A stretch of 64,000 nt of DNA, taken from contig JAKLJI010000001.1 of NCBI GenBank assembly GCA_023151275.1, forward strand, positions 520,409 to 584,408. Direction: 5' to 3'. Source of the stretch: Bacteroidia bacterium (GTDB lineage Bacteria; Bacteroidota; Bacteroidia; UKL13-3). Positions within the stretch are counted from its first letter, which is position 1. Each line of letters starts with the position of its first letter. A program made the translations under genes and the position numbers. This document shows positions 1 to 64,000 of this stretch, piece by piece. The notes beneath the pieces are model-generated. The model had not been told where the DNA came from and did not search any database. It worked only from the letters and a program-made list of their open reading frames with translations.

Positions 1-512
1 ACAGCAGTAGAGTTGTAAGCTTGTTGTCCTTCCTGAAATGTGCTGTAGGGTCTTTGTGGACTTTCAAAATCATCAATCAAAATATCAACGCCTGGAGTTG
101 GCCGCGATTCAAGAATTTGAACCGTGTCTGAATACAAGGTATCCGGATAGTTATCAAAAGATAATCTGGCATAGGCCGATTCATTCTTTCTGAAAAAGGG
201 TGCGAAGCTTATGGTTCCATCCCAGTTAATTAAGCCATTTTCCAGGTCTTTGGCATTGCCGGTATAAACTTTTCTTGCACCACTGTTTATGCCAATTACT
301 TCGAGTGTCCAATTGGTGCGAATGCTTAATCGGGCTTTGAATTCAACGCTTCCACCTGATTTAAAGTCAACTGTTTTTTGCGATGCACGCAAGGGTTCAA
401 TTACTTTAAATTCACCAAAGAGGTCGTTGAGGTCTGGACCCTCAGACACTGAATCTTTTTTACAGCCTGCAAGAATGCCTAGCAGGAATATACTCATCAA
501 TAGGTTTTTCAT
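1..512 (-). CDS. Secreted lipoprotein with probable glycan-binding module (C-terminus beyond window)
   Basis: The reading frame opens with ATG at 512 and runs leftward off the window without a stop, so about 170 residues are visible. The N-terminus is a lipoprotein signal ending in the lipobox LAGC with the acylated Cys at residue 17, followed by KKDS. An Ig-like or BACON-like stretch follows (residues ~35-90). From about residue 145 a segment reading ILIDDFES resembles the opening of jelly-roll carbohydrate-binding modules of the CBM11 kind. It starts 2 nt after the stop of the barrel gene at 515 and is the third visible gene of that operon. I infer a surface or periplasmic-face lipoprotein partner of the two barrels; the ligand is unknown. 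Confidence 0.75.
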   Translation of the reverse strand, partial: MKNLLMSIFLLGILAGCKKDSVSEGPDLNDLFGEFKVIEPLRASQKTVDFKSGGSVEFKARLSIRTNWTLEVIGINSGARKVYTGNAKDLENGLINWDGTISFAPFFRKNESAYARLSFDNYPDTLYSDTVQILESRPTPGVDILIDDFESPQRPYSTFQEGQQAYNSTA

Positions 513-514
513 AC

Positions 515-2227
515 TTAGAAAAAGAGGTTGTAAAGAATGGCCAAACGATTAATCTGATAAGCGTTGTTGGGTTGAATGTCTTGCTGGTTGGCAATCTGTT
601 GGTATTGGATTTTTAGTGATGCCTGCTCTGAAAACTGATAATTCAAACCCCCTATTAGAAAAGATTGTTTGAGGTTGCAATCTTGTTTTTGGAAGAATAC
701 CACTTGGTTGTAGCTGTTTCGTTCTGCTAGAAATTCATTGCCCTCACTGGTTAAGTTTAACCATGCCAGTTGAATATCTAATTTCGGTAAAAGTTCAACT
801 TCGGTTCCAAATTTAAGCTGAGTGCTGGTGAGCTTAATGGCATCAATACCTTCTTGTCCATCGCGCTTGGTTTGCTGCTGGCGTGCCCATAAACTGATGT
901 TCCATTTGCGCTTCATTCCAACATAAGAGCTTAGTTTAACATTGGCTTGAACGGTTTGTTCTAAGAAGCTTCTTAAGTTAGTAGTTCCTTGGCCAGTTAT
1001 TTCTTTCATACTTGCTAATCCGGTCGATACACTTGCATTGCCCTTAACCTTGCTATCCCAGGCTGCTTTAAGACTTACTCCTTGTCTGTTGGGCGTTGCT
1101 TTTCCATAAGGATTTATGTTTTCAAATGCTGGATGAAAGCGCTGAAGTTCTGGGTTTAGAAAGGACTGGTAAACCGCTCCATCCGTTAGAACTTCTGCCA
1201 ATGTTAATGCCCGTTGCGATTCACGGTTGGTGATATAGGCATACTGAGATGTTAGTGCATTCAAATTGAGGCTTCTGCTTTGTGCACCCATGCTTCGAAA
1301 TCCGGTTTCTACTGCACGCCATTCTACCTGTGCAGACCAGCTCTTATCGGGAGATTTCCAGGCTAAGGAGAATTCGTTAAAAGCGCCATTTTCAAGTTTT
1401 GGTGCAAGTGGGTCATTTTGGTATTCAACTTGTGATAGGCCAGCTTGAGCCGAAATTAAAAAATTGTTTTTGGCCAATGTAAGTGCTTTGCTCAAGCCCA
1501 GTTGATGAACAATATTCAGGAAGGCTAGGTCTGAAAACATGGCCGATTTGGGGATATCAAAAACACGAACACCATCGTAGTTAAGTTTGAAGCGGTAGTT
1601 GTTTTTAAGCTCAAGGCTCGCTCCGGCGAAGAGTCTGTCGGGTTTTGAGAAAAAATCGGTTTGTCTGTTCTTGGCAATAAGCCCTTTGATTTGAAGTGAA
1701 TGCTTAATGGGTTGTAAATCCAAAGTCATTTCGGCTTGTGCCCCTTGTTGGCGCCAGGAGTTTTCACCATAAAAGCGGTCGTATTGAATGATTTCACGGA
1801 AGGTTTCCAAGGCCATTGGATTTCCCTGTGCCATCTCCACCTGTTGGTTAAACAACGTATAAGGAGTCATGCGTGTGTTTAAATCACCTACCTGATAGCT
1901 TATGCGGTTAAGCAGTAATCCACGTAGATAAAGTTCACGTAGGTAAAAATTTATTCCGGCACCCCAAAACCCATTTAGGTCATTTTGAACGCGTGTAATG
2001 GCTTTAATTTCAGTTTCAGCGTTTGGGCGAATATGAAAACCAAGGTCGAATAGCGTTGCTCCATTCAGTTGTTTCCTGGCCGTTGTGGTGTCAGATTCAA
2101 TAAGCTTACCTGTCAGGTTGCTATTGTTTAAGCTGAATCTGCCGGCACCAAAGAATTCAACTTTTTTATCCTGTGCCAAGGCAGAAAGGCTTATCAGCAA
2201 AAGGATGTATGTATAAATAAATTTCAT
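515..2227 (-). CDS. Outer-membrane beta-barrel protein, function unknown
   Basis: This 570-residue protein has a Sec signal peptide (residues 1-18, cut after SLSALA before QDKK). It is rich in alternating polar and aromatic strands and ends with NLFF, an aromatic C-terminus of the type recognised by the BAM complex, so an outer-membrane beta-barrel is likely. I do not recognise a named family. It starts 1 nt after the stop codon of the upstream 635-residue barrel gene, and the lipoprotein gene follows 2 nt after its own stop, so the three are very probably co-transcribed. Two adjacent barrels plus a lipoprotein suggest a multi-subunit outer-membrane uptake, export or adhesion complex, but nothing in the sequence fixes the substrate. 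Confidence 0.8.
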   Translation of the reverse strand: MKFIYTYILLLISLSALAQDKKVEFFGAGRFSLNNSNLTGKLIESDTTTARKQLNGATLFDLGFHIRPNAETEIKAITRVQNDLNGFWGAGINFYLRELYLRGLLLNRISYQVGDLNTRMTPYTLFNQQVEMAQGNPMALETFREIIQYDRFYGENSWRQQGAQAEMTLDLQPIKHSLQIKGLIAKNRQTDFFSKPDRLFAGASLELKNNYRFKLNYDGVRVFDIPKSAMFSDLAFLNIVHQLGLSKALTLAKNNFLISAQAGLSQVEYQNDPLAPKLENGAFNEFSLAWKSPDKSWSAQVEWRAVETGFRSMGAQSRSLNLNALTSQYAYITNRESQRALTLAEVLTDGAVYQSFLNPELQRFHPAFENINPYGKATPNRQGVSLKAAWDSKVKGNASVSTGLASMKEITGQGTTNLRSFLEQTVQANVKLSSYVGMKRKWNISLWARQQQTKRDGQEGIDAIKLTSTQLKFGTEVELLPKLDIQLAWLNLTSEGNEFLAERNSYNQVVFFQKQDCNLKQSFLIGGLNYQFSEQASLKIQYQQIANQQDIQPNNAYQINRLAILYNLFF

Positions 2228-2228
2228 G

Positions 2229-4136
2229 CTAAAAGAATAGTTTTAGTTCGATTGTCGTTTCGGTTCCTTCAATATGGTCGAGGGTGAAGCTTTTATCTTG
2301 TTGCTTCATGCGTCTATGCCTAACATAAAGATTGGTGTTTTTTGAGACTGCAAGGTCTAGTCCCAATCCTATCAAGCTTGAGCTTTGGTTCACAGGATCG
2401 TTTGCAGTACTTCCCAAAACACCGTCTTTGTTATCTCCACGGTTAAGTCTGTTGTTTCCCTGAATACGCTCCAAGCCATAGCTTGCGCATAAGCTTAGAT
2501 TTTTGTTGAGTCCCACTATCAAATCGGCTTCATGGTAATGTGTTCTAAGGTAGGCTTTGTTGCTAAATTCAGGCACTGCAGAAAAGCCTTCAGTTGCCGA
2601 ACCCAGAGAAGCGAGGTAAAGCAGGTAAACCGGCTTACCCAGCAAACTCAATTTCTGCTTGAATTGCACTTGCAGCATAGTGAAACCAGTTTGCTTGCGT
2701 GAAGTGCTATCTGTAATTTTTACACCTTGTGAATAGCCTCTGAAATAAGAGGTCCAATTCTTGTAAACACCCATGTTTGAAGTAAAAGGCGCGAATCTTG
2801 AAAAGGGCAAGGCGTTAATTTTATGGCCAAAGGATAAGTCGTTGCTTAAGGTTTCAATTTCCTGAGCTGCCATATTTCCTAGATTGATATAGGTGTTTCT
2901 AAACGGATTGAACCAAGCATTGATGCTAATTCCTTTGCGGTTATTGCTCACCTGACCCACATCTGTAATAGAGCCGGCAAAGCTTGATATTCCTCCACTT
3001 GAAGCATTGGCAGTTGCACCTTGTTCAACACTTGCTGCGCTTAAGATGGTCGTATTTGGACTGAGGAAGTTTCCGTAGTAGTTGATGAATTGCGGACTTA
3101 GATAAAAAGCTTCCGCTTCGATTGGCAGTTTCTTCCATTTCTTTCCGCTTTTAATGCTAAATCGTGCAGCTTCTCCCCATCCTTGATTTTGGTAGGGTGA
3201 GTACAATCTTCCGCGTCCTGCCTCCAAGGCCATTTCAACCCAATCCAATTTCAGGTCCCAGGAAACGGTGTACAATTGAATGCCAGATTTGTCTTTTGCC
3301 AAAGAATCAAGATACATGCTGTAATCCATTCCATTCAAACCAAAATCCATTGGGCCAAGCTTCTTACGAAGTCTGCCTCCCTGGGTTATCGAAGGTTGAT
3401 TTCCTGCAATTGCTGCTGCATTGGGTGTTGTACCGTACAAAAGCCGCACTTGGGTTTGCCAAGGCAGGTCTAAACCATCAATCATTAAACCTTTAAAAGG
3501 TTGCATCCCAAACCGCATATCTCTGCTTATGGTGCCGTTTTCTACATAATTCAGTGCACGAGCCGATGCCAATGCATTTCCTTCCCAGGGCCAGCGTTCA
3601 AAAATGCTGAAGCGTTGGTAGCCTATAAAGCTACTGAAAACCATTCCACTAACATCTATCCAGTTTATCCCACCAAGGTGGGCTGTGAATTTTCCATGTG
3701 AGGTCTGAATGGAACCAGTTAGATTGATTCCTAAGTTTAGGTTGATGGGGCTGGTTCCGGGTTGTCCGCTGAAGTTGTGGTAAAGTGCATAGTCCATTCC
3801 CACATAAGTTTTAGAATTGGGTTGAACCGATAAGTTCAACAACATCATGGGTGGATCTCTGAAAACATCGCCTGTTCCGAGCACATAAGCCGGAGCATTT
3901 GCGTAGGGATTTCCGGGAAGAACTACGAAATCTTGTTTCAGATCTCGGTTAATTCCGAAAAAACGATAGTATCCACCAACGGTTAACTTGTTGAGTGGAA
4001 TATTCGTTCCCGGAATGCTACGTATGGGTCGGCTCCCCGTTTGAAGAGAGTCTGTTCGTATTGGGAGAGTTTGGCCAAATGATGAAATTGCCAAAAATCC
4101 CGAGAACAGCATACCAATCAGTTGCTTGAATTGCAT
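2229..4136 (-). CDS. Outer-membrane beta-barrel protein, first gene of barrel-barrel-lipoprotein operon
   Basis: A 635-residue protein with a signal peptide (MQFKQLIGMLFSGFLAISSFG, cut near residue 21) and a Gly/aromatic-rich strand pattern throughout. The C-terminus ELKLFF fits a BAM beta-signal. The segment around GLMIDGLDLPWQTQVRLLYG recalls large porin-like or exopolysaccharide-export barrels, but that is only a resemblance. It leads the leftward operon and lies 184 bp from the divergent regulator gene at 4321. Its upstream region carries two CTACAACA copies 76-94 bp before the start, the same motif found upstream of the secreted CBM-like protein gene at 10056. Regulation by the neighbouring LuxR-type protein is an inference. 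Confidence 0.8.
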   Translation of the reverse strand: MQFKQLIGMLFSGFLAISSFGQTLPIRTDSLQTGSRPIRSIPGTNIPLNKLTVGGYYRFFGINRDLKQDFVVLPGNPYANAPAYVLGTGDVFRDPPMMLLNLSVQPNSKTYVGMDYALYHNFSGQPGTSPINLNLGINLTGSIQTSHGKFTAHLGGINWIDVSGMVFSSFIGYQRFSIFERWPWEGNALASARALNYVENGTISRDMRFGMQPFKGLMIDGLDLPWQTQVRLLYGTTPNAAAIAGNQPSITQGGRLRKKLGPMDFGLNGMDYSMYLDSLAKDKSGIQLYTVSWDLKLDWVEMALEAGRGRLYSPYQNQGWGEAARFSIKSGKKWKKLPIEAEAFYLSPQFINYYGNFLSPNTTILSAASVEQGATANASSGGISSFAGSITDVGQVSNNRKGISINAWFNPFRNTYINLGNMAAQEIETLSNDLSFGHKINALPFSRFAPFTSNMGVYKNWTSYFRGYSQGVKITDSTSRKQTGFTMLQVQFKQKLSLLGKPVYLLYLASLGSATEGFSAVPEFSNKAYLRTHYHEADLIVGLNKNLSLCASYGLERIQGNNRLNRGDNKDGVLGSTANDPVNQSSSLIGLGLDLAVSKNTNLYVRHRRMKQQDKSFTLDHIEGTETTIELKLFF

Positions 4137-4211
4137 AACCCGAATTTCGACACTGGAATTAATAAATTGGAATTTTGTTTGCCCAACTTACGTACTTCAA
4201 GCCAAAAAACT

Positions 4212-4245
4212 CTACAACATCCCTACAACACTGTTTTGCAAAACA
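4212..4245. promoter_or_regulatory. Candidate operator: tandem CTACAACA plus 14-bp palindrome
   Basis: CTACAACA occurs at 4212-4219 and 4223-4230, an 11-bp period, so both copies lie on one face of the helix. The perfect palindrome TGTTTTGCAAAACA follows at 4232-4245. The site is between divergent genes, 76-109 bp from each start. The same octamer pair recurs at 10158-10179 before another minus-strand gene. I read this as a transcription-factor site; which factor binds is unknown. Confidence 0.5.
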
Positions 4246-4320
4246 CTGAAATTCAAAAATATAACTCAATTGTAAAATCAGCTTGAAAGAGATATTGTTT
4301 CAATTGAATAGATTGCGTTA

Positions 4321-7215
4321 ATGAGCCGAAAATTCCATTTTCTGAGTTGGGTACTGCTTCTTTTGGTAGGAATTCCTACAAAAAATTTTGGCAATGGATT
4401 TTCTTATGGTCCAATGGTTAAATCTTTTACCAAGGACCAATACGGCGGCGGAACCCAAACCTGGGACATTTCTGGAAGTTCAGATGGTTTACTTTTTTTT
4501 GCCAATAACGATGGTTTATTGGTTTTTGATGGGAACCGTTTTGCCAGATATTCATTGCCCGGAAAATCAATTCTTCGTTCGTTGTTTGTAGATACACTGT
4601 CTGATTTGGTTTATGCAGGAGGACAAAACGAAATTGGGTATTTTCAACTTGAAAGTAGAGGAAATTGGGTGTTTCATTCGCTCAAGAATCTGTTGCCATT
4701 AGGTTATCGGGGCTTTGAAGATGTTTGGTCCATTAAGAAACTGGGTCAACAGGTTTATTTTCAAACCAGTCAGCAGGTTTTTGTTTATGATGGCAAGCAA
4801 ATTCAAGCCGAGAAACCCAGTGAGGCCTTGTTGGAAAATTTGTTTGAGCTGAATGGAGCTTTGTATTTAACCGATGCTTCCGGTTCAATTTACCGGCGAG
4901 GAAGTTCCGGTTTTGCATTATTGGTTAAAAGTAGTGGGTTTGATATTTCGGGAATGGTGGCCTACAAAGGAAACGGGCTCTTGGTTTCCTGCTACAGAAA
5001 TGGTTTGTTTCTGCTTCAGGGGAATTCACTTCAAGCTCTGTCAAAAGATTTTGGAACGCTCAAGGAGAGCAGAATTTATAAAATCAGGGCAATGGGCTCT
5101 GGCTATGTGGTGGCAAGTAGCCGTTCTGGTGTATTTTTTCTGGATTCCGGATTGCAGGTGGTAAACAACGTAACCCTAAAAGAAGGCTTGCAAAATAACA
5201 ATGTTCTTTCCTTGTTTCCGGATAGGAACGGTAATTTATGGCTGGGCCTCGACAATGGAATTGACCTTGTTCGATTGAATTATCCCTTTAGTTATTTGGT
5301 TCCGGATGGCTTGTTGAAAGGTACCGGCTATGCCATGAAGGAATTGGGCAATTCTTATTATTTTGGAACCAATAATGGCTTGTATTCGCGCACCAAAGGG
5401 CAATACCGAGGGGATGCCTATCAACTTATTCCGGGTTCAGAAGGACAGGTTTGGAACCTTCAGATAGTACAGGGGAAATTGTTTGTATGTCACCATGAGG
5501 GTTTGTTTGATGTATCCTCTGGAAGAGCCGTTAAGGTTGTTGATATTCGGGGTTGTTGGAAATTGTTGCCTCTTTCGCGCAAACCCGGTTATTATATTCT
5601 TGGAACCTACAATGGACTCTGCTTGTTGCGATGGAACGGAACTACTTTAGAGCTTCAAAGTAGGCTTGATCGGTTTAAGGAGTCCAGTCGCTTTCTTGAG
5701 GAAGATGAAAGCGGTGCACTGTGGGTTGGACATCCTTATAAAGGTTTGTATAAACTGAGTTGCAGCGCCGATTACACTCAGATTCAACAAGTAAAATTAT
5801 ATGGTAAGGCAGATGGCCTTCCTGGAACAACTGACAACTATGTATTTAGAGTTGATCCCGGCTTGTGTTTTGGTACACCTGAAGGCGTTTACAAATACAA
5901 GGAAAGCACCGATAAGTTTGAGCCTTATAAAGCCATCAATCAGCAATTGGGAAATCTTAAGCCAATTCGACGCATGTTTAATGGTCAAAAAGGTTTGGTT
6001 TGGGTGCTAGGGAATAATCAAGTGGTTTATATCAAACCGGTTTATAATGGGGTTGAGTACAGTTATACCAAACGTGATTTGCCGCGTATTGACCAGAATT
6101 TGGTGGGTGGGTTTGAATACCTTGAGGAATGTGCAGGCGGAAATGTCTTTCTAGGCGTTGAATCGGGCTTTGTACACATGGATATCTCAGAGCAAAATCC
6201 GTTTACCATGCATGCGCCTAAAGTAATGGTTACCAGTATTGGCTCACTCAATTTTCCGGATTCTGTTTATGTTAAGCTAGTTCGTTCAGATAAACAGTTT
6301 GAGTTTGATGATCGATCTTTGGAATTTTCATTCAGCTCACCCAATGCTTTTTACTTCAAGGATTTAATGTTTAGCACTTACCTTGAAGGGTGGGAAAAGT
6401 CGTGGTCGCCATGGAAGCCGGGAACAACCCGGGAGTTTAGTAGATTGGCCTATGGTGATTATGCGCTGCACGTGAAAGCCAGATACATGGGTCTTGAAGG
6501 ACCAGAAACCGTAATCCGTTTTCAGGTGAATGCACCTTGGTATTTATCGGGTTTTGCCCGTTTTATGTATTTGTTTTTTGCCCTGATAGGAATCGTGGCC
6601 ATAGTTCTAATTCCTCAACGACGTGTTAAGAAAGAAGCAAGTCGCTTAATGGCCGAGAAGGATCAACACTTTCAGCAACAAACAGAAGAATTAAGAACCC
6701 AAAAGGAGTTAAAAGAAAAAGAATTGATTGAGTTGAAGAACCAGCAATTGCAAAAAGAATTGGAACACCAAGCCAGGGAGTTGGCCTCATCAACCATGCA
6801 TATTGTTCAGAAAAGTGAAATGTTATTGTCTATCAAAGACAAGTTGAGGCGAATTTCTCAAATCAGTAACGACCCAAAAATCAAACCTGAAATTGCAGAA
6901 CTCATTCGCAACATTGATAACGATGCACTGATTGATAAGGAATGGGATAAGTTTGAATTGTACTTCAATACAATTCATAACAGGTTTACTGTTTTGCTTA
7001 AGGAAAAACATCCTGTGCTTAGTTCAAACGACATCAAAATGTGTGCTTACCTGAGGATGAATTTGTCCACCAAAGAAATTGCTTCTTTATTAAACATTTC
7101 AGTGCGGGGCGTTGAGATTAGCAGGTACCGCCTGAGAAAGAAAATGATGTTGGAAAATGGTGTTAACCTTACCGAATACCTTACCCGCTTAGAAGCTGAA
7201 AATCAGCAATTGTAA
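4321..7215 (+). CDS. Transmembrane beta-propeller / Y_Y_Y / LuxR-type regulator
   Basis: This 964-residue protein has a signal peptide or N-terminal membrane segment and then repeated two-component-regulator-propeller blades such as SSDGLLFFANNDGLLVFDG (residues ~30-620). A Y_Y_Y immunoglobulin-like domain follows (~640-740), then one transmembrane helix (~748-768, FARFMYLFFALIGIVAIVLI), a Gln/Glu/Lys-rich coiled coil and a C-terminal LuxR/GerE-type helix-turn-helix (LSTKEIASLLNISVRGVEIS). There is no kinase or receiver domain, so a periplasmic signal would be passed directly to a DNA-binding tail. Family members in Bacteroidota commonly control neighbouring polysaccharide-use genes. Here it is divergent from the barrel operon and convergent with the secreted CBM-like protein gene, which makes both plausible targets. 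Confidence 0.88.
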   Translation: MSRKFHFLSWVLLLLVGIPTKNFGNGFSYGPMVKSFTKDQYGGGTQTWDISGSSDGLLFFANNDGLLVFDGNRFARYSLPGKSILRSLFVDTLSDLVYAGGQNEIGYFQLESRGNWVFHSLKNLLPLGYRGFEDVWSIKKLGQQVYFQTSQQVFVYDGKQIQAEKPSEALLENLFELNGALYLTDASGSIYRRGSSGFALLVKSSGFDISGMVAYKGNGLLVSCYRNGLFLLQGNSLQALSKDFGTLKESRIYKIRAMGSGYVVASSRSGVFFLDSGLQVVNNVTLKEGLQNNNVLSLFPDRNGNLWLGLDNGIDLVRLNYPFSYLVPDGLLKGTGYAMKELGNSYYFGTNNGLYSRTKGQYRGDAYQLIPGSEGQVWNLQIVQGKLFVCHHEGLFDVSSGRAVKVVDIRGCWKLLPLSRKPGYYILGTYNGLCLLRWNGTTLELQSRLDRFKESSRFLEEDESGALWVGHPYKGLYKLSCSADYTQIQQVKLYGKADGLPGTTDNYVFRVDPGLCFGTPEGVYKYKESTDKFEPYKAINQQLGNLKPIRRMFNGQKGLVWVLGNNQVVYIKPVYNGVEYSYTKRDLPRIDQNLVGGFEYLEECAGGNVFLGVESGFVHMDISEQNPFTMHAPKVMVTSIGSLNFPDSVYVKLVRSDKQFEFDDRSLEFSFSSPNAFYFKDLMFSTYLEGWEKSWSPWKPGTTREFSRLAYGDYALHVKARYMGLEGPETVIRFQVNAPWYLSGFARFMYLFFALIGIVAIVLIPQRRVKKEASRLMAEKDQHFQQQTEELRTQKELKEKELIELKNQQLQKELEHQARELASSTMHIVQKSEMLLSIKDKLRRISQISNDPKIKPEIAELIRNIDNDALIDKEWDKFELYFNTIHNRFTVLLKEKHPVLSSNDIKMCAYLRMNLSTKEIASLLNISVRGVEISRYRLRKKMMLENGVNLTEYLTRLEAENQQL

Positions 7216-7221
7216 TGGTGT

Positions 7222-7258
7222 AAAAAAATAAAGGGCCCGGCTATTGCCGAACCCTTTA
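7222..7258 (-). terminator. Rho-independent terminator of the secreted CBM-like gene
   Basis: TAAAGGG pairs with CCCTTTA and, inside a 2x2 internal loop, CGGC pairs with GCCG around a TATT loop (stem 7229-7258). Read on the minus strand, it is followed by a T-rich run from the A stretch at 7222-7228. It lies 50 bp after the stop of the gene ending at 7309 and just beyond the convergent regulator gene. Confidence 0.75.
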
Positions 7259-7308
7259 AATTCCGTGGCTTGTGCGCTCAATCACAAGCTGCGGTTACCA
7301 AACCTGAA

Positions 7309-10056
7309 TTAATCTACCAGGACTTTTACGGTTTTGATCCAGCTTCCGGCTTCCACTTTCAGCAGGTATAAACCTTTATTTAATGCTTTGATATCTAATT
7401 GGCGTAGACTTTCTGTGTCTGTGTAATTTTGGCTCATTACCTCTTTTCCGCTTAGGTCGTAAATGGCAATGCGTGATTTGCCACTGATTACTTTACCTAA
7501 ATCTACTAGGATGTTCTCGCTTGCAGGATTTGGATAAACACTCAGGTTGGCAAGTACGTTTTCTTCTGTGCCAACGGCATCACAAAGTGTGCAGGTATTC
7601 CAGCAATATGGACCAACCAGTACAGCAGCAGTATCTGTTACACGCATTATGCGGTTAACAAAGGTTCCTTCTGTTTTTGTGCAAGGGTCACCAGTATTGA
7701 ATTGCTCCTGATCTTCCCAGTTGCCAATGGTAAACTTGAATGGATATTCACCGGTATCCAAGCTAAGTGTTAAGCTGTAAATATTACCACCTATGCTTGT
7801 CATTGGAGCACAACTTCCGCACCAGTTATTGAAGCTACCGTTCAAGGTAACACCTGAGGTTAAATCACCCACGTAGTTTTTCATGTTAACACGGAATGTA
7901 ACTTTAGCTTTTGGTGCAGTGTTAGCGCAGCTTACACAGCTCTCCCAACATACAACAGGTAATGTATCGTTTAGGTTGGTCACTTTTAAAAAGCGATTGG
8001 TGAAACCAAAATTGGTAACGGTACAAGCTGAACCTTCTTTCAATGACTCCTGAACTTTCCAATCGCCAATTACATACTTGTACTCGTAAGAAGAATCTTT
8101 ATCAAGTAAAAGTGTAGCCGACCAAATGGATGAATTTGCTTCTTTAGTCATTGGAGTACATTTTCCGCACCAGCCGTTGAAGCTACCGTTTAGGGTTACT
8201 GTATCTTCTGGAGCAAGGTTGTATTTTGACATGTCTACGCGGAAGGTAACATTGGTTTTCACTGGTCCTGTGCCAGCACAAGCCAAGCAGCTTTCCCAGC
8301 AAACCACATCAAGTGTTGCATTGCTGGTTCCTGTTTTGATTACACGGTTAGTGAAGTTACCTGAGGTTTTGGTACATGGGCTTCCTTGTGCAAGGTTTTC
8401 TTGGATTACCCAGTTTCCAACTGTGTACTTGTATTCGTATTCGGTATTGGTGTCTAATGGAAGGGTGATGGTCCAGATTTTGGTATTAGGAACATTTGTC
8501 ATTTGTGCGCATTCTCCACACCAGTTGTTAAAGGTTCCATTCAAGGTAACTTTATCGTTTGGACCTAATGGAAGGGAGCGAGCATCTACGGAGAAAGTAA
8601 CGTTTACTTTTGGTGGAGTTTGAGTGCCGCCTCCAGTAAAGCGAACATCATCCCATTTGTAGGTTTTGTTGCCTTCTGAAGCGCCATTTTTACCAAAATT
8701 GAAGAAAATGGATAGTTTGTTGTAAACAGTAGCAAAGTTAATGGCGGCAGTTCCCTGACTTTGGTTAGCAAAATCAAACTCGAGGTCCTCCCAAGCATTG
8801 GCAACAGTTGTGCGGGCATCTGTTTCAACCGATTTGGTTGGGTCTGATGCGTTTTCTGCTTTAAGTCTTACTACAATGCCACTATCTGGAGAGAGTACTT
8901 TTACTTTCATTTTGGTTTGACCAGCTGCAAAAGGAATTGCCTGTGCTAAGCCCGCAGTTGTGCTTGTTGTTGTTCCTGCCCAAGTTTCGGCAGTTGTAGG
9001 TTTAGAGGTTATGGCAACTTTGTTTCCACTTGTTCCTGATTCAAAATCAACTGTTGTAGCTGCTCCACCAAAGTCGATAACGGTGTAATCTACATTGGCT
9101 TCGTCAAAGGTAATTGGAAGTTTAACTTGAGTAAGGCTTGGGCCTGTAGGTGCAACAAAAGCAATATCATCAGCATAGTACACTTTGGTTCCTGCGCTTG
9201 AACCACTGGTGCCAAAATTGAAAAACACTGAAAGTTTTTTGTAAGTGTAGGTCAAATTTAAAGCAGCTGTTCCTGTTGCCTGATTGGCGAAGTCAAAAGT
9301 GATGGTATGCCAAGCATTAGCTACAGTTGTGCGGGCATCTGTTTCAACAGATTTTGTTCCGTCATTTGCGTCTTCAGCTTTCAAACGAATTACAATACCA
9401 CTGTCAGGAGAATAAACCTTCATAGTGATTTTGGTAGCATTTTGGGCAAATGGAATTGCATTTCCAAGGCCACTTGCTGTGCCAAATGTTGTTCCAGCCC
9501 AAGTTTCAGCGGTATTGGTTTTTGTAAAAACTCCCACTTTGTTTGAAGAATCTACCGGATCATTTCCAACAACACTGCTGTTTCCTCCAAAATCGGTAAG
9601 CACATAGGTAAAGCCTGTGCTATCGAATGTAATTGGAAGATTCAATACTTGTTGGCTTGTAGCTGTGCAGGTTGTGCACGACTGCCAGCAAACAGTTGGA
9701 AGTGTAAGAGCGCCACTTACTGAAAGGGTTCTGTTGGTGAAACCTGAATTGGTAACCGTGCATGGCAAACCTGGGGTCAAGGTTTCCTGAGCGTTCCAGC
9801 CACCAATGGTGTACTTGAATTCATGCGTACCGTTTGGAATAGGAAGTGTTGCCGACCATACATTGGAGTTGGCATCTTTGGTAAGAGGGTTGCATTTTCC
9901 GCACCAGTTGTTCCAGGTGCCATTAACGTACACAGTGTCATTCAGACCAGTGTACTGGGCCATGTCAACGCTGAACGTGACATTGCTTTGAGAAAATCCT
10001 GGTATGCTTAATAGCATCAGGATCATCCCTGATAGAAAAGTAGAAAGTTTTTTCAT
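7309..10056 (-). CDS. Type IX-secreted multi-domain protein with CBM48/AMPK-like and jelly-roll modules
   Basis: The protein has 915 residues. After a signal peptide (cut after residue 22) comes an AMPK/CBM48-like beta-sandwich (~24-133) with VYVNGTWNNWCGKC. Two similar jelly-roll modules follow (~136-303 and ~308-475), each opening LPITFD and containing DFGG and TAETWAGTT. Three more CBM48-like modules (~484-600, ~603-710, ~718-825) repeat the LNGSFNNWCG pattern. Each CBM48-like module carries regularly placed Cys (NWCGxC, a single C about 40 residues on, then CWxSCxxC), so disulphides are likely. The last ~75 residues (VYPNPASENILV to the end) are a type A sorting domain for the type IX system, whose SprA is encoded at 52.7 kb. 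No catalytic domain is visible. I infer a surface glycan-binding protein; alpha-glucan is only suggested by the fold. Confidence 0.85.
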   Translation of the reverse strand: MKKLSTFLSGMILMLLSIPGFSQSNVTFSVDMAQYTGLNDTVYVNGTWNNWCGKCNPLTKDANSNVWSATLPIPNGTHEFKYTIGGWNAQETLTPGLPCTVTNSGFTNRTLSVSGALTLPTVCWQSCTTCTATSQQVLNLPITFDSTGFTYVLTDFGGNSSVVGNDPVDSSNKVGVFTKTNTAETWAGTTFGTASGLGNAIPFAQNATKITMKVYSPDSGIVIRLKAEDANDGTKSVETDARTTVANAWHTITFDFANQATGTAALNLTYTYKKLSVFFNFGTSGSSAGTKVYYADDIAFVAPTGPSLTQVKLPITFDEANVDYTVIDFGGAATTVDFESGTSGNKVAITSKPTTAETWAGTTTSTTAGLAQAIPFAAGQTKMKVKVLSPDSGIVVRLKAENASDPTKSVETDARTTVANAWEDLEFDFANQSQGTAAINFATVYNKLSIFFNFGKNGASEGNKTYKWDDVRFTGGGTQTPPKVNVTFSVDARSLPLGPNDKVTLNGTFNNWCGECAQMTNVPNTKIWTITLPLDTNTEYEYKYTVGNWVIQENLAQGSPCTKTSGNFTNRVIKTGTSNATLDVVCWESCLACAGTGPVKTNVTFRVDMSKYNLAPEDTVTLNGSFNGWCGKCTPMTKEANSSIWSATLLLDKDSSYEYKYVIGDWKVQESLKEGSACTVTNFGFTNRFLKVTNLNDTLPVVCWESCVSCANTAPKAKVTFRVNMKNYVGDLTSGVTLNGSFNNWCGSCAPMTSIGGNIYSLTLSLDTGEYPFKFTIGNWEDQEQFNTGDPCTKTEGTFVNRIMRVTDTAAVLVGPYCWNTCTLCDAVGTEENVLANLSVYPNPASENILVDLGKVISGKSRIAIYDLSGKEVMSQNYTDTESLRQLDIKALNKGLYLLKVEAGSWIKTVKVLVD

Positions 10057-10157
10057 CGCGTTTGGATTTTCAAAAGCTAATTTACAATCCTCTGGTCAAG
10101 CTTTTGAATTTTGCCACCCTTCAATGCTTTCACTTTGAAATTTCGACTTAAATAGTC

Positions 10158-10179
10158 CTACAACATTTCTACTACAACA
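10158..10179. promoter_or_regulatory. Candidate operator: second CTACAACA pair
   Basis: CTACAACA at 10158-10165 and 10172-10179, spaced 14 bp. The extra 3 bp come from a CTA duplication (CTACTACAACA). It lies 102-123 bp upstream of the secreted CBM-like gene. It matches the pair at 4212-4230 in sequence and in position relative to a minus-strand gene. Confidence 0.5.
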
Positions 10180-10235
10180 ATGTGTAATAATTTGTAAATC
10201 AGTTTACCGCGTGCTATCCTTAAAGCTAGATTTGA

Positions 10236-10277
10236 TTCTGAAATTTTGTGGAAACCGGTTTCGATTTTGATTCAGAA
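10236..10277. promoter_or_regulatory. Nested symmetric dyad (possible operator)
   Basis: The arrangement is TTCTGAA (10236-10242), 8 nt, the perfect palindrome GAAACCGGTTTC (10251-10262), 8 nt, then TTCAGAA (10271-10277), so all three parts share one centre. It sits in the 324-bp gap between the secreted CBM-like gene and the first TPR kinase. The inner palindrome has no loop, so a DNA-binding dimer fits better than a terminator. No further gene is visible in the gap. Confidence 0.35.
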
Positions 10278-10380
10278 ATGACTTTTTCCAGGTTTGAGTT
10301 GGACAAAAATGGCCAAAAAACGTCGTGAAAAAATTGATTTTTTGAAGCGTAGTTCGGACAGATTTGAGAAAAATTGGGTT

Positions 10381-12318
10381 CTATTTATCCTGATTCGGGA
10401 ATACTAAATCGAATTGGGTTCCCTTTCCAAGCTCGCTTGATGCTTGCAATTTTGCGGACATGGCATCAAGAAATTCCTTTGAAATACGCATTCCCAAACC
10501 GGTTCCTTTTTCTCCAGAGGTTCCAACGCCAGGCTTGGCAACAGTTCCTTCAACTAATTTATTAAGTTGATAAGAATCCATGCCAATTCCTTGGTCTGTA
10601 ATCTGAATTAGATTTCTTGTTCCGTCTAGAGTGGTTTGGATGCGAATTGTGCTTCCTGTAGGAGAGAATTTTATGGCATTGTGCAGCAAATTTCTAAGCA
10701 CAACGGATAATAGGTTTGAGTCAAAACTCCAGCTGGAGGGGTTGGAGTTGATGAATTCACAGATCTGATTTTTGGCGTCGAGTAAAGGTTTTGATTGGTC
10801 GATGATTTGTTGAATGAGGTCTGCAGGCGACTGCAACTTAAGTTCCGGAACAATACCACCATCCATGGAAGCTTTGGCCCAATGCAGGATATTCTCAAGC
10901 ATGGAGTTTAAGGATTTAAGTGACTTGCTAATGTCTTTACTGTATTGAACGAACTCCTCCTTTGAAATATAATAATCACTTTGCATTTCAAGTAGATTGT
11001 TGAGGTTTGCAACCGGACTTCTTAAGTCGTGGGCAACAATTGAAAACAGCCTGTTTTTTTCTAGGTTAAGTTTTTCAAGTTCCTTTGCTTGACATTCAAT
11101 TTCCTGATTTTTTTCCTTGAGGTTTTTATTGAAAACCTGTTGCCTCCAGAGAAAGAATGCCAAACTTAGAACAAGTATTACACCGATAGCTAAGTATAGG
11201 TTTTTTCGGGTTTGTTGTTCTTCGAGACTATTGATAACCATCAGATTTTTCTCGATGATGTAGCGTTTGGCCAGAAATTCTTCATTGGCCGATGTTTGCT
11301 CTGCATTCAGCTGTTTTAACGAATCCAGAGCTTCACGAAATGCTTCAACCCCAAGCTTGGCATTTCCAAGTTGAATGGCTATTTCTCCCTCCAGCTGTTT
11401 GAACATTGGAAAATAGGGTTGGTCAATCAATTTTTTCAGAACAGGGTCAATATGGTTGAGAATATCTGTGGCTTTGTCCAGCCATTTTTGAGCCTCATGT
11501 GGTCTCCCGCGTTTGAGTTCAATTTCAACTAAGCTAAGAATAGCATTTATTGCTGATGTGGGTTGATTTTGCTTCAAGGAAAGGGTTACATCTGTAATTA
11601 AAAGAGGCTCGGCAAAATCAAAATGTCCATTATCAAAATGACAAGAGCCAATATTTCCGGAAATGATACCAATCCAGGTTTCATTTTTGTAATCCTTTGC
11701 GCGTTGGAGACCTAGATTGAAATAATAGATAGCCGAATCAAGCTTATTGATTTCCTGGTAAAGAAATCCCAGATTATTGGCATTGGAAATGCAGTTGAGA
11801 ATAGTCCCGGATTTAAGTTCATCTTTAAGCTGGTTGTTAAAAATCACTTCGTTTTCCAAATACCCTTTTAGGGCTAAGTCTGATTTTTTCTTAAATCCAT
11901 AGAATCCACTTATAGCAATATTCATGGAAACCAATGCTTTATAATCGGATTTAAGAATTAATTCTTGTCGAATATTTTCAGTCTTCTTTTTAAATGCTAG
12001 AGAATCACCAAGCAAATAATCCAGCATTCCCGAAATGTAATAAATCCGGTATTCCAGCTTATTCAACGTCTTGTTTTTTTGGGCGATCTTTCTCGATTCA
12101 ACCAAATAGTATTTTAACCTAGCTAATGGAATTTGTGAGCGCAGGGTAAGAAATTCAAGTTCATTGCTTAAGTGTTCAAGTGTTTCAGGTTCTGGTTTAT
12201 TATTCAGTTTAGCAAGCAATTCCTGCAATTGCTTTTCCTGTTCAAAACTTAATACATCAACTTGGCAATAGCCGTAGGTGGACGTTATTAGAAAGAGTAA
12301 AAATAGGCAGAGTCTCAT
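10381..12318 (-). CDS. TPR-containing sensor histidine kinase (copy 1)
   Basis: I start the gene at the ATG at 12318 because MRLCLFLLFLITSTYGYCQ is a clean signal peptide; an in-frame start further upstream adds an unlikely extension. The 645-residue product has TPR-like helical repeats (~30-360), a transmembrane helix (LYLAIGVILVLSLAFFLW, ~385), a coiled coil, a HisKA domain with phospho-acceptor His in IVAHDLRSP, and a HATPase_c domain with N-box LLHNAIKFS and G-boxes DQGIGM and GTGLGM. No response regulator is adjacent, so the target is unknown. The kinase at 12531 is a tandem paralogue with identical DNA stretches. A likely -7 box, TAATTTTC, lies about 20 bp before the start. Confidence 0.88.
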   Translation of the reverse strand: MRLCLFLLFLITSTYGYCQVDVLSFEQEKQLQELLAKLNNKPEPETLEHLSNELEFLTLRSQIPLARLKYYLVESRKIAQKNKTLNKLEYRIYYISGMLDYLLGDSLAFKKKTENIRQELILKSDYKALVSMNIAISGFYGFKKKSDLALKGYLENEVIFNNQLKDELKSGTILNCISNANNLGFLYQEINKLDSAIYYFNLGLQRAKDYKNETWIGIISGNIGSCHFDNGHFDFAEPLLITDVTLSLKQNQPTSAINAILSLVEIELKRGRPHEAQKWLDKATDILNHIDPVLKKLIDQPYFPMFKQLEGEIAIQLGNAKLGVEAFREALDSLKQLNAEQTSANEEFLAKRYIIEKNLMVINSLEEQQTRKNLYLAIGVILVLSLAFFLWRQQVFNKNLKEKNQEIECQAKELEKLNLEKNRLFSIVAHDLRSPVANLNNLLEMQSDYYISKEEFVQYSKDISKSLKSLNSMLENILHWAKASMDGGIVPELKLQSPADLIQQIIDQSKPLLDAKNQICEFINSNPSSWSFDSNLLSVVLRNLLHNAIKFSPTGSTIRIQTTLDGTRNLIQITDQGIGMDSYQLNKLVEGTVAKPGVGTSGEKGTGLGMRISKEFLDAMSAKLQASSELGKGTQFDLVFPNQDK

Positions 12319-12530
12319 AGTAAAAGGGAAGATTGTCCGAAAATTACTAATCCAACTCCTAAAAATAATTGAATGAAGAATTATCCCAATGAGATGAAAT
12401 AACTTTGATACTATTACTATCCTTTTCTGCAAAATCTCCCTGTTAGTTTTTATTCTAAGGGGGGTGAACTGTTTTTATTGAAAGTTCACTAGTTAGAGGC
12501 GATGGTTATAGAATAAATTCAATTAAAGTT

Positions 12531-14459
12531 CTACTTGGTAAAAACGAGGCAGAAACATGTGCCTTTTCCAGGTTCACTTGATGCTTCTAGCTTTGCATCC
12601 ATGGCATCAAGAAATTCCTTTGAAATGCGCATTCCCAAACCGGTTCCTTTTTCTCCAGAGGTTCCAACGCCAGGCTTGGCAACAGTTCCTTCCAATAGGT
12701 TCTTGAGTTGATTCGAATCCATTCCAACACCTTGGTCTGTAATCTGAATTAAATTTCTTGTTCCGTCTAGAATGGTTTGTATGCGAATCGTGCTTCCTGT
12801 AGGAGAGAATTTTATGGCATTGTGCAGCAAATTTCTAAGCACAACGGATAATAGGTTTGAGTCAAAACTCCAGCTGGAGGGGTTGGAGTTGATGAATTCA
12901 CAGATCTGATTTTTGGCGTCGAGTAAAGGTTTTGATTGGTCGATGATTTGTTGAATGAGGTCTGCAGGCGACTGCAACTTAAGTTCCGGAACAATACCAC
13001 CATCCATGGAAGCTTTGGCCCAATGCAGGATATTGTCAAGCATGGAGTTCAAAGATTTCAAGGATTTGCTGATATCCTTGCTGAAATGAATAAATTCCTC
13101 CTGAGTAATATCGTTGTCCCTTTGCATTTCAATCAAGCTGTTCAGGTTGGCAACGGGATTTCTTAAATCGTGTGAAACAATGGAAAGTAGTCGGTTTTTT
13201 TCAAGGTTGAGCTTTTCGAGTTCCTTAGCCTGACATTCAATTTCAAGGTTTTTTTCCTTGAGGTTTTTATTGAAAACCTGTTGCCTCCAGAGAAAGAATG
13301 CCAAACTTAGAACAAGTATTACACCGATAGCTAAGTATAGGTTTTTTCGGGTTTGTTGTTCTTCGAGACTATTGATAACCATCAGGTTTTTCTCGATGAT
13401 GTAGCGTTTGGCCAGAAATTCTTCATTGGCATTGCTTTTCGCTTTATTAATCTTGTTGAGCGAGTCTATGGCTTCATGAAATGCCTTAACCCCTAGGTCA
13501 GTATTTCCTAACTGAATGGCAATTTCGCCTTCCAGTTGCTTGAATAAGGAATAATAGGGTTTGTCTAGTTCTTTGCTGGTGGCTTTGTCAAATTGATTTA
13601 CTACTTGGTTTGCCTTGTCTAACCATTCTTTTGCCCGCAGGGGTTGACCACGTTTTAATTCAATCTGCGCCAAATTCGTCATCGCATTAATGGCAGAAGT
13701 TTGCTGATTTTGTTGAAGGGAGTATTTAACATCAGTAATTAATAGAGGTTCTGCCAAGTCATAATTTCCCTTTGCTAGGTGGCAGTAACCAATATTACCA
13801 GAGATAATTCCAATCCATGCTTTGTGTTGGTAGAGTTTTGCTCGCTCATAACTTCGTTCATAGTAATAAAGTGCTGAATCCAGCATTCCTTGGTTTCTGT
13901 AAAGAAGAGCCAGGTTGTTTGCATTTGATATGCAACTTTCTACTTTTCTAGATTGGACATCCTGATTTAATTGATGAGTATAAAGGTTCTCATTTTCCAA
14001 ATAAATGCTTTTGGCTAAATCAAATTTCGATTTGAAATTGTAGAATCCGGCTAGCGTTGAATTCATTTTGGCAAGCTCCTTGTAATCTGCTTTGGCATGC
14101 AACTTCTTGGTAATGTCAGCCATTTTGATTTCAAAGCTCTGCGTATCTCCCAACAGATAATCCAAAACTCCGGAAATGTAGTAGATTCGGTATTCCTTGG
14201 TTTTTAAAAGGGGATTGTTTTGCGTTACTTTTCTTGATTCAACAAGGTAGTACTTTAATCGGGCTAATGGGATTTTTGAATGCAGGGTAAGGAACTCCAA
14301 CCTGTCGCTCATTCGCTCAAGGGTGTCTAAATTCGGCTTATTTTTCAAGCTTTCTAACTGTTCATTCAATGCATTTTCCTGCTCAAAATGGAGCATATCA
14401 ACCTGCCCAAAAAGAGAGGTAGTTATAGAAAAATAGATCAAAAGCAGGTAGAATCTCAT
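12531..14459 (-). CDS. TPR-containing sensor histidine kinase (copy 2)
   Basis: This 642-residue paralogue has the same layout as its downstream neighbour: signal peptide (to ~residue 18), TPR-like repeats, transmembrane helix, coiled coil, HisKA with His in IVSHDLRNP, and HATPase_c. The sensor part has diverged between the copies. The transmembrane segment and much of the HisKA/HATPase coding DNA are identical or nearly so, which points to recent recombination between them. The gap to copy 1 is about 212 bp and has its own promoter-like sequence, so they may be separate transcripts. TATATTTC just before the start resembles the -7 box. No partner regulator is visible; the Crp-like gene at 14511 is a separate family. 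Confidence 0.88.
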   Translation of the reverse strand: MRFYLLLIYFSITTSLFGQVDMLHFEQENALNEQLESLKNKPNLDTLERMSDRLEFLTLHSKIPLARLKYYLVESRKVTQNNPLLKTKEYRIYYISGVLDYLLGDTQSFEIKMADITKKLHAKADYKELAKMNSTLAGFYNFKSKFDLAKSIYLENENLYTHQLNQDVQSRKVESCISNANNLALLYRNQGMLDSALYYYERSYERAKLYQHKAWIGIISGNIGYCHLAKGNYDLAEPLLITDVKYSLQQNQQTSAINAMTNLAQIELKRGQPLRAKEWLDKANQVVNQFDKATSKELDKPYYSLFKQLEGEIAIQLGNTDLGVKAFHEAIDSLNKINKAKSNANEEFLAKRYIIEKNLMVINSLEEQQTRKNLYLAIGVILVLSLAFFLWRQQVFNKNLKEKNLEIECQAKELEKLNLEKNRLLSIVSHDLRNPVANLNSLIEMQRDNDITQEEFIHFSKDISKSLKSLNSMLDNILHWAKASMDGGIVPELKLQSPADLIQQIIDQSKPLLDAKNQICEFINSNPSSWSFDSNLLSVVLRNLLHNAIKFSPTGSTIRIQTILDGTRNLIQITDQGVGMDSNQLKNLLEGTVAKPGVGTSGEKGTGLGMRISKEFLDAMDAKLEASSEPGKGTCFCLVFTK

Positions 14460-14510
14460 AGGTATTTTAGTGGCGGAAATATACTCATGAGCCTTAAATA
14501 AAGGGTATAA

Positions 14511-15155
14511 TTATTTTTCCTCTATTCCTGCATTTACCTTAATGCTGTTTCTTCCCAATTCAACCAAGCCTTTTTTCTCCATATTGCGCAATAGACGGCT
14601 AATGGCTTCTCGCTGGGTATTTAGTTCTTCAGCAATTTCCTGGTGAGTTAATGAAAGTACTTCAGTGCCCTGTGCTTTGGTTCTTTCTTTCAGGTAGTGG
14701 AGCAATTGCTTGTCCATGTGGTTGAATGCAATTAAATCAATTACCTGAAGCAATTCGGTGAATCGTGCTTGGTAATTGTTGTTTACATAAGCCTTCCATT
14801 CTTCAAACCTAAACCAATCTTCCATTTGTTTGGTGGGCAACATAATCAAACGGGTATCGGTTTCTGCAAGGGCCATAACCATACTTCTCATTCCCGAGCG
14901 GCAACATGAAAGCGACATGGCACAAGTTTGCCCCGGAAACAGGTGGTAGAGAAAAACCTCCTCACCCTCTTCATTTTCACGGATAATACGCACCGAGCCT
15001 TCCAAAACAATGGGAACATGTGTAATGGGCTCGCCGGGTTGAATGATAAACTGGCCGGCATGGTATTTTCGGATTACCCCAAAAGTTTTAACTTGATTAA
15101 TTAGCTCTGGGTCAGAAAAAAACAATTCCGCTGTGGTGGGTTTGGGCTCCTGCAT
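14511..15155 (-). CDS. Crp/Fnr-family transcription regulator
   Basis: A 214-residue protein with an N-terminal cyclic-nucleotide-binding-type beta-roll (~20-125, GQFIIQPGEPITHVPIVLEGSVRI) and a C-terminal winged helix-turn-helix (~155-210, LTHQEIAEELNTQREAISRLLRNMEKKGLV). There is no N-terminal Cys cluster for an Fnr-type iron-sulphur centre. A Cys pair lies in MSLSCCRSGMRS at about residue 80-90, in the region where this subfamily often keeps redox or metal-sensing residues. Bacteroidota relatives commonly answer oxidative or metal stress, so that role is only a family-level guess. It lies 40 bp downstream of the ABC exporter on the same strand and may be co-transcribed with it. Confidence 0.88.
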   Translation of the reverse strand: MQEPKPTTAELFFSDPELINQVKTFGVIRKYHAGQFIIQPGEPITHVPIVLEGSVRIIRENEEGEEVFLYHLFPGQTCAMSLSCCRSGMRSMVMALAETDTRLIMLPTKQMEDWFRFEEWKAYVNNNYQARFTELLQVIDLIAFNHMDKQLLHYLKERTKAQGTEVLSLTHQEIAEELNTQREAISRLLRNMEKKGLVELGRNSIKVNAGIEEK

Positions 15156-15195
15156 GCTACAAAAATTATGATTTCATCCCAGAAAATGAAACAGC

Positions 15196-16938
15196 CTAAT
15201 TCACCTCTCCAACCTGTTGCCTCCACATGGCATAGTAAAGTCCTTTCTCAGACAATAAATCTTCGTGTTTTCCAGATTCTACCACATTTCCTTTTTCCAA
15301 TACGTAAATGCGGTCTGCATGCATAATGGTTGATAAACGATGTGCAATCAGAATGGTCATGTGCTCATTTCTGTTTTCCAAATTGCGAATCGTGTCGGAT
15401 ATTTCTTCTTCTGTAATCGAATCAAGGGCGGATGTTGCCTCATCAAACACCAATAATTTTGGATTTCGAAGTAATGCCCTGGCAATACTCAGACGTTGTT
15501 TTTCTCCACCCGAAACTTTTACGCCTCCTTCGCCAATAACGGTGTCAATTCCATTTTCGGCGCGGGCAAGTAAGTTTTGGCAAGCGGCTTTATCAAGTAC
15601 TTCTTTTATTTCTTCGTCGCTCGCGTTTGGTTTAACAAAAAGTAGGTTTTCTTTGATTGTACCTGAGAATAATTGGGTATCTTGAGTAACAAAGCCCAAT
15701 TGCTCCCTTAGTTCTTCAATATTGATTTCGGAGTAGGGTATGCCATTGTACAAAATAGTTCCTTCGTGAGGACGATACAAGCCTACCAATAACTTGACAA
15801 GTGTTGTTTTGCCTGAACCGGATGGACCAACGAATGCAATGGTTTCTCCTTTGTGTATGGAGAAATCAATTCCATTCAAAGAGGCTCGTTTTGAACTTTG
15901 ATAGCGGAATACAACGTTTTTAAATTCCAATTCCTGAATGGCATTTAGTTTTGTTGGATTGTCTGATTTAGGTTCTAAGGGAGTATCCAGGATCTTCTTG
16001 AAATTGTTCAGACTGACCTCGGCTTCCCGGTAAACATTGATTACGTTTCCAATTTCCTGCATGGGGCCAAAAATGAAAAACGAGTAGAACATCATCATAA
16101 AGTATTGGCCAACGCTGATTTGATCTTTAAATATCAAATACATCATAACAAACATGACAGCCGTTCTGAGTAAGTTAACTGTTGTGCCTTGAACAAAACT
16201 CAGGCTTCGGATATAGCGTACTTTTTTAAGCTCCAAGCCAAGAATTTTTTCCGTGGTATTGTTCAATCTTCCAATTTCCTGAGCGCTTAAGCCCAAGCTT
16301 TTCACCAATTCAATGTTTCGTAAAGATTCTGTGGTTGAGCCCGCCAAAGCAGTTGTTTCTCCAACAATGAGTTTTTGCATTTTCTTGATGCGTTTACTCA
16401 ACAAAGAGCTCATCAAACCCAAAATTGGAATAACTGAAATAAAAACCGGTAGAATTAACCAATTCACTTGAATGGCCACATACGAAACAAATACAATCCC
16501 GATAAAGGTGGTAAATAGAACTGAGATGCTCGCCTGAATAAGACGCTCCGTATCCTGACGTACCTTTTGAAGAATGCCCAAAGTTTCACCGCTGCGTTGG
16601 TCTTCAAAAGCCTCGTAAGAAACGGCGAGCGAGTGACGTATTCCATCGGTATAAATAGCTGCACCCAATTTTTGAATAATAACATTGGTAAAATAATCCT
16701 GGAAATTCTTGGCAACTCGCGAAACAAATGCTACACCTACCGCCCCGGCCAAGAGCCATGCCACACCGCTAATAAATACTCCCGACTCCATTGTTTTCGC
16801 TTTAAGCAGATAACGGTCGATGATTAATTGCGAAATATACGGATCCATCATGGAAAAGCTTTGGTTGACGGCCGCAAGAAGTAAAGCAAAGAGTAACAGG
16901 TGCCTATGAGGCTTTAAGTAATGAAATAACAGTTTCAT
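15196..16938 (-). CDS. ABC exporter, fused permease and ATPase
   Basis: I place the start at the ATG at 16938 (MKLLFHYLKPHRHLL). A further in-frame ATG at 16962 overlaps a perfect -7 box (TATGTTTG, 16956-16963) and is unlikely. The 580-residue half-transporter has six membrane helices (~1-310) and an ATPase domain with Walker A GPSGSGKTTLVKLL, a Q-loop, the signature VSGGEKQRLSIARALL, Walker B LLVFDEATSALD and the switch His in IAHRLST. It resembles MsbA/MDR-type homodimeric exporters. The substrate is not evident. The Crp-like regulator gene follows directly. Confidence 0.93.
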   Translation of the reverse strand: MKLLFHYLKPHRHLLLFALLLAAVNQSFSMMDPYISQLIIDRYLLKAKTMESGVFISGVAWLLAGAVGVAFVSRVAKNFQDYFTNVIIQKLGAAIYTDGIRHSLAVSYEAFEDQRSGETLGILQKVRQDTERLIQASISVLFTTFIGIVFVSYVAIQVNWLILPVFISVIPILGLMSSLLSKRIKKMQKLIVGETTALAGSTTESLRNIELVKSLGLSAQEIGRLNNTTEKILGLELKKVRYIRSLSFVQGTTVNLLRTAVMFVMMYLIFKDQISVGQYFMMMFYSFFIFGPMQEIGNVINVYREAEVSLNNFKKILDTPLEPKSDNPTKLNAIQELEFKNVVFRYQSSKRASLNGIDFSIHKGETIAFVGPSGSGKTTLVKLLVGLYRPHEGTILYNGIPYSEINIEELREQLGFVTQDTQLFSGTIKENLLFVKPNASDEEIKEVLDKAACQNLLARAENGIDTVIGEGGVKVSGGEKQRLSIARALLRNPKLLVFDEATSALDSITEEEISDTIRNLENRNEHMTILIAHRLSTIMHADRIYVLEKGNVVESGKHEDLLSEKGLYYAMWRQQVGEVN

Positions 16939-16955
16939 GCATGCAATTTGGGTTG

Positions 16956-16963
16956 CAAACATA
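16956..16963 (-). promoter_or_regulatory. -7 box TATGTTTG of the ABC exporter gene
   Basis: A perfect TAnnTTTG match on the minus strand, 17 nt before the chosen ATG at 16938. It supports that start over the in-frame ATG at 16962, which lies inside the box. Confidence 0.55.
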
Positions 16964-17060
16964 CAGTCTGTTTTGCATTTGAATGGTTAAATTGTTTCAA
17001 GCTTTGATGCCCGGTTTTAATTCGACCTTGTCTAATGACAAAAGGTTAAAAATCATGGAA

Positions 17061-17199
17061 AGGGTATGCTGATTAACGTGTAATTTAGTAATAGAGCAGA
17101 TTCTAACCCGGGAAAAATGAATTCTTCTGCACGGTTTTGAAACAATTCTTTTGGTTAAAATTGGATTTTACTATTCAGCATTTTTTCCAGAACGCTAAT
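17061..17199 (-). repeat. Dispersed intergenic repeat, copy C
   Basis: One of three related intergenic elements, with the others at 42429-42555 and 46799-46937. This copy lies in inverted orientation. Read on the minus strand it begins ATTAGCGTTCTGG and ends CGTTAATCAGCATACCCT. It shares with copy A an outer GAGCTG just beyond the ATTAGCG end. It occupies most of the 367-bp gap between the ABC exporter start and the bestrophin gene. I see no credible gene in the gap. Confidence 0.8.
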
Positions 17200-17305
17200 C
17201 CAGCTCCGCAACATTTTAATCGGAAAGGCGTGGGCAGCTGTATGAAAGTACTATCTGCCAGGCTTATCCTCGAACCGAATGCAGATCAGAATTTAACAGC
17301 TGACC

Positions 17306-18130
17306 CTAGATTAGCTTTGGTTGAGAAAGTTCGGCAATATTGGTACGGATGTTTTCACAAATCTGGTCAAGTGGCAGGTCATTCGCATCGTAACCAAAAG
17401 GATTTTCAATGTCTTCTGCAATCAATTCCATACTGGTGAGTACGTAGCAAGTAAAAGTAACAACTGCTGTAACACCATAGCCAAATTCATTGATAAAGCC
17501 ATAGGGCATGGTGAGCACATAGGCAAAAATGAACTTTTTCAAAAACATGGAATAGGCAAAGGGAATGGGCGTTTTTTTGATGCGTTCGCAAGCCCCAAGT
17601 ATGTTGTGATAGCCGCTTATTTCTTCATTCAACAGCAACAATTGTTGGGCGTTAAATGTATTGAACAGCTTACTCTGGAATTCCAGCACGTGGAGGCTGG
17701 GTTGATGCGATGTTTCATCCAATTCGGGATGTTTTTCATCGCGCAAATGCATCATTAAAAGCTGGGGAAATTTAGCGATATAGCCCAACAAGAGTTCTTT
17801 CTGCGCAGGATTGGGATTTAAGGCGATAATTTTTGAAGCCAGGTTTCGGGAATTGTTTACCAGTTGACCCCATAGTTTACGCCCCTCCCACCAACGGTCG
17901 TATGCAGTGTTGGTTCTAAACACCAATAAAATGGAAACCACAAAGCCCAGAATGGAATGCAGTGCAGAAGTTGAGCGAAAATTGAGTTTTAGAACATCAA
18001 TTTCTATCCAGGCCAAAAGTGCCGAATATGTTGCAACCGCCATTAATAATGGCAATAGCCTGCGAAAGGTATCGCTTTTGTGAAATTTAAAAATGAGTCC
18101 GAACCAGTCTTTGGGATTGTAAGCAACCAT
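17306..18130 (-). CDS. Bestrophin-like (UPF0187) membrane channel protein
   Basis: The 274-residue protein matches the bacterial bestrophin family. It begins with an amphipathic segment, then two hydrophobic helices (~25-45 and ~55-75), the conserved block LVFRTNTAYDRWWEGRKLWG, a long soluble helical region and further hydrophobic helices (~195-245) with YGFINEFGYG. Bacterial bestrophins form pentameric ion channels in the inner membrane; the selectivity here cannot be read from sequence. The start codon follows immediately after the stop of the Mpo1-like gene, so the two are translationally linked. A leftward mRNA would run towards repeat copy C. Confidence 0.88.
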   Translation of the reverse strand: MVAYNPKDWFGLIFKFHKSDTFRRLLPLLMAVATYSALLAWIEIDVLKLNFRSTSALHSILGFVVSILLVFRTNTAYDRWWEGRKLWGQLVNNSRNLASKIIALNPNPAQKELLLGYIAKFPQLLMMHLRDEKHPELDETSHQPSLHVLEFQSKLFNTFNAQQLLLLNEEISGYHNILGACERIKKTPIPFAYSMFLKKFIFAYVLTMPYGFINEFGYGVTAVVTFTCYVLTSMELIAEDIENPFGYDANDLPLDQICENIRTNIAELSQPKLI

Positions 18131-18442
18131 TTAAGCGAAATTTTCTTTCCCTCCAATAATTTCAAAGTACATCCTGAAATCGCCCAATAAACTCCAAAGT
18201 GGGTATTTAAAAGTGGCGGGTTTGTTTTTCTCGAAGAAGAAATGTCCTGCCCAGGCAAATCCATATCCAGCCAGCGGACAAAGGATAAGCATGCGCGGTT
18301 CATGAAACAGGAAAGCTCCCATCAAAAAAACAAAGAAGAGAGTAGTGCCAATGAAATGCAGAATTCGGCATGTTTTGTTTTTGTGCTCGCTCAGGTAAAA
18401 CGGATAAAATTCTGAAAAACTTTTGAAGCGGGTTTCATTCAT
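18131..18442 (-). CDS. Mpo1-like / DUF962 membrane protein
   Basis: This 103-residue protein starts at the ATG at 18442 (MNETRFKSFSEFYPFYLSEH); a TTG two codons upstream is in frame but less likely. It shows the DUF962 pattern: an N-terminal YLSEHKNKTCRILHFIGT, two to three hydrophobic helices, an internal GYGFAWAGHFFFEKNKPATF and a C-terminal YPLWSLLGDFRMYFEIIGG. The yeast relative Mpo1 is a dioxygenase acting on 2-hydroxy fatty acids and uses conserved His residues; matching His occur here at SEH, LHF and AGHFF. A lipid-related role in bacteria is inference. It sits directly upstream of the bestrophin gene with no gap. Confidence 0.85.
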   Translation of the reverse strand: MNETRFKSFSEFYPFYLSEHKNKTCRILHFIGTTLFFVFLMGAFLFHEPRMLILCPLAGYGFAWAGHFFFEKNKPATFKYPLWSLLGDFRMYFEIIGGKENFA

Positions 18443-18564
18443 GCTCAAACATACTCATTCCGACGCAGCATTTAAAGAAACAGGGCGGGGTTGGCCCTGA
18501 AACACGGATTTTGAGTCAGGTTAACAATTTTCAAAGGATTGGATTTTTGAGTTGGCTATTCTTT

Positions 18565-19668
18565 CTAACCACCCTTAAGCCTTAGTGCAGGTTCTTCTAT
18601 CCATTTTCTACTTAGCCAGGCAAGTGCAAAGCTTAAGGGCATATTGATGGCCATAAAGGCAAGTCCGGTGCTGAATGAATTGAGGCTATACCCCAGATAT
18701 TTGAACAAGGCCATTTGGCTATGAATGGCTAGCAAATGCAGCATGTAAAGTCCATAAGTATAATCGCCTAACTTACTTATCAGGCTATTGGGTTTGAATT
18801 TTATCCGTGGATCCGGAGTAATAAAGAGCATTATGAGCAACACAAATAGCAGTCCAAATGCAGTGCTTCTTATTAGGTGAATAGTGCTAAATGCAAGATC
18901 GGGAAGAAGGTACCGATGGAAATAAATCACGCCAATTACCAGCAACAAAAGCGGATAGCTGAATCGACGCAAAAAAGCCTCAATCTTGATTTTTTTGACG
19001 CTTTGGCTTTGATAGTACAAAGCCAGCAATCCACCAAGTGCAAACAAATCCAAATTGGTAGTTACCTCATTGGTATGCATAAGGGTATTGTGCCAAATAT
19101 ATGGCTCAAGCCACCGGAATAACCAGGCAAGCGGAATAAACGCCAACAGCATCTTCTGCAAATGCTTGAGGGGAACCCAGCTGAAAAGCAGTAACCAGAG
19201 CAAGTAAAATTGTTCCTCAATGCAAAGCGACCAAAACACAGGCAAAGGACTTAACACCGGAAATGCATCCTGCTTAAGCATGTTGTAGTTTTCGAGGAAG
19301 CTAAAACTGAATCGCCAATCGGGTTCATAGCCCCCGGTAATGCGCCAGCCCAACAACTCCTGCCAGTTTTTTGGTAAGGCCAAAACAACTATTAACACAA
19401 AAAAGTACAAGGGCCAAATGCGTAAGCTCCGCCGTTTTATAAATCGCCAAGTTCTTATTTGACCCAGTTCCTGTTTTTCCAAAATCAGAAGTCGGCTGAT
19501 TAAAAAGCCACTCAAAACAAAGAAAAACATAACCCCAATTCCGCCACCTGTTTTCAGATTTAGCAACCACCAATTACTGGTGTTTACAGGAACATGCAAC
19601 AGATACACCTTGAAAAAGGCCAAAAACCGCAAGGCATCTATTCCCGGAATTCTGCTTGAAGAACGCAT
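18565..19668 (-). CDS. Acyltransferase family 3 membrane protein (OafA/YrhL type)
   Basis: The 367-residue polytopic protein opens with GIDALRFLAFFKVYLLHVPV and has the block GIGVMFFFVLSGFLIS typical of acyltransferase 3 enzymes, which move acyl groups onto sugars of envelope polysaccharides or lipid A. The conserved FxFxxRRxxRIxPLY-type block appears as FIKRRSLRIWPLYFF near residue 85, and PVFWSLCIEEQFYLLWLL is the W-S-L-x-x-E-x-x-F-Y motif. About ten hydrophobic helices are visible. The acceptor is not predictable. It is divergent from the Cys-rich gene at 19742, with 73 bp between the two starts. Confidence 0.9.
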   Translation of the reverse strand: MRSSSRIPGIDALRFLAFFKVYLLHVPVNTSNWWLLNLKTGGGIGVMFFFVLSGFLISRLLILEKQELGQIRTWRFIKRRSLRIWPLYFFVLIVVLALPKNWQELLGWRITGGYEPDWRFSFSFLENYNMLKQDAFPVLSPLPVFWSLCIEEQFYLLWLLLFSWVPLKHLQKMLLAFIPLAWLFRWLEPYIWHNTLMHTNEVTTNLDLFALGGLLALYYQSQSVKKIKIEAFLRRFSYPLLLLVIGVIYFHRYLLPDLAFSTIHLIRSTAFGLLFVLLIMLFITPDPRIKFKPNSLISKLGDYTYGLYMLHLLAIHSQMALFKYLGYSLNSFSTGLAFMAINMPLSFALAWLSRKWIEEPALRLKGG

Positions 19669-19727
19669 GGCACAATATGCAACGCGAATGGCTAATTTTA
19701 TTCATTTTTTTCCAGCATCATTAAAAG

Positions 19728-19735
19728 TAAATTTG
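19728..19735 (+). promoter_or_regulatory. -7 box TAAATTTG of the copper-associated cluster
   Basis: A perfect TAnnTTTG match ending 6 nt before the ATG at 19742. The transcript would have almost no leader. Confidence 0.55.
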
Positions 19736-19741
19736 CAGTTC

Positions 19742-20116
19742 ATGAATCGACTGCTTTCATACCTTTTGGTTTTTGCTGCCCTTGCTCAGGCTTTTCAGTC
19801 AGGACTGGTGCTGGCAGCATTCCACCTCAACAAGCAGTTTATTGCAAGTGAGCAATGCCAATTCAAAGGCGTTGATAACAACAGCTGCCAGGGTTGTTGT
19901 GTATTAAAAAAGAATCTGAAACAGGCAGAGGAACAGCAAGATGACAAGAAATCTTCCTGTTTGTACCAACAACACGAATTGCAGCCGCTGCAAATCCCCG
20001 GAGAAAAGAACTTTCTAGGTCCGGTGTATGCCCAAAAGCTTGCTTGGGCATTTTGCCTAGATATTCCCTTGCTTTCAGGTGTAAATCAGCGCATATTTCA
20101 ACCTCCTCGGGCATAA
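19742..20116 (+). CDS. Small Cys-rich exported or membrane-anchored protein of a copper/SCO1 cluster
   Basis: I start the gene at the ATG at 19742, just downstream of a -7 box; longer in-frame readings begin inside the divergent acyltransferase gene. The 124-residue product has a hydrophobic N-terminus (MNRLLSYLLVFAALAQAF) and then LNKQFIASEQC and a C-x9-C-x2-C-C cluster at QCQFKGVDNNSCQGCC followed by VLKKNLKQAEE. It recalls a Bacteroidota family with the pattern LN-x2-YIA...C...C-x-G-x-C-x-L-x-K that often sits near copper or cytochrome genes. Metal binding is inferred from the Cys cluster. It is the first gene of a rightward group leading to SCO1 and cytochrome c. Confidence 0.78.
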   Translation: MNRLLSYLLVFAALAQAFQSGLVLAAFHLNKQFIASEQCQFKGVDNNSCQGCCVLKKNLKQAEEQQDDKKSSCLYQQHELQPLQIPGEKNFLGPVYAQKLAWAFCLDIPLLSGVNQRIFQPPRA

Positions 20117-20216
20117 TGGCTGTTTATGTAACAAAACCCTTTGCCCCACTTGCTTATTAGCTGTGTTGAATAGCAAAATCAACCGGATTTTATTCTTAAT
20201 TTTAAAAACGATTACC

Positions 20217-20615
20217 ATGAAAAAAATTGTATTTATCCTGATAGGATTGTTATCTCTTATTCAGTTACGTGCCCAAAGCATTACAGAAAAATGGCCTGAA
20301 TTAAAAACTTTTCACCAGGTTATGTCAACCACCTTTCACCCTGCTGAAGAAGGCAATTTCAAGCCCATTCGGGAGCGCAGTGGCGAAATGATGGATAAGG
20401 CTACTGCTCTTGCAGATTCAAAAATACCTGACGGATTTGCAACCGAGGGAATTAAAGATGCCGTTAAGCGCTTGAAAGCCGATTCAAAAAAGTTGCATGA
20501 ATTGGTAAAGAGTGGCAAAGCAGACGACAAGGAACTATTTAAAGCCTTGAATGCATTGCATGATGTGTTTCATGAAATTGTAGGTCTTTGCCGCAAAGAG
20601 AACGAGCACCATTGA
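20217..20615 (+). CDS. Periplasmic helical protein of the SCO1 cluster
   Basis: The likely start is the ATG at 20217 (MKKIVFILIGLLSLIQLRAQ, a signal peptide). The mature part, about 112 residues, is nearly all helical with repeated heptad-like segments and ends ALHDVFHEIVGLCRKENEHH. It looks like a four-helix bundle. His, Glu and one Cys near the C-terminus could bind metal, but there is no CxxCH haem motif, so it is not a c-type cytochrome. It lies 1 nt upstream of the lipoprotein gene and so is in the same operon as SCO1. The function is unknown; a role in copper or oxidase maturation is suggested only by the neighbours. Confidence 0.75.
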   Translation: MKKIVFILIGLLSLIQLRAQSITEKWPELKTFHQVMSTTFHPAEEGNFKPIRERSGEMMDKATALADSKIPDGFATEGIKDAVKRLKADSKKLHELVKSGKADDKELFKALNALHDVFHEIVGLCRKENEHH

Positions 20616-20616
20616 T

Positions 20617-21033
20617 ATGAAATTTTTTATTTCTGGCAGTTTGGTGATGGCTACCTTAGCCATCACCGGCTGTTCGGGATCCGGCAACGGAATTCCTGAA
20701 AAAAACCAACATCTTGCGAATCGAGTGATGGAATTGCATGATTCTGCCATGGTTCATTCAAGTCGCATTCTCAAGTTAAAATCACGTGCAAACCTGGAAG
20801 CGGATTCATTGGGAAGCGGAACTCGCTCCGATAGTCTTCGTCAGCTCTCGGCGAGTTTGTACAAAGCCGATCAGCTGATGCTGGATTGGATGCATCAATA
20901 CCGTGAACCAAATTTACAATCGGATACCGCAGCCACGTATTTGAAAAAACAATTGGAATTGATTCAACTTGTAAAAAACCAAACCGATTCTAGTCTTTGG
21001 TTTGCAAAATTAATGGGTTATGAAAATAAGTAA
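20617..21033 (+). CDS. Small helical lipoprotein of the SCO1 cluster
   Basis: A 138-residue lipoprotein with lipobox ITGC, Cys at residue 19, followed by SGSGNG. The rest is helical and Ser/Asp/Leu-rich with no recognisable family motif. Its stop overlaps the start of the SCO1 gene by 14 nt, so translation is probably coupled. Position between the helical protein and SCO1 suggests a periplasmic accessory role, for example in cytochrome oxidase assembly, but this rests on context only. Confidence 0.72.
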   Translation: MKFFISGSLVMATLAITGCSGSGNGIPEKNQHLANRVMELHDSAMVHSSRILKLKSRANLEADSLGSGTRSDSLRQLSASLYKADQLMLDWMHQYREPNLQSDTAATYLKKQLELIQLVKNQTDSSLWFAKLMGYENK

Positions 21034-21649
21034 ACTTGCTGGGATTGCGCTTCTGTTATCGGCATGTTCCGAGCCTGTTCTGCCCATCCTTGGGCCTCGC
21101 GAGGTGGAGGTAAAACAGGTTAACGGGAAGGAAGTGGTTGATACCATTTATAAGACCATTCCCGATTTCAGCTTCTACAATCAAGATGGGGATATCATTA
21201 CAAAAAAGGATGTGATGGGTAAGATTTACGTTGCAGATTTCTTTTTTGTTACTTGTCCAACCATTTGTCCGCGAATGAAACGCAATTTGCTTAAGGTGTA
21301 TGAAGCTTATGGCAACGAACCCAATGTGATGTTGTTATCACATACCATTGACCCGGATCACGATAGCATTTCTGTATTGAAGGAATACGCTGAGGGGCTA
21401 GGAGCTAAAGCTCCTGCTTGGCATTTTTTAAGAGCTGAGCGTGAATACACTTGGAAGCTTGCTGAAGAAGGGTATTATGCAACTGCAATGGCGGATTCGC
21501 TTGAGCCCGGGGGTTTTGTTCACAGTGGCGGACTTATCCTAGTTGACCAATTAGGTCGTGTTCGTGGCGTGTACGATGGAACCAGTGAATCAGAAACCAA
21601 GCAATTGATTAACGACATTCCGCTTTTGTTGCATGAAAAAAAGGATTAG
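21020..21649 (+). CDS. SCO1/SenC/PrrC-family copper chaperone lipoprotein
   Basis: This 209-residue thioredoxin-fold protein carries the SCO copper site: C79 and C83 in FFFVTCPTICPRMKRN and H168 in GGFVHSGGLIL. A lipobox (LLSAC, Cys16) anchors it to a membrane. SCO proteins deliver copper to, or reduce the thiols of, the CuA centre of cytochrome c oxidase. The start overlaps the upstream lipoprotein gene by 14 nt, and the stop overlaps the cytochrome c gene by 17 nt. No oxidase subunits are in the window. The core residues are intact and the length is normal for the family. Confidence 0.93.
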   Translation: MKISKLAGIALLLSACSEPVLPILGPREVEVKQVNGKEVVDTIYKTIPDFSFYNQDGDIITKKDVMGKIYVADFFFVTCPTICPRMKRNLLKVYEAYGNEPNVMLLSHTIDPDHDSISVLKEYAEGLGAKAPAWHFLRAEREYTWKLAEEGYYATAMADSLEPGGFVHSGGLILVDQLGRVRGVYDGTSESETKQLINDIPLLLHEKKD

Positions 21650-22004
21650 TTTTTTTGTTCCACTTCTAGTTGGCTTGCTTGGCTGTGGCGATTCCCAACC
21701 GGGTCCCGACCAAATGCAGGCGCTTGCCTCAGGTTATGGCTTGTACGAAACGCATTGTTTGAATTGCCACGGGCAAGAAGGTGAAGGCTTGGCCAATTTA
21801 ATTCCACCGCTTAAAAATTCAGATTGGATTCTTCAACATCCGGATTCTGTGCCGTACATCATTCGCCATGGAAAACAAGGACCTATGTTGGTAAATGGTA
21901 AGCGGTATTCATTGGCAATGCCAGCCAATAAAATACTTACCAATGAAGAACTTCAAATGCTATGCAACTATATCCGGATTCGCTTTGGGAATGCCGGCAA
22001 GTAA
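21633..22004 (+). CDS. Small lipoprotein cytochrome c (class I)
   Basis: A 123-residue protein with a lipoprotein signal (LVGLLGC, Cys18), one haem c attachment motif C42-LNC-H46, and a plausible distal ligand Met96 in SLAMPANKI. The IPPLKNSDW segment is typical of small class I cytochromes c next to oxidase-maturation genes. It would carry electrons in the periplasm or act as a redox partner of SCO1. The gene overlaps the SCO1 gene by 17 nt and is the last of the operon. It converges on purQ with only an 18-bp gap. Confidence 0.92.
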   Translation: MKKRISFFVPLLVGLLGCGDSQPGPDQMQALASGYGLYETHCLNCHGQEGEGLANLIPPLKNSDWILQHPDSVPYIIRHGKQGPMLVNGKRYSLAMPANKILTNEELQMLCNYIRIRFGNAGK

Positions 22005-22022
22005 ACTGAAAGAATTAGGCGA

Positions 22023-22718
22023 TTATTTTGCCAGCGCTGTCTGAAGCAAACTATCAAACAAAGCTCTTCCGTCGGTATTGTATAGTTCTGGGTCTACTGC
22101 ACGTTCCGGGTGAGGCATCATGCCAAATACATTTCTTCCTTTGTTGCAAATGCCTGCAATGTTTTCAAGTGAACCGTTTGGATTAGAGGCTTCGTTAATG
22201 TTTCCATTTTCGTCGCAGTATCTGAACAAAATTTGGTCGTTTGCTTTGAGCTCGGCCAAGGTATTCTCATCGCAGTAGTAGCGACCTTCTCCGTGTGCAA
22301 TTGGAATTTGGTAAGCTTTAGATTTACTCATACTTGAAGTGATGAGTGAATTTGTGCTTTCAACGCTCAGGTAAACGTTTTTGCAATTGAATTTTTGATG
22401 GTTGTTGTGAAGCAAAGCGCCAGGCAATAAATGGCTTTCGCAAAGAATTTGAAATCCATTACAAACACCCATAACCAAACCGCCTTTTCCGGCAAATTCA
22501 ATTACATTTTGCATGATAGGTGAAAAACGGGCAATAGCGCCGCTGCGCAGGTAATCGCCGTATGAAAAACCACCGGGAAGAAAAACCAGGTCGCAACCTT
22601 GAAGGTCATGGTCTTTGTGCCAAAGTTCAACGGTTTCACATCCAAACTGATTATTGAATGCATAAATGGCATCTTGGTCGCAATTGGAACCCGGGAATAT
22701 TACTACACCTACTTTCAT
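22023..22718 (-). CDS. purQ: Phosphoribosylformylglycinamidine synthase, glutaminase subunit
   Basis: The start is the ATG at 22718 (MKVGVVIFPGSNCDQDAIYA), 7 nt after a perfect -7 box; a longer in-frame reading is unsupported. The 231-residue class I glutamine amidotransferase has the nucleophile Cys86 in GVCNGFQILCE and the His-Glu pair in MMPHPERAVDP. PurQ supplies ammonia to PurL in the fourth step of purine synthesis. A stand-alone PurQ implies a small PurL with a PurS subunit elsewhere in the genome, not the large fused PurL. Confidence 0.95.
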   Translation of the reverse strand: MKVGVVIFPGSNCDQDAIYAFNNQFGCETVELWHKDHDLQGCDLVFLPGGFSYGDYLRSGAIARFSPIMQNVIEFAGKGGLVMGVCNGFQILCESHLLPGALLHNNHQKFNCKNVYLSVESTNSLITSSMSKSKAYQIPIAHGEGRYYCDENTLAELKANDQILFRYCDENGNINEASNPNGSLENIAGICNKGRNVFGMMPHPERAVDPELYNTDGRALFDSLLQTALAK

Positions 22719-22725
22719 GATGGGG

Positions 22726-22733
22726 CAAAAATA
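22726..22733 (-). promoter_or_regulatory. -7 box TATTTTTG of purQ
   Basis: A perfect TAnnTTTG on the minus strand, separated from the purQ ATG (22718) by 7 nt, so the leader should be only a few nucleotides. It supports the ATG at 22718 as the true start. Confidence 0.6.
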
Positions 22734-22830
22734 GGTAATCCCTTTTGTTTGGTGGACAGGAATTTCATTTTGAATCAATCTTTCGGCGCCAATGATTCAT
22801 TCAATTCGCTCTTTTTTGTAAATTTCCCGC

Positions 22831-23664
22831 ATGAAAAATTCAAAATTACTCCTGATTTTTCTTGGAGTTGCCCTGCTTGGCTTGAGTTCCTGCCGCAAGG
22901 ATGATGGCTTTACCGACAATTGCGGTGGTAAAGCTCCAGGGGGTGCAGTTGGTTTGTTGATGAGCATAAGTCAAGACGCTCAAATGGGACTTTCATCTGT
23001 TGCTCAAATTGAAGCTGACCCTACAAATTTCCCGGTTTTGGATTCTACCAAGTACCCTGTGGCTTACGGACATATTTACCGCATTCGCGACAATATCTTA
23101 AATTCCGGTAAGGTGTATTACAAAAACGAATTCCCGTGGAGAATACGAATTATCAAAGACGATAAAACCTTGAATGCCTTTTGTACACCCGGAGGATATA
23201 TTTATGTGTACACCGGAATTATTAAGTTTTTGGACAATGAAACGCAATTGGCAGGAGTTTTGGGTCATGAAATTGCACATGCTGATAGACGACATTCGGC
23301 CAATCAAATGCTTCAACAGTATGGGGTTGATATGTTAATCCAAATTTTGAGTGGCGGCAATCCATCCATGTTAGCTCAATTAGGAGCGCAACTACTTGCT
23401 TTAAAATTTAGTCGCTCCGATGAAACCGAAGCCGATGATTATTCTGTTCGCTACCTGCTTAATACAGAGTATGATGCGCAAGGTGCCAAATATTTTTTCC
23501 AAAAAATTAGTGGTTCATCTCAAGTGCCTGAGTTTTTAAGTACACATCCCAATCCGGATAATCGGGTTTCAAACATTGAAGAAACCTGGAAATGCTTAGG
23601 TTCGGGTGGTAATTCTGGTTTGTTTGTAGAAAGATACAATCAGTTTAAAAGTAGTCTCCCTTAG
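22831..23664 (+). CDS. M48-family metalloprotease lipoprotein
   Basis: The 277-residue protein has a lipobox (LSSC, Cys21) and the zinc motif H146-EIAH150 in VLGHEIAHADRRHS, with E200 in DETEADDYSVRYL as third ligand. FCTPGGYIYVYTGI before the motif is typical of the BepA/LoiP/YfgC-like M48 group, which cut or fold outer-membrane proteins. It lacks a TPR tail, so it resembles the short form. A box TAAATTTC ends 4 nt before the ATG. A strong terminator follows the gene, so it is monocistronic. Confidence 0.92.
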   Translation: MKNSKLLLIFLGVALLGLSSCRKDDGFTDNCGGKAPGGAVGLLMSISQDAQMGLSSVAQIEADPTNFPVLDSTKYPVAYGHIYRIRDNILNSGKVYYKNEFPWRIRIIKDDKTLNAFCTPGGYIYVYTGIIKFLDNETQLAGVLGHEIAHADRRHSANQMLQQYGVDMLIQILSGGNPSMLAQLGAQLLALKFSRSDETEADDYSVRYLLNTEYDAQGAKYFFQKISGSSQVPEFLSTHPNPDNRVSNIEETWKCLGSGGNSGLFVERYNQFKSSLP

Positions 23665-23665
23665 T

Positions 23666-23693
23666 AAAAAGCCGCATTTCTGCGGCTTTTTTT
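23666..23693 (+). terminator. Rho-independent terminator after the M48 protease gene
   Basis: AAAAAGCCGCA and TGCGGCTTTTT form an 11-bp perfect stem around TTTC, followed by a T run. It starts 2 nt after the stop codon. Confidence 0.9.
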
Positions 23694-23765
23694 ATAAATT
23701 ATGATTTTTGTTTCAAGTAAAGTCATTTTTTTAGCAAGCAGGGAGAGCTAGTTTCGAGTAAAGAA

Positions 23766-25691
23766 ATGCTTATGGCCGATTTAAATCCAGATCAGGATTC
23801 TTACCGGAAGGTGGTTCGTCTTTCTCCGGATGGAAAAGTAATTACGGATTCCAAGGGAATTATTTTGGAGTGGAATCAAGCCATGGAGGATTTCTCTGGG
23901 ATTCCGGCAACCGAAGCGCTTGGCTCATTTATTTGGGATATGCAGGTGCAAATGGTTCCTCCTGAAATACGTGGAGAAGAAATCCTACAGAAGATTAAGC
24001 AAGCGTTTTTTAAGATGGTCAATAATCCCGGCCAGCCTTTTAATAGGCTTATTCGGCAAAATGTTGTCAATCGGAAAGGCGAGATTAAGGTTGCTGAAGA
24101 AAATGTTTATTTAATTCAAACAGGCGAGCAAACTTTATTTTTTGGTTCAATTCGTGACATAACAGAACGAGTTTTGGCCGAAGAAGCTTTGCGAAAAAGT
24201 GAGGAACGATTTAAGGCCATTGCCAATTATTCAGGCAGTTTAGAAGTTTTATTTGACCAAAATGGAAGGCTTGAATGGGTAAATGATTTTGCCCAGGAAA
24301 TCATTGGTTTTTCGCCATTGGAGATTCTTAAGCATGCGCATTTAAGTTGTCGTCCTTCTGGATTCTCTGAATGGATACCTATTCATGAATTGATATTGCA
24401 AAGGCCAAACCCAATGCCCTATGGGCAGAAAGAGGTTGAAATCAAGCATAAGAACGGCAATTGCCTTTGGCTTTCTGTTTCTTGGCGAACCATAGAAAAC
24501 CAGTTGGGTGAAATTATTGGTGTTCGTGCAAGTGGACAAGACATTACAGCACGAAAGACCTATGAAAATGAATTGCGTAAAAGCCAGGAGCGGTACGATC
24601 ACCTGGTTTCAGGTATTCCTATTGGGGTTTTTATTTTAAAAATTGAAAGCGGCGGTCCGGCAGTTTTTGAATATATGAGTGAGCCCATGCGGCAGCTTGT
24701 AGGATTGACTGAGCTTGCTGTTGAAGTGCCTATAACTGCTTATGTTGATTTAATTTTACCCGAATGTAGGGGGCGTTTTGAGGATGCCTATTCAAGAAGT
24801 ATCAGAGATTTTGAGCCCTTTGATTGGTCTGGAGGAATTTTATTAAATGGGAAGGTTCGTTTCTTTAGAATCAAATCCATGCCAGAGCGAATCAGCGAGA
24901 ATGAAAGGCGTTGGAATGGCATTTTGATTGATATTAGTGACCAGGTTGAAGCCAGTCGTGCTATGGAGGACAAAAATAAAGAGCTTCAAGAGGCTTTGAA
25001 TGAGAAGGATAAATTCTTCTCCATTATTGCCCACGATTTGAAAAATCCGTTCAATGCCTTTTTGGGTCTTACACGCATTATGGCTGATGATTTTAGCAGC
25101 CTGAGTCGGGAAGAAATTCATGAGTTTGTGGATGCCATGAGTGCTTCTGCTTCCAAACTGCACGAGCTCTTAGAAAACTTGCTCGAGTGGTCGAGAATCC
25201 AACGGAATGTGATTCCTTTTGATCCTCAGGTTTACTCTTTCCGGGAAATTATTTCAGATACAAGTTTGTTGCCTGTTTTTGAGCAAGCAGAAACCAAGGG
25301 AATTGAATTGGTAATTAACTACCCAAAAGATTTATTGGTGTTTGGCGATTCGCATATGCTGGGTTCCTGCCTGAGGAATTTGATAAGTAATGCAGTAAAG
25401 TTTACCAAAAGAGCAGGGAAGGTTAATATTATTGGTGAGAGGCTTGCAAGTGGTGAAATCCGAATAGCTGTAAAAGATGAAGGTATTGGAATGAAGGAGG
25501 AAATGGTTTCGCGACTATTTAAATTGAATGAGCAAGTGAGCAGACCAGGAACTGAAGGTGAATCAAGCACCGGTTTAGGCCTTATCCTTGTACGCGATTT
25601 TATGTTACGTCATCAAGGCCGTGTTGAGGTTGAAAGTAAACAAGATGTTGGTAGCACTTTTGCCTTGATTTTACCGCGCATACCGGATTAA
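23766..25691 (+). CDS. Three-PAS sensor histidine kinase (soluble)
   Basis: The protein has 641 residues and no signal peptide or membrane helix. Three PAS domains lie at ~13-130, ~145-265 and ~275-395; the first two end with PAC-like motifs (GSIRDITERVLAEEAL, SGQDITARKTYENEL) and the third with GILIDISDQVEAS. Next come a HisKA domain with His in FFSIIAHDLKNPFNA (~418) and a HATPase_c domain with N-box LRNLISNAVKF and GLGLILV. It probably senses a cytoplasmic or redox cue. No response regulator is nearby. TAGTTTCG shortly before the ATG resembles the -7 box. The gene is flanked by a terminator on the left and a convergent gene on the right. Confidence 0.9.
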   Translation: MLMADLNPDQDSYRKVVRLSPDGKVITDSKGIILEWNQAMEDFSGIPATEALGSFIWDMQVQMVPPEIRGEEILQKIKQAFFKMVNNPGQPFNRLIRQNVVNRKGEIKVAEENVYLIQTGEQTLFFGSIRDITERVLAEEALRKSEERFKAIANYSGSLEVLFDQNGRLEWVNDFAQEIIGFSPLEILKHAHLSCRPSGFSEWIPIHELILQRPNPMPYGQKEVEIKHKNGNCLWLSVSWRTIENQLGEIIGVRASGQDITARKTYENELRKSQERYDHLVSGIPIGVFILKIESGGPAVFEYMSEPMRQLVGLTELAVEVPITAYVDLILPECRGRFEDAYSRSIRDFEPFDWSGGILLNGKVRFFRIKSMPERISENERRWNGILIDISDQVEASRAMEDKNKELQEALNEKDKFFSIIAHDLKNPFNAFLGLTRIMADDFSSLSREEIHEFVDAMSASASKLHELLENLLEWSRIQRNVIPFDPQVYSFREIISDTSLLPVFEQAETKGIELVINYPKDLLVFGDSHMLGSCLRNLISNAVKFTKRAGKVNIIGERLASGEIRIAVKDEGIGMKEEMVSRLFKLNEQVSRPGTEGESSTGLGLILVRDFMLRHQGRVEVESKQDVGSTFALILPRIPD

Positions 25692-25820
25692 GAGAAAATC
25701 TGCTTCCAAAAGAGGTTAATCATTTTGCAGCAGCATCATTTCAATTTAAAAACTAAACAAATCTTCCAGGTTGGAAGAGTAATCAGTTAGTTTTATCTAA
25801 GTAATACATCAACTTTTCGC

Positions 25821-25862
25821 AAATCCTTGGAACGGTTTGTTCAATAACTTTTCAAAGGATTT
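25821..25862. terminator. Weak stem-loop between convergent genes
   Basis: AAATCCTT (25821-25828) and AAGGATTT (25855-25862) form an 8-bp stem with a 26-nt loop in the 183-bp gap between the PAS kinase and the M28 peptidase. There is no clear U-run, so termination is tentative. The rest of the gap holds nothing I can identify. Confidence 0.3.
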
Positions 25863-25874
25863 AGACAAGTGTTC

Positions 25875-27239
25875 TTAGCGCAGTCCATATTCACTTAATA
25901 AGTACAACATGCCGCTAAGCACAACTGTTCCGAATTGTAATTCGCGTTTGTTTACCTTTTCAAAGATATCGGCCGCGGTATGATGGATGTCGAAGTATTT
26001 CTGTCCATCGGGATGATAGCCAATAAGCACTGTACCTTGGTTTCTTAGCGGACCAATATCTGCTCCACCTCCATTTGCATCAAAGTTTTGAACGCCATAG
26101 GGGGCAAGCAGTTTTTCCCAATCCTTGTATTTTCCAAGTGAATCTTGTGGCAAGGTAAATCCAATATGACGCGGCATAAATCCTCCTGCATCGGTTTCAA
26201 TGGCTGCTAAGTGTTTTTCGTTGTTGGCTTTAGCCAATTCGGCATATTTTAAACCTCCTTTTAGACCGTTTTCTTCGTTCATAAAAAGAACAGCACGAAG
26301 GGTTCTTTTGGGTTTATAGCCTTCTTGTTTCAATAAGCGTAGCGCATTCATGCTTTGAACACAACCTGCCCCATCATCATGTGCCCCTTCGCCGTTATCC
26401 CAAGAATCCAAATGTCCACCTACCAGGATTATTTCGTTGGGATTCTCGCTTCCACGCATTTCTGCAACCACGTTATAGCTCAACACATCATCAAGCATTT
26501 TGCAGGTCTGTCTGAACCAAACTCTGACACACCCGTTTTCATGAATTAGTTTGCTTAGTTCATCTGCATCAACGGTTGAAATGGCACAGCCTGGAATTTT
26601 TGGAATTGAGTCCCGGTAATTGGTTGCACCGGTATGAGGTTCATCGTCCAATGCATGCGTCATACTGCGCACAAGTACGCCAATTGCTCCTTTTTGTGCG
26701 GCTTCAATGGGTCCTTGAGAACGTTGGTTAACCGTGTTTCCATAGGCTTGACCGCAAATTAGCACGTTATTTGGAAAGGGTCTGCTAAAGAAAACGATTT
26801 TGCCTTTCACCTTTTCTGTGGGAAGGGCTCTTAGCTCTTCAAAGGTTTTCACTTCAAGTACTTCTGCTTCTAGGCCTTTTTCAGGAGTGCCAACCGAGTT
26901 TCCAAGTGCACAAATGCTAAGTTCGATTTGTTTCTTTCCCACTTTTGCGTACGCTTTTTCTTTATCGCCTCTTACCCAATGAGGAACCATAACAGGTTGC
27001 AACCAAACCGAATCAAAGCCATCTTTTTTTAGTTCTGCAAATGCCCATTGCACTGCTTTTTCTGCTTGGGGAGAGCCACTTAATCGCCCACCAATTTGTT
27101 TGCAGAGGTAGCGCAAATCGGAGTAGGAACGTCCTTGGTTGAATTCGCGTTCAAACAGATTGCGCACCAAGCTGGAATCTTTGGGGTTTGATGCAGCAAG
27201 CAAAGGCAGCAAGGCTAGAATAGGCAGCAATTTTTTCAT
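25875..27239 (-). CDS. Secreted M28-family metallopeptidase (carboxypeptidase Q-like)
   Basis: The 454-residue protein has a signal peptide (MKKLLPILALLPLLAAS) and a PA-type insert (~125-250, with GKIVFFSRPFPNN). The M28 catalytic core shows zinc-ligand motifs GGHLDSWDNGEGAHDDGAG, FMNEENGLKGG and IETDAGG. Near the C-terminus is HHTAAD, a normal site for the last His ligand. Family members are di-zinc exopeptidases or dipeptidases. All key residues appear present, so it should be active in the periplasm or outside the cell. It is transcribed leftward. The 305-bp gap upstream holds a GC-rich structured island and the infB terminator. Confidence 0.92.
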   Translation of the reverse strand: MKKLLPILALLPLLAASNPKDSSLVRNLFEREFNQGRSYSDLRYLCKQIGGRLSGSPQAEKAVQWAFAELKKDGFDSVWLQPVMVPHWVRGDKEKAYAKVGKKQIELSICALGNSVGTPEKGLEAEVLEVKTFEELRALPTEKVKGKIVFFSRPFPNNVLICGQAYGNTVNQRSQGPIEAAQKGAIGVLVRSMTHALDDEPHTGATNYRDSIPKIPGCAISTVDADELSKLIHENGCVRVWFRQTCKMLDDVLSYNVVAEMRGSENPNEIILVGGHLDSWDNGEGAHDDGAGCVQSMNALRLLKQEGYKPKRTLRAVLFMNEENGLKGGLKYAELAKANNEKHLAAIETDAGGFMPRHIGFTLPQDSLGKYKDWEKLLAPYGVQNFDANGGGADIGPLRNQGTVLIGYHPDGQKYFDIHHTAADIFEKVNKRELQFGTVVLSGMLYLLSEYGLR

Positions 27240-27309
27240 ACTCGGAGAATTGGCCTACAATATGCAAAAAAATTGGGAAGCTGGGAGAATGAATCAACGA
27301 ATGCGGTTG

Positions 27310-27500
27310 GCTTAGGGGGAGAAGCGGTACCCCGCAAAGGGGCAGCTTTAGCGTTTTGCAGGAGGGCGGGCTGCCGGCAGAAAGCCCCGACAGCCTGCAT
27401 AAAACGCAAAGCATGCCACTGCGGAGTACAAGCGGATACCCCGGCTGCGGCGGGCAGTATGAATTTTGAAGGGCGAAAATTGAACTTGCCCGCTGCGGCA
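27310..27500. repeat. GC-rich structured intergenic island
   Basis: About 190 bp that is clearly more GC-rich than the surroundings. It holds GCGTTTTGCAGG (27351-27362) facing CCTGCATAAAACGC (27394-27407), a 12-bp stem with a 2-nt bulge. Inside that loop is the perfect palindrome CTGCCGGCAG (27371-27380). A near-repeat, AAGCGGTACCCCG and AAGCGGATACCCCG, occurs about 108 bp apart. Open frames cross it on both strands but look compositional. A mobile palindromic unit or structured RNA fits best. Confidence 0.55.
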
Positions 27501-27506
27501 AGCGCC

Positions 27507-27538
27507 AAAAAAAAAGCTGCCTCGGTTGAGACAGCTTT
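27507..27538 (-). terminator. Rho-independent terminator of the rimP-nusA-infB operon
   Basis: Read on the minus strand, AAAGCTG pairs with CAGCTTT and CTC with GAG around a GGTT loop (27513-27538), followed by nine T (the A run at 27507-27515). It starts 7 bp after the infB stop. Confidence 0.88.
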
Positions 27539-27544
27539 AGAAAT

Positions 27545-30500
27545 TTATTTAGTTGTTCGTTTTACTTCCACTTCATCGTAGGCTTCAACAAAGTCGCCCT
27601 CGCGTAAGTCGTTGTAATTGTGAATGGTAAGACCGCAATCGTAGCCGCTGTTTACTTCTTTTACGTCGTCTTTGAAACGTTTAAGTGAAGAAAGAGTTCC
27701 GGTGAAGACCACCACACCATCGCGAATCAGGCGGATTTTTGAATTGCGCAGGAGTTTTCCGTCTGTAACCATACAACCGGCAACTGCACCCACTTTGGAA
27801 ATTTTGAAGACCTCGCGGATTTCTGCGTTTCCAAGGATTTTCTCTTCCATTTTTGGAGCCATAAGGCCTTCAATAGCGCCCTTAATTTCTTCGATGGCAT
27901 TATAAATAATGGAGTAAAGACGGATATCGATGCTTTCTGTTTCTGCCAGTTTGCGGGCTTGACCACTTGGGCGAACCTGGAAACCAACGATAATAGCATC
28001 GGAAGCAGAGGCGAGCATAACATCGCTTTCTGAAATCTGACCAACACCTTTATAGATAACAGAAACCTGTACTTCTTCGGTACTTAGGCGGATAAGTGAA
28101 TCACTAAGCGCTTCCACTGAACCGTCCACGTCACCTTTAACAATAACTTTAAGCTCTTTGAAGTTTCCGATGGCCAAACGGCGACCGATTTCATCGAGGG
28201 TAATGTGTTTATGCGTACGGATTCCTTGTTCGCGTTGAAGTTGTTGACGTTTGGTTGCAATTTCACGGGCTTCTGTTTCAGATTTGGTAACAATAAATCT
28301 GTCGCCAGCCTGGGGAGCACCGTCAAAGCCAAGGATTACTACTGGAGTACTTGGTCCGGCTTTGGCCATTTTTTTGCCGCGTTCGTCAAACATGGCTTTT
28401 ACTTTACCGGAGTAAACACCGGCCAGAAGTGGGTCACCAACCTGCATGGTTCCGCTTTGAACCATTACAGTTGTAACAATACCACGTCCTTTATCCAATG
28501 TAGATTCGATAATGCTACCTACTGCACGTTTATTTGGATTTGCTTTTAGTTCAAGCATTTCCGCTTCAATCAATACTTTTTCAAGTAAGAGATCGATATT
28601 GAGTCCTTTTTTGGCTGAAATTTCTTGGCACTGGAATTTTCCACCCCATTCTTCAACAAGAATGTTCATGGCCGAAAGTTGCTCACGGATTTTATCTGGG
28701 TTTGCACCATCGCGGTCAATTTTGTTAAGGGCAAAGATGATTGGAACACCGGCAGCCTGCGCATGCGAAATCGCCTCACGGGTTTGCGGCATTACTGAAT
28801 CATCGGCAGCAATTACAATAATTACAATGTCGGTAATTTTGGCACCACGGGCACGCATGGCGGTAAACGCTTCGTGACCAGGAGTATCGAGGAAGGTGAT
28901 TTTTTTGCCACTTTCCAGTTTCACTTCGTAAGCACCAATGTGCTGGGTGATACCACCGGCCTCACCACTAACTACGTTGGCCCGACGGATATAGTCGAGC
29001 AAGGAAGTTTTACCGTGGTCAACGTGTCCCATTACAGTAACAATAGGGGCACGAGGTTCTAGGCTTTCCGGATCATCGATATCCTCCTCAACGGCTTCTT
29101 GCACTTCGGCAGAAACAAATTCTACTTCAAAACCAAATTCTTCAGCCACAATGGCAATGGTTTCAGCATCTAAGCGCTGATTAATACTTACCATCATTCC
29201 AAGAGACATACAAGCGCCGATAATCTGAGTAATTTGCAGATTCATCATTTTAGCAAGCTCGTTTGCCGTTACAAACTCGGTTACCCTAAGTTTGTTTTGG
29301 TCTGCCTGTTCTAACATTGCAGCTTCTTCGCGTTCATCGGCCATCCTGTCGCGTTTCTGCTTACGGATTTTTGAACGAACTGCACCAATTCCAGGGTTCT
29401 TGCTACCCGGATTCATGCGTGCTAAAGTTGCTTTAAGTTTATCCTGGATTTCTTTTTCGCTAACCTCAGTTTTTTCAGCCGGGTTATTGTTGTTACCTCT
29501 GCCGTAGTTATTTCCACGGTTGAAATTATTTCCACCCGGACGGTTTTGGTTGTTGTAGCCACCCGGACGATTTCCTTGCGGACCGCGATTGTGTTGGCCT
29601 GAATTGTTATTATTGTTATTGGTGTTGGGTTGATTTGGATTAACCCGTTCACCACCTGAACCAGCAACTGGTTTACGTTTGCGTTTTTTCTTTTGGTCCA
29701 GATTGTCGCTTGAAGCAACAGGTTGAGCTTTTTTCGGAGGATCTGCTTTCAGTTCAATTTTACCGAGAACCTTCAAGCCATCCAGTTTTTCGTATTTGGT
29801 TTCAAATACTTTTTGTTCTTCTTCTACCGGAGCAGGAGGAGCAACTTCAGGAGCTTTTGTGTTTTCAATGGGCTCAGCAACCGGAGTTTCAGGTTTTGGA
29901 GTTTCAGCAGGCTTTTCGGCTTTCGGTTCCGGCTTAGGCTCCGGAGCCACTACTTTTTTCTCTTCTTTCTTTCCTTTTGGTTTATTGAGTGCGTTTAGGT
30001 CAATTTTACCTAATACTTTCAATCCGGGCTCTTCTTTTTCCGGTTCTTTCGCAGGTTCTATTTCCTTAACAGGTTCCGGTTTTGGTTCCTCTTTTGCAAC
30101 AGGTTCCGGAGTTGGTTCAGGTTTTGGAATTTCTGCAACAGGCTCTGGTTTTGGTTCCGGAGCAGGTTCCGGTTCGGGAGCTGGTGTTGGCGCTGGTGGA
30201 GGAACTGGCTTGGCTTCTTCCTTCACAGGTTCGGCTGCCTTTTTGGTGTTTACCAATCCTGATTTAATCAGGATACGTTCTTCTTCCTCTTCTTCTTCAA
30301 TAACAAGAGGTTTAGGCTTGGCAATTTCGTGCACCTCATTTTTTGGTTTGATGCGTTCTTTGCCCAGTTTGTTGGCTTCTTGTTTAACTTTTTTCTCCGA
30401 GGAATACTCCGCCAGGAGTAAACTGTATTGATCCTCTGTGATTTTGGTGGTAGGTTTAGCTTCGATGGAGTGCCCTTTTTTTGCTAAAAAGTCCACCAGG

Positions 30501-30568
30501 GTACCCATACCAACGTTGAGTTCCTTTACGACTGCTTGTAATCTAATTTTTCCGGCTGATTCGCTCAT
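27545..30568 (-). CDS. infB: Translation initiation factor IF-2
   Basis: The 1007-residue protein has the GTPase domain with G1 GHVDHGKT (about residue 510), DTPGHEAF and NKIDR, followed by the usual domain II, III and C-terminal fMet-tRNA-binding domains. The N-terminus is unusual in length and composition. A short IF2_N-like helix is followed by a Pro/Glu/Lys tract (~95-260) built from PEPK and PEPV units. After a Lys/Arg patch comes an Asn/Gly/Arg-rich tract (~325-385) with NNNNNN and RGN elements. Such disordered N-termini are common in Bacteroidota IF-2. It is last in rimP-nusA-infB and separated from nusA by 165 bp with RNA structure. Confidence 0.97.
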
Positions 30569-30597
30569 TATGCCCTGATACTTCTGAATTTAGCTGC

Positions 30598-30694
30598 GAA
30601 TATCGGTGATATTCTGCGATTAATCATTAAAAGGCCTGAAAATACCTGGAGTTCTGAATCTATTTTGTGGAATAGCAGGTACAATCAGGCCTTT
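30598..30694 (-). promoter_or_regulatory. Structured nusA-infB intergenic leader
   Basis: A long stem-loop (30630-30694) has AAAGGCCTGA facing TCAGGCCTTT, a 3x3 internal loop, then TACCTG facing CAGGTA. Nearer infB, GAATATC-GGT-GATATTC (30598-30614) is a perfect inverted repeat ending 30 bp before the infB ATG. The first could be an internal attenuator or processing site, because four U follow it in the mRNA. The second could be an operator or a short hairpin near the start. Confidence 0.5.
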
Positions 30695-30733
30695 ATGGTT
30701 TTTTTTGGTCCTTTTCCGTTACCGGATTTGGCC

Positions 30734-31972
30734 CTATTCGAACTCTGCTTCCAGAATTCTGCGTACTTCAAGTACGGTTTCTTCTTCTAATTCTGTTCTA
30801 CGAACCAAATCTTCTATTGGAAGTGCTAACACGCTTTTTGCAGTATCACAACCGATGGCTTTTAGCTCGTCAAGAATCCAGCTGTCAATTTCATCTGAGA
30901 ATTCATCCAGGTCGATATCTTCTTCTTCCTGTTCTGTTTCTCTGTAAACGTCAATTTCGTAACCGGCTAGTTTTCCGGCAAGTTTGATATTGTGTCCACC
31001 TTTACCAATTGCAAGTGAAACTTGATCGGCTTTGATGGTTACTGCCACGCGTTTGCGGTCTTCTTCAATTTTAATTGCAGAAATTTTCGCAGGACTTAAA
31101 GCACGCTGTACCAAGAGAGAAGGATTAGCAGTGAAGTTGATTACGTCGATATTTTCGTTGCGTAATTCTCTCACAATTCCATGGATACGAGAACCTTTCA
31201 TACCAACGCAGGCTCCAACTGGATCAATGCGGTCGTCGTAGCTTTCTACGGCAACTTTAGCACGTTCTCCCGGTTCACGAACAATTTTCTTGATGCTGAT
31301 TAGGCCATCAATAATTTCTGGTACTTCCTGTTCAAACAAACGCTCAAGGAAAACCGGAGAGGTACGCGAAAGCACAATGCGCGGGGTTCCGTTGTGCATT
31401 TCCACTTTCAATACCACTGCACGAATTGGGTCGCCCTTTTTGTAATGGTCGGCAGGAATCATTTCTGCTTTTGGAAGCACCAATTCATTGCCTTCATCAT
31501 CCAATACCATGATTTCTTTTTTCCAAATCTGGTAAACTTCACCGGTGATAATTTCACCCACACGGTCTTTGTACTTCTTGTACAATTCGTCTTTTTCCAG
31601 TTCCAAAATTTTGGAAAGCAGGGTTTGACGTGCAGAAAGTACGGCACGACGTCCAAACTCTTTTAAAATATCTACCTCAGCGGTAACTTCTTCACCAATT
31701 TCAAAATCGGGTTCAATTTTAAGAGCGTCTTTGTAGGCAATTTGCGTATTCGGGTCCTCAACCTCGCCGTCGTGAACGATAGTACGGTTGTGCCAGATTT
31801 CTAAGTCACCACTTTTGTCGTTGATAATTACGTCGAAATTGTCGTCGCTATTGAACTTTTTGCGCAACATACCACGGAATACATCTTCAAGCACCCGTTG
31901 CATGGTGGCACGGTCGATGTTTTTGAACTCTTTGAACTCACTAAATGAGTCAATTAATCCTGAACTGTGCAT
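30734..31972 (-). CDS. nusA: Transcription termination/antitermination factor NusA
   Basis: The 412-residue protein has the N-terminal RNA-polymerase-binding domain (~1-130), an S1 domain (~135-205, VGEIITGEVYQI) and KH1/KH2 (~225-345, VGACVGMKGSRIHGIVRELRNE and GKGGHNIKLAGKLAGYEIDV). A short acidic C-terminal tail with a helix-hairpin-helix-like segment replaces the two acidic repeats of E. coli NusA. NusA binds RNA polymerase and controls pausing and termination. It lies 19 bp after rimP and upstream of infB, the conserved order. The family has autoregulatory precedents, which matters for the hairpins found around this operon. Confidence 0.97.
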   Translation of the reverse strand: MHSSGLIDSFSEFKEFKNIDRATMQRVLEDVFRGMLRKKFNSDDNFDVIINDKSGDLEIWHNRTIVHDGEVEDPNTQIAYKDALKIEPDFEIGEEVTAEVDILKEFGRRAVLSARQTLLSKILELEKDELYKKYKDRVGEIITGEVYQIWKKEIMVLDDEGNELVLPKAEMIPADHYKKGDPIRAVVLKVEMHNGTPRIVLSRTSPVFLERLFEQEVPEIIDGLISIKKIVREPGERAKVAVESYDDRIDPVGACVGMKGSRIHGIVRELRNENIDVINFTANPSLLVQRALSPAKISAIKIEEDRKRVAVTIKADQVSLAIGKGGHNIKLAGKLAGYEIDVYRETEQEEEDIDLDEFSDEIDSWILDELKAIGCDTAKSVLALPIEDLVRRTELEEETVLEVRRILEAEFE

Positions 31973-31991
31973 ATTAATTGTGTTTGTTTTT

Positions 31992-32456
31992 TTAATTGAA
32001 AGATACCAGAACCAATGTTTCTTCTATTTCAGAGTATGGAATTTCTTTTTCGGTAGGGGTTTTGGATTGATAGGCTTTTTTAGGGTCTTTTAGCAAAAGC
32101 TGAATGGACTCGGCATTTACACTCAGCAATTTGCCCACAAGCACGTTTTGACCTTTCAGTTTCACCTGAAGTTCTCTGCCAATATGCTTGGGATACTGCC
32201 TGTTTAGTCTTAGCGGACGATCTACTCCCGGTGATGAAACCTCAAGTGTGTAGGCATTTTCGCTGAAGTCGATTTCATCTAGTTTTTCAGAGAGAAAACG
32301 GTTGAATAAGCGACACTGTTCAATGGTTAAAGCGCCATCACTATCTAAAAAAACGGAAAGTTTGCCTGAGTTTACCTTGTATTCGGTTTCTACCACAAAT
32401 ACATCGGAGGGTAAAAATTCTGCACCCCAGGCCTTAATTTGTTCTGCTAACTGCAT
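31992..32456 (-). CDS. rimP: Ribosome maturation factor RimP
   Basis: I choose the ATG at 32456 (MQLAEQIKAWGAEFLPSDVF); an in-frame TTG three codons upstream falls against the poly-A run of a terminator-like hairpin. The 154-residue protein has the RimP core with VFLDSDGALTIEQCRLFNRFLSE and YTLEVSSPGVDRPLR, needed for 30S subunit maturation. It is the first gene of rimP-nusA-infB. A promoter-like pair lies at 32506-32536, so the mRNA would begin with the hairpin described at 32464-32491. Confidence 0.94.
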   Translation of the reverse strand: MQLAEQIKAWGAEFLPSDVFVVETEYKVNSGKLSVFLDSDGALTIEQCRLFNRFLSEKLDEIDFSENAYTLEVSSPGVDRPLRLNRQYPKHIGRELQVKLKGQNVLVGKLLSVNAESIQLLLKDPKKAYQSKTPTEKEIPYSEIEETLVLVSFN

Positions 32457-32463
32457 AAGATTC

Positions 32464-32491
32464 AAAAAAAGAGGGGACTTTCGGTCCCCTC
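32464..32491 (-). terminator. Terminator-like hairpin directly before rimP
   Basis: GAGGGGAC and GTCCCCTC form an 8-bp perfect stem with a 5-nt loop, followed on the minus strand by seven U, only 7 nt before the rimP ATG. It could end the glycosyltransferase transcript (stop at 32540). Because the best rimP promoter lies upstream of it, it may also act as an attenuator in the rimP-nusA-infB leader. Confidence 0.85.
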
Positions 32492-32505
32492 ATCTAATTC
32501 GCTCA

Positions 32506-32536
32506 CGAAGATAATGTAAAATTTTCCAAATGCAAA
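32506..32536 (-). promoter_or_regulatory. Probable rimP-nusA-infB promoter
   Basis: On the minus strand TTTG (32536-32533) is followed after exactly 19 nt by TATCTTCG (32513-32506), a one-mismatch TAnnTTTG. This matches the -33/-7 spacing known for Bacteroidota sigma-ABfr promoters. Transcription would start near 32500, about 45 nt before the rimP ATG and upstream of the terminator-like hairpin. Confidence 0.5.
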
Positions 32537-32539
32537 TTT

Positions 32540-33445
32540 TCAGCCAATCAGTTCTTTACGAACTTTGGCCAACATTCCGAGTTTGTACAAATCAAAACAG
32601 CACAATGGCAATGCAGCTTGTAGGAGTTTTCGGCGAAGTGGTGATTCAATCCAGGTGAAGATGCCCATAAATAGGGGTAATAAACCTGTAGTTTTCAGTT
32701 GTCGGTAAAATTTCAGTAGGCGGATTCCCCTTTCAAATTCTCCGTCCTGATTGAGCAATTGAGCAACATGATTTAAGTTTCGAATGCCTTGCTCGGTTTT
32801 TTGAAGGTAAATTTGGTTTTGTTCGGTATCTGTAATCCGAACCGGATTATCCAGATGTGTAATGGCAATTCCTTTTTGGTAAAGTCGAAAGGCAAAAAGT
32901 GTATCCTCGTGGCCATATCCTGAAAGCCTTTCTTCAAACTTTATGCGTTCAAAAACCGCTCGTTTGATGCAGAAATTGCTGGGCATAAAGCTCTTCCAGC
33001 CGCAATTCCTTCGTACGTCCAAACTTCTACTTTCGCGTTCTCGTCCAACCTTCCATTTCAGCTGCTCCGATTGCTTTGGTGGAGTATCGGGATATATATG
33101 ACCGCCGCAACTAACAACAGCCGCATCAGCTATGTGAAGATAGTTTCTTAAAAAGGATTCGGAAACTGGGAGAATATCGCAATCCACAAAAAGCAAGTTT
33201 TCAGCTTGCGTATGATTCAAAAATTGGTTTCGGATGCCAGATCGACCCAAATTGGTTTTCAGTTCAACATAGGTTGCACACAAAGGGCGAATGGCTTCAT
33301 TCGTTGCTCGGATCTCCTGCGATGAGGCATCATCCAAAATACAGATTTCTACCGGCAGTTTGTTTTGCTCAATTTCATGATGTAGCTGCCGAACCAAAGC
33401 GCAAACATCTACCTGATAAACGGGAATACAAACTGCAAGTTTCAT
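32540..33445 (-). CDS. Family 2 glycosyltransferase (GT-A)
   Basis: The 301-residue enzyme has the GT2 N-terminus (LAVCIPVYQVDVCALVRQLH), an ILDDAS nucleotide-binding strand and the DxD-like motif in NLLFVDCDILP (~96), followed by GYGHEDTLFAFRL, the usual acceptor-loop ED. No membrane helix is evident, so it is cytoplasmic or peripheral. Donor and acceptor are unknown. It starts 1 nt after the stop of the flavoprotein gene, so the pair forms one operon, possibly for glycolipid or quinone-associated envelope chemistry. It ends just before the rimP promoter region. Confidence 0.88.
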   Translation of the reverse strand: MKLAVCIPVYQVDVCALVRQLHHEIEQNKLPVEICILDDASSQEIRATNEAIRPLCATYVELKTNLGRSGIRNQFLNHTQAENLLFVDCDILPVSESFLRNYLHIADAAVVSCGGHIYPDTPPKQSEQLKWKVGRERESRSLDVRRNCGWKSFMPSNFCIKRAVFERIKFEERLSGYGHEDTLFAFRLYQKGIAITHLDNPVRITDTEQNQIYLQKTEQGIRNLNHVAQLLNQDGEFERGIRLLKFYRQLKTTGLLPLFMGIFTWIESPLRRKLLQAALPLCCFDLYKLGMLAKVRKELIG

Positions 33446-33446
33446 G

Positions 33447-34694
33447 TTAATCGTTGATCAACAACCTCAAGTAAAAGAGTGGATTTCTCAATTTTGCACG
33501 CAAATCCAAATCCTCAAACATACAGCTGATGGTTTCACGAAGGGCCTTATTCTTATGGGCTTTGTTTACCACAAAGTTGAATAGCCATGGGAACTTTACC
33601 AGTTTTTGCATGGTATGGCTTAATTTGAGTTCATCCCATTGTCTATCGTAGAAAGCCTTATCGTAGGCTTTGTTAAATGCAGCATCGAAGCGGTTTTCGC
33701 GGATACAGGATTCAATATGGCGAGCTGCAAGCATACCGCTGTAAAGTGCGTTTCCTATGCCTTCACCAGTAAAGGGGTCGATTAAGCTAGCGGCATCACC
33801 GGTTAAGAGAAAGTTTTCACCCGAGATGGTACGAATTTTTGAACCTAAAGGGAGGCCCCAACCTTGAATTTTTCCGATAGGCTTTGCATGTTTAAAACGC
33901 TCCTTAATATGTGGGTTGTTTTGAATAGCCCGAAGCATGTCTTCTTTTAGATTAATGCGTTTTTTGCTAACGGTTGAACTCAACATGCCTGCGCCCACAT
34001 TGGCTTGTCCATTTGGCAAGGGGAAAATCCAAAAGTAGCCGGGAAGCATTTCGGGTAAAAAATGCAATTCAATAAATCCTTGTTGGTGTAAACCCTCAAC
34101 TCCTTCATAATAGGCGCGTATTCCGGCGCAGTAATGGTCGTTTTCTTTACGAATGTCTGATAGGTTTTTGGCCACAATAGAGCGGTCGCCTTCTGCACCA
34201 ATTACCAGCTTTGGCGATTTTATTTCCCATGATTTTCCGGCTGTATTTAGCTTAAGAACCATGTTATTGCCATTGCCCTCAATGCTTTCAAGTGCCGTGT
34301 TCAGATGAACTTTTGTATAATTTGGGTTAATCCAAGAAAAGAACTGAGCATCAAAATCAATGCGTTTGCTAATAAATCCTGGGGCATGAGTTTCTTTGCT
34401 TAAATCTGACTTGAATGGAATATCTATGTGTTTTCCGTTAGGTGCAACAAATTTTACTCCCCAGCTGGGAAGAAAAGCATCGGGTTTGTTTTGAAGGCGT
34501 TCTACATAGCCTTCACCCAATTGCTTAAGCACATATACCACTTTTCCGCTCAGCGCATCTCCGCAGGTTTTGTCCCTCGGGAATTGGGATTTTTCTATCA
34601 AAGTATGCGGAATTCCTGCTTTTGCAAGGAAAAGTGATGTGGAAACTCCGGCTGGCCCAGCGCCTATAATTACAATATCTTCTGCTTTAATCAT
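33447..34694 (-). CDS. FAD-dependent oxidoreductase, geranylgeranyl reductase family
   Basis: I start at the ATG at 34694 (MIKAEDIVIIGAGPAGVSTS), because the next in-frame ATG upstream lies inside a perfect hairpin. The 415-residue protein has the FAD-binding GxGxxG at residues ~10-15, the family signature PRDKTCGDALSGKV near residue 40 and a second FAD motif GDAASLIDPFTGEGIGNALYSG (~290). Family members reduce isoprenoid double bonds, for example in menaquinone or lipid side chains, or act on related substrates. The role here is not fixed. It is co-transcribed with the glycosyltransferase gene. Confidence 0.88.
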   Translation of the reverse strand: MIKAEDIVIIGAGPAGVSTSLFLAKAGIPHTLIEKSQFPRDKTCGDALSGKVVYVLKQLGEGYVERLQNKPDAFLPSWGVKFVAPNGKHIDIPFKSDLSKETHAPGFISKRIDFDAQFFSWINPNYTKVHLNTALESIEGNGNNMVLKLNTAGKSWEIKSPKLVIGAEGDRSIVAKNLSDIRKENDHYCAGIRAYYEGVEGLHQQGFIELHFLPEMLPGYFWIFPLPNGQANVGAGMLSSTVSKKRINLKEDMLRAIQNNPHIKERFKHAKPIGKIQGWGLPLGSKIRTISGENFLLTGDAASLIDPFTGEGIGNALYSGMLAARHIESCIRENRFDAAFNKAYDKAFYDRQWDELKLSHTMQKLVKFPWLFNFVVNKAHKNKALRETISCMFEDLDLRAKLRNPLFYLRLLIND

Positions 34695-34695
34695 A

Positions 34696-34728
34696 TAAAA
34701 AGAAAGGCTGATTGCATTCAATCAGCCT
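34696..34728 (-). terminator. Terminator hairpin abutting the flavoprotein start
   Basis: AGGCTGATTG (34705-34714) and CAATCAGCCT (34719-34728) form a perfect 10-bp stem with a CATT loop. The minus-strand RNA continues UUUCUUUUUAU into the ATG at 34694. It can terminate the small barrel gene at 34801. A -7-like box (TATTTTCG, 34737-34730) directly upstream would place the hairpin at the 5' end of the next mRNA. Confidence 0.75.
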
Positions 34729-34729
34729 C

Positions 34730-34737
34730 CGAAAATA
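34730..34737 (-). promoter_or_regulatory. Possible -7 box TATTTTCG of the flavoprotein operon
   Basis: A one-mismatch TAnnTTTG, 35 nt before the ATG at 34694 and immediately before the hairpin. No well-spaced TTTG -33 element is seen: the nearest is about 25 nt away. Confidence 0.35.
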
Positions 34738-34800
34738 GGTTTTTTTCTAACGTCCTGGCCCGCAAATTCGTAAACTCAGGCAATCCGGTTTTTACTTGGG

Positions 34801-35391
34801 TTATTGAATAAGACGGTAAAAAACACCGGCATTTACATAGCCGTTGTAGCCATATCCCAAATCACCATAAACGCCCAATTTTTCGCCATATCTAACTCCA
34901 AGTAGAGTGACATGGTAAGCAGGCAGGTAGTCTTCACCTTTTTTGTTGGTATCCAGGTTTTTTCCGCGTAAGTAGCTTACGCCAAAATGCAAGCCGCTGT
35001 AGATGTTTAGTTTAGGATTGTCAAGGTATTGGTAGCTTACATTTCCCATCAGGGTAAAAAAGTGAAAATCTGATTTTTCCGATGTTCCGTTGGCATATTG
35101 CATTTCAGATTGACAGGCTGCATACGAAAAATCGGCTCCCAAGGTGATGTGTTTGGTATCGTACATGGTATAGGCCAAACGAATTGGACCCAATGGACTA
35201 AAAGTTTTCTTGGTGTTTTCACCAATCGTTCCCGAAAATTTAGTTTCAACAAAATTGCTGATGTCGCGAACCTGAATTTCTTGCCTTCCCAGTACACCAT
35301 AACCCAGACTGAATTCCCGGATTTGGGCATGTGAATTTAAGTGAAAGAGTGTGATAATCAGCGTAGCTACAAGTGTTATGCGTGTTTTCAT
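34801..35391 (-). CDS. Small outer-membrane beta-barrel protein (OmpX/OmpW-like)
   Basis: A 196-residue protein with a signal peptide (MKTRITLVATLIITLFHLNSHA, cut before Q) and short alternating strands rich in Tyr, Gly and Phe. It has LGYGVLGRQE near the N-terminus and ends NAGVFYRLIQ. The size and pattern suit an eight-stranded barrel of the porin-like or OMP_b-brl type. The function is unknown. A perfect -7 box lies 4 nt before the ATG, so the mRNA should be practically leaderless. A terminator-like hairpin follows at 34705-34728. Confidence 0.78.
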   Translation of the reverse strand: MKTRITLVATLIITLFHLNSHAQIREFSLGYGVLGRQEIQVRDISNFVETKFSGTIGENTKKTFSPLGPIRLAYTMYDTKHITLGADFSYAACQSEMQYANGTSEKSDFHFFTLMGNVSYQYLDNPKLNIYSGLHFGVSYLRGKNLDTNKKGEDYLPAYHVTLLGVRYGEKLGVYGDLGYGYNGYVNAGVFYRLIQ

Positions 35392-35395
35392 GATT

Positions 35396-35403
35396 CAAAA
35401 ATA
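35396..35403 (-). promoter_or_regulatory. -7 box TATTTTTG of the small barrel gene
   Basis: A perfect TAnnTTTG on the minus strand with only GATT between it and the ATG at 35391. Transcription should start at or within a few bases of the start codon. Confidence 0.6.
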
Positions 35404-35571
35404 GGGGGATTGATTATTTTCTAAGGTAAAAAATCATGGGGAATTAGTTGAAATTGGATTATTTTCCAAAACTCATTTTTGCTTGATTCTTTACGAATAT
35501 ATAGAATCTTTGAGGATGAGTTCCTGACATTATGTCAATGGCTTGATTTTTGGTCTACATGCAACCTGTTT

Positions 35572-36063
35572 ATGGAAAAAAATGCAGATTTTAATCCGGG
35601 CTCTCGAGTTTGGATATACGGAGCTTCCCGGTTTTTTTCTCCTGAGGAAAAAGCAAGGGTACTTGAGAAGATAAAGCAGTTCACCGCAGATTGGACTTCG
35701 CACCAACAGCAATTAAAGGCTGATGCAGGAGTTTGGTTTGATAGTGTTTTGTATTTTATGGTTGATGAATCGCATGCAGAAGTTAGCGGATGCGGGATTG
35801 ATAAGTCTGTAAAAGTGGTACGCGAGTTGGAAGCAGAAACCGGAATAAACCTTTTTAATCGTTTATTGGTTTATGTGAAAGATGGTGAAACCGTAAAAAT
35901 TTGTTCCAAAAATCAGGTTCAGGAATTGATAGATCTTGGCCAGATTCATTCCGAAAGCCTGATTTTGAATACGCTGGCTCAAACCAAAGATGAGTTGGAC
36001 ATGCAAATGTGGATTCCCATTCAAAAAAGCTGGATTTGGTCCAAAATCAACCAGCCTGTTTAA
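35572..36063 (+). CDS. Conserved Bacteroidota protein often mislabelled 'ABC transporter ATPase'
   Basis: I choose the ATG at 35572, which gives MEKNADFNPGSRVWIYGASRFF, the N-terminus I know from this family; a longer in-frame reading looks non-coding. The 163-residue soluble protein has WTSHQQQLKADAGVWFDSVLYFMVDES and then SGCGIDKSVKVVRELE, both strongly family-like. It has no Walker A or ABC signature, so the common database name is not supported. The function is unknown. It sits 48 bp upstream of ftsH, a plausible operon partner. Confidence 0.85.
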   Translation: MEKNADFNPGSRVWIYGASRFFSPEEKARVLEKIKQFTADWTSHQQQLKADAGVWFDSVLYFMVDESHAEVSGCGIDKSVKVVRELEAETGINLFNRLLVYVKDGETVKICSKNQVQELIDLGQIHSESLILNTLAQTKDELDMQMWIPIQKSWIWSKINQPV

Positions 36064-36111
36064 TTAACTTAGGCCCCAATCAATAAAAGTATAGAAACCC
36101 GAACATAGATC

Positions 36112-38145
36112 ATGTCAGAAAACCAACAGGGAGAACCCCAAAAAGATCCGTTTGAGCGGAACCGGAAGCCAAAGGTTCCACAAATGCCCAAATTTAATTA
36201 CTACTGGATATATGCTGTAATTGCAGTACTGTTTATTGCTCTTACCTTCCTTCCTAAAAATGCAGCTGTAAAAACAACCCGCATCGATTTTATCAACCGC
36301 ATGCTCCTTGCGCATGATGTTGAAAAGGTTGTTGTAGTTAACAAATCGGTTGCCGAGATTTACCTGAAGAAGGATGCCAAAGGCCTTGATAAATACAAAG
36401 AGCTGAAAGACCGCCGAATGTTAGGCGAAGATGTTGGCCCACATTATTTCTTTGAAATTGGAGATGTGACCAGCTTTGAAACCGATATGCGCGAGCGTCA
36501 GAAAGGTTGGCCTGCAACCCAGCAAGTGCCTATTGAGTATTCAACTCAAAACAATTACTTGGGCGATTTTCTATTTACCTGGATGTTGCCTATCATTATT
36601 CTGGTTGGCATTTGGATGTTTATCATGCGCAGAATGACCGGTGGTCCTGCCGGTGGTGGACAGATTTTCAATATTGGAAAAAGCCGCGCGCAATTGTTTG
36701 ATAAGGATGGACACGTAAAAACAACCTTTAAAGATGTTGCCGGATTAGACGAGGCGAAGGTTGAGGTAATGGAAATCGTGGATTTTCTTAAGAATCCTAA
36801 AAAGTACACCAACTTAGGAGGTAAGATTCCTAAAGGAGCACTATTGGTTGGCCCTCCGGGAACTGGTAAAACCTTGTTGGCCAAAGCAGTTGCAGGTGAA
36901 GCTGGTGTTCCATTCTTCTCACTTTCAGGTTCAGATTTTGTAGAAATGTTTGTGGGTGTTGGAGCAAGCCGCGTACGCGATTTGTTTAAACAAGCCAAAG
37001 AAAAGGCGCCTTGCATTATTTTTATTGATGAAATTGATGCCGTTGGTAGAGCCCGCGGAAAAAATTTGGTCCAGGGTGGAAACGATGAACGTGAAAATAC
37101 ACTCAACCAATTGCTCACTGAAATGGATGGATTTGCCACCGATTTGGGCGTAATCATTTTGGCTGCTACTAACCGTCCCGATATTTTGGATTCAGCCTTG
37201 TTGCGTCCTGGTCGTTTCGACCGTCAGATTTCAATTGATAAGCCTGATTTGAACGGCCGTGCCGAAATTTTCAAGGTGCATTTGAAGCCACTCAAATTGG
37301 CTGCCGATGTGAATCCTGAGCGTTTGGCCACTCAAACTGCCGGTTTTGCCGGTGCTGATATTGCCAATATTTGTAACGAGGCTGCTTTGATTGCTGCTCG
37401 TAAAGACAAAGGCAGTGTTGATATGCAGGATTTTCAGGATGCTGTTGACCGCGTTATTGGTGGATTAGAGAAGAAAAATAAAATCATTTCAGCTGAAGAA
37501 AAGCAAATTATTGCCTACCACGAATCAGGTCACGCTATTGTAGGTTGGTTCTTGGAAGGTCTCGACCCCTTGGTTAAGGTGAGCATTGTGCCTAGAGGGG
37601 TTGCCGCTTTAGGTTATGCTCAATATCTTCCAAAAGACCAGTACCTGTACACCACCGAGCAGTTGATGAATATGATGTGCATGACTTTGGGTGGACGCGC
37701 AGCTGAAGAAATCGTTTTTGGAAGAATCAGCACAGGTGCTCAGAATGACTTGGAACGGATTACGCGCATGGCCTATGGTATGGTTACCATCTACGGTATG
37801 AACGAACGCATTGGTAACGTATCGTTTTACGATGCCAACCAGGAGTATGGATTCACCAAACCGTATTCAGACCAAACTGCTTTGATGATTGACGAGGAGG
37901 TTAGAAAATTAATCGAAACCTGCTATTTGAAGACCAAAGAATTATTGGCTGAAAAGCGTGAGAAATTGGAAGAGCTTGCACAAATCCTGTTGGAGAAAGA
38001 AATCTTATTCCAGCACGATCTTCAGGAAATTCTTGGGGTTCGTCCACACGATAAAGTGTTGGAAGCCGCTCCTGCAGAAGTTGTTGAAGTAATTGCTGAG
38101 CCAGCTTCAGAAGGTTCACAAGAAGCAGAAAATCCAGAAGCTTAA
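36112..38145 (+). CDS. ftsH: ATP-dependent zinc metalloprotease FtsH
   Basis: The 677-residue protein has two membrane helices (~30-48 and ~153-172) flanking a periplasmic domain. The AAA+ domain carries Walker [13 protein letters not shown], Walker [13 protein letters not shown] and [22 protein letters not shown]. The M41 protease domain carries the zinc motif HESGH (~470). FtsH forms hexamers in the inner membrane and degrades regulators and damaged membrane proteins. The C-terminal tail is acidic ([24 protein letters not shown] region). A strong terminator follows at 38181, separating it from the LUD gene. Confidence 0.97.
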
Positions 38146-38180
38146 TCTATTGACTAGGGCTTAAGCCTTGGTAAAAACAT

Positions 38181-38225
38181 AAGAAACAGGCCACACGTAG
38201 CAATGCAGGAGGCCTGTTTCTTTTG
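38181..38225 (+). terminator. Terminator after ftsH
   Basis: AAGAAACAGGCC (38181-38192) and GGCCTGTTTCTT (38211-38222) form a 12-bp perfect stem with an 18-nt loop, followed by TTG. The remaining ~190 bp before the LUD gene holds one doubtful 28-codon frame and nothing else I can name. Confidence 0.75.
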
Positions 38226-38415
38226 TTTCCGCTTTTGCATTTGGAGATGATTGTCAACCTGGTCGGAAGTGGTGAGTTTAATTTTTAGGAAAATAGTTGG
38301 TCGGAAGAGCCAATAAACATGAATTTGCCCAAAAACAGACGATTAACCACAGCAATTATTGGATTGGTGGAAAAGCTTTGGGGCATTAACGTGCCTTTTT
38401 GCTAACTTGCGACAA

Positions 38416-39090
38416 GTGGAACAGCATGTTACATCCAAAGAAAAAATCCTTAAAAAGGTAAGACAGGCTTTGAATAATAAATCCAAAACGCAGTTTCAGA
38501 ACATAGATCTGGAATCAAGCATCTATGCTCGTCCCGAAGAGGAAAGTCTGGCTGAAACTTTTGTAAAAAGGTTTACAGATTCAGGAGGGAAATTTGTTTT
38601 TTGTGATAACCAATTTGATTGCGTTGACAAATTGATTGACCTCATTGAAATGCGCAAATGGAAATACCTGTTTTGTTGGGAAGAGGAGGTTAAAACCTTA
38701 TTGGATGATAGCGGAATCAGCTACCAGCATGGGAAGGAAAATCTGGAGAAAGCCCAGGCTGCAATTTCGGGTTGCGAAGCCTTGATTGCTCGCACAGGAA
38801 GTATTTTAATCAGCAGTATTCGAAATTCAAAAACCTTGAGTGCTTGGGCTCCTGTTCAGGTATTCATTGTTAGACGTTCACAACTGGTAACCGATATGAA
38901 AGATGGACTTCTGGTACTGCGCAATCGCTATGGAAAGAAAACACCAAGCATGTTCAGCCTGATATCAGGTCCATCCTTTTCAGAGGAAATCCCGGGAGCA
39001 AATCCTGGAGAATTACCGGAGAAAGTTCCGGGCGGTCTTGGTCCTGAAGAGTTGATTATGTTTTTTATTGACGACACCAAACACGACTAA
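38416..39090 (+). CDS. LUD (LutC-like) domain protein
   Basis: No ATG start is available. The best start is GTG at 38416 (MEQHVTSKEKILKKVRQALNNK once decoded), 5 nt after TAACTTGC, a weak -7-like box. The 224-residue product has the LUD fold with CEALIARTGSILISS (~120) and the C-terminal block GGLGPEELIMFFIDD. LutC-like proteins accompany the LutA/LutB iron-sulphur lactate-oxidising subunits. Those are absent here, and this stand-alone form next to ftsH is a recurrent Bacteroidota arrangement of unknown role. It ends 2 bp before the lpxH start. Confidence 0.82.
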   Translation: MEQHVTSKEKILKKVRQALNNKSKTQFQNIDLESSIYARPEEESLAETFVKRFTDSGGKFVFCDNQFDCVDKLIDLIEMRKWKYLFCWEEEVKTLLDDSGISYQHGKENLEKAQAAISGCEALIARTGSILISSIRNSKTLSAWAPVQVFIVRRSQLVTDMKDGLLVLRNRYGKKTPSMFSLISGPSFSEEIPGANPGELPEKVPGGLGPEELIMFFIDDTKHD

Positions 39091-39092
39091 AC

Positions 39093-39860
39093 TTGGCCGG
39101 CAAGAACGTTTACTTTGCCTCAGATTTTCATTTGGGGATACCCGATGAAGCGAGTTCATTTGAACGCGAAAAGCGTATCATTCGCTGGCTTGATAGCATT
39201 TTTGCCGATTGTGAAGCCTTGTTTATTGTTGGCGATATTTTTGATTTCTGGTTTGAATACAAGCTTGTCGTTCCAAAGGGTTTTGTTCGGCTTCAAGCTA
39301 AACTGGCGGCCTTTGCTGATGCGGGAATTCCAGTACATGTTTTTCATGGAAACCACGATTTATGGCAGTTTGGTTACTTCGAGAAAGAATTAGGAGTTAA
39401 GGTTTATGCTGAACCTCAGGTTTTTGAGTTCAGTGGAAAACGTTTCTTCGTTGGCCACGGTGATGGCTTAGGTCCCGGTCAAGCCAAATTTAAGTTTATC
39501 CTTTCTGTTTACAGAAACCGCTTTTTCCAATGGCTGTTTTCTTTTGTGCATCCAAGTATTGGAATTGGAACAGCCAATTGGTTTAGCCACCAAAGCAAGC
39601 TTAAAACCTTTGATGGCAATTTTACTTTTTACGGCGAGAAAGAACACCTTATTCAGTTTTGCAGAAATTATCCCGACCGGGAACGGATTGATTATTTTGT
39701 GTTTGGCCACAGGCATTTGCCCATGATTTTTCCGCTTTCTGAGCAAAGTGCATACGTAAATCTTGGCGATTGGATTGGTTTCAACTCCTATGCGGTGTTT
39801 AATCAGCATAAGTTGGAGCTAAAAACGTTTGAATCAGATGTTCCGCTCCCTGCATTTTAA
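39093..39860 (+). CDS. lpxH: UDP-2,3-diacylglucosamine hydrolase (LpxH-type metallophosphatase)
   Basis: It starts with TTG at 39093 (MAGKNVYFASDFHLGIPDEAS), since no ATG fits before the first metal motif. The 255-residue calcineurin-like phosphoesterase shows DFHLG, GDIFDFWFEY, GNHD, GHGD and GHRH, the complete di-metal set. LpxH cleaves UDP-2,3-diacylglucosamine to lipid X in lipid A synthesis at the inner membrane. The family length and the FDFWFEY segment fit LpxH proper. The next gene overlaps its end by 23 nt. A second, more divergent relative is encoded at 43553. Confidence 0.88.
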   Translation: MAGKNVYFASDFHLGIPDEASSFEREKRIIRWLDSIFADCEALFIVGDIFDFWFEYKLVVPKGFVRLQAKLAAFADAGIPVHVFHGNHDLWQFGYFEKELGVKVYAEPQVFEFSGKRFFVGHGDGLGPGQAKFKFILSVYRNRFFQWLFSFVHPSIGIGTANWFSHQSKLKTFDGNFTFYGEKEHLIQFCRNYPDRERIDYFVFGHRHLPMIFPLSEQSAYVNLGDWIGFNSYAVFNQHKLELKTFESDVPLPAF

Positions 39861-40659
39861 ACTTGGTCTGTTGTTTCTTTTGCCGGTATTCAACCTGGCT
39901 GCTCAGGATTCGCTCGTAAACCTGAGAATAACGGATACACTTGCTGCTCAAATTAAACTCTGCGCCTGGGATAAATTAGGAAACACTTATGCAGTTGATG
40001 CCGGAAATCGCCTGCTGAAATTTGATAGCGATGCAAAGCGGGTAAGCACTTTAAACTATTCGTATTCAGGTAATATAGCCTGGTTGGATGCGTCAAATCC
40101 ACTCGAAATCTTGTTGTTTTATCCAGAGATGAACAGCCTCGCCGTGGTTGATAATAACTTGGCACTTAAGGGAAGGTTTGAATTGAGTTCCTATGAAATT
40201 GTTCAGGCTTCGGCTGTTGGACGTGCCTATGATAATGGCTTTTGGGTTTTTGATTCGGGAGATATGACCCTAAAGAAATTGGGTAGAGATGCCGAGGTAA
40301 ACATCAAAAGTGGTAACCTGTTGCAGTTTAGCAATGGGCTACGTTTATCGCCACAATTTATTCTTGATAATGGTGAACGCGTTTTATTGGTTGATTCAGT
40401 GAACGGATTTTTTGTATTTGACGTCTTTGGCCAGTTTATCAAACGCATTCCCATTCAAGGTGCAATCTGGGCTGAAACCACTCGTATGGGGATTTCATTT
40501 TTAGCCGATGGTCAGCAGGTTTGGTATGATTTTCAGAGCCTTGAACGGCGGTATAGCCCCCTGCCTTTTCGGGGTATAAAAGCCATCAAGCAAATGCCAA
40601 AAGGCACAAGCTTGATTTTGGTAAAGGATTACCTTTTGTTAGCCAGAACAAAGAAATAG
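39838..40659 (+). CDS. Exported protein with possible beta-propeller fold, function unknown
   Basis: The likely start is the ATG at 39838 ([23 protein letters not shown], a signal peptide); a TTG three codons earlier is also in frame. The 273-residue product is rich in short beta-strand patterns such as [20 protein letters not shown] and [25 protein letters not shown], which recall WD/NHL-like propeller blades. No catalytic motif is seen. It overlaps lpxH by 23 nt and so is translationally coupled to it. A link to the outer membrane is suggested by the neighbour only. Confidence 0.7.
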
Positions 40660-40670
40660 CTCGGATTTCC

Positions 40671-40678
40671 TATCTTTG
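40671..40678 (+). promoter_or_regulatory. -7 box TATCTTTG of prfA
   Basis: A perfect TAnnTTTG, 22 nt before the prfA ATG at 40701. It lies just after the stop of the preceding gene. Confidence 0.55.
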
Positions 40679-40700
40679 CCGACTTTTTAATCTCAGGGAT

Positions 40701-41774
40701 ATGCTTGATAAACTCGAAGCCATTTACAATCGATTCAAACTGGTAGAAGAAACACTTAGTCTGCCGGATGTGGTTGCTGATATGAAGCGATTTACCCAAT
40801 TGAACCGGGAATACAAGAGTTTACAACCCATTGTCGATAAATACTACGAATACAAAAAGTTGGTTACAGATATAGCCGGTTCTCGCGAAATTCTGAAAAC
40901 GGAGAAGGATGATGAAATACGCGAAATGGCCAAGGCAGAATTGGATGAACTTGAGCCCAAAGTTGCACCAATGGAGGAGGAAATCAGGATTCTTCTTATT
41001 CCTAAAGAGCCTGAAGATTTGAAGAATGCAGTTCTGGAAATTCGTGCTGGAACAGGCGGCGATGAGGCCAGTATTTTTGCGGGAGATTTGTACCGAATGT
41101 ACATGTATTTTTGCGAGAAGCGCGGTTGGAAGACCGAGGTGATTGATTTTACTGAAGGTACTGTGGGTGGCTACAAAGAAGTGATAATTGAGGTAAGTGG
41201 GGAAGAAGTTTACGGTATTTTAAAATACGAGAGTGGAGTTCACCGTGTTCAACGTGTTCCTGAAACAGAAGCCCAAGGAAGAGTTCATACATCAGCGGCC
41301 ACAGTTGTTGTTTTGCCGGAAGCAGAAGAGGTAGATGTTGAATTGAATCCGGCAGATATCGAAATGCAAACAGCTCGCTCCGGTGGTGCGGGTGGACAGA
41401 ATGTAAACAAGGTTGAAAGTAAGGTAATGCTTACCCACAAGCCTACCGGAATTGTAGTGGTTTGTCAGGTTGAGCGAACTCAGAATGGTAACCGTGAACG
41501 AGCCATGCAAATGCTTAGAACCAAGTTGTACGAAATGGAATTGCAAAAACACAATGAAGCCATTTCAAGCCGCAGAAAAACCATGGTTTCAACAGGCGAC
41601 CGTTCTGCAAAAATCAGAACCTACAACTATCCTCAATCGCGCGTTACCGATCATCGTATCAACTACACCAAGTACAACTTGCCAGAGGTTATGAACGGCG
41701 AGATTCAAGATTTTATCGATCAACTTCAAATTGCTGAAAATGCAGAAAAATTGAAGGAAGGATTCAGTTTATAA
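40701..41774 (+). CDS. prfA: Peptide chain release factor 1
   Basis: The 357-residue protein has the PCRF domain (~15-210) and the peptidyl-hydrolysis motif GGQ in [18 protein letters not shown] (~232). The C-terminal region has the RF1 layout ([23 protein letters not shown]). The segment [22 protein letters not shown] precedes GGQ as usual for class I factors. There is no programmed frameshift in this frame, which with the general layout favours RF1 over RF2. It releases peptides at UAA and UAG. The gene has its own promoter. Confidence 0.96.
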
Positions 41775-41803
41775 GCAAATTTAAGTTGATGCCTTTTTGA
41801 AAA

Positions 41804-42376
41804 TTAACCCAGGCGATGTGTTATGATGCGCTGAACTTCTGAATAGAGTTGAAATGGGTTGAATTTCCGCCAGTTGAAGGCATCTAATTCTCCACCAAAA
41901 ACCAGGTAATAATCAAGGTTATTGCTGCGGAATTCCGTCAATACATGCTCCTGGAAATTGATGGCTACAATCCAGCCGTTTTCATCATCTACATCCTGAA
42001 ACCACTCCTCGTAGTAAGAATCATCACTGCTGTGAAAATTCAAAACATTTTCGCCAATTAAAATAAATTTCGTAATTCCTGCATCCTGCAAGGGTTCTGC
42101 CACTTCACGCTTCAGAAACATGATATCGTTGTTGATTGCATCGTTCCATTCTCCAATAAGTTCAACAACGGCAAAGCTTTTCAGGTAATCGGCATAGATT
42201 ATTTTTGCATATAAGGTAGGAGAGCCAAATTCATCCCATTGTGGATGGATAACATAATTATAAACACGGTTTGAGAATTCAAATTCACTGTATTCACGAT
42301 CGTAGAAAGGTGAATTTGGGTCTTGTTCACTCTGATATAGGTCCCTCCAGCGGTAAAATGGTTCAATGTCCTGCAT
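41804..42376 (-). CDS. Conserved hypothetical Bacteroidota protein
   Basis: A 190-residue soluble protein, acidic and rich in Tyr and Trp, with no signal peptide. Notable segments are FYRWRDLYQSEQDPNSPFY at the N-terminus, QWDEFGSPTLYAKIIYADY in the middle and AFNWRKFNPFQLYSEVQRIITHRL at the C-terminus. I recognise it as a widely kept protein of the phylum but know no function. It has a perfect -7 box 8 nt before the ATG, so it is transcribed alone with almost no leader. It converges on prfA with a 29-bp gap. Confidence 0.8.
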   Translation of the reverse strand: MQDIEPFYRWRDLYQSEQDPNSPFYDREYSEFEFSNRVYNYVIHPQWDEFGSPTLYAKIIYADYLKSFAVVELIGEWNDAINNDIMFLKREVAEPLQDAGITKFILIGENVLNFHSSDDSYYEEWFQDVDDENGWIVAINFQEHVLTEFRSNNLDYYLVFGGELDAFNWRKFNPFQLYSEVQRIITHRLG

Positions 42377-42384
42377 AATTGGCC

Positions 42385-42392
42385 CAAAGATA
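42385..42392 (-). promoter_or_regulatory. -7 box TATCTTTG of the conserved hypothetical gene
   Basis: A perfect TAnnTTTG on the minus strand with 8 nt to the ATG at 42376. Confidence 0.6.
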
Positions 42393-42428
42393 GCAGTAAA
42401 TAGGGCTTGCTGTAAAATTCAGAGCTGA

Positions 42429-42555
42429 ATTAGCGTTCTGGAAAGCATGCTGCATAGTAAATCCAATTTTACCCGAAACAATCATTTCAGAACCTTGCAG
42501 AAGAATTCATTTTTATCTACTCAATCACTAAATTACGCGTTAATCAGCAGACCCT
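42429..42555 (+). repeat. Dispersed intergenic repeat, copy A
   Basis: It begins ATTAGCGTTCTGG and ends GCGTTAATCAGCAGACCCT. It is about 85 percent identical to copy C by eye, except that it lacks a stretch of about 12 nt, and somewhat less similar to copy B. It lies 11 bp beyond the stop of the minus-strand glycosyltransferase gene at 42567, in a 190-bp gap with no gene. The ends ATTAGCG and CGTTAAT form an imperfect terminal inverted repeat. Confidence 0.8.
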
Positions 42556-42566
42556 AAATAAAGCTA

Positions 42567-43556
42567 TCAGGCTTTCGCACTGCTTAAAACCCGGTGAACT
42601 GTTTCTGCCGCCTGGTCGTAATAGTTTACCTTAACCGGACAGGCGTAGTTCAACCAGGCTTCCAGTTGCTTTTGCATTTCAATTCCAATGCTGTTTAATA
42701 CCTGTACGCCCATTAGTTTTAAGGCTTTTGCATTGCAAAGTTGTTCGTACTGGTTTTTCATAGGAACTACCAACAGTTTTTTATGTAAGTACATAGCCTC
42801 TGCAGGTCCCTCAAAGCCCGCATTGCATATTAAGCCATCACTGCTGCAAAGGCTTTCTACAAAGGCATTGTTATGTATGGGTTGAACCGAAATATTTCCT
42901 CGATAATACCCGTGTCGGCTATGCTTACTGAATACATGCCATTCCATATTTTTTATTTCACTTAGGAAAGCAATGATTTTTTCGTCGCTGTATGCGGGTA
43001 AGTAAACTGTAATATGGCCACGGTTGCTTATTCCCTGCTTTCGAATTTGCGAGCGGATTACCGGGGTTTGAATGAAATTATCATAAGCTTGAAAGTGAAA
43101 ACCGATTTTATCGGTTACCGGTGCATAGTTTTTCAGAATCCAGTTTGAGAATTTGTCTTGCTTTTCAATTCGTGGCGTTTTTGGCGACAAAAAGGCAGCC
43201 TGATGACTCAACCCAAAGCATTTTTTGTGTTTTATTTTGCAAGCCCAAGCTGTTATCGGCTCAAAATCATTAATAATTAAATCATACTGCTCAACCGGAA
43301 ATTGATAAATATCCCGGTAGAATTCAAAGGGCCGAAACCGAAGAGTGGTGTCAATGCGATCAATTCCGCCATTCTTTCCAAAACTGAACGAAATACCTCT
43401 TCGTTTGAACTTTACCAATTGGGGCAGATGTACATCGCTTTGGGTGCCACTGATTAGCAAATCAAGTTCGCATTTGCTGGTAAGGTGAGGAATTATTTCG
43501 CGGGCTCTGCTTATATGGCCATTTCCTGTGCCTTGAATGGCATACAAAACTTTCAT
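42567..43556 (-). CDS. MJ1255/VC2487-type glycosyltransferase (GT-B)
   Basis: The 329-residue protein opens with MKVLYAIQGTGNGHISRARE, the typical start of this glycosyltransferase group, and has a C-terminal donor-binding region with GLICNAGFEGPAEAMYLHKKLLVVPMKNQYEQLCNA, as in MurG/UGT-like GT-B enzymes. The substrate is unknown. The start codon overlaps the stop of the metallophosphatase gene by 4 nt (ATGA), so the two are coupled. Pairing with an LpxH-like hydrolase suggests a glycolipid pathway. Repeat copy A follows directly after its stop. Confidence 0.88.
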   Translation of the reverse strand: MKVLYAIQGTGNGHISRAREIIPHLTSKCELDLLISGTQSDVHLPQLVKFKRRGISFSFGKNGGIDRIDTTLRFRPFEFYRDIYQFPVEQYDLIINDFEPITAWACKIKHKKCFGLSHQAAFLSPKTPRIEKQDKFSNWILKNYAPVTDKIGFHFQAYDNFIQTPVIRSQIRKQGISNRGHITVYLPAYSDEKIIAFLSEIKNMEWHVFSKHSRHGYYRGNISVQPIHNNAFVESLCSSDGLICNAGFEGPAEAMYLHKKLLVVPMKNQYEQLCNAKALKLMGVQVLNSIGIEMQKQLEAWLNYACPVKVNYYDQAAETVHRVLSSAKA

Positions 43557-44380
43557 GCGTGTAGAATACTTTCTAAGAGCTTTTGTGGTTCAAAGGGCTC
43601 AAATTCTGTTTCATTATCAATCAGATCTTTTGATTCTTCCTCCGGCTGAAAATAGCCTAAGGTCCAATTGCTTTGGTTGTATTCTAAGTAACTTCTGTTT
43701 TCAATCCAATCTCCGCTGTTTAGGTATAAGGTTTGTCCATTTGCTGTTGTTGCAAGCCTTTTTTGAGGCTGATGAATATGTCCGCAAACAACATAGTCAT
43801 AGCCTTTATCAATGGCAAGGTCAATTGCGGTTTGCTCAAAATCATCCATAAATTGAATTGCTTTTTTAACCCCGCTTTTTATTTTTTTTGAGAGTGACAC
43901 AGGCCCTTTTCCTATTTTACGGCTCATAAAATTTACTGCGCTATTCAAATGAATTAAGGTGTCATATCCCATTGCTCCCAACTTGGCCAGCCACTTTGAA
44001 TGCTTCATGGTTACATCAAATACATCCCCGTGAAAGAACCATGCTTTTTTTCCATCTAAGTTCAAGAGAAGTTTATTGGCAATTTCAATTCTCCCCAATT
44101 TAAAGCCCGAGAATTTGCGCAATAATTCGTCGTGATTTCCTGTTAAGTAAACTACTCTAGTCCCTTTTGAAGCCATGCGCAGAATGCGTTGCAACACCTT
44201 CATGTGCGAATCGGGCCAGTAGTTTTTTGAGAATTGCCAGATATCAATAATATCTCCATTCAGTACTAAAACCTCAGGTTCAATACTTTTTAAATACTGG
44301 TTTATGGCTTTGGCCTGACAACCATACGTTCCTAAATGCAAGTCTGAAATGCAGGCAAGTTTTATTTTTCGCTTTCCCAT
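43553..44380 (-). CDS. LpxH-like UDP-diacylglucosamine/nucleotide pyrophosphatase paralogue
   Basis: I start at the ATG at 44380 (MGKRKIKLACISDLHLGTYG). The 275-residue calcineurin-like phosphoesterase shows DLHLG, NGDIIDIW, GNHDE, HGDVFD and GHIHQP, a full di-metal centre. It matches the group annotated as UDP-2,3-diacylglucosamine diphosphatase but differs from the LpxH at 39093, and it has a basic insert with KKIKSGVKKAIQ. Because true lipid A synthesis already has a candidate, this copy may act on another lipid- or nucleotide-linked sugar. It is in an ATGA-overlap operon with the glycosyltransferase. Confidence 0.85.
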   Translation of the reverse strand: MGKRKIKLACISDLHLGTYGCQAKAINQYLKSIEPEVLVLNGDIIDIWQFSKNYWPDSHMKVLQRILRMASKGTRVVYLTGNHDELLRKFSGFKLGRIEIANKLLLNLDGKKAWFFHGDVFDVTMKHSKWLAKLGAMGYDTLIHLNSAVNFMSRKIGKGPVSLSKKIKSGVKKAIQFMDDFEQTAIDLAIDKGYDYVVCGHIHQPQKRLATTANGQTLYLNSGDWIENRSYLEYNQSNWTLGYFQPEEESKDLIDNETEFEPFEPQKLLESILHA

Positions 44381-44389
44381 AAATGGTCT

Positions 44390-44420
44390 TTTGCAAACTT
44401 GTTGCCTGGATGTTTGCAAA
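44390..44420. promoter_or_regulatory. Paired TTTGCAAA palindromes
   Basis: TTTGCAAA occurs at 44390-44397 and 44413-44420. Together with flanking bases they form a 9-bp inverted repeat with a 13-nt loop. They lie just upstream of the phosphatase ATG (44380), between it and the divergent SulP gene at 44535. An operator is possible; there is no further evidence. Confidence 0.3.
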
Positions 44421-44534
44421 GTCTTAACTGTTCGTAATCAAATAGTTAATTTTGTTGGTGTGGGCTTAACTCGATGAGTCGGCTTTAAAAATTCTTTGAA
44501 ATAAGCTTAAAAATTAGCATTTTGAGCCCATACC

Positions 44535-46754
44535 ATGTTAAAAATTACCCTGCCTGATTCCAGAAACTTATCTCGGGATATTCCTGCATCTATCGCCGTA
44601 TTTGTTGTAGCGATACCCTTGTGTTTGGGAATTGCCCACGCCTCCGGAGCTCCCCTTATTACAGGTTTGATTGCTGGTATTTCTGGTGGTTTGGTGGTTG
44701 GATTTTTTAGTACCTCCAATTTAAGTGTTAGCGGTCCGGCTGCCGGTTTAACTGCAATTTGCCTGGCAGGCATTCAAAGCCTTGGTTCTTATGAGGCATT
44801 CGTAGTTGCCGTGCTCATTTCCGGATTAATTCAATTGGCATTTGGGATTTTTCGTCTGGGTTTTTTATCGGCCTATATCCCCAATACCGTTATTAAAGGA
44901 ATGCTTGCGGCTATAGGTGTGATTCTTATCCTGAAGCAATTTCCGCATTTGGTGGGTTATGATATCGAAGAAATGGGTGTGGAGGAGTTTAAAGACAATA
45001 CCTCTGACATCATCCCCCATTACCAGTCAATTGCCGATGGTTCTGAAAATACACTGACTTTGGTTTTGCAAGCCTTGCGCAATTTGCATCCTGTTTTGTT
45101 GTTTATAGGCATGAGCTCACTCATTTTCTTGTTTGTTTGGGAGAAGAAGCTTGCCAAGAAATTGCCTTTGTTGCCGGGTAGTCTGGTTGTTGTGATTTTT
45201 GGGATAGCTGCTTCTTGGCTAATCAAACTTTTTGCACCCGGGTTGCAGCCGGATGCGGAGCACTTTGTGAATATTCCCCCAATTCTGGGAGGTACTGAAA
45301 AGATTTTTTTCTTTCCCGATTTCTCGGCATTGGCAAATCCTAAAACCTACCAGTTAGCAATAACCCTGGCGTTGGTGGCTTCTATCGAATCGCTTTTATC
45401 CATTGAAGCCATACAGAAAATTGACCCCAGAAAGGAACAGGTAAATGTAGACCGCGAGCTTCTGGCGCAGGGTTTTGGAAACCTGGCAAGTTCTGCTCTA
45501 GGTGGACTACCTGTTACAGCGGTAATAGTAAGGGGCTCAGTTAATCAAGCTGCGGGAGCGTTAACCAAGTATTCCGCCATTTTGCACGGGGTTTGGATAG
45601 TGGTTGCCGTTTTGTTTTTTAGTTCAGTTATGAACCAGATTCCACTGGCAAGTCTTGCTGCTATTCTTTGCTTTACCGGCTATAAATTGGTGAATCCTAT
45701 CTTGTTTAAGAACTTCTATCAAAAAGGTTGGTGGCAGTTTGCTCCTTTTGTGATTACACTGGTTGCAATTGTTTTGACCGACCTTTTAATGGGTGTAGGA
45801 ATAGGATTTTTTGTGGCACTTATTTCTATTGTCCATGAGAATTTTAAAGCTCCGGTATTGCGGGTTTATCAAATGGGTTTGAGTACAAAAATTCTTTTTG
45901 GTGAATCGGTTTCATTTTTGCATAAAAAGAAAATTATTGAAGCGCTTGAAACGGTTAAACCCTATTCCATTCTTGAAATTGATGCCTCACGAACGCAGTA
46001 CATAGATGCGGAAATTATTGACGTCATTGAAGATTTTCGAAAGTCATCGCATATTCATGGTGTAAAGGTAATTTTGGGTGGGTTTAAACAAATTGGAAAT
46101 AAAAAGGAGCTTATGGAATCATTGGATAAATCGTATGAGAAGTTGTTTGTCAACAACCGCAAATGGGTAGAAGATAAGGTTCAGAAAGACCCGGAATACT
46201 TCAAAAAACTAACTGCGGGTCAAAAACCGGAGTATCTGTTCATCGGTTGTTCTGATAGTCGTGTACCTGCCAATGAAATTACAGGTACGGATCCCGGTGA
46301 GATGTTTGTTCACCGTAACATTGCCAATATGGTTGTCAATACAGATATCAACCTTTTATCGGTATTGCAATATTCAGTTGAGGTGTTGAATGTAAAACAC
46401 GTTATTGTTTGCGGCCATTACGGATGCGGTGGTGTTAAAGCTGCATTGGAACATCAGCCGCATGGTTTAATCGACAAATGGTTGCGTAATATTCAGGATG
46501 TTTACCGCCTGCACATGCATGAATTGGATGCCATAACCGATGAGGAACAAAAACATCGGCTTATGGTTGAGCTAAACGTGCGTGAACAGGTGATAAACTT
46601 GCTAAAAACATCCTTCATTCAACGCAACCGGGAACTCTATGGTTTCCCTCAAGTACATGGTTGGGTGTATGATATTGCTGATGGATATATCAAGGATTTA
46701 AAAATCGACCCGGATAAGGATTTCCCGGAATATAAAATCTACAAATTGGTTTAA
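44535..46754 (+). CDS. SulP anion transporter - STAS - beta-carbonic anhydrase fusion
   Basis: A 739-residue fusion. Residues ~12-430 form the SulP membrane domain (SIAVFVVAIPLCLGIAHASGAPLITGLIAGISGG and later helices). Residues ~445-540 form a STAS domain (ILEIDASRTQYIDAEIIDVIEDF). Residues ~550-739 form a beta-carbonic anhydrase with zinc ligands C572 and D574 in GCSDSRVPA, H628 and C631 in GHYGCGG, and the VHRNIAN loop. SulP proteins move sulphate, bicarbonate or related anions. A fused anhydrase suggests bicarbonate handling with CO2 hydration at the membrane. All catalytic residues are present. It stands alone, divergent from the phosphatase operon. Confidence 0.94.
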   Translation: MLKITLPDSRNLSRDIPASIAVFVVAIPLCLGIAHASGAPLITGLIAGISGGLVVGFFSTSNLSVSGPAAGLTAICLAGIQSLGSYEAFVVAVLISGLIQLAFGIFRLGFLSAYIPNTVIKGMLAAIGVILILKQFPHLVGYDIEEMGVEEFKDNTSDIIPHYQSIADGSENTLTLVLQALRNLHPVLLFIGMSSLIFLFVWEKKLAKKLPLLPGSLVVVIFGIAASWLIKLFAPGLQPDAEHFVNIPPILGGTEKIFFFPDFSALANPKTYQLAITLALVASIESLLSIEAIQKIDPRKEQVNVDRELLAQGFGNLASSALGGLPVTAVIVRGSVNQAAGALTKYSAILHGVWIVVAVLFFSSVMNQIPLASLAAILCFTGYKLVNPILFKNFYQKGWWQFAPFVITLVAIVLTDLLMGVGIGFFVALISIVHENFKAPVLRVYQMGLSTKILFGESVSFLHKKKIIEALETVKPYSILEIDASRTQYIDAEIIDVIEDFRKSSHIHGVKVILGGFKQIGNKKELMESLDKSYEKLFVNNRKWVEDKVQKDPEYFKKLTAGQKPEYLFIGCSDSRVPANEITGTDPGEMFVHRNIANMVVNTDINLLSVLQYSVEVLNVKHVIVCGHYGCGGVKAALEHQPHGLIDKWLRNIQDVYRLHMHELDAITDEEQKHRLMVELNVREQVINLLKTSFIQRNRELYGFPQVHGWVYDIADGYIKDLKIDPDKDFPEYKIYKLV

Positions 46755-46798
46755 GTGCAGGTAGGTTGTGTAGCCTCAGGAAGTTTATACGGAGACGT

Positions 46799-46937
46799 AT
46801 TAGCGTTCTGGAAATAATGCTACAAAGTAAATTCCAATTTCACCCAAAAGAATCGTTTCAAAACCTTGCAGAAGAATATTTCAACCATGATTTAAATTCT
46901 TTTCAATCAGCAAATTGAGCGTTAATCAGCAAGCCCT
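46799..46937 (+). repeat. Dispersed intergenic repeat, copy B
   Basis: It begins ATTAGCGTTCTGGAAA and ends GCGTTAATCAGCAAGCCCT, in the same orientation as copy A. It lies between the convergent SulP-anhydrase and GH38 genes and ends 23 bp from the GH38 stop. Conserved core pieces shared with A and C include AACCTTGCAGAAGAAT and GTAAAT-CCAATTT. Confidence 0.8.
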
Positions 46938-46960
46938 ACATTGTGTTTTCCGGGGTACAA

Positions 46961-49690
46961 CTAGTTTGGTTCTGCATTCTCCAACTTCATCGCAAACCGA
47001 AAGCGAATACTTCCTCCCTGGGCTGCTTTGTAATTGGTGTGCCAGTAGTTATTCAGCACATACAAAAATAAAGTTTGAATGGATTGTGCTTCTCGTTTCC
47101 ACAAACGCGTGCCGTTAACTTGGTTTTCATTTTGAACAGAACCCAATTCAAGCAAAGCAATTTCAGGTGAATACATATGCCAGATCCCCTCTTTTGTTGT
47201 AACCTGAAAACTGTCTTCAACACAAATAAATTCGCGGTTTGAACCGGGTAATTGCGAATTCGGATAGCTCAGTTTGTTGTAATGTAAATTGCTTGCTGTT
47301 TCATGAAGCGGTATTGCAATATGCAGGCTTTCTTTTTCGCGGGTTTCAGGCTTGGTAATGCTGGTTTCAAAGTGGGCTGTTTTTGTTTTGATTGAATAAC
47401 TGCACCTAACCGTTATTCGATGAATTAGCTCTCCTTTGAACTCCTGTACCCAAACAATTGAATCCCTGTATTCTTCTTTTTTGCTTGATACCAATTTCAA
47501 CGGGATACGTTTCATCGGATTGATTCCAAGCATATAAACCGGCTCAAAAAAACGGTATTCCGAATGGTTAAAAAGTGATTTTCCATGGCTATCCATTACC
47601 CAAAAACCACCTTTGATACTGTCGGCTACCAACCGAAAATCACAAAGTTTGGAAAGAATTTCCTTGCGTTCAGGTTGTGATATTCCAAAGGCTTTCTCAA
47701 GCCGAGTGTATTGAATTCTTGCCGAATCCAGAAATGCTTTTTTGAACTCCCATTGGCTGGTTGTGAATTCCAAATCAGGGTCACTTATGCTGCACCAAGC
47801 TCCCCAGGTATGTTCATGAAATAATACCAGGTTTCTTTTTAATTGGTAGAGCTGATTTTGTGCTTCTTTATTGCTTTCCGGAATGGCGGTACTCAATTGA
47901 ATGATCTTTTTTACCAATTGCCTGATTTCAATTTCTTCCGCTGCCGTAGAATAAGCTCCATCTTCCCAATACGGAGAAATTTCACCTCCCCATTCCGGAA
48001 TTTCTTTCTCGTGTTTTGCAAGTGTGGATTTAAACAATTCCGGTAAACTACTAATGCGCAATTTGGGTGATTCATACCTCTGATTCCAAGCTTCTACAAA
48101 CTCCACCAAGTTGGTATCAACTGGACCATTGTCTGCATTCTTCGTATAACGCAACTGAATGTCCTCAAAGGGATGATTTTGTTCTTCCAATTCAATGAGG
48201 TAATCTGAAATGCGCTGTTCCCATTGGTTTTGTTTTTCAGCTTCTGTAATTCCATGAAGCATTGAATATCCTTTTCCTGCTGTCCATACATAGAGGTCAT
48301 GATCCTTATCGGAAATTCCATTTTTGTTGGGTTTCCATTTGAAAATCTTATCGCCTTGCGCTTCCAACATGGAGCCAATTCGGTCACCTTTGTCGGCATA
48401 ACTTTTCACATAATTGGGACCCATAGAAAGAAAGCTGAATCCCTCTTCCCAGTAGGCCTGCATGGCAGATGCGCTTATGCCGGGAATATCGGTTGTCATC
48501 ACAGTTTGAATGGGTAGCTGATACTTACTTTTTAGTTGCTTGGCATATTCAAGGGCCCATTTTTGTTCCTCCGGTCTGCATAATCCGGTGAGTATATTGG
48601 CATAGTTACCTGAAAGCACGATGAATCCTTTTTTTACCAACCCCATTAAGCTATCCTGTTCAGCGGGCCTGGCTTGGTTCATAAAGTTTTCAACTGCCCA
48701 TAGCGATTCTATATGCCAATAGGCCGGATGCTTGGTATCTTGGTATTTGCTAGTCCAACGAATGGCTGCGCGTATGTTTTCGGTTTGAATTTTTTCAACC
48801 TCAGTTTGATGATGCGAATACCCAATATCGTTGTGCGAATGATGAATAATATGCAATGTTCGCATCCTCGATGGCTTTAATTCAATGCTGGCTTCGATTG
48901 GATTTTTTATTCCTTCAAGCCTAAGCTTAATAAGCCTTTTGCCTTTTTCATCCTTGTTGAATGTAGCCAGTTGAAGCACATTAAATCCGGGTTGAATGAG
49001 CATTTTTTTCTGCCCTCCATTCCAATGCATTTCCAGTTTCCTTGCATCTCGAAAGGGATTTTCAGCCCCTATCTGAAGTTGGCTTTTGTTTGAATCTTTA
49101 CGAACCAATTGGCTGGCATAAATTTCGGCCCTGAAAGCCCGTGAATACATAAAAATCATCATCCAATCGCGGCTGGAGTGATTTCTTCCAATCAACCTGA
49201 ATTCAGCCTTATTTTTTACCAGTGAAGAAGGTATCGTTAAGTAAAGTTTTCCAAAAATATCACCATTGATATCAAACTCCTGAGCTACAAAATGCCAGTT
49301 TCCAAGGGCATTGTTACCGCGTGATTCTGTTAATCTGCTTTGTTTGGGATGTGTAACAATTAGCCACGGCTCTTGCTGATTCAAGCTCAACTCAAACTCC
49401 CGTATTCCGCCACTTGTGCCGCTTGAATGACCAATAAGAAATTCCAGGCAGATGCTATCATTTTTGGTTTGAATGGTTTTCGATTCCCATTCAATGGGCA
49501 TTTGTCCGTTGCAGCGGGTAAGTAATGCTGTTTTTGCAAATTGCCTCAAGGGTGAAAAATAGCTTATCTCATCGCCAATTCGCTTTTTATCAAATCCGGA
49601 AAGCGTATCTCTTTGCGCCAATATCTTGGATGTGAAACTCAGGAAAAGCAAAACGAAGAGTGGCCAGGCTTTCAGGTTAATTTGCTTCAT
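46961..49690 (-). CDS. Secreted GH38-family glycoside hydrolase (alpha-mannosidase-like)
   Basis: I start at the ATG at 49690, which gives the signal peptide MKQINLKAWPLFVLLFLSF; an in-frame reading further upstream runs into the divergent gene. The 909-residue protein has about 270 residues of beta-rich sequence and then the GH38 catalytic domain. Zinc motif HHSHNDIGYSHH (~283-294) and nucleophile candidate D401 in VMTTDIPGISASA are visible. A C-terminal beta-sandwich domain follows. GH38 enzymes remove alpha-mannose from glycans by a retaining mechanism. The exact linkage cannot be read. It is monocistronic and has no sorting tail, so it is probably periplasmic. Confidence 0.87.
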   Translation of the reverse strand: MKQINLKAWPLFVLLFLSFTSKILAQRDTLSGFDKKRIGDEISYFSPLRQFAKTALLTRCNGQMPIEWESKTIQTKNDSICLEFLIGHSSGTSGGIREFELSLNQQEPWLIVTHPKQSRLTESRGNNALGNWHFVAQEFDINGDIFGKLYLTIPSSLVKNKAEFRLIGRNHSSRDWMMIFMYSRAFRAEIYASQLVRKDSNKSQLQIGAENPFRDARKLEMHWNGGQKKMLIQPGFNVLQLATFNKDEKGKRLIKLRLEGIKNPIEASIELKPSRMRTLHIIHHSHNDIGYSHHQTEVEKIQTENIRAAIRWTSKYQDTKHPAYWHIESLWAVENFMNQARPAEQDSLMGLVKKGFIVLSGNYANILTGLCRPEEQKWALEYAKQLKSKYQLPIQTVMTTDIPGISASAMQAYWEEGFSFLSMGPNYVKSYADKGDRIGSMLEAQGDKIFKWKPNKNGISDKDHDLYVWTAGKGYSMLHGITEAEKQNQWEQRISDYLIELEEQNHPFEDIQLRYTKNADNGPVDTNLVEFVEAWNQRYESPKLRISSLPELFKSTLAKHEKEIPEWGGEISPYWEDGAYSTAAEEIEIRQLVKKIIQLSTAIPESNKEAQNQLYQLKRNLVLFHEHTWGAWCSISDPDLEFTTSQWEFKKAFLDSARIQYTRLEKAFGISQPERKEILSKLCDFRLVADSIKGGFWVMDSHGKSLFNHSEYRFFEPVYMLGINPMKRIPLKLVSSKKEEYRDSIVWVQEFKGELIHRITVRCSYSIKTKTAHFETSITKPETREKESLHIAIPLHETASNLHYNKLSYPNSQLPGSNREFICVEDSFQVTTKEGIWHMYSPEIALLELGSVQNENQVNGTRLWKREAQSIQTLFLYVLNNYWHTNYKAAQGGSIRFRFAMKLENAEPN

Positions 49691-49752
49691 GGCAAGAATT
49701 GAATTTTTATTCAAGAGTAAAGAACAGACTTTTGTTTTTCCATTCCAAATGA

Positions 49753-50586
49753 ATGAATTCCAAAATTGAACACTTCGCACTGGTAGAGAAGGCAATTCGC
49801 TTTATCCTTGGGAATCCAAAACAATTGCTGGACGTGAATGTGTTGGCACAGGAACTCGGTTTGAGTGGGGATGAACTTGATGCGGTATTTATGGCATGGG
49901 CATCTATTCCGGTCGCTAAGTTTATTCAGTTTTCAAGATTGAATTTTTCCAAACCCCAAAATGAAACTCCCAGTCTGTTTCAAACCGAAATACCAAATCA
50001 AACATTAAGTACAAGTTTACATGTCAACATGGAAGCCATGAGCGAAGAAGAATGCGCAAATGGATGCTCCAACTTGAAAATTTTCTACCAAGTGGCCTCC
50101 GGTTTTTTAGGGCAGTATTTGGTGGCTTGCACAGCAAAGGGAATCTGTTTTCTTCATTTTGGGGATTCAGAAACTACTCTTCTAGAAGTACTGAAATCCA
50201 ATTTTTCCAAAGCCTCATTGCATAATCAGAATTACCCTTTCCTAGATGAGGTTCATAGTGCGTTTGGCGATAGGTTTAACGCTGCTGGAAAGTTTTCGCT
50301 TCATATCAAAGGTTCTGCCTTCCAATTAGACGTTTGGCAAGCCCTTTTAACTATTCCTCTTGGAACTCGCAAAACCTACGGACAACTTGCTCAAGAACTA
50401 GGAAATCCAGCTGCCTCCAGAGCGGTTGGAACAGCTATTGGTAGCAACCCAATTGCGGTGTTAATTCCATGTCATCGCGTTGTGCGCGAATCCGGTGCAT
50501 TGGGCGGTTACCGCTGGGGATTGGAGAGAAAGCATGCCTTGTTATGCCTTGAAGCCTTTCAAACAAATGCATGGTTAGATTTGTAG
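49753..50586 (+). CDS. Ada-like methylated-DNA-protein cysteine methyltransferase with N-terminal HTH
   Basis: The 277-residue protein has a reduced AraC-type helix-turn-helix at ~8-62 (LDVNVLAQELGLSGDELDAVFMAWASIPVAKFI) and a C-terminal O6-alkylguanine methyltransferase domain (~110-270). The acceptor Cys240 is in VLIPCHRVVRESGALGGYRWG. It repairs O6-methylguanine by suicide transfer. The Ada N-terminal zinc domain is missing, so methyl-phosphotriester sensing is unlikely; the HTH may sense or autoregulate differently. The alkB gene begins 1 nt after its stop, forming an alkylation-repair operon. It is divergent from the GH38 gene. Confidence 0.9.
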   Translation: MNSKIEHFALVEKAIRFILGNPKQLLDVNVLAQELGLSGDELDAVFMAWASIPVAKFIQFSRLNFSKPQNETPSLFQTEIPNQTLSTSLHVNMEAMSEEECANGCSNLKIFYQVASGFLGQYLVACTAKGICFLHFGDSETTLLEVLKSNFSKASLHNQNYPFLDEVHSAFGDRFNAAGKFSLHIKGSAFQLDVWQALLTIPLGTRKTYGQLAQELGNPAASRAVGTAIGSNPIAVLIPCHRVVRESGALGGYRWGLERKHALLCLEAFQTNAWLDL

Positions 50587-50587
50587 A

Positions 50588-51208
50588 ATGTATTCCATGA
50601 CACTCTTTGATTTGCCAACAGATGCTTCCCAAAATCGATTGCCTTACGATGGAAAAGTTAGGTACATGGGAAAAGTACTTTCTTCTGTTGAAGCTGACAA
50701 CTTTTTCAAAACCTTGCTTGATGGCATTGCTTGGCAGAACGACCAGCTCGTGATTTTTGGAAAACAAATCATTACCCGACGAAAGGTGGCTTGGTATGGC
50801 GATTCGGCCTTTGCCTATACCTATTCCAATTCAACGCGTGTTGCCTTGCCTTGGACACAGGAATTACTTGTCTTGAAGAACCTGTGTGAGAAAGAAAGCA
50901 ATGCAAAATTCAATTCCTGCCTGCTAAATTTATACCACAATGGCGAGGAGGGAATGGCCTGGCATAGCGATGCAGAAAAAGAATTGCAAAGGGATGGAAC
51001 CATTGCTTCGCTAAGTTTAGGATCCGAAAGGCGATTTTTGTTTAAGCATAAAGTCAGTGCTGAAAAGGTTGAGCTTCTGCTCGAACATGGAAGTTTATTG
51101 CTGATGGAAGAAAACACCCAAACTCATTGGTTGCATCGCTTGCCTCCTTCTTCCAAAATCAAAGAACCCCGAATAAATTTAACCTTTCGTTCCATTGTAA
51201 ACCAATAG
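50588..51208 (+). CDS. alkB: AlkB-family alpha-ketoglutarate-dependent DNA/RNA demethylase
   Basis: The 206-residue dioxygenase has the Fe(II) ligands H126-S-D128 in GMAWHSDAEKE and H183 in THWLHRLPPS. R195 and R201 in EPRINLTFR bind 2-oxoglutarate, and the substrate-lid region has RRKVAWYGD. It oxidatively removes methyl groups from 1-methyladenine and 3-methylcytosine. The size and motifs fit the AlkB/ALKBH2-3 branch. It is coupled to the Ada-like gene with a 1-nt gap. The ApaG gene follows on the same strand after 80 bp and has its own -7-like box. Confidence 0.94.
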   Translation: MYSMTLFDLPTDASQNRLPYDGKVRYMGKVLSSVEADNFFKTLLDGIAWQNDQLVIFGKQIITRRKVAWYGDSAFAYTYSNSTRVALPWTQELLVLKNLCEKESNAKFNSCLLNLYHNGEEGMAWHSDAEKELQRDGTIASLSLGSERRFLFKHKVSAEKVELLLEHGSLLLMEENTQTHWLHRLPPSSKIKEPRINLTFRSIVNQ

Positions 51209-51288
51209 TTGGGAAGGTCGGCTACTTAAGAAACCTTTTTTACAATTTCAGGTTTAATCTATTAGCAAAAATTCCTAATATTTGTAAC

Positions 51289-51681
51289 ATGTCACACGTG
51301 GTAGCCATCACCCACAATGTCAAAATATCGGTAGAAACCTTCTACCAGAGCCAGGCGGCGGTTGATCCCAGCGCCCGTCACATGTTCGCATACCGTATCC
51401 GTATTCAGAATCAAGGTGAGCATACCATTCGTTTACTTCGTCGGCATTGGTATATCATTGATCCCATAAACGGAAATTACGAAGTTGAAGGAGAGGGTGT
51501 AGTCGGAAAACAACCTGTACTAGAGCCAGGTGAATCACACCAATACATTTCCGGTTGTGCTTTGGGTGGTGAATTGGGAAAAATGTACGGAACTTACCTC
51601 ATGGAGCGTCAGTTTGATGGTAAATTGTTTGAGGTTGAAATTCCTGCTTTCCAGCTGGTTGTTCCTTTTGTTTTGAACTAA
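51289..51681 (+). CDS. apaG: ApaG (DUF525) beta-sandwich protein
   Basis: I start at the ATG at 51289 (MSHVVAITHNVKISVETFYQ); longer in-frame readings overlap alkB and do not resemble ApaG. The 130-residue protein has the ApaG core with FAYRIRIQNQGEHTIRLLRRHWYIID and GEGVVGKQPVLEPGESHQYISGC. ApaG is an FN3-like fold; in enterobacteria it is linked to cobalt/magnesium handling and is co-transcribed with apaH, which is absent here. The biochemical role is not established. The sequence TAATATTTG ends 4 nt before the ATG. Confidence 0.93.
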   Translation: MSHVVAITHNVKISVETFYQSQAAVDPSARHMFAYRIRIQNQGEHTIRLLRRHWYIIDPINGNYEVEGEGVVGKQPVLEPGESHQYISGCALGGELGKMYGTYLMERQFDGKLFEVEIPAFQLVVPFVLN

Positions 51682-51694
51682 CTTCACTAAAAAT

Positions 51695-52036
51695 TTAGCG
51701 GCAGCCGCAATCTTTTAAGGTTTTTGTATTGCCGTTTTTGTCAGTCATTTCTGTTTTTCGATGGCGTTCGTCAAACGAAAAACTCCATTGAAATTCGCCC
51801 TTTTTCCATTTTTCCCTGCGTTGTAGCCAACCAGTTTCCGCGTAATACTCCCAGAAGCCATCTTTTTTTCCGGCCAAAAGTTTTCCTTTTTCCTTGGTTT
51901 TGCCATTTTCCCAGGTAGAAATAACCGTTTCTCTTTTCAGGCTCGAACAGCTTAAAAGTGCAATAAAAACCCCGAAAATCAGTAGAGATTTTCCAAAATG
52001 GTGAATTTCAGAGTTGTTAATTTTTCGCAACGGCAT
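51695..52036 (-). CDS. Small MORN-like (YwqK-type) lipoprotein
   Basis: The 113-residue protein has a lipoprotein signal with lipobox LLSC (Cys30). It then has MORN_2-like repeats, WENGKTKEKGKLLAGKKDGFWEYYAETGWLQRREKWKKGEF, as in YwqK/MORN antitoxin-like proteins. The C-terminus is CGCR. Such repeats usually serve protein-protein or membrane contacts. The function is unknown. It is convergent with apaG and divergent from ruvA, with a perfect inverted repeat in the shared upstream region. Confidence 0.75.
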   Translation of the reverse strand: MPLRKINNSEIHHFGKSLLIFGVFIALLSCSSLKRETVISTWENGKTKEKGKLLAGKKDGFWEYYAETGWLQRREKWKKGEFQWSFSFDERHRKTEMTDKNGNTKTLKDCGCR

Positions 52037-52041
52037 AGCTG

Positions 52042-52063
52042 AATCTTTGTGAATCCAAAGATT
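52042..52063. promoter_or_regulatory. Inverted repeat between divergent ruvA and lipoprotein genes
   Basis: AATCTTTG-TGAATC-CAAAGATT, with 8-bp perfect arms. On the plus strand its TTTG (52046-52049) is followed after 18 nt by TATTTTGC, a -33/-7-like pair for ruvA. It may be an operator or overlapping divergent promoter elements. Confidence 0.35.
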
Positions 52064-52098
52064 TTATTATTTTGCGGGCTTAGCAAATAAGAAACGCA

Positions 52099-52683
52099 GT
52101 GATTGCACACGTTCAGGGAAAAGTTTCATACCGTTCGCCGGCCTATGTGGTGGTTGATTGTGGGGGAGTTGGATATGGAATCCAGATTTCCTTCAATACG
52201 TACGGACTAATTTCGGAGGCCGAACAGGTAAAACTGCTTACCTACCTGAGCATTAAGGAAGATAGCCATACCCTGTATGGTTTTGCTGAGGAGAATGAAC
52301 GCCAGCTGTTTCTGCACCTAATTTCCGTTAGTGGAGTGGGGGCAAATACGGCTCGTGTTATTCTATCAAGCCTCAAAGTCCAGGAAATCGTGAAAGCCAT
52401 CCTCGATGGAAATTGGGCTTTGCTGAAAACAATTAAGGGTATTGGACCAAAAACTGCTCAGCGCATTGTAATCGACTTGCAGGATAAAATGAAGAAAATG
52501 GGCGAATTGGATACTGTAGCCGGTCTTCAGGAAAAAAATCCTGCGGTTGAAGAGGCTTTGGCCGCATTGCAAATGCTGGGCTTCTCAAAAGCCGAAGCCG
52601 AAAAAGGCCTAACCAAGGTTAGGCAACAAAACCCGGATATTGGCGTTGAGCAACTCGTTAAACTAACTTTAAAGATTCTTTGA
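52099..52683 (+). CDS. ruvA: Holliday junction branch migration protein RuvA
   Basis: It starts with GTG at 52099 (decoded MIAHVQGKVSYRSPAYVVVD). The 194-residue protein has the OB-fold N-terminus, two helix-hairpin-helix motifs (LISVSGVGANTARVIL and LKTIKGIGPKTAQRIVIDL) and a C-terminal RuvB-binding helix bundle (EEALAALQMLGFSKAEAEKGL). RuvA tetramers bind four-way junctions and load RuvB. The adjacent sprA gene begins within about 15-60 bp, an arrangement seen in other Bacteroidota. Confidence 0.96.
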   Translation: MIAHVQGKVSYRSPAYVVVDCGGVGYGIQISFNTYGLISEAEQVKLLTYLSIKEDSHTLYGFAEENERQLFLHLISVSGVGANTARVILSSLKVQEIVKAILDGNWALLKTIKGIGPKTAQRIVIDLQDKMKKMGELDTVAGLQEKNPAVEEALAALQMLGFSKAEAEKGLTKVRQQNPDIGVEQLVKLTLKIL

Positions 52684-52698
52684 TGGTATATTTCTACT

Positions 52699-55600
52699 TT
52701 GTACAGTAGCCTGAATTTGAAATCCATACGCGCATTTGTTATGCTCACCTTTGTTTTTTCACTGGTGTATCCCTTTGCGCCCTCTGCCAAAGCCTTTCCA
52801 ACCCGTAATTTTTGGCTGGCTCCGCCCGATTCTGTTAAGAAAGACACCTCGAAAACATTGCCCTATCCGGTTCAGGATAGAAAACCTTGGGAACTCAATG
52901 GTCCCAAACATCCACTTGATTTAGGTGAGCCAAGTTCAATCAAAAACAAATATGAACTCAACCGCGAAAACCTTAATTACGAGTATTCTTCCCAAATTGG
53001 TGGTCAGGATGTGCGGCTTCCTTCCAGCATTGCTTTCAATGAATACCTGAAAAGTCAGGCCAAACAGAACAACAATTCCTATTTCAGGCAAAGAGCTCAG
53101 GCCCAAAATTTTACCCGCGGATCGGGCGTCATTCCCCAACTCAACCTGAACAACAAGGTGATGGACCGAATTTTTGGTTCAGGTATCATCGATATCAAGC
53201 CAAGAGGTACTGCAGAACTAATATTTTCCGGAAACTTCAATACCGTTCGAAACCCTGCCTTCTCCCTCCGCCAACAACGCACAGGTCAATTTGATTTTCG
53301 CCAGAAAATTCAGGTGAATGTTGCGGGTTCTGTGGGTGATAAAATGAAACTCAACCTCAACTACGACACCGAGGCAACATTTGAATTTGAAAATCAAATG
53401 AAGCTCGATTATGCAGGAAAAGAGGATGATATCATTAAAAAGATTGAGTTGGGTAACGTGGGTCTTCCCTTACAATCGTCCTTAATTCAAGGAAGTCAAA
53501 GCTTGTTTGGTGTGAAAACAACCATGCAGTTTGGAAAGTTAACAGTTACCGGAGTGGTTTCTCAGCAGCGCGGTAAGACTCAGGAAACAGAACTCGCCGG
53601 TGGTTCCGTTACAACACGCTTCGATATTCAGGGCGACAACTACGACATGAATCGTCACTTCTTCCTGTCGCATTATTTCAGAGACAATTACGAGCGTTGG
53701 TTGGCTAATCTGCCTTTCATTGGCTCACCAGTAGTAATTACCCGGGTTGAAGTTTGGGTTACCAATAGAACGGGTTCATTCGACCAATCTCGTGACATCA
53801 TTGGTTTTGCCGATTTAAGTGAAAACGATCGCCGCACCAATCCCTACTGGACAGTTAATTCAAACCAGGGTAACCTGGGAAATGATGTAAATTCACTTTA
53901 CCGCTACCTAAATGGGAACGGTGATGCAACCCGTGCAGCAACCCTCCGTGCAAGCTACCAAATTCAAAACCAACTCAGAGCAGAAGAAACTACTACAGGA
54001 ATGCTTCCTATTTCACAATACCAAATTGTGAATTTCGCGCGTCAATTGGGTCCAAATGAGTTTTCATTCAACCCACGTTTGGGTTTTATCTCCCTTAACC
54101 AGGCGCTAAACAATGATGATGTGCTCTGCGTGGCCTACGAGGGAACAATCAATGGCATAGCTTTTAAAGTAGGTGAGTTCAGTTTGGACATTCAGCGAAA
54201 CACCAATATTCCTGAAATCATGTTCCTCAAAATGTTGAAAGGTCCTTCCCAAAGACCCGACCTTCCTATGTGGGATTTGATGATGAAGAATGTTTATTCT
54301 TTGGGTTCGTTCCAAATTCAACCATCCAATTTTAGGTTGAATATCGTTTATGCGGATGACCCATCTGGAGCAGATTTGAACTATCTTCCGGTAAAAAATG
54401 AACCTCAACTGAGTGGTGTTCCTTTGTTGAATGTGTTTCAACTCGACCAATTGAACACCCAGCAGGTAAGGGTTTCGGATGGTTTGTTTGATTTGATTGA
54501 AGGCGTAACCATCAATTCTGCAACAGGCCGAATTTTTCTTCCCAGTGTTGAACCCTTTGGTTCATACCTGCAAAAGAAATTTGTAAATGATCCGGCCTTG
54601 GCCAATTATTATTGTTTCTTCTCGCTGTACGATTCAACACGATTTGCTGCCATACAGCAACCTCAATTCAATAAGTTTTTCCTGAGAGGAAGTTTTCAAG
54701 GCTCAAGTACGAACGAAATTTCACTGGGCTCTACCAATGTTCCAAGAGGTTCGGTGCGGGTTACAGCAAATGGTGCACCACTTACCGAAAACGCTGATTA
54801 CATTGTTGATTATAACCTGGGAAGGGTAAAGATTGTAAATTCAGCGCTATTGAATTCCGGAGCGGTAATTAAAGTTTCTTCCGAAAGCAATAACCTCTTC
54901 CAAATTCAGCAACGAAGCATGATGGGAGCTCGCTTCGATTACAAATTCAACAAAGACATGATGCTGGGCTCAACCTTCATGTACTTGAATGAACGCCCCT
55001 TAACACCAAAGGTAAACCTGGGTGAAGAGCCCATTTCCAACATTGTTGTTGGATTAGATGGTACCATCAACAAAAAATCGCGCTTCCTTACCAAAATGGT
55101 AGATAAGCTTCCATTTATTGAAACCAAAGAAACTTCAACCATCACAGTTTCCGGAGAATATGCGCGCCTTATTCCGGGTGTTCAACGAGCCTTGAATCAA
55201 CGCGGTACTGCCTATGTTGATGATTTTGAAGGTGCAGAAACACCCTTTGACTTAAGAATGGGAAACACCTGGGCTTTAGCCAGTACTCCGCAAGGCCAGC
55301 CGGATTTATTCCCAGAGGGAAATTCAATCAACCGCTTGGATTACGGATTTAAACGTGCCAACCTAGCCTGGTACACCATTGCTACAACCTTCTACAGGAA
55401 CGATGCATTTACACCACAGCATCTTCGCTCCGATCCTGATGCCTTGTCCAACCACGCTTCTCGCGAGGTGCTTCAAACAGATGTATTCCCAAGTCGTCAG
55501 ATTCAACAGGGTTTACCTACCACCTTGCCAACTTTAGACCTTTCTTATTTCCCTTCCGAAAAAGGACCATACAACTACACCATCGATGGCTTAAACGCAG

Positions 55601-58600
55601 ATGGAACACTCCGTAATCCCAGCTCAAATTGGGCCGGCATTATGCGTAAAATCGACCAGAATGATTTTGAGCAATCCAATATTGATTACATCGAAATTTG
55701 GATGATGGACCCATTTGCTGATAAGCCGGCGAGCTTCGACAAAGGGTATTTGTATTTTAATCTGGGTAATATTTCAGAGGATATTTTAAAAGATAACAGA
55801 AGACAAGCCGAAAACGGTTTGCCTAAAAATGGCAGTGCAGAGCAACTTGCTTTGTCTGATACCACCATTTGGGGTCGTGTGCCTCGTGCACCGGTTATCA
55901 ACTACGCTTTTGATGCAGACCCAACTGTACGCCAAAATCAGGATGTGGGCTTGGATGGTTTAAATGATGATAACGAGCGCTCTTTCTTCGAGACTGAATA
56001 CCTAAGTCAACTTAGAGCGCGATTTGGTGAAAGCAGTGCTGCCTATCAAAATGCCCTTTCCGATCCATCAAACGACAATTACCATTATTACCTAGGCACT
56101 GATTTCGATAACCAAAAATTGAATGTTGTAGAACGTTATCGGAAATTTAACCGCCACCAGGGTAATTCTCCAACCGTTGAACAGTCGCCTGAATCTTATC
56201 CTACTGCTGCTACCAATGTGCCAGACAATGAAGATTTGAACAAGGATTATACAGTGAATGATGTGGAAGCTTATTTCCAATACAAGATTGAAATCTCCAG
56301 AGATGCTTTCATGATTGGAAAAAACTATGTTACCGATACACTTACTGCTCCTGCTCGTTTTGTTAATGGTGATTATGCTCCTGAGAAATGGTATCAATTG
56401 AAAATTCCTGTTCGCGAATACCAGCGTAAAGTGGGTGATATCTCCGATTTCAAATCGGTGCGATTTGTCCGTATGTTCCTAAATGGATTTACCGAACCTA
56501 CCACAATTCGCTTTGCAACCCTTCAATTGGTGCGGGCTGATTGGCGTAAATACCTAAATAACCTTGAAATTGGTGGTGAACATCGTCCGGTTGACCCAAC
56601 CGATAATACGCAGTTTGTAGTTTCAACCGTAAACATTGAAAAGAACAGCAAGCGGGTTCCAATACCTTATGTAGTTCCTCCGGGTGTACAACGTGAAATT
56701 GACTTCAGTTCACCAAACCCCATTCAGCAAAATGAACAATCCATTAGCTTGCTTACCTGCAATCTGAAAGATGGTGATGCAAGAGCCGTGTTTAAAAACA
56801 CAACAGTTGACCTTAGGCAATATGGAAACCTCCGCATGTTTGTGCATGCAGAGAGCGCAGATAAATTGAAGGAAGGTGAGCTTACCGCTTTCATTCGTTT
56901 TGGTACAGACTTAACTACCAACTATTACGAGTATGAGATTCCGCTGAAGTTTACCGAAGGAAACACCGGTAATCCTTCAGAAATCTGGCCTGCCTCCAAT
57001 GAAATGAATATTGTTCTGGAGGAAATGGTAAATACCAAGATTGCCAGAAACAATGCGGGATTTGCTTTCTCCGGAAGATTTACCCGAGAAATTGGAAATG
57101 GAAAATATACAGTCGTTGGTCAACCGGATTATAGTCAGGTGCGCATCTTTATGATTGGTGTTCGGAATCCAAAACGCGTGGCGGGCACAGTAGGTGGTGA
57201 TGATGGCTTACCAAAATGTGCAGAGGTCTGGTTCAACGAATTGCGCATGACCAATTTCTCCACACGTGGAGGTGATGCGGCAACAGGTCGCCTTCAAGCC
57301 AAATTAGCAGATTTTGGAAATGTGCAGTTAACCGGCTCTTACCGCAGCATTGGCTGGGGTGGCATTGATAAAAAATTGCTCGAAAGAAACATGAGCGATG
57401 ATTACCAATACGACCTACAAACCAGTTTCGAGCTGGGTAAATTCTTCCCCAAAACCAGTGGTATTTCCATTCCGTTTTTCTTTAGTTATGGTACAACCTT
57501 AATTAGGCCTTGGTACAACCCCTTGAATCCGGATACGCGCTTGCAGAAGGAAATAAGCGAAACTACCAATCCCGAACGAACAGAACAAATTTCAAAAGCT
57601 GCAGATGATTATACCATGCGCAGAAGTTTTAACCTGACCAATGTTAGAAAAAACAGAAGCAATGCCGTTCAGCGTAAAGCCATGCCTTGGGACATTGAGA
57701 ACTTCAGTGCAACTTACAGCTTCACCGAAACGTTTAGACGTAATCAAACCATGGCATTCAGCTCGCTTCGCAATTACAGAGGTATGCTGGCCTACAATTA
57801 CAGTTTCAATAATAAACCCTTTGAACCACTTAAAAATCTTAAGTCGCCTTACCTCACCATTCTCAAAGATTTTAACCTGAACTACCTGCCTGCTTCCTGG
57901 GGCTTTCGGGTTGAAGGAGACCGTCGTTATGGTGAACTCATGAACCGGATTAATGATACGCGCACCGAAGAGCTCCCAATCATGTTTGATAAGCTGTTTA
58001 CTATGCGCAGGTATTATGAATTCAGGTATGATTTTACCCGAAACCTGAAGATTGATTACAACTCAACTGCAGATGCACGTGTGGATGAACCCATTGGTAG
58101 AATTGCAGATGATACGCCTGAAAAAAGGGATTCAATCGTGAAGAATTTTTGGAATGGAGGGAAAACAACCAAGTTCGATCAAACCGTTCGTTTGAATTAC
58201 AATATTCCAATCAACAAGCTTCCACTAATGAATTGGGTGACACAGTTTAGCTATGCCTATTCAATCAATTACCAGTGGTTGCAAGCCCCTCCTGCTGCGG
58301 ATAGCTTGGGTAATACCATTCAAAACTCTCGCCAGGACCAATGGAACCTCAACCTCAATTTTACCCAGCTCTACAACAAGTTTGATATTGTTCGCCGAAT
58401 CAATAATCCTTCTTCCATCTCAACGGCACGAAAAGATAAAAACCAAACCTTAGGTGCCAAAGAATCGGAGCAGGCTAAAGCGGAAAAGAATAAGAACAAG
58501 AAAGTTCCTTTTTGGATTAGCACTCCGGTGAAATTGCTCACAAGTTTGAAGAATGCCAGTGCCAGCTATTCAACTACGCAAGGCACTCAGTTACCGGGCT

Positions 58601-59859
58601 TCAATCCGAAACCGGGATACCTGGGTCAGAATTTTGATTATGGCGCTCCGGGTTGGGAATTTTTACTGGGCATTCAAGACCCTGAGTACCGCTTTAAAGC
58701 AGCAGATAAGGGATGGATAAGCCGCGACCCACGTGTGGTGAATCCATACACCATGAACTACCAGGAGAACTTTACAGCCAGAGCTCTTGTTGAACCGGTT
58801 ACCGATTTCCGAATAGAAATCAATGCAACCAAAACCTATTCCCGCAACCTTACGGCCTATTTCCGGTACGATGAAGACAGTAGTTTTTACAGGGATTTTG
58901 GTCAACCCATTGAGTCTGGTAATTATACCATAAGCTTTAACATGATTCGGACCGCATTTTCAAAAGAAGATGACCAAGGCGTAACTGAGGTTTTCAAACA
59001 GTTTGAACGCAATCGTCTTGAAATTGCAAAACGTTTAGCCGCCGAAAAAGGAATTGTTTCAAGCCACCCCGATTCATTCCCGGATGGGTATGGAGGTTTT
59101 CAGCAGGATGTTTTGATTCCCGCTTTCCTTGCGGCTTATAGCGGTAAATCAGCAGGCACGTTTGGTTTAACTCCATTCCCCAATCTGCCTTTGCCAAACT
59201 GGAGAGTTACTTACAATGGTTTGTCTAAACTAAAATGGGTGAAGGATTTTGCTTCCAATGTGAACATTCAACACAGTTATCAAAGTACCTATACAGTAGG
59301 TGGGTTCCAAACGGTGATGGATACCACGCGGAATACTTCTGTGAGCAATGACTTCCAACCCGATGTGGTGATACGTACCATAAGTTTGGTTGAACGTTTT
59401 GGGCCTTTTATTGGGGTGGATGTAACACTGGTAAATAACCTAACCACTTCGTTCAAATACAATCAAGATAGAACCCTGAATTTTGCTTTGGGAAACAGGC
59501 AGGTGAACGAACAACGTGGCAATGAATTTGTATTTGGAATTGGGTACCGTACCACCAAACTTACGCTTCCTTTCAAAACCCGCGGACGCCGCATTGTGCT
59601 TGATAATGATATCAATTTCCGTTTCGATTTTACCATTCGCGAAAACATTACCCGTGTTCGTAACCTCGATAGACCTTCCAATGATCCAGTGCTTGGCCAA
59701 TCCATTATCAGCATCAAACCCACCATTGATTACATGATCAATGAAAAGCTAATGCTGAGGATTTTCTACGACCGTCGTCAAACCAATCCGTTCACATCAA
59801 ACTCATTCCCAACCGTTATTACCAGCGGTGGATTCTCGCTTCGTTATACCATTCAATAA
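52699..59859 (+). CDS. sprA: SprA/Sov, type IX secretion outer-membrane translocon
   Basis: A protein of about 2,386 residues, the normal size for SprA. It forms the giant beta-barrel channel through which type IX substrates leave the periplasm and is needed for gliding where that exists. Recognisable parts include the N-terminal NFWLAPPDS and GDKMKLNLNYDTEATFEFENQMKLDY, the central YVDDFEGAETPFDLRMGNTW and the C-terminal SGGFSLRYTIQ. Start choice is open. TTG at 52699 gives the longest form, TTG at 52717 gives MKSIRAFVMLTFVFSLV, the best signal peptide, and the first ATG is 52741. It follows ruvA, and the O-methyltransferase start overlaps its stop by 1 nt. Confidence 0.95.
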   Translation: MYSSLNLKSIRAFVMLTFVFSLVYPFAPSAKAFPTRNFWLAPPDSVKKDTSKTLPYPVQDRKPWELNGPKHPLDLGEPSSIKNKYELNRENLNYEYSSQIGGQDVRLPSSIAFNEYLKSQAKQNNNSYFRQRAQAQNFTRGSGVIPQLNLNNKVMDRIFGSGIIDIKPRGTAELIFSGNFNTVRNPAFSLRQQRTGQFDFRQKIQVNVAGSVGDKMKLNLNYDTEATFEFENQMKLDYAGKEDDIIKKIELGNVGLPLQSSLIQGSQSLFGVKTTMQFGKLTVTGVVSQQRGKTQETELAGGSVTTRFDIQGDNYDMNRHFFLSHYFRDNYERWLANLPFIGSPVVITRVEVWVTNRTGSFDQSRDIIGFADLSENDRRTNPYWTVNSNQGNLGNDVNSLYRYLNGNGDATRAATLRASYQIQNQLRAEETTTGMLPISQYQIVNFARQLGPNEFSFNPRLGFISLNQALNNDDVLCVAYEGTINGIAFKVGEFSLDIQRNTNIPEIMFLKMLKGPSQRPDLPMWDLMMKNVYSLGSFQIQPSNFRLNIVYADDPSGADLNYLPVKNEPQLSGVPLLNVFQLDQLNTQQVRVSDGLFDLIEGVTINSATGRIFLPSVEPFGSYLQKKFVNDPALANYYCFFSLYDSTRFAAIQQPQFNKFFLRGSFQGSSTNEISLGSTNVPRGSVRVTANGAPLTENADYIVDYNLGRVKIVNSALLNSGAVIKVSSESNNLFQIQQRSMMGARFDYKFNKDMMLGSTFMYLNERPLTPKVNLGEEPISNIVVGLDGTINKKSRFLTKMVDKLPFIETKETSTITVSGEYARLIPGVQRALNQRGTAYVDDFEGAETPFDLRMGNTWALASTPQGQPDLFPEGNSINRLDYGFKRANLAWYTIATTFYRNDAFTPQHLRSDPDALSNHASREVLQTDVFPSRQIQQGLPTTLPTLDLSYFPSEKGPYNYTIDGLNADGTLRNPSSNWAGIMRKIDQNDFEQSNIDYIEIWMMDPFADKPASFDKGYLYFNLGNISEDILKDNRRQAENGLPKNGSAEQLALSDTTIWGRVPRAPVINYAFDADPTVRQNQDVGLDGLNDDNERSFFETEYLSQLRARFGESSAAYQNALSDPSNDNYHYYLGTDFDNQKLNVVERYRKFNRHQGNSPTVEQSPESYPTAATNVPDNEDLNKDYTVNDVEAYFQYKIEISRDAFMIGKNYVTDTLTAPARFVNGDYAPEKWYQLKIPVREYQRKVGDISDFKSVRFVRMFLNGFTEPTTIRFATLQLVRADWRKYLNNLEIGGEHRPVDPTDNTQFVVSTVNIEKNSKRVPIPYVVPPGVQREIDFSSPNPIQQNEQSISLLTCNLKDGDARAVFKNTTVDLRQYGNLRMFVHAESADKLKEGELTAFIRFGTDLTTNYYEYEIPLKFTEGNTGNPSEIWPASNEMNIVLEEMVNTKIARNNAGFAFSGRFTREIGNGKYTVVGQPDYSQVRIFMIGVRNPKRVAGTVGGDDGLPKCAEVWFNELRMTNFSTRGGDAATGRLQAKLADFGNVQLTGSYRSIGWGGIDKKLLERNMSDDYQYDLQTSFELGKFFPKTSGISIPFFFSYGTTLIRPWYNPLNPDTRLQKEISETTNPERTEQISKAADDYTMRRSFNLTNVRKNRSNAVQRKAMPWDIENFSATYSFTETFRRNQTMAFSSLRNYRGMLAYNYSFNNKPFEPLKNLKSPYLTILKDFNLNYLPASWGFRVEGDRRYGELMNRINDTRTEELPIMFDKLFTMRRYYEFRYDFTRNLKIDYNSTADARVDEPIGRIADDTPEKRDSIVKNFWNGGKTTKFDQTVRLNYNIPINKLPLMNWVTQFSYAYSINYQWLQAPPAADSLGNTIQNSRQDQWNLNLNFTQLYNKFDIVRRINNPSSISTARKDKNQTLGAKESEQAKAEKNKNKKVPFWISTPVKLLTSLKNASASYSTTQGTQLPGFNPKPGYLGQNFDYGAPGWEFLLGIQDPEYRFKAADKGWISRDPRVVNPYTMNYQENFTARALVEPVTDFRIEINATKTYSRNLTAYFRYDEDSSFYRDFGQPIESGNYTISFNMIRTAFSKEDDQGVTEVFKQFERNRLEIAKRLAAEKGIVSSHPDSFPDGYGGFQQDVLIPAFLAAYSGKSAGTFGLTPFPNLPLPNWRVTYNGLSKLKWVKDFASNVNIQHSYQSTYTVGGFQTVMDTTRNTSVSNDFQPDVVIRTISLVERFGPFIGVDVTLVNNLTTSFKYNQDRTLNFALGNRQVNEQRGNEFVFGIGYRTTKLTLPFKTRGRRIVLDNDINFRFDFTIRENITRVRNLDRPSNDPVLGQSIISIKPTIDYMINEKLMLRIFYDRRQTNPFTSNSFPTVITSGGFSLRYTIQ

Positions 59860-60503
59860 TGGATTTCTTAGACCCGAATATTCAAGCTTACTGCGACCAG
59901 AATTCTTCTCCTGAACCGGAATACCTGAAAAAGCTAAATAGATACACCCATGCGCATGTGCTGCAACCGCGCATGCTGAGTGGCCATTTTCAAGGAAGGG
60001 TGCTTGCCATGATAAGCCACCTTTTAAAACCAAAGCATATTCTTGAAATTGGAACCTATACGGGCTATTCGGCATTGTGCCTGGCAGAGGGATTAACAAC
60101 GGATGGCAGACTTACCACAATTGATGTTAATCCGGAATTGGAAAATGTAATACGTGGTGCAATTGCCGAGGCCGGAATGGAACACAAAATTCGGTTTATT
60201 GTTGGGGATGCTTTTCAAATCATTCGAACCTTACCGGAACAGTTTGATTTGATTTTTATTGATGCTGATAAGCAGAGTTATCCCAAGTATTACGAACAAG
60301 CACTTGAGAAGCTTGTTCCCGGTGGCTTTATCCTGATTGATAATGTACTTTGGAGTGGTAAAGTAGTGGATGCGAAGTCGCTTGAAAAAGACAAAGACAC
60401 CAAGCTGTTGAATGAGTTAAATCAACGCATTGCAGCCGATACGCGTGTAGAAAAGGTATTGCTTCCAATTCGCGATGGGCTTTTCTTAATCAGGAAGCGT
60501 TAA
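59859..60503 (+). CDS. SAM-dependent O-methyltransferase (family 3, CCoAOMT-like)
   Basis: The 214-residue protein has the class I methyltransferase fold with HILEIGTYTGYSALCLAEGL (~67-86), TIDVNPELE and the metal-binding DLIFIDADKQSYPKYYE (~130-146) and LIDNVLWSGKVVD. These features fit the cation-dependent catechol/caffeoyl-CoA O-methyltransferase group. The natural acceptor in bacteria is unknown. It is joined to sprA through a TAATG overlap, so it is translated from the sprA mRNA; whether it serves secretion is unknown. Confidence 0.92.
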   Translation: MDFLDPNIQAYCDQNSSPEPEYLKKLNRYTHAHVLQPRMLSGHFQGRVLAMISHLLKPKHILEIGTYTGYSALCLAEGLTTDGRLTTIDVNPELENVIRGAIAEAGMEHKIRFIVGDAFQIIRTLPEQFDLIFIDADKQSYPKYYEQALEKLVPGGFILIDNVLWSGKVVDAKSLEKDKDTKLLNELNQRIAADTRVEKVLLPIRDGLFLIRKR

Positions 60504-60507
60504 TGAG

Positions 60508-62316
60508 TTAGCGCGACTCATGCTCCAACAGGTCCTGCATCAAATCTTTGTATTTATTTAAAAAACTGCTTTTACTAATAAATCCCGCATACTTGTTTTC
60601 ATGGGTTACAGGTATGTTCCACATATCCGGATGTGCTTCGAAGATTGCCTTTACATCAATCAGGCTTTGGTCAAGCTCAACCTCTTCCGGAAGTGCTTGC
60701 ATCAAGTCTTTTACCTTGATGCGGTCATAGGCCTCAGGTTTAAACAAATGTTGTTTTAAGTCATCCAGAGTTAAAATGCCAACCAGTTTTTGGCTTCGCG
60801 TAACTACCGGAAATAAATTTCGGCGCGATTGGCTCAGTTTGACCAATGCCTCCCGCAAGGATTGCTCGGGTTGAATTACCTGAAAATCGGTTTCTAAAAT
60901 GCAGCGCACACTGAAACTTTTTAGCAACTCATTTTCCTTGTTGTGGTTGTTCAACAAGCCTTGTGCCGCCAAGCGTTTGGTGTAAATGGAATTGGGTTCA
61001 ATGAAACGTGTTACAAAAAAGCTCAAGGCCGAAACCAGCATCAAGGGGATAAACATCGAATATCCTCCCGAAACCTCTGCTATCATAAAGATACCGGTTA
61101 ATGGTGCACTAAGTACACCACTCAGAACACCGGCCATGCCGCAGATAACAAAGTTCAATTCGTTGAGGTGACTGATGCCACTTAAGTTAATTGCTCTGCT
61201 AAGCAATAGGCCTAACAACGCTCCATTGAAAAGAGAAGGTGCAAAGACACCTCCATTGCCTCCCGAACTAACGGTAAATGCAGCTGCTACGGGCTTTAAA
61301 AGGAGGGTGAGTAAAATCATCAGCAAGAAAAGGGCATCGTAGCTAATGGTTTGTCCAATCTTGATGTTTTGAAGGTACTTGTCGATATCACCTGCCAGAA
61401 TGGTGTTGATTATGGAATAACCTTCTCCATAGAGCATGGGAAAGAACAAAATTAGCACCCCAACTATTCCTCCTTGGGTGAGGGCCTTATTGATTTTGAG
61501 TTTCGTATTTCCAAACCGGTGCTCCAGGTGGTAAATCATTTGAATGGTATAGGCAGAAAGCAAACCCGCCAGAACCCCAAGAACAATGTACCAGGGAATT
61601 GCACTCAGATTCCATCCATGCGATTGAAACTGAATTAACTGACCCTGATAAAATAGTCCATTAATCAAAGCAGCTGTAGCAGAAGCAATCATCAAAGGAA
61701 TAAAGGCCGAGACAGTTGCCCTGCTTAATATGACTTCAAATGAAAAAATAACAGCTGCAACCGGACAGTTAAAAATTGCCGAAATTCCAGCCGCTGCACC
61801 ACAAGCCAATAAGAGATTTTTTTCCTGCTGACTAACAAACAAACGCTTAGCCACATTGGAGCCCAGTGCAGAGCCGGTTAATGCAATGGGTGCTTCAACG
61901 CCAACCGAACCTCCAAAACCAACGGTTAATGCACTGGTAATTAAATGAGCATAGGTGTGATGGCCTTCAATATCTCCATGCTTGTAGTTTACTTTGTAAA
62001 TAATGGAGGCAAGTCCTTTCTCAAGTATGGGCAGGCGCATGATATAGCGCACAAAAATGAGCGACAACAGAATGCCAATGGCTGGAAAGAAAATGTTTTT
62101 GTATTGTAATTCAATGAATTGAGTGTTCTGCGAAAAGCCCTCTACCGTGTGAATTAACCATTTTAAAAAAATGGCCGCAGCACTTGATACCACTGCAATA
62201 AGCAAACTCGCCAGAATCAAAAAGTTTTGATTGCTGATGTATTTCGACCGGTTTTTAAAAAATTTATACACCGGATACTTGAGTAAGAACCGAATCTGCT
62301 TAACTTTCCACTCCAT
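60508..62316 (-). CDS. ClC-family chloride channel/transporter with CBS pair
   Basis: The 602-residue protein has the ClC membrane domain (~30-440) with the gating-glutamate region GGSVGVEAPIALTGSALGSN (Glu141), in which the usual G-K/R-E-G-P reads G-V-E-A-P, and the second selectivity region SSGGNGGVFAPSLFNGALLG. Two CBS domains follow (~465-590). ClC proteins carry chloride or exchange it for protons at the inner membrane, and CBS pairs often bind adenine nucleotides. The start codon overlaps that of menA on the other strand by 2 nt (CATG). A perfect -7 box lies 8 nt before it, inside menA. Confidence 0.93.
   Translation of the reverse strand: MEWKVKQIRFLLKYPVYKFFKNRSKYISNQNFLILASLLIAVVSSAAAIFLKWLIHTVEGFSQNTQFIELQYKNIFFPAIGILLSLIFVRYIMRLPILEKGLASIIYKVNYKHGDIEGHHTYAHLITSALTVGFGGSVGVEAPIALTGSALGSNVAKRLFVSQQEKNLLLACGAAAGISAIFNCPVAAVIFSFEVILSRATVSAFIPLMIASATAALINGLFYQGQLIQFQSHGWNLSAIPWYIVLGVLAGLLSAYTIQMIYHLEHRFGNTKLKINKALTQGGIVGVLILFFPMLYGEGYSIINTILAGDIDKYLQNIKIGQTISYDALFLLMILLTLLLKPVAAAFTVSSGGNGGVFAPSLFNGALLGLLLSRAINLSGISHLNELNFVICGMAGVLSGVLSAPLTGIFMIAEVSGGYSMFIPLMLVSALSFFVTRFIEPNSIYTKRLAAQGLLNNHNKENELLKSFSVRCILETDFQVIQPEQSLREALVKLSQSRRNLFPVVTRSQKLVGILTLDDLKQHLFKPEAYDRIKVKDLMQALPEEVELDQSLIDVKAIFEAHPDMWNIPVTHENKYAGFISKSSFLNKYKDLMQDLLEHESR
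62301..62308 (+). promoter_or_regulatory. -7-like box TAACTTTC of menA inside the ClC gene
   Basis: A one-mismatch TAnnTTTG ending 6 nt before the menA ATG, with TTG exactly 19 nt upstream. It lies within the first codons of the divergent ClC gene. Confidence 0.45.
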
Positions 62317-63232
62317 GCCTCAGACAAATGTAACAAAGTTTGCCAATTGGTGGTCGGCTTTCCGCTTCAGAACACTCTTTCTCTCTTTTTCTTGTATTGG
62401 TGCAGGCCTTATTGAAGCCTGGTTGACACAAGGTTTAGATTACTTGATTTCACTATTAACCCTTCTTACAGCCTTGTTCCTTCAAGTGCTATCAAACCTC
62501 GCAAATGATTATGGTGATAGTATCCACGGAGCAGACGGGAAGCAGCGAAAAGGCCCGGCCCGTGCGGTATCTTCCGGAGCCATTTCTGCTTCTGCCATGA
62601 AAAAAGGCATGATTGTTTGTGCCCTATTGGCATTTGTTTCAGGCTTGGCCTTGCTATATGTTTCGCTGCCGGTGATTGGCATGAGTGCACTTTTATTAAT
62701 GCTGGCTTTGGGTATTTCGGGTATTGCGGCTGCTATTCTTTATACCAATGGCAAACGCCCTTATGGTTATACCGGATTGGGAGATATCTCTGTCTTTCTC
62801 TTTTTTGGTTTGGTAGCAGTTCAGGGCACAGCATTTTTGCAATCCGGAACTTGGCTGCATGATGGCATTTACCTGGCCATTGCTTTTGGCTTGCTCTCGG
62901 TTGGTGTGTTAAATGTAAACAACATGCGCGATATTCATTCCGATGCCCAAGCGGGTAAAAAATCCATTCCGGTTAGAATTGGACTTAACCTGGCACGGAT
63001 ATATCATTTCGGGGTAGTGCTTATTGGTTTACTCAATGGCCTGTATTATGCTCAAATCAAAGGTTTGAATAGCTATTTCCTTCTGCTTCCTTTTGCCCTA
63101 TTCGCCATTCACTTGTTCAAAATTTTTAAGGCCGAAACCGAATCCGATTTCGACCCGCAATTGAAAGTGCTTTCGCTTTCAACTTTTGCGCTGATGCTTT
63201 GTTTGATTGTCATAGTTTATTTACAAGCTTAA
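62315..63232 (+). CDS. menA: 1,4-dihydroxy-2-naphthoate polyprenyltransferase MenA
   Basis: I start at the ATG at 62315 (MPQTNVTKFANWWSAFRFRTL); longer in-frame readings run antisense to the ClC gene. The 305-residue UbiA-family protein has eight or nine membrane helices and the two Asp-rich motifs, NLANDYGDSIHGAD (~72) and NNMRDIHSDAQAGK (~205). MenA attaches the polyprenyl chain to DHNA, a late step in the classical menaquinone pathway. The next gene, menC, overlaps its stop by 1 nt (TAATG). The start codon shares two bases with the divergent ClC start. Confidence 0.94.
   Translation: MPQTNVTKFANWWSAFRFRTLFLSFSCIGAGLIEAWLTQGLDYLISLLTLLTALFLQVLSNLANDYGDSIHGADGKQRKGPARAVSSGAISASAMKKGMIVCALLAFVSGLALLYVSLPVIGMSALLLMLALGISGIAAAILYTNGKRPYGYTGLGDISVFLFFGLVAVQGTAFLQSGTWLHDGIYLAIAFGLLSVGVLNVNNMRDIHSDAQAGKKSIPVRIGLNLARIYHFGVVLIGLLNGLYYAQIKGLNSYFLLLPFALFAIHLFKIFKAETESDFDPQLKVLSLSTFALMLCLIVIVYLQA
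62325..62332 (-). promoter_or_regulatory. -7 box TACATTTG of the ClC gene inside menA
   Basis: A perfect TAnnTTTG on the minus strand, 8 nt before the ClC ATG at 62316, lying within menA codons 4-6. Confidence 0.55.
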
Positions 63233-64000
63233 TGCGCTACTCCTACTTCAAACATGAATTAAAATTCTCCTTTGATGCACGAACATCACGGGGTGAGATA
63301 AAAACCCATACCGCCTGGATCTTAAGGCTTGAACACCAGAATAGAGTGGCTTACGGTGAAGCTGCTCCGCTCAAAGGCCTAAGTATTGATGATGTGCCGG
63401 ATTTTGAAGTTCAGCTGAGTTCTTTGATTGACCTTTTAAATCAGGGCCAATCCCTGGAGCATTTTGATTTGGAGCGGTTTCCTTCCCTGCGTTTTGCGTT
63501 AGAAACTTTGCAGGCCGATTTTAAAGGTGGTGGTCAACGCAGACTTTTTAATTCGGAGTTTATTCAGGGAAAACCCATTCCTATCAATGGTCTGGTTTGG
63601 ATGAATGAACCTGAACCCATGTTAAAACAGGCTCGTGAAAAGGTTAGAGATGGTTTTGATGTGATTAAGTTTAAAGTGGGCGCCCATGATTTTGATGCAG
63701 AGTGCCGCATGCTCGAAGCGTTTAGGAAGGAATTTTCAGAATCGAAGGTGATTGTTCGACTAGATGCAAACGGGGCTTTTGATGCCGGTGATGCCCTGCC
63801 AAAGCTTAAGGAGTTGAAGCGTTTTGGCATTCATTCCATCGAACAACCCATTCAAACAAAGCAAGGGGAACTGTTTTCAGAAATCATTGCAAAATCGCCT
63901 GTGAAAATTGCTTTGGACGAAGAATTAATTGGCTTAAATCCGTTTACTCAAGGCGATAAATTACTCAAGCTGCTTAAGCCTGATTTTTTGATTTTAAAAC
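63232..64000 (+). CDS. menC: o-Succinylbenzoate synthase MenC (3' end beyond window)
   Basis: The gene starts at the ATG at 63232, overlapping the menA stop by 1 nt, and runs off the window after about 256 codons. It is an enolase-superfamily enzyme. The N-terminal capping domain holds YGEAAPLKGLS, followed by the catalytic pair K146-x-K148 in DVIKFKVG and metal ligands Asp178 in RLDANGAF, Glu204 in SIEQP and the Asp in ALDEEL. It dehydrates SHCHC to o-succinylbenzoate in menaquinone synthesis. Together with menA it shows the classical (not futalosine) pathway. Confidence 0.95.
   Translation, partial: MRYSYFKHELKFSFDARTSRGEIKTHTAWILRLEHQNRVAYGEAAPLKGLSIDDVPDFEVQLSSLIDLLNQGQSLEHFDLERFPSLRFALETLQADFKGGGQRRLFNSEFIQGKPIPINGLVWMNEPEPMLKQAREKVRDGFDVIKFKVGAHDFDAECRMLEAFRKEFSESKVIVRLDANGAFDAGDALPKLKELKRFGIHSIEQPIQTKQGELFSEIIAKSPVKIALDEELIGLNPFTQGDKLLKLLKPDFLILK

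Follow-up and report, generated by a model that had tools for sequence, protein, structure and literature searches.

Many glycan clusters of environmental Bacteroidota are headed by LuxR-tailed propeller sensors. For this propeller/LuxR (GerE) type of regulator the open literature yielded no published operator. Direct-repeat operators are known from two other groups of glycan regulators, with the SusR repeats 67/77 bp apart, as measured between their centres, and the HTCS repeats about 21 bp apart (PMC3878776). The beta(1,3)-glucan locus of B. uniformis combines GH16, GH158 and GH3 enzymes with SusC/SusD transport and an HTCS (PMC7157763). The LuxR/NarL-type protein ComA of B. subtilis activates transcription and binds TTGCGG-5nt-TTGCGG, a direct repeat with a period of 11 bp (PMC4797271). 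In the accessible text on marine Flavobacteriia laminarin clusters a LuxR-annotated regulator stands first (PMC13188888).

The locus considered here lies in a 64-kb stretch of DNA, the whole of which is referred to as the window. Sequence comparison suggests, with a probability that we put at roughly 0.8, that a tandem octamer found twice in it is the operator of REG, a propeller/LuxR protein encoded between the two sites, and that REG would sense a beta-1,3-glucan product, bind the pair of half-sites and activate a barrel operon and a CBM48 gene.

Results

A rare tandem octamer upstream of two genes

The genes and the two predicted operators are as follows.

3-512, minus strand: LIP342, the start of a lipoprotein gene of 342 aa
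515-2227, minus strand: BAR2, the second gene of the operon, without a Pfam or NCBIfam match and beta-rich by eye
2229-4136, minus strand: BAR1, the first gene of the operon, modelled as an outer-membrane beta-barrel with no TonB plug and no family name
4212-4230, minus strand: operator 1, TGTTGTAG-GGA-TGTTGTAG, an 11-bp direct repeat kept in 23 orthologous promoters
4321-7215, plus strand: REG, a predicted one-component regulator with a periplasmic two-component-type propeller, a transmembrane segment, a coiled coil and a cytoplasmic LuxR/GerE HTH
7309-10056, minus strand: CBM48 gene, secreted, with several CBM48/AMPK1-type modules and a type IX secretion tail
10158-10179, minus strand: operator 2, with its core at 10158-10176, CTACAACA-TTT-CTACTACA, of 11-bp period, upstream of the CBM48 gene

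The octamer CTACAACA occurs 11 times in the window against 1.75 expected, and a search of the window returned all four of the paired copies that the preliminary description had listed, at 4212-4219, 4223-4230, 10158-10165 and 10172-10179. That description held the pair to occur nowhere else in the window. This is so, and pairs with a gap of 0-12 number exactly two in the whole 3.9-Mb genome (one for the reversed control), with none in 300 dinucleotide shuffles of the window. The pairs lie 76-94 bp upstream of 4136 and 102-123 bp upstream of 10056, both minus-strand starts, in agreement with the 75-125 bp upstream of a minus-strand surface-protein gene first estimated. The single copy noted near 58372 in sprA is also present, at 58371 inside a sprA-like gene; it is real and ordinary. 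A literature search with the letters of the octamer gave only unrelated sequence matches.

The two sites had been thought to have spacings of 11 and 14 bp that differ by a CTA duplication. The first spacing stands; the second does not, as at operator 2 the start of CTACTACA is 11 bp from that of the first octamer (10158) and the octamer at 14 bp, an extra CTACAACA at 10172-10179, overlaps it. In the orthologous promoters position 5 of the octamer is A or T, and both sites are therefore one motif with an 11-bp period. As read from the aligned promoters, the refined motif is the direct repeat CTACWACA-N3-CTACWACA, or TGTWGTAG-N3-TGTWGTAG towards the barrel operon. Eleven base pairs correspond to one turn of the DNA helix. 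The pattern CTACNACANNNCTACNACA, with N at octamer position 5, has two perfect matches in the 3.9-Mb genome, no one-mismatch matches and 11 matches that depart from it at two positions, the last being noise, against 31 matches in all for the reversed control. Because there are no one-mismatch matches and the two-mismatch matches fall below the reversed control, the two operator sites stand alone in the genome, so that a pair common at random sites, which would have told against an operator, is not what is seen.

REG and the genes beside the sites

REG has a signal-like N-terminus and a propeller that matches Reg_prop in Pfam and, by profile, the HTCS sensor structures 3v9f and 4a2l. One transmembrane (hydrophobic) segment lies near residues 746-764; the coiled coil is conserved, and C-terminal of the segment a GerE HTH at residues 899-952 scores above the Pfam cut-off. 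A Pfam scan found no kinase, receiver or AraC domain in REG. The genome encodes no full-length REG paralogue, consistent with an operator present only twice; it has six other GerE-type domains.

The operon runs BAR1-BAR2-lipoprotein-CBM30-like lipoprotein-GH16-GH158, with the CBM30-like lipoprotein and both enzymes beyond the window. The model of BAR1, with a pLDDT of 53.8 from 18 close sequences and 78.9 after distant homologues were added, is a large plugless barrel. Its structural matches are only generic barrels (porins, TonB-receptor barrels and pilus ushers, Z 13-16), and for this reason BAR1 was given no transport family. BAR1 and BAR2, which have no family names, recur in several families of the class. 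The GH16 is close to laminarinases (E 1e-58) and the GH158 to solved members of its family (E 3e-91), and in most orthologous operons a GH3 lies between the CBM30-like lipoprotein and the GH16. The operon studied here (L051:10672-15921) is without that GH3 gene. No operon protein matched SusC or SusD, and the canonical Sus-type locus is not what is found here. From its gene content the operon is a beta-1,3-glucan locus, beta-1,3-glucan being taken as the single substrate because the GH16 is near laminarinases and because of the GH158, the GH3 in most relatives and the sites before GH81 genes described below. The regulon is one of beta-1,3-glucan utilisation, which is narrower than the surface-glycan genes in general that were first named.

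CBM48 modules normally bind alpha-glucans, and the CBM48/AMPK1-type modules sit oddly in a regulon whose other parts point to beta-1,3-glucan. The CBM48 gene adjoins a tandem of two TPR sensor histidine kinase genes (window 10381-14459).

Conservation of the sites with REG

The family scan covered 64 genomes, that of the window included. Perfect sites number 34, in 21 of the 64, compared with one control match. REG orthologues (>50% identity) are present in 25 of the 64, which include every one of the 21 with perfect sites; no perfect site was found in the 39 family genomes without a REG orthologue (Fisher p about 3e-13 over the 64 genomes, uncorrected for kinship). Three of the four REG genomes that lack a perfect site, G017, G026 and G027, have one-mismatch sites. 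In the fourth, G007, BAR1 has no orthologue and the only candidate site is a weak one.

Close BAR1 orthologues (about 60-65% identity) occur in 23 of the 64 genomes, again with that of the window counted. Wherever the BAR1 promoter and a neighbouring REG orthologue are both in the assembly, the repeat lies upstream of BAR1 with 0-2 mismatches, and in nearly every genome with both BAR1 and the CBM48 gene sites stand upstream of each (at most one mismatch; two in two genomes). The pair is thus kept upstream of the orthologues of both genes, as an operator shared by them should be. No repeat was seen upstream of the distant BAR1 homologues (about 31-34% identity) without an adjoining REG. The layout is the same in nearly all cases, with one site before the barrel operon, one before the CBM48 gene and REG in between, and the sites are kept in place between loci whose proteins are 50-65% identical. 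A further site lies before a GH81 laminarinase gene in two genomes, in one of which it adjoins a SusD/GH16 cluster. These GH81 genes (L080:6559-9849 and L081:9929-13219) follow a perfect operator in reversed orientation and encode a CBM6 and a secretion tail, the domains having been scanned in L081. In a variant locus (L083, genome G011) REG and the CBM48 gene have sites and a GH3 gene lies beside REG, and the part of the locus that was read contains no barrel genes. The relatives are Bacteroidota assembled from metagenomes, presumably mostly from fresh water, because their isolate names include lakes and ponds.

Promoter architecture

Further elements stand out in the promoters.

4182-4199, minus strand: second block of the BAR1 promoter, TGAAGTACGTAAGTTGGG, downstream of operator 1
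4247-4249, minus strand: TCA trinucleotide, 17-19 bp upstream of the operator and strongly conserved in the BAR1 and CBM48 sets
10116-10133, minus strand: second block of the CBM48 promoter, GTGAAAGCATTGAAGGGT, downstream of operator 2

Measured to the start of the barrel operon, operator 1 lies 76-94 bp upstream, and measured to that of the divergent REG gene about 90 bp (80-100 bp); operator 2 is kept in 20 orthologous promoters. Across the 23 BAR1 and 20 CBM48 promoters compared, the octamers are nearly invariant: their columns carry 1.58-1.59 bits on average, and those of the flanks 0.46-0.90. The second block reads TGAAGTANGTRAGTTGGG in the BAR1 set and GTGAAAGNNATGNAGGG in the CBM48 set, and the BAR1-type block has one perfect match in the genome of the window, at the BAR1 promoter itself. 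It lies 20/21 or 31/32 nt from the operator in BAR1 promoters; these distance classes are 11 nt apart and the helix face is therefore kept. In CBM48 promoters the distance is 23-25 nt in 19 of 20 (24 in 17). For the remaining one, L087, the pattern search gave 6 nt, and by eye an aligned block is also present at the usual place. Helical phasing of this kind would be expected if polymerase or a second factor were contacted. The second block of operator 1 is suspected to be a core promoter or start region; comparison by eye with a sigma-70-type -7/-33 layout led to no assignment. The TCA may be part of a larger site or the mark of a second factor.

Distant regulators and their repeats

The perfect pattern is confined to its own family. 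Over 395 genomes, the two class-wide matches from outside the family (L100 and L101) lie in unrelated contexts and were set aside as chance. In distant REGs of other families (28-35% identity) the 11-bp repeats are built on a shifted half-site, mostly TACATCA, and stand before REG, the BAR1 operon or SusC. In a motif-based count, nine of the 28 upstream regions reach a score of 11 or more at a spacing of 11 bp, against 0.05 in mononucleotide shuffles and one each at 9, 10, 12 and 13 bp; the counts at 8, 14, 19 and 22 bp are raised by triplet and multiple repeats. A count of direct repeats blind to the motif likewise peaks at 11 bp (nine of 27), followed by seven at 22 bp and six each at 8 and 27 bp.

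Families f2 and f3 also have the cluster of REG and BAR1; the repeats there separate BAR1 from GH158 and are orientated to BAR1 as in the window. Repeats also stand before REG in f2 (genome G064), f3 and f52, and in f35 REG and SusC/SusD have a repeat between them. At L161:4932-4961 three tandem half-sites of 11-bp period stand directly before and run into the predicted start of a distant REG gene, which may actually begin further in. Mapped on a tree of 31 regulators, the repeat requires four changes, compared with 10.6 in shuffles, and it tracks the regulator clade and not the host family, f40 containing both kinds of regulator. Of the distant regulators with S or G before RYRLRKK in the recognition helix 12 of 13 have a site, and of those with other residues none of 14, an apparent link that amounts to two or three independent contrasts only, all agreeing.

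Discussion

The sites and their rarity, their conservation with REG and the enzyme content of the operon are established. By analogy with ComA, we infer that REG binds the 11-bp direct repeat and activates through it. The periplasmic propeller would sense a breakdown product of beta-1,3-glucan and the cytoplasmic LuxR-type HTH, as a head-to-tail pair, would bind the two TGTWGTAG half-sites, which, one helical turn (11 bp) apart, would present the same face of the DNA. Bound REG would then activate the operon of barrel, GH16 and GH158 genes together with the CBM48 gene, and possibly its own gene, most likely acting as an activator rather than a repressor. Given that conservation extends to the second block and the upstream TCA, another factor may share the promoter. 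Against the operator reading counts G007, with REG and a weak candidate site only, and CBM48, as a usual alpha-glucan binder, fits a beta-glucan regulon poorly.

Alternatively, REG might be a mere neighbour and the repeat the target of a different transcription factor or response regulator co-regulating these genes, and both the six other GerE-type domains and the two sensor kinases adjoining the CBM48 gene provide candidates. This seems unlikely, since perfect sites are confined to family genomes with REG, the repeats track the REG clade across families even where REG adjoins SusC/SusD and not barrels, and the 30%-identity BAR1 homologues without REG have no repeat. A slightly lower probability attaches to a site that mainly represses or autoregulates the REG gene, leaving the barrel operon under other control. 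It is true that the divergent REG gene begins 80-100 bp from operator 1 and that the genes of distant REGs are immediately preceded by repeats, but operator 2 and the GH81 sites have no adjoining REG gene and the BAR1 repeat of f2 and f3 (L233 and L235) is distinct from the repeat before REG.

That the repeat lies within about 130 nt of start codons, in a constant direction towards BAR1 and CBM48, would also suit a 5'-UTR RNA element with TGTWGTAG read in the message. We consider this improbable, as the orientation is opposite at the GH81 gene of two genomes and upstream of distant REG genes, and the fixed 11-bp period with 11-bp phasing to the second block is a signature of double-stranded DNA. 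A chance or low-complexity repeat is refuted: single octamers are about sixfold over-represented in the window and repeat tracts yield chance matches elsewhere (L100), but no pair arose in 300 dinucleotide shuffles, 34 sites stand against one control match, and the sites are kept in place among proteins of 50-65% identity. The co-occurrence across the 64 genomes and the way in which the repeat follows the REG clade elsewhere support what was originally the simplest proposal, a single regulon under the LuxR-tailed propeller protein encoded between the sites.

A short and highly specific operator code would make the regulons of LuxR-tailed propeller sensors predictable and testable. The REG operator most likely serves the use of algal beta-1,3-glucan by freshwater Bacteroidota, and a like code appears in several other families. 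We lean, by a small margin over even odds, towards the 11-bp repeat of TAC(A/T)(A/T)CA being a general code of a large propeller/LuxR clade throughout the class, including SusC/SusD-free beta-1,3-glucan uptake through BAR1/BAR2; if so, the regulons of this clade could be read straight from genomes. The findings point to a regulon for algal laminarin-type beta-1,3-glucan in which an unnamed barrel system seemingly replaces SusC/SusD.

In comparison with the B. uniformis locus (PMC7157763), the likeness lies in the GH16/GH158/GH3 set, complete in most orthologous operons and represented here by GH16 and GH158 with no GH3, in the surface lipoproteins and in a single sensor-regulator with a periplasmic sensor. 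In place of SusC/SusD and an HTCS the operon of the window has two unnamed proteins, one of them a modelled barrel, and a LuxR-tailed one-component regulator. The marine Flavobacteriia laminarin clusters have a LuxR regulator as here, and the accessible text describes no operator (PMC13188888). With the SusR-like and HTCS regulons of Bacteroides the locus shares direct-repeat operators before glycan operons and regulators with a periplasmic sensor and a cytoplasmic DNA-binding part, but those regulons have repeats at 67/77 or about 21 bp and other DNA-binding domains, in contrast to the 11 bp and GerE domain found here (PMC3878776). The 67/77-bp repeat of the SusR-like type is absent and REG lacks the kinase, receiver and AraC HTH of an HTCS; with its propeller sensor and C-terminal GerE HTH after one TM segment it belongs with the propeller/LuxR one-component regulators. 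ComA, from another phylum, differs in its half-site sequence, in being a phosphorylated soluble response regulator and in also using inverted repeats (PMC4797271), while ComA and REG both have a LuxR/NarL-type HTH and share a repeat period of 11 bp, that of REG belonging to its predicted binding site.

Follow-up and report, generated by a model that had tools for sequence, protein, structure and literature searches.

Known rimP leaders

Termination of transcription in the leader of the rimP-nusA-infB operon is a mode of regulation of a kind that is already known. The rimP-leader, as characterised in those sections of Naville & Gautheret (2010; PMC2965389) that deal with it, is an intrinsic terminator in the leader of this operon with NusA as the suggested regulator, composed of a G-rich 5′ arm and a C-rich 3′ arm followed by a U-stretch, placed 4-130 nt before the gene and, in its general form, devoid of an antiterminator. 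In Bacillus subtilis, where the leader of the nusA operon is given as approximately 180 nt long in a passage of the same article (PMC2965389), NusA controls its own level by stimulating intrinsic termination in the 5′ leader (Mondal et al., 2016, as cited in a passage of PMC12288461). Equally, in Streptococcus agalactiae transcription is reported to end 31 nt after the transcription start site, with a predicted terminator before rimP, and a feedback by NusA has been proposed (in the pertinent section of PMC4448216). In Escherichia coli, the terminators t1 and t2 are located upstream of rimP. Within Bacteroidota, a structured 5′ element that precedes rimP and is transcribed has been named for Flavobacterium psychrophilum in a single parenthesis; it is conserved in other genera of the Flavobacteriaceae and has no Rfam hit, and the passage gives neither a mechanism nor an extent beyond the family (PMC9723704). 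The word Bacteroidetes is absent from the main text of PMC2965389 and, save for the one-line mention of F. psychrophilum, a search of openly licensed papers showed none that describes a rimP attenuator throughout Bacteroidota.

The rimP locus considered here lies in the window, by which the whole analysed stretch of 64,000 nucleotides is meant, at 520409-584408 of a contig of a Bacteroidota genome, and resembles the described form of the rimP-leader in that an intrinsic terminator is found in the leader of the rimP-nusA-infB operon. The 7 nt between the U7 tract and the ATG fall within the range of 4-130 nt, and the leader would be too short for a competing fold. The published GGGc...gCCC pattern is matched loosely, as the arms GGGGAC...GTCCCC contain GGG and CCC and a C-G pair closing the loop, with extra pairs between. 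On the other hand, the arms are GGGGAC/GTCCCC and not GGGc/gCCC, a promoter element precedes the stem by 6-30 nt and the polarity of the arms is inverted in several non-Bacteroidia lineages. Compared with the leader of approximately 180 nt reported for B. subtilis, the predicted leader of approximately 45 nt is short, and dependence on NusA is here suggested by analogy. The geometry described for S. agalactiae is nearly the same; that organism is, however, a Firmicute in which RNA ends have been measured, whereas those of the window are predicted. The element of F. psychrophilum belongs to the same phylum.

The Rfam model of the rimP-leader (RF01770) does not match near the rimP gene of the window at E values up to 5; its gathering cut-off was reached in none of 61 Bacteroidota genomes, the sub-threshold match in the source genome lying away from rimP, and among 14 control genomes in E. 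coli only. A riboswitch or other known RNA was considered and rejected, with Rfam matches exclusively sub-threshold (E 1.4-2.6) and judged to be chance.

Architecture of the locus

Promoter, hairpin, U-run and start codon are all contained in approximately 80 bp (Table 1), and a preliminary description of this DNA, which had assigned a TTTG-19-TATCTTCG promoter, an 8-bp stem, a U7 tract and a distance of 7 nt to the ATG, proved correct in each of these elements. The seven nucleotides between U7 and the ATG of rimP at 32456 read GAATCTT, so that 14 nt separate the stem from the start codon. An independent terminator scan recovers the same hairpin with 8 pairs, 6 of them G-C, and folding of the leader yields -18.1 kcal/mol (z -2.56; equally stable folds in 3 of 200 shuffles). 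Across a 12-kb stretch, however, 18 terminator-like matches were found against 14.7 expected, which is near chance, so that a lone match is weak proof and significance comes with conservation.

The -7 element TATCTTCG, 14 nt from the stem on the minus strand, is one base off the consensus TAnnTTTG; relatives of the same genus have TACTTTTG in its place, at a distance to the stem nearly equal to that in the window. With the -7 box assumed at -12 to -5, the position given for the consensus box in the relevant passage of PMC9723704, transcription would start at approximately 32501, with the stem beginning at about +11, the U-run ending at about +38 and the ATG at about +46. Termination in vivo at this leader is a prediction from the sequence. 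A leaderless rimP start with the U-run serving as -7 box was rejected by eye, as the second position of TTTTTTTG is not an A and a TTTG at the right distance is missing. A longer rimP with a TTG start at 32465, at the U-run, is unlikely.

When the window's 47 gene starts are scored in the same way as the rimP upstream regions discussed below, four bear a hairpin, one of them being rimP. A second strong terminator-like hairpin, of 12 pairs, occurs on the minus strand at 34703-34730, at the start of an open reading frame for an FAD-dependent oxidoreductase, the listed start of which is TTG 34721 with a later start being likely; located approximately 71 nt past the stop of the gene at 34801..35391, it is probably the terminator of that upstream gene.

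Table 1. Features of the rimP locus in the window and rimP upstream regions with inverted arm polarity in other lineages
Feature	Position	Strand	Basis and remarks
infB (IF-2)	27545..30568	-	Pfam
nusA	30734..31972	-	NusA_N, S1 and KH domains (Pfam); 19 nt downstream of rimP
rimP	31992..32456	-	ATG 32456; Pfam RimP_N and DUF150_C; N-terminus aligns with family members
Predicted 45-nt leader, +1 to the base before ATG	32457..32501	-	Position of the -7 box
U7 tract of putative intrinsic terminator	32464..32470	-	Sequence, terminator scan
Putative attenuator hairpin, 8-bp stem GAGGGGAC/GTCCCCTC, loop CGAAA	32471..32491	-	Sequence, terminator scan, folding, conservation, covariation
Predicted Bacteroidota primary-sigma promoter	32506..32536	-	TTTG 32536..32533, 19-nt spacer, TATCTTCG 32513..32506
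Glycosyltransferase family 2 gene	32540..33445	-	Pfam; co-directional, upstream; ends just before the rimP promoter
Reversed-polarity rimP upstream regions	L105-L107, L109-L115, L118-L125, L152-L153, L159		

Conservation across Bacteroidota

RimP was detected in 59 of 64 genomes of the family and in 289 of 296 genomes of the phylum. From these searches 139 loci were assembled, 30 from the family search, 29 from the phylum search and 80 hand-picked from both, mostly with one or two per genus. With a stem plus T-run and a score of at least 10 as criterion, the T-rich tail being built into the scoring rule, a terminator-like hairpin is present upstream of rimP in 132 of the 139 loci, for loci drawn among the matches listed and with genomes of weak RimP score under-sampled; among 695 dinucleotide shuffles the rate is 1.9%. 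By group, the hairpin is found in 33/33 loci of the family, 46/47 of the class and 53/59 of the remaining phylum; by taxon, it extends to 98 of 105 genera and 36 of 41 families. No qualifying hairpin was seen upstream of rimP in 7 of the 139 loci. The same scoring applied to ftsH in the same phylum as a control returned a hairpin in 1 of 30 cases. Strand specificity is not absolute, since at 56 of 139 loci the rimP upstream region also scores on the antisense strand, mostly owing to runs of A that precede the stem and mirror the T-run; in the window the antisense strand does not score.

A search restricted to exact TAnnTTTG finds this element in the 50 nt that precede the stem at 99 of the 132 hairpin-bearing loci (76 of 79 when family and class are pooled), against 2, 9, 13 and 10 occurrences in the next four, more distal bins of 50 nt; the window itself is counted as a miss because TATCTTCG deviates from the exact motif. 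In these 99 loci the element-to-stem distance amounts to 6-30 nt, and the terminated RNAs predicted with the box at -12 to -5 would be 28-59 nt long, with a median of 45. As the promoter element that precedes the stem is conserved, the terminator is likely to reside within the rimP operon's own transcript. The order of promoter, hairpin and ATG, for which the preliminary description had proposed a comparison with related genomes, is thus kept phylum-wide (132/139 for the hairpin, 99/132 for TAnnTTTG), with start codons taken from the protein alignment and distances to the ATG approximate outside the family.

In a reading by eye of 29 of 80 named loci from inside and outside the phylum, GGG...CCC hairpins upstream of rimP were also noted in Nitrospira, Zixibacteria, KSB1, Dyella, Shewanella and Selenomonas (L217, L219, L224, L226, L235, L241, L243), which indicates that a terminator in the rimP leader may occur in a very wide range of bacteria.

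Sequence and polarity of the stem

Pairwise comparison of the family loci gives 94-95% identity for the six-base arms, but only 38% for the 20 nt before and 39% for the 15 nt after them. Paired changes are found as GGAGAC/GTCTCC in 5 of 33 family loci and as GAGGGC/GTCCTC in one. In an alignment of 42 out of 62 distinct family and class stems, hand-chosen from the 79 hairpin-bearing loci, 92.4% of the cells are paired and 6 of the 8 pairs change on both sides; such two-sided changes occupy 30 cells against 11.5 in shuffles, a number reached in 0 of 500, and pairing drops to 44-74% when the partner is slid by 1-3 columns. Some rows are shifted by one base by MAFFT, an effect that works against the covariation counts.

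Of 62 genomes of the family, 46 contain the core GGGGAC-N3..8-GTCCCC, once or twice each and at 50 sites in all, 45 of which abut rimP in a comparison by eye; in the source genome it is present once, at rimP. Five copies do not lie beside a recognised rimP (G002:C2:2086, G015:C6:48481, G026:C41:27214, G027:C218:1539, G038:C228:9767). RimP was not found in genome G038 by the family RimP search, and tblastn detected no RimP at three of the five sites (L032, L041, L056).

The 5′ arm is G-rich in the window, in 33/33 family loci and in 45/46 class loci. Among the 53 hairpin-bearing loci from outside the class, where the sequence of the stem differs, 26 have a G-rich and 26 a C-rich 5′ arm. In several non-Bacteroidia lineages, arms of reversed polarity, TCGCCC...GGGCGA or AAGTCCCGCC...GCGGGACTT, were observed at the same place (Table 1). 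Given the different stem and the flip of polarity outside the class, the terminator is kept and its letters turn over; equally, as polarity is reversed in several lineages, no single sequence-specific reader explains all of them.

Proposed mechanism and alternative explanations

The hairpin is probably an attenuator that acts close to the promoter and limits transcription of the essential genes rimP, nusA and infB, with NusA as the best candidate controller. Transcription would begin approximately 10 nt before the stem, with the G-rich arm being made first and the C-rich arm thereafter; at the U-run the polymerase would either release a leader RNA of approximately 38-45 nt or continue into rimP-nusA-infB. 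Since a leader of 45 nt has no room for an antiterminator fold, the fraction of read-through is most likely set by a protein, which would act on the paused polymerase together with the stem. NusA, itself encoded by the operon, could be this protein, more NusA leading to more termination and hence to a negative feedback. Autoregulation by NusA, which has precedents, is plausible here by analogy with other bacteria. The attenuator reading is supported by the conservation of the hairpin, the covariation of its base pairs and its independence of the orientation of the upstream gene; counting against it are the 7 of 139 loci that have no qualifying hairpin, the antisense scores at 56 loci, the one-base deviation of the -7 element in the window and the inverted arm polarity of several non-Bacteroidia lineages.

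That the hairpin is nothing but the ordinary 3′ terminator of the glycosyltransferase gene, adjoining rimP by chance with rimP transcribed from elsewhere, was the alternative which the preliminary description had named as incompatible with an attenuator. The stem indeed follows the end of the co-directional glycosyltransferase gene after 48 nt, a spacing that would be normal if it were a terminator of that gene, and by the simple ORF rule used to assign orientation the upstream neighbour is co-directional at 76 of the 139 loci, divergent at 62 and undecided at one. The hairpin, however, is present at 75 of the 76 co-directional and 56 of the 62 divergent loci as well as at the undecided one, and with a strict definition of divergence (ORF of at least 200 amino acids, at least 30 nt away) at 40 of 42, the same hairpin being found in three genomes of the same genus (G025-G027) with a divergent neighbour by the ORF rule. 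Ending an upstream transcript is consequently not its general role. Together with arms approximately 94% identical where the flanks diverge and with a promoter element that precedes the stem at 99 of 132 loci, these figures render a sole function as terminator of the glycosyltransferase transcript very improbable, and on the divergent-neighbour and promoter-element counts a simple upstream-gene terminator was rejected. The conserved order of promoter, hairpin and ATG and the strict divergent cases instead strongly support the placement in the leader and the reading as an attenuator; in the window the hairpin may additionally serve as the end of the glycosyltransferase transcript.

A hairpin that mainly governs translation or mRNA stability, in the ribosome-binding region or as a 5′ cap, with the U-run being incidental, is improbable. 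It would agree with a stem that ends 14 nt and a U7 that ends 7 nt before the ATG in the window, and a 5′ stem is able to protect mRNA; yet the T-run accompanies the stem almost everywhere (132/139), and the distance from stem to start varies widely, with some loci beyond 40 nt, which suits termination better than occlusion. Possible, though less likely than not, is real attenuation under another control, be it RimP, NusG, nucleotide levels or a fixed fraction of termination that sets the output of the operon: no antiterminator is visible, and the approximately 10 nt before the stem in the predicted leader would offer little RNA for the KH domains of NusA. NusA can, however, act through a hairpin in the exit channel, which speaks against such a control. 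In B. subtilis, moreover, NusA stimulates the leader terminator of its own operon according to the passage in PMC12288461, whereas a feedback by RimP is also raised as a possibility in a section of PMC2965389.

More speculative, and rather doubtful, is the idea that the stem is a protein-read terminator, with NusA, RimP or the polymerase reading its sequence at +11 to +38, just when RNA polymerase is leaving the promoter. It arises because the arms are approximately 94% identical with the flanks free, and pairing alone would permit many stems. If true, the decision to terminate would coincide with promoter escape, perhaps at a time when sigma has not yet dissociated.

Significance

What is new here is the phylum-wide extent, the fixed geometry of promoter and hairpin and the conservation of the stem sequence in a group undetected by RF01770. 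The Rfam rimP model misses a widespread branch, which a broader model might be built to include. Firmicutes and Gammaproteobacteria are the groups in which an autoregulatory leader of this type is known or has been proposed; its range would now take in, in a compact form, most of Bacteroidota, a phylum whose sigma factor is unusual and which makes little use of Shine-Dalgarno sites. The leader might serve as a clean test case for the interplay of NusA, RNA polymerase and terminator while the transcript is no longer than 40 nt.
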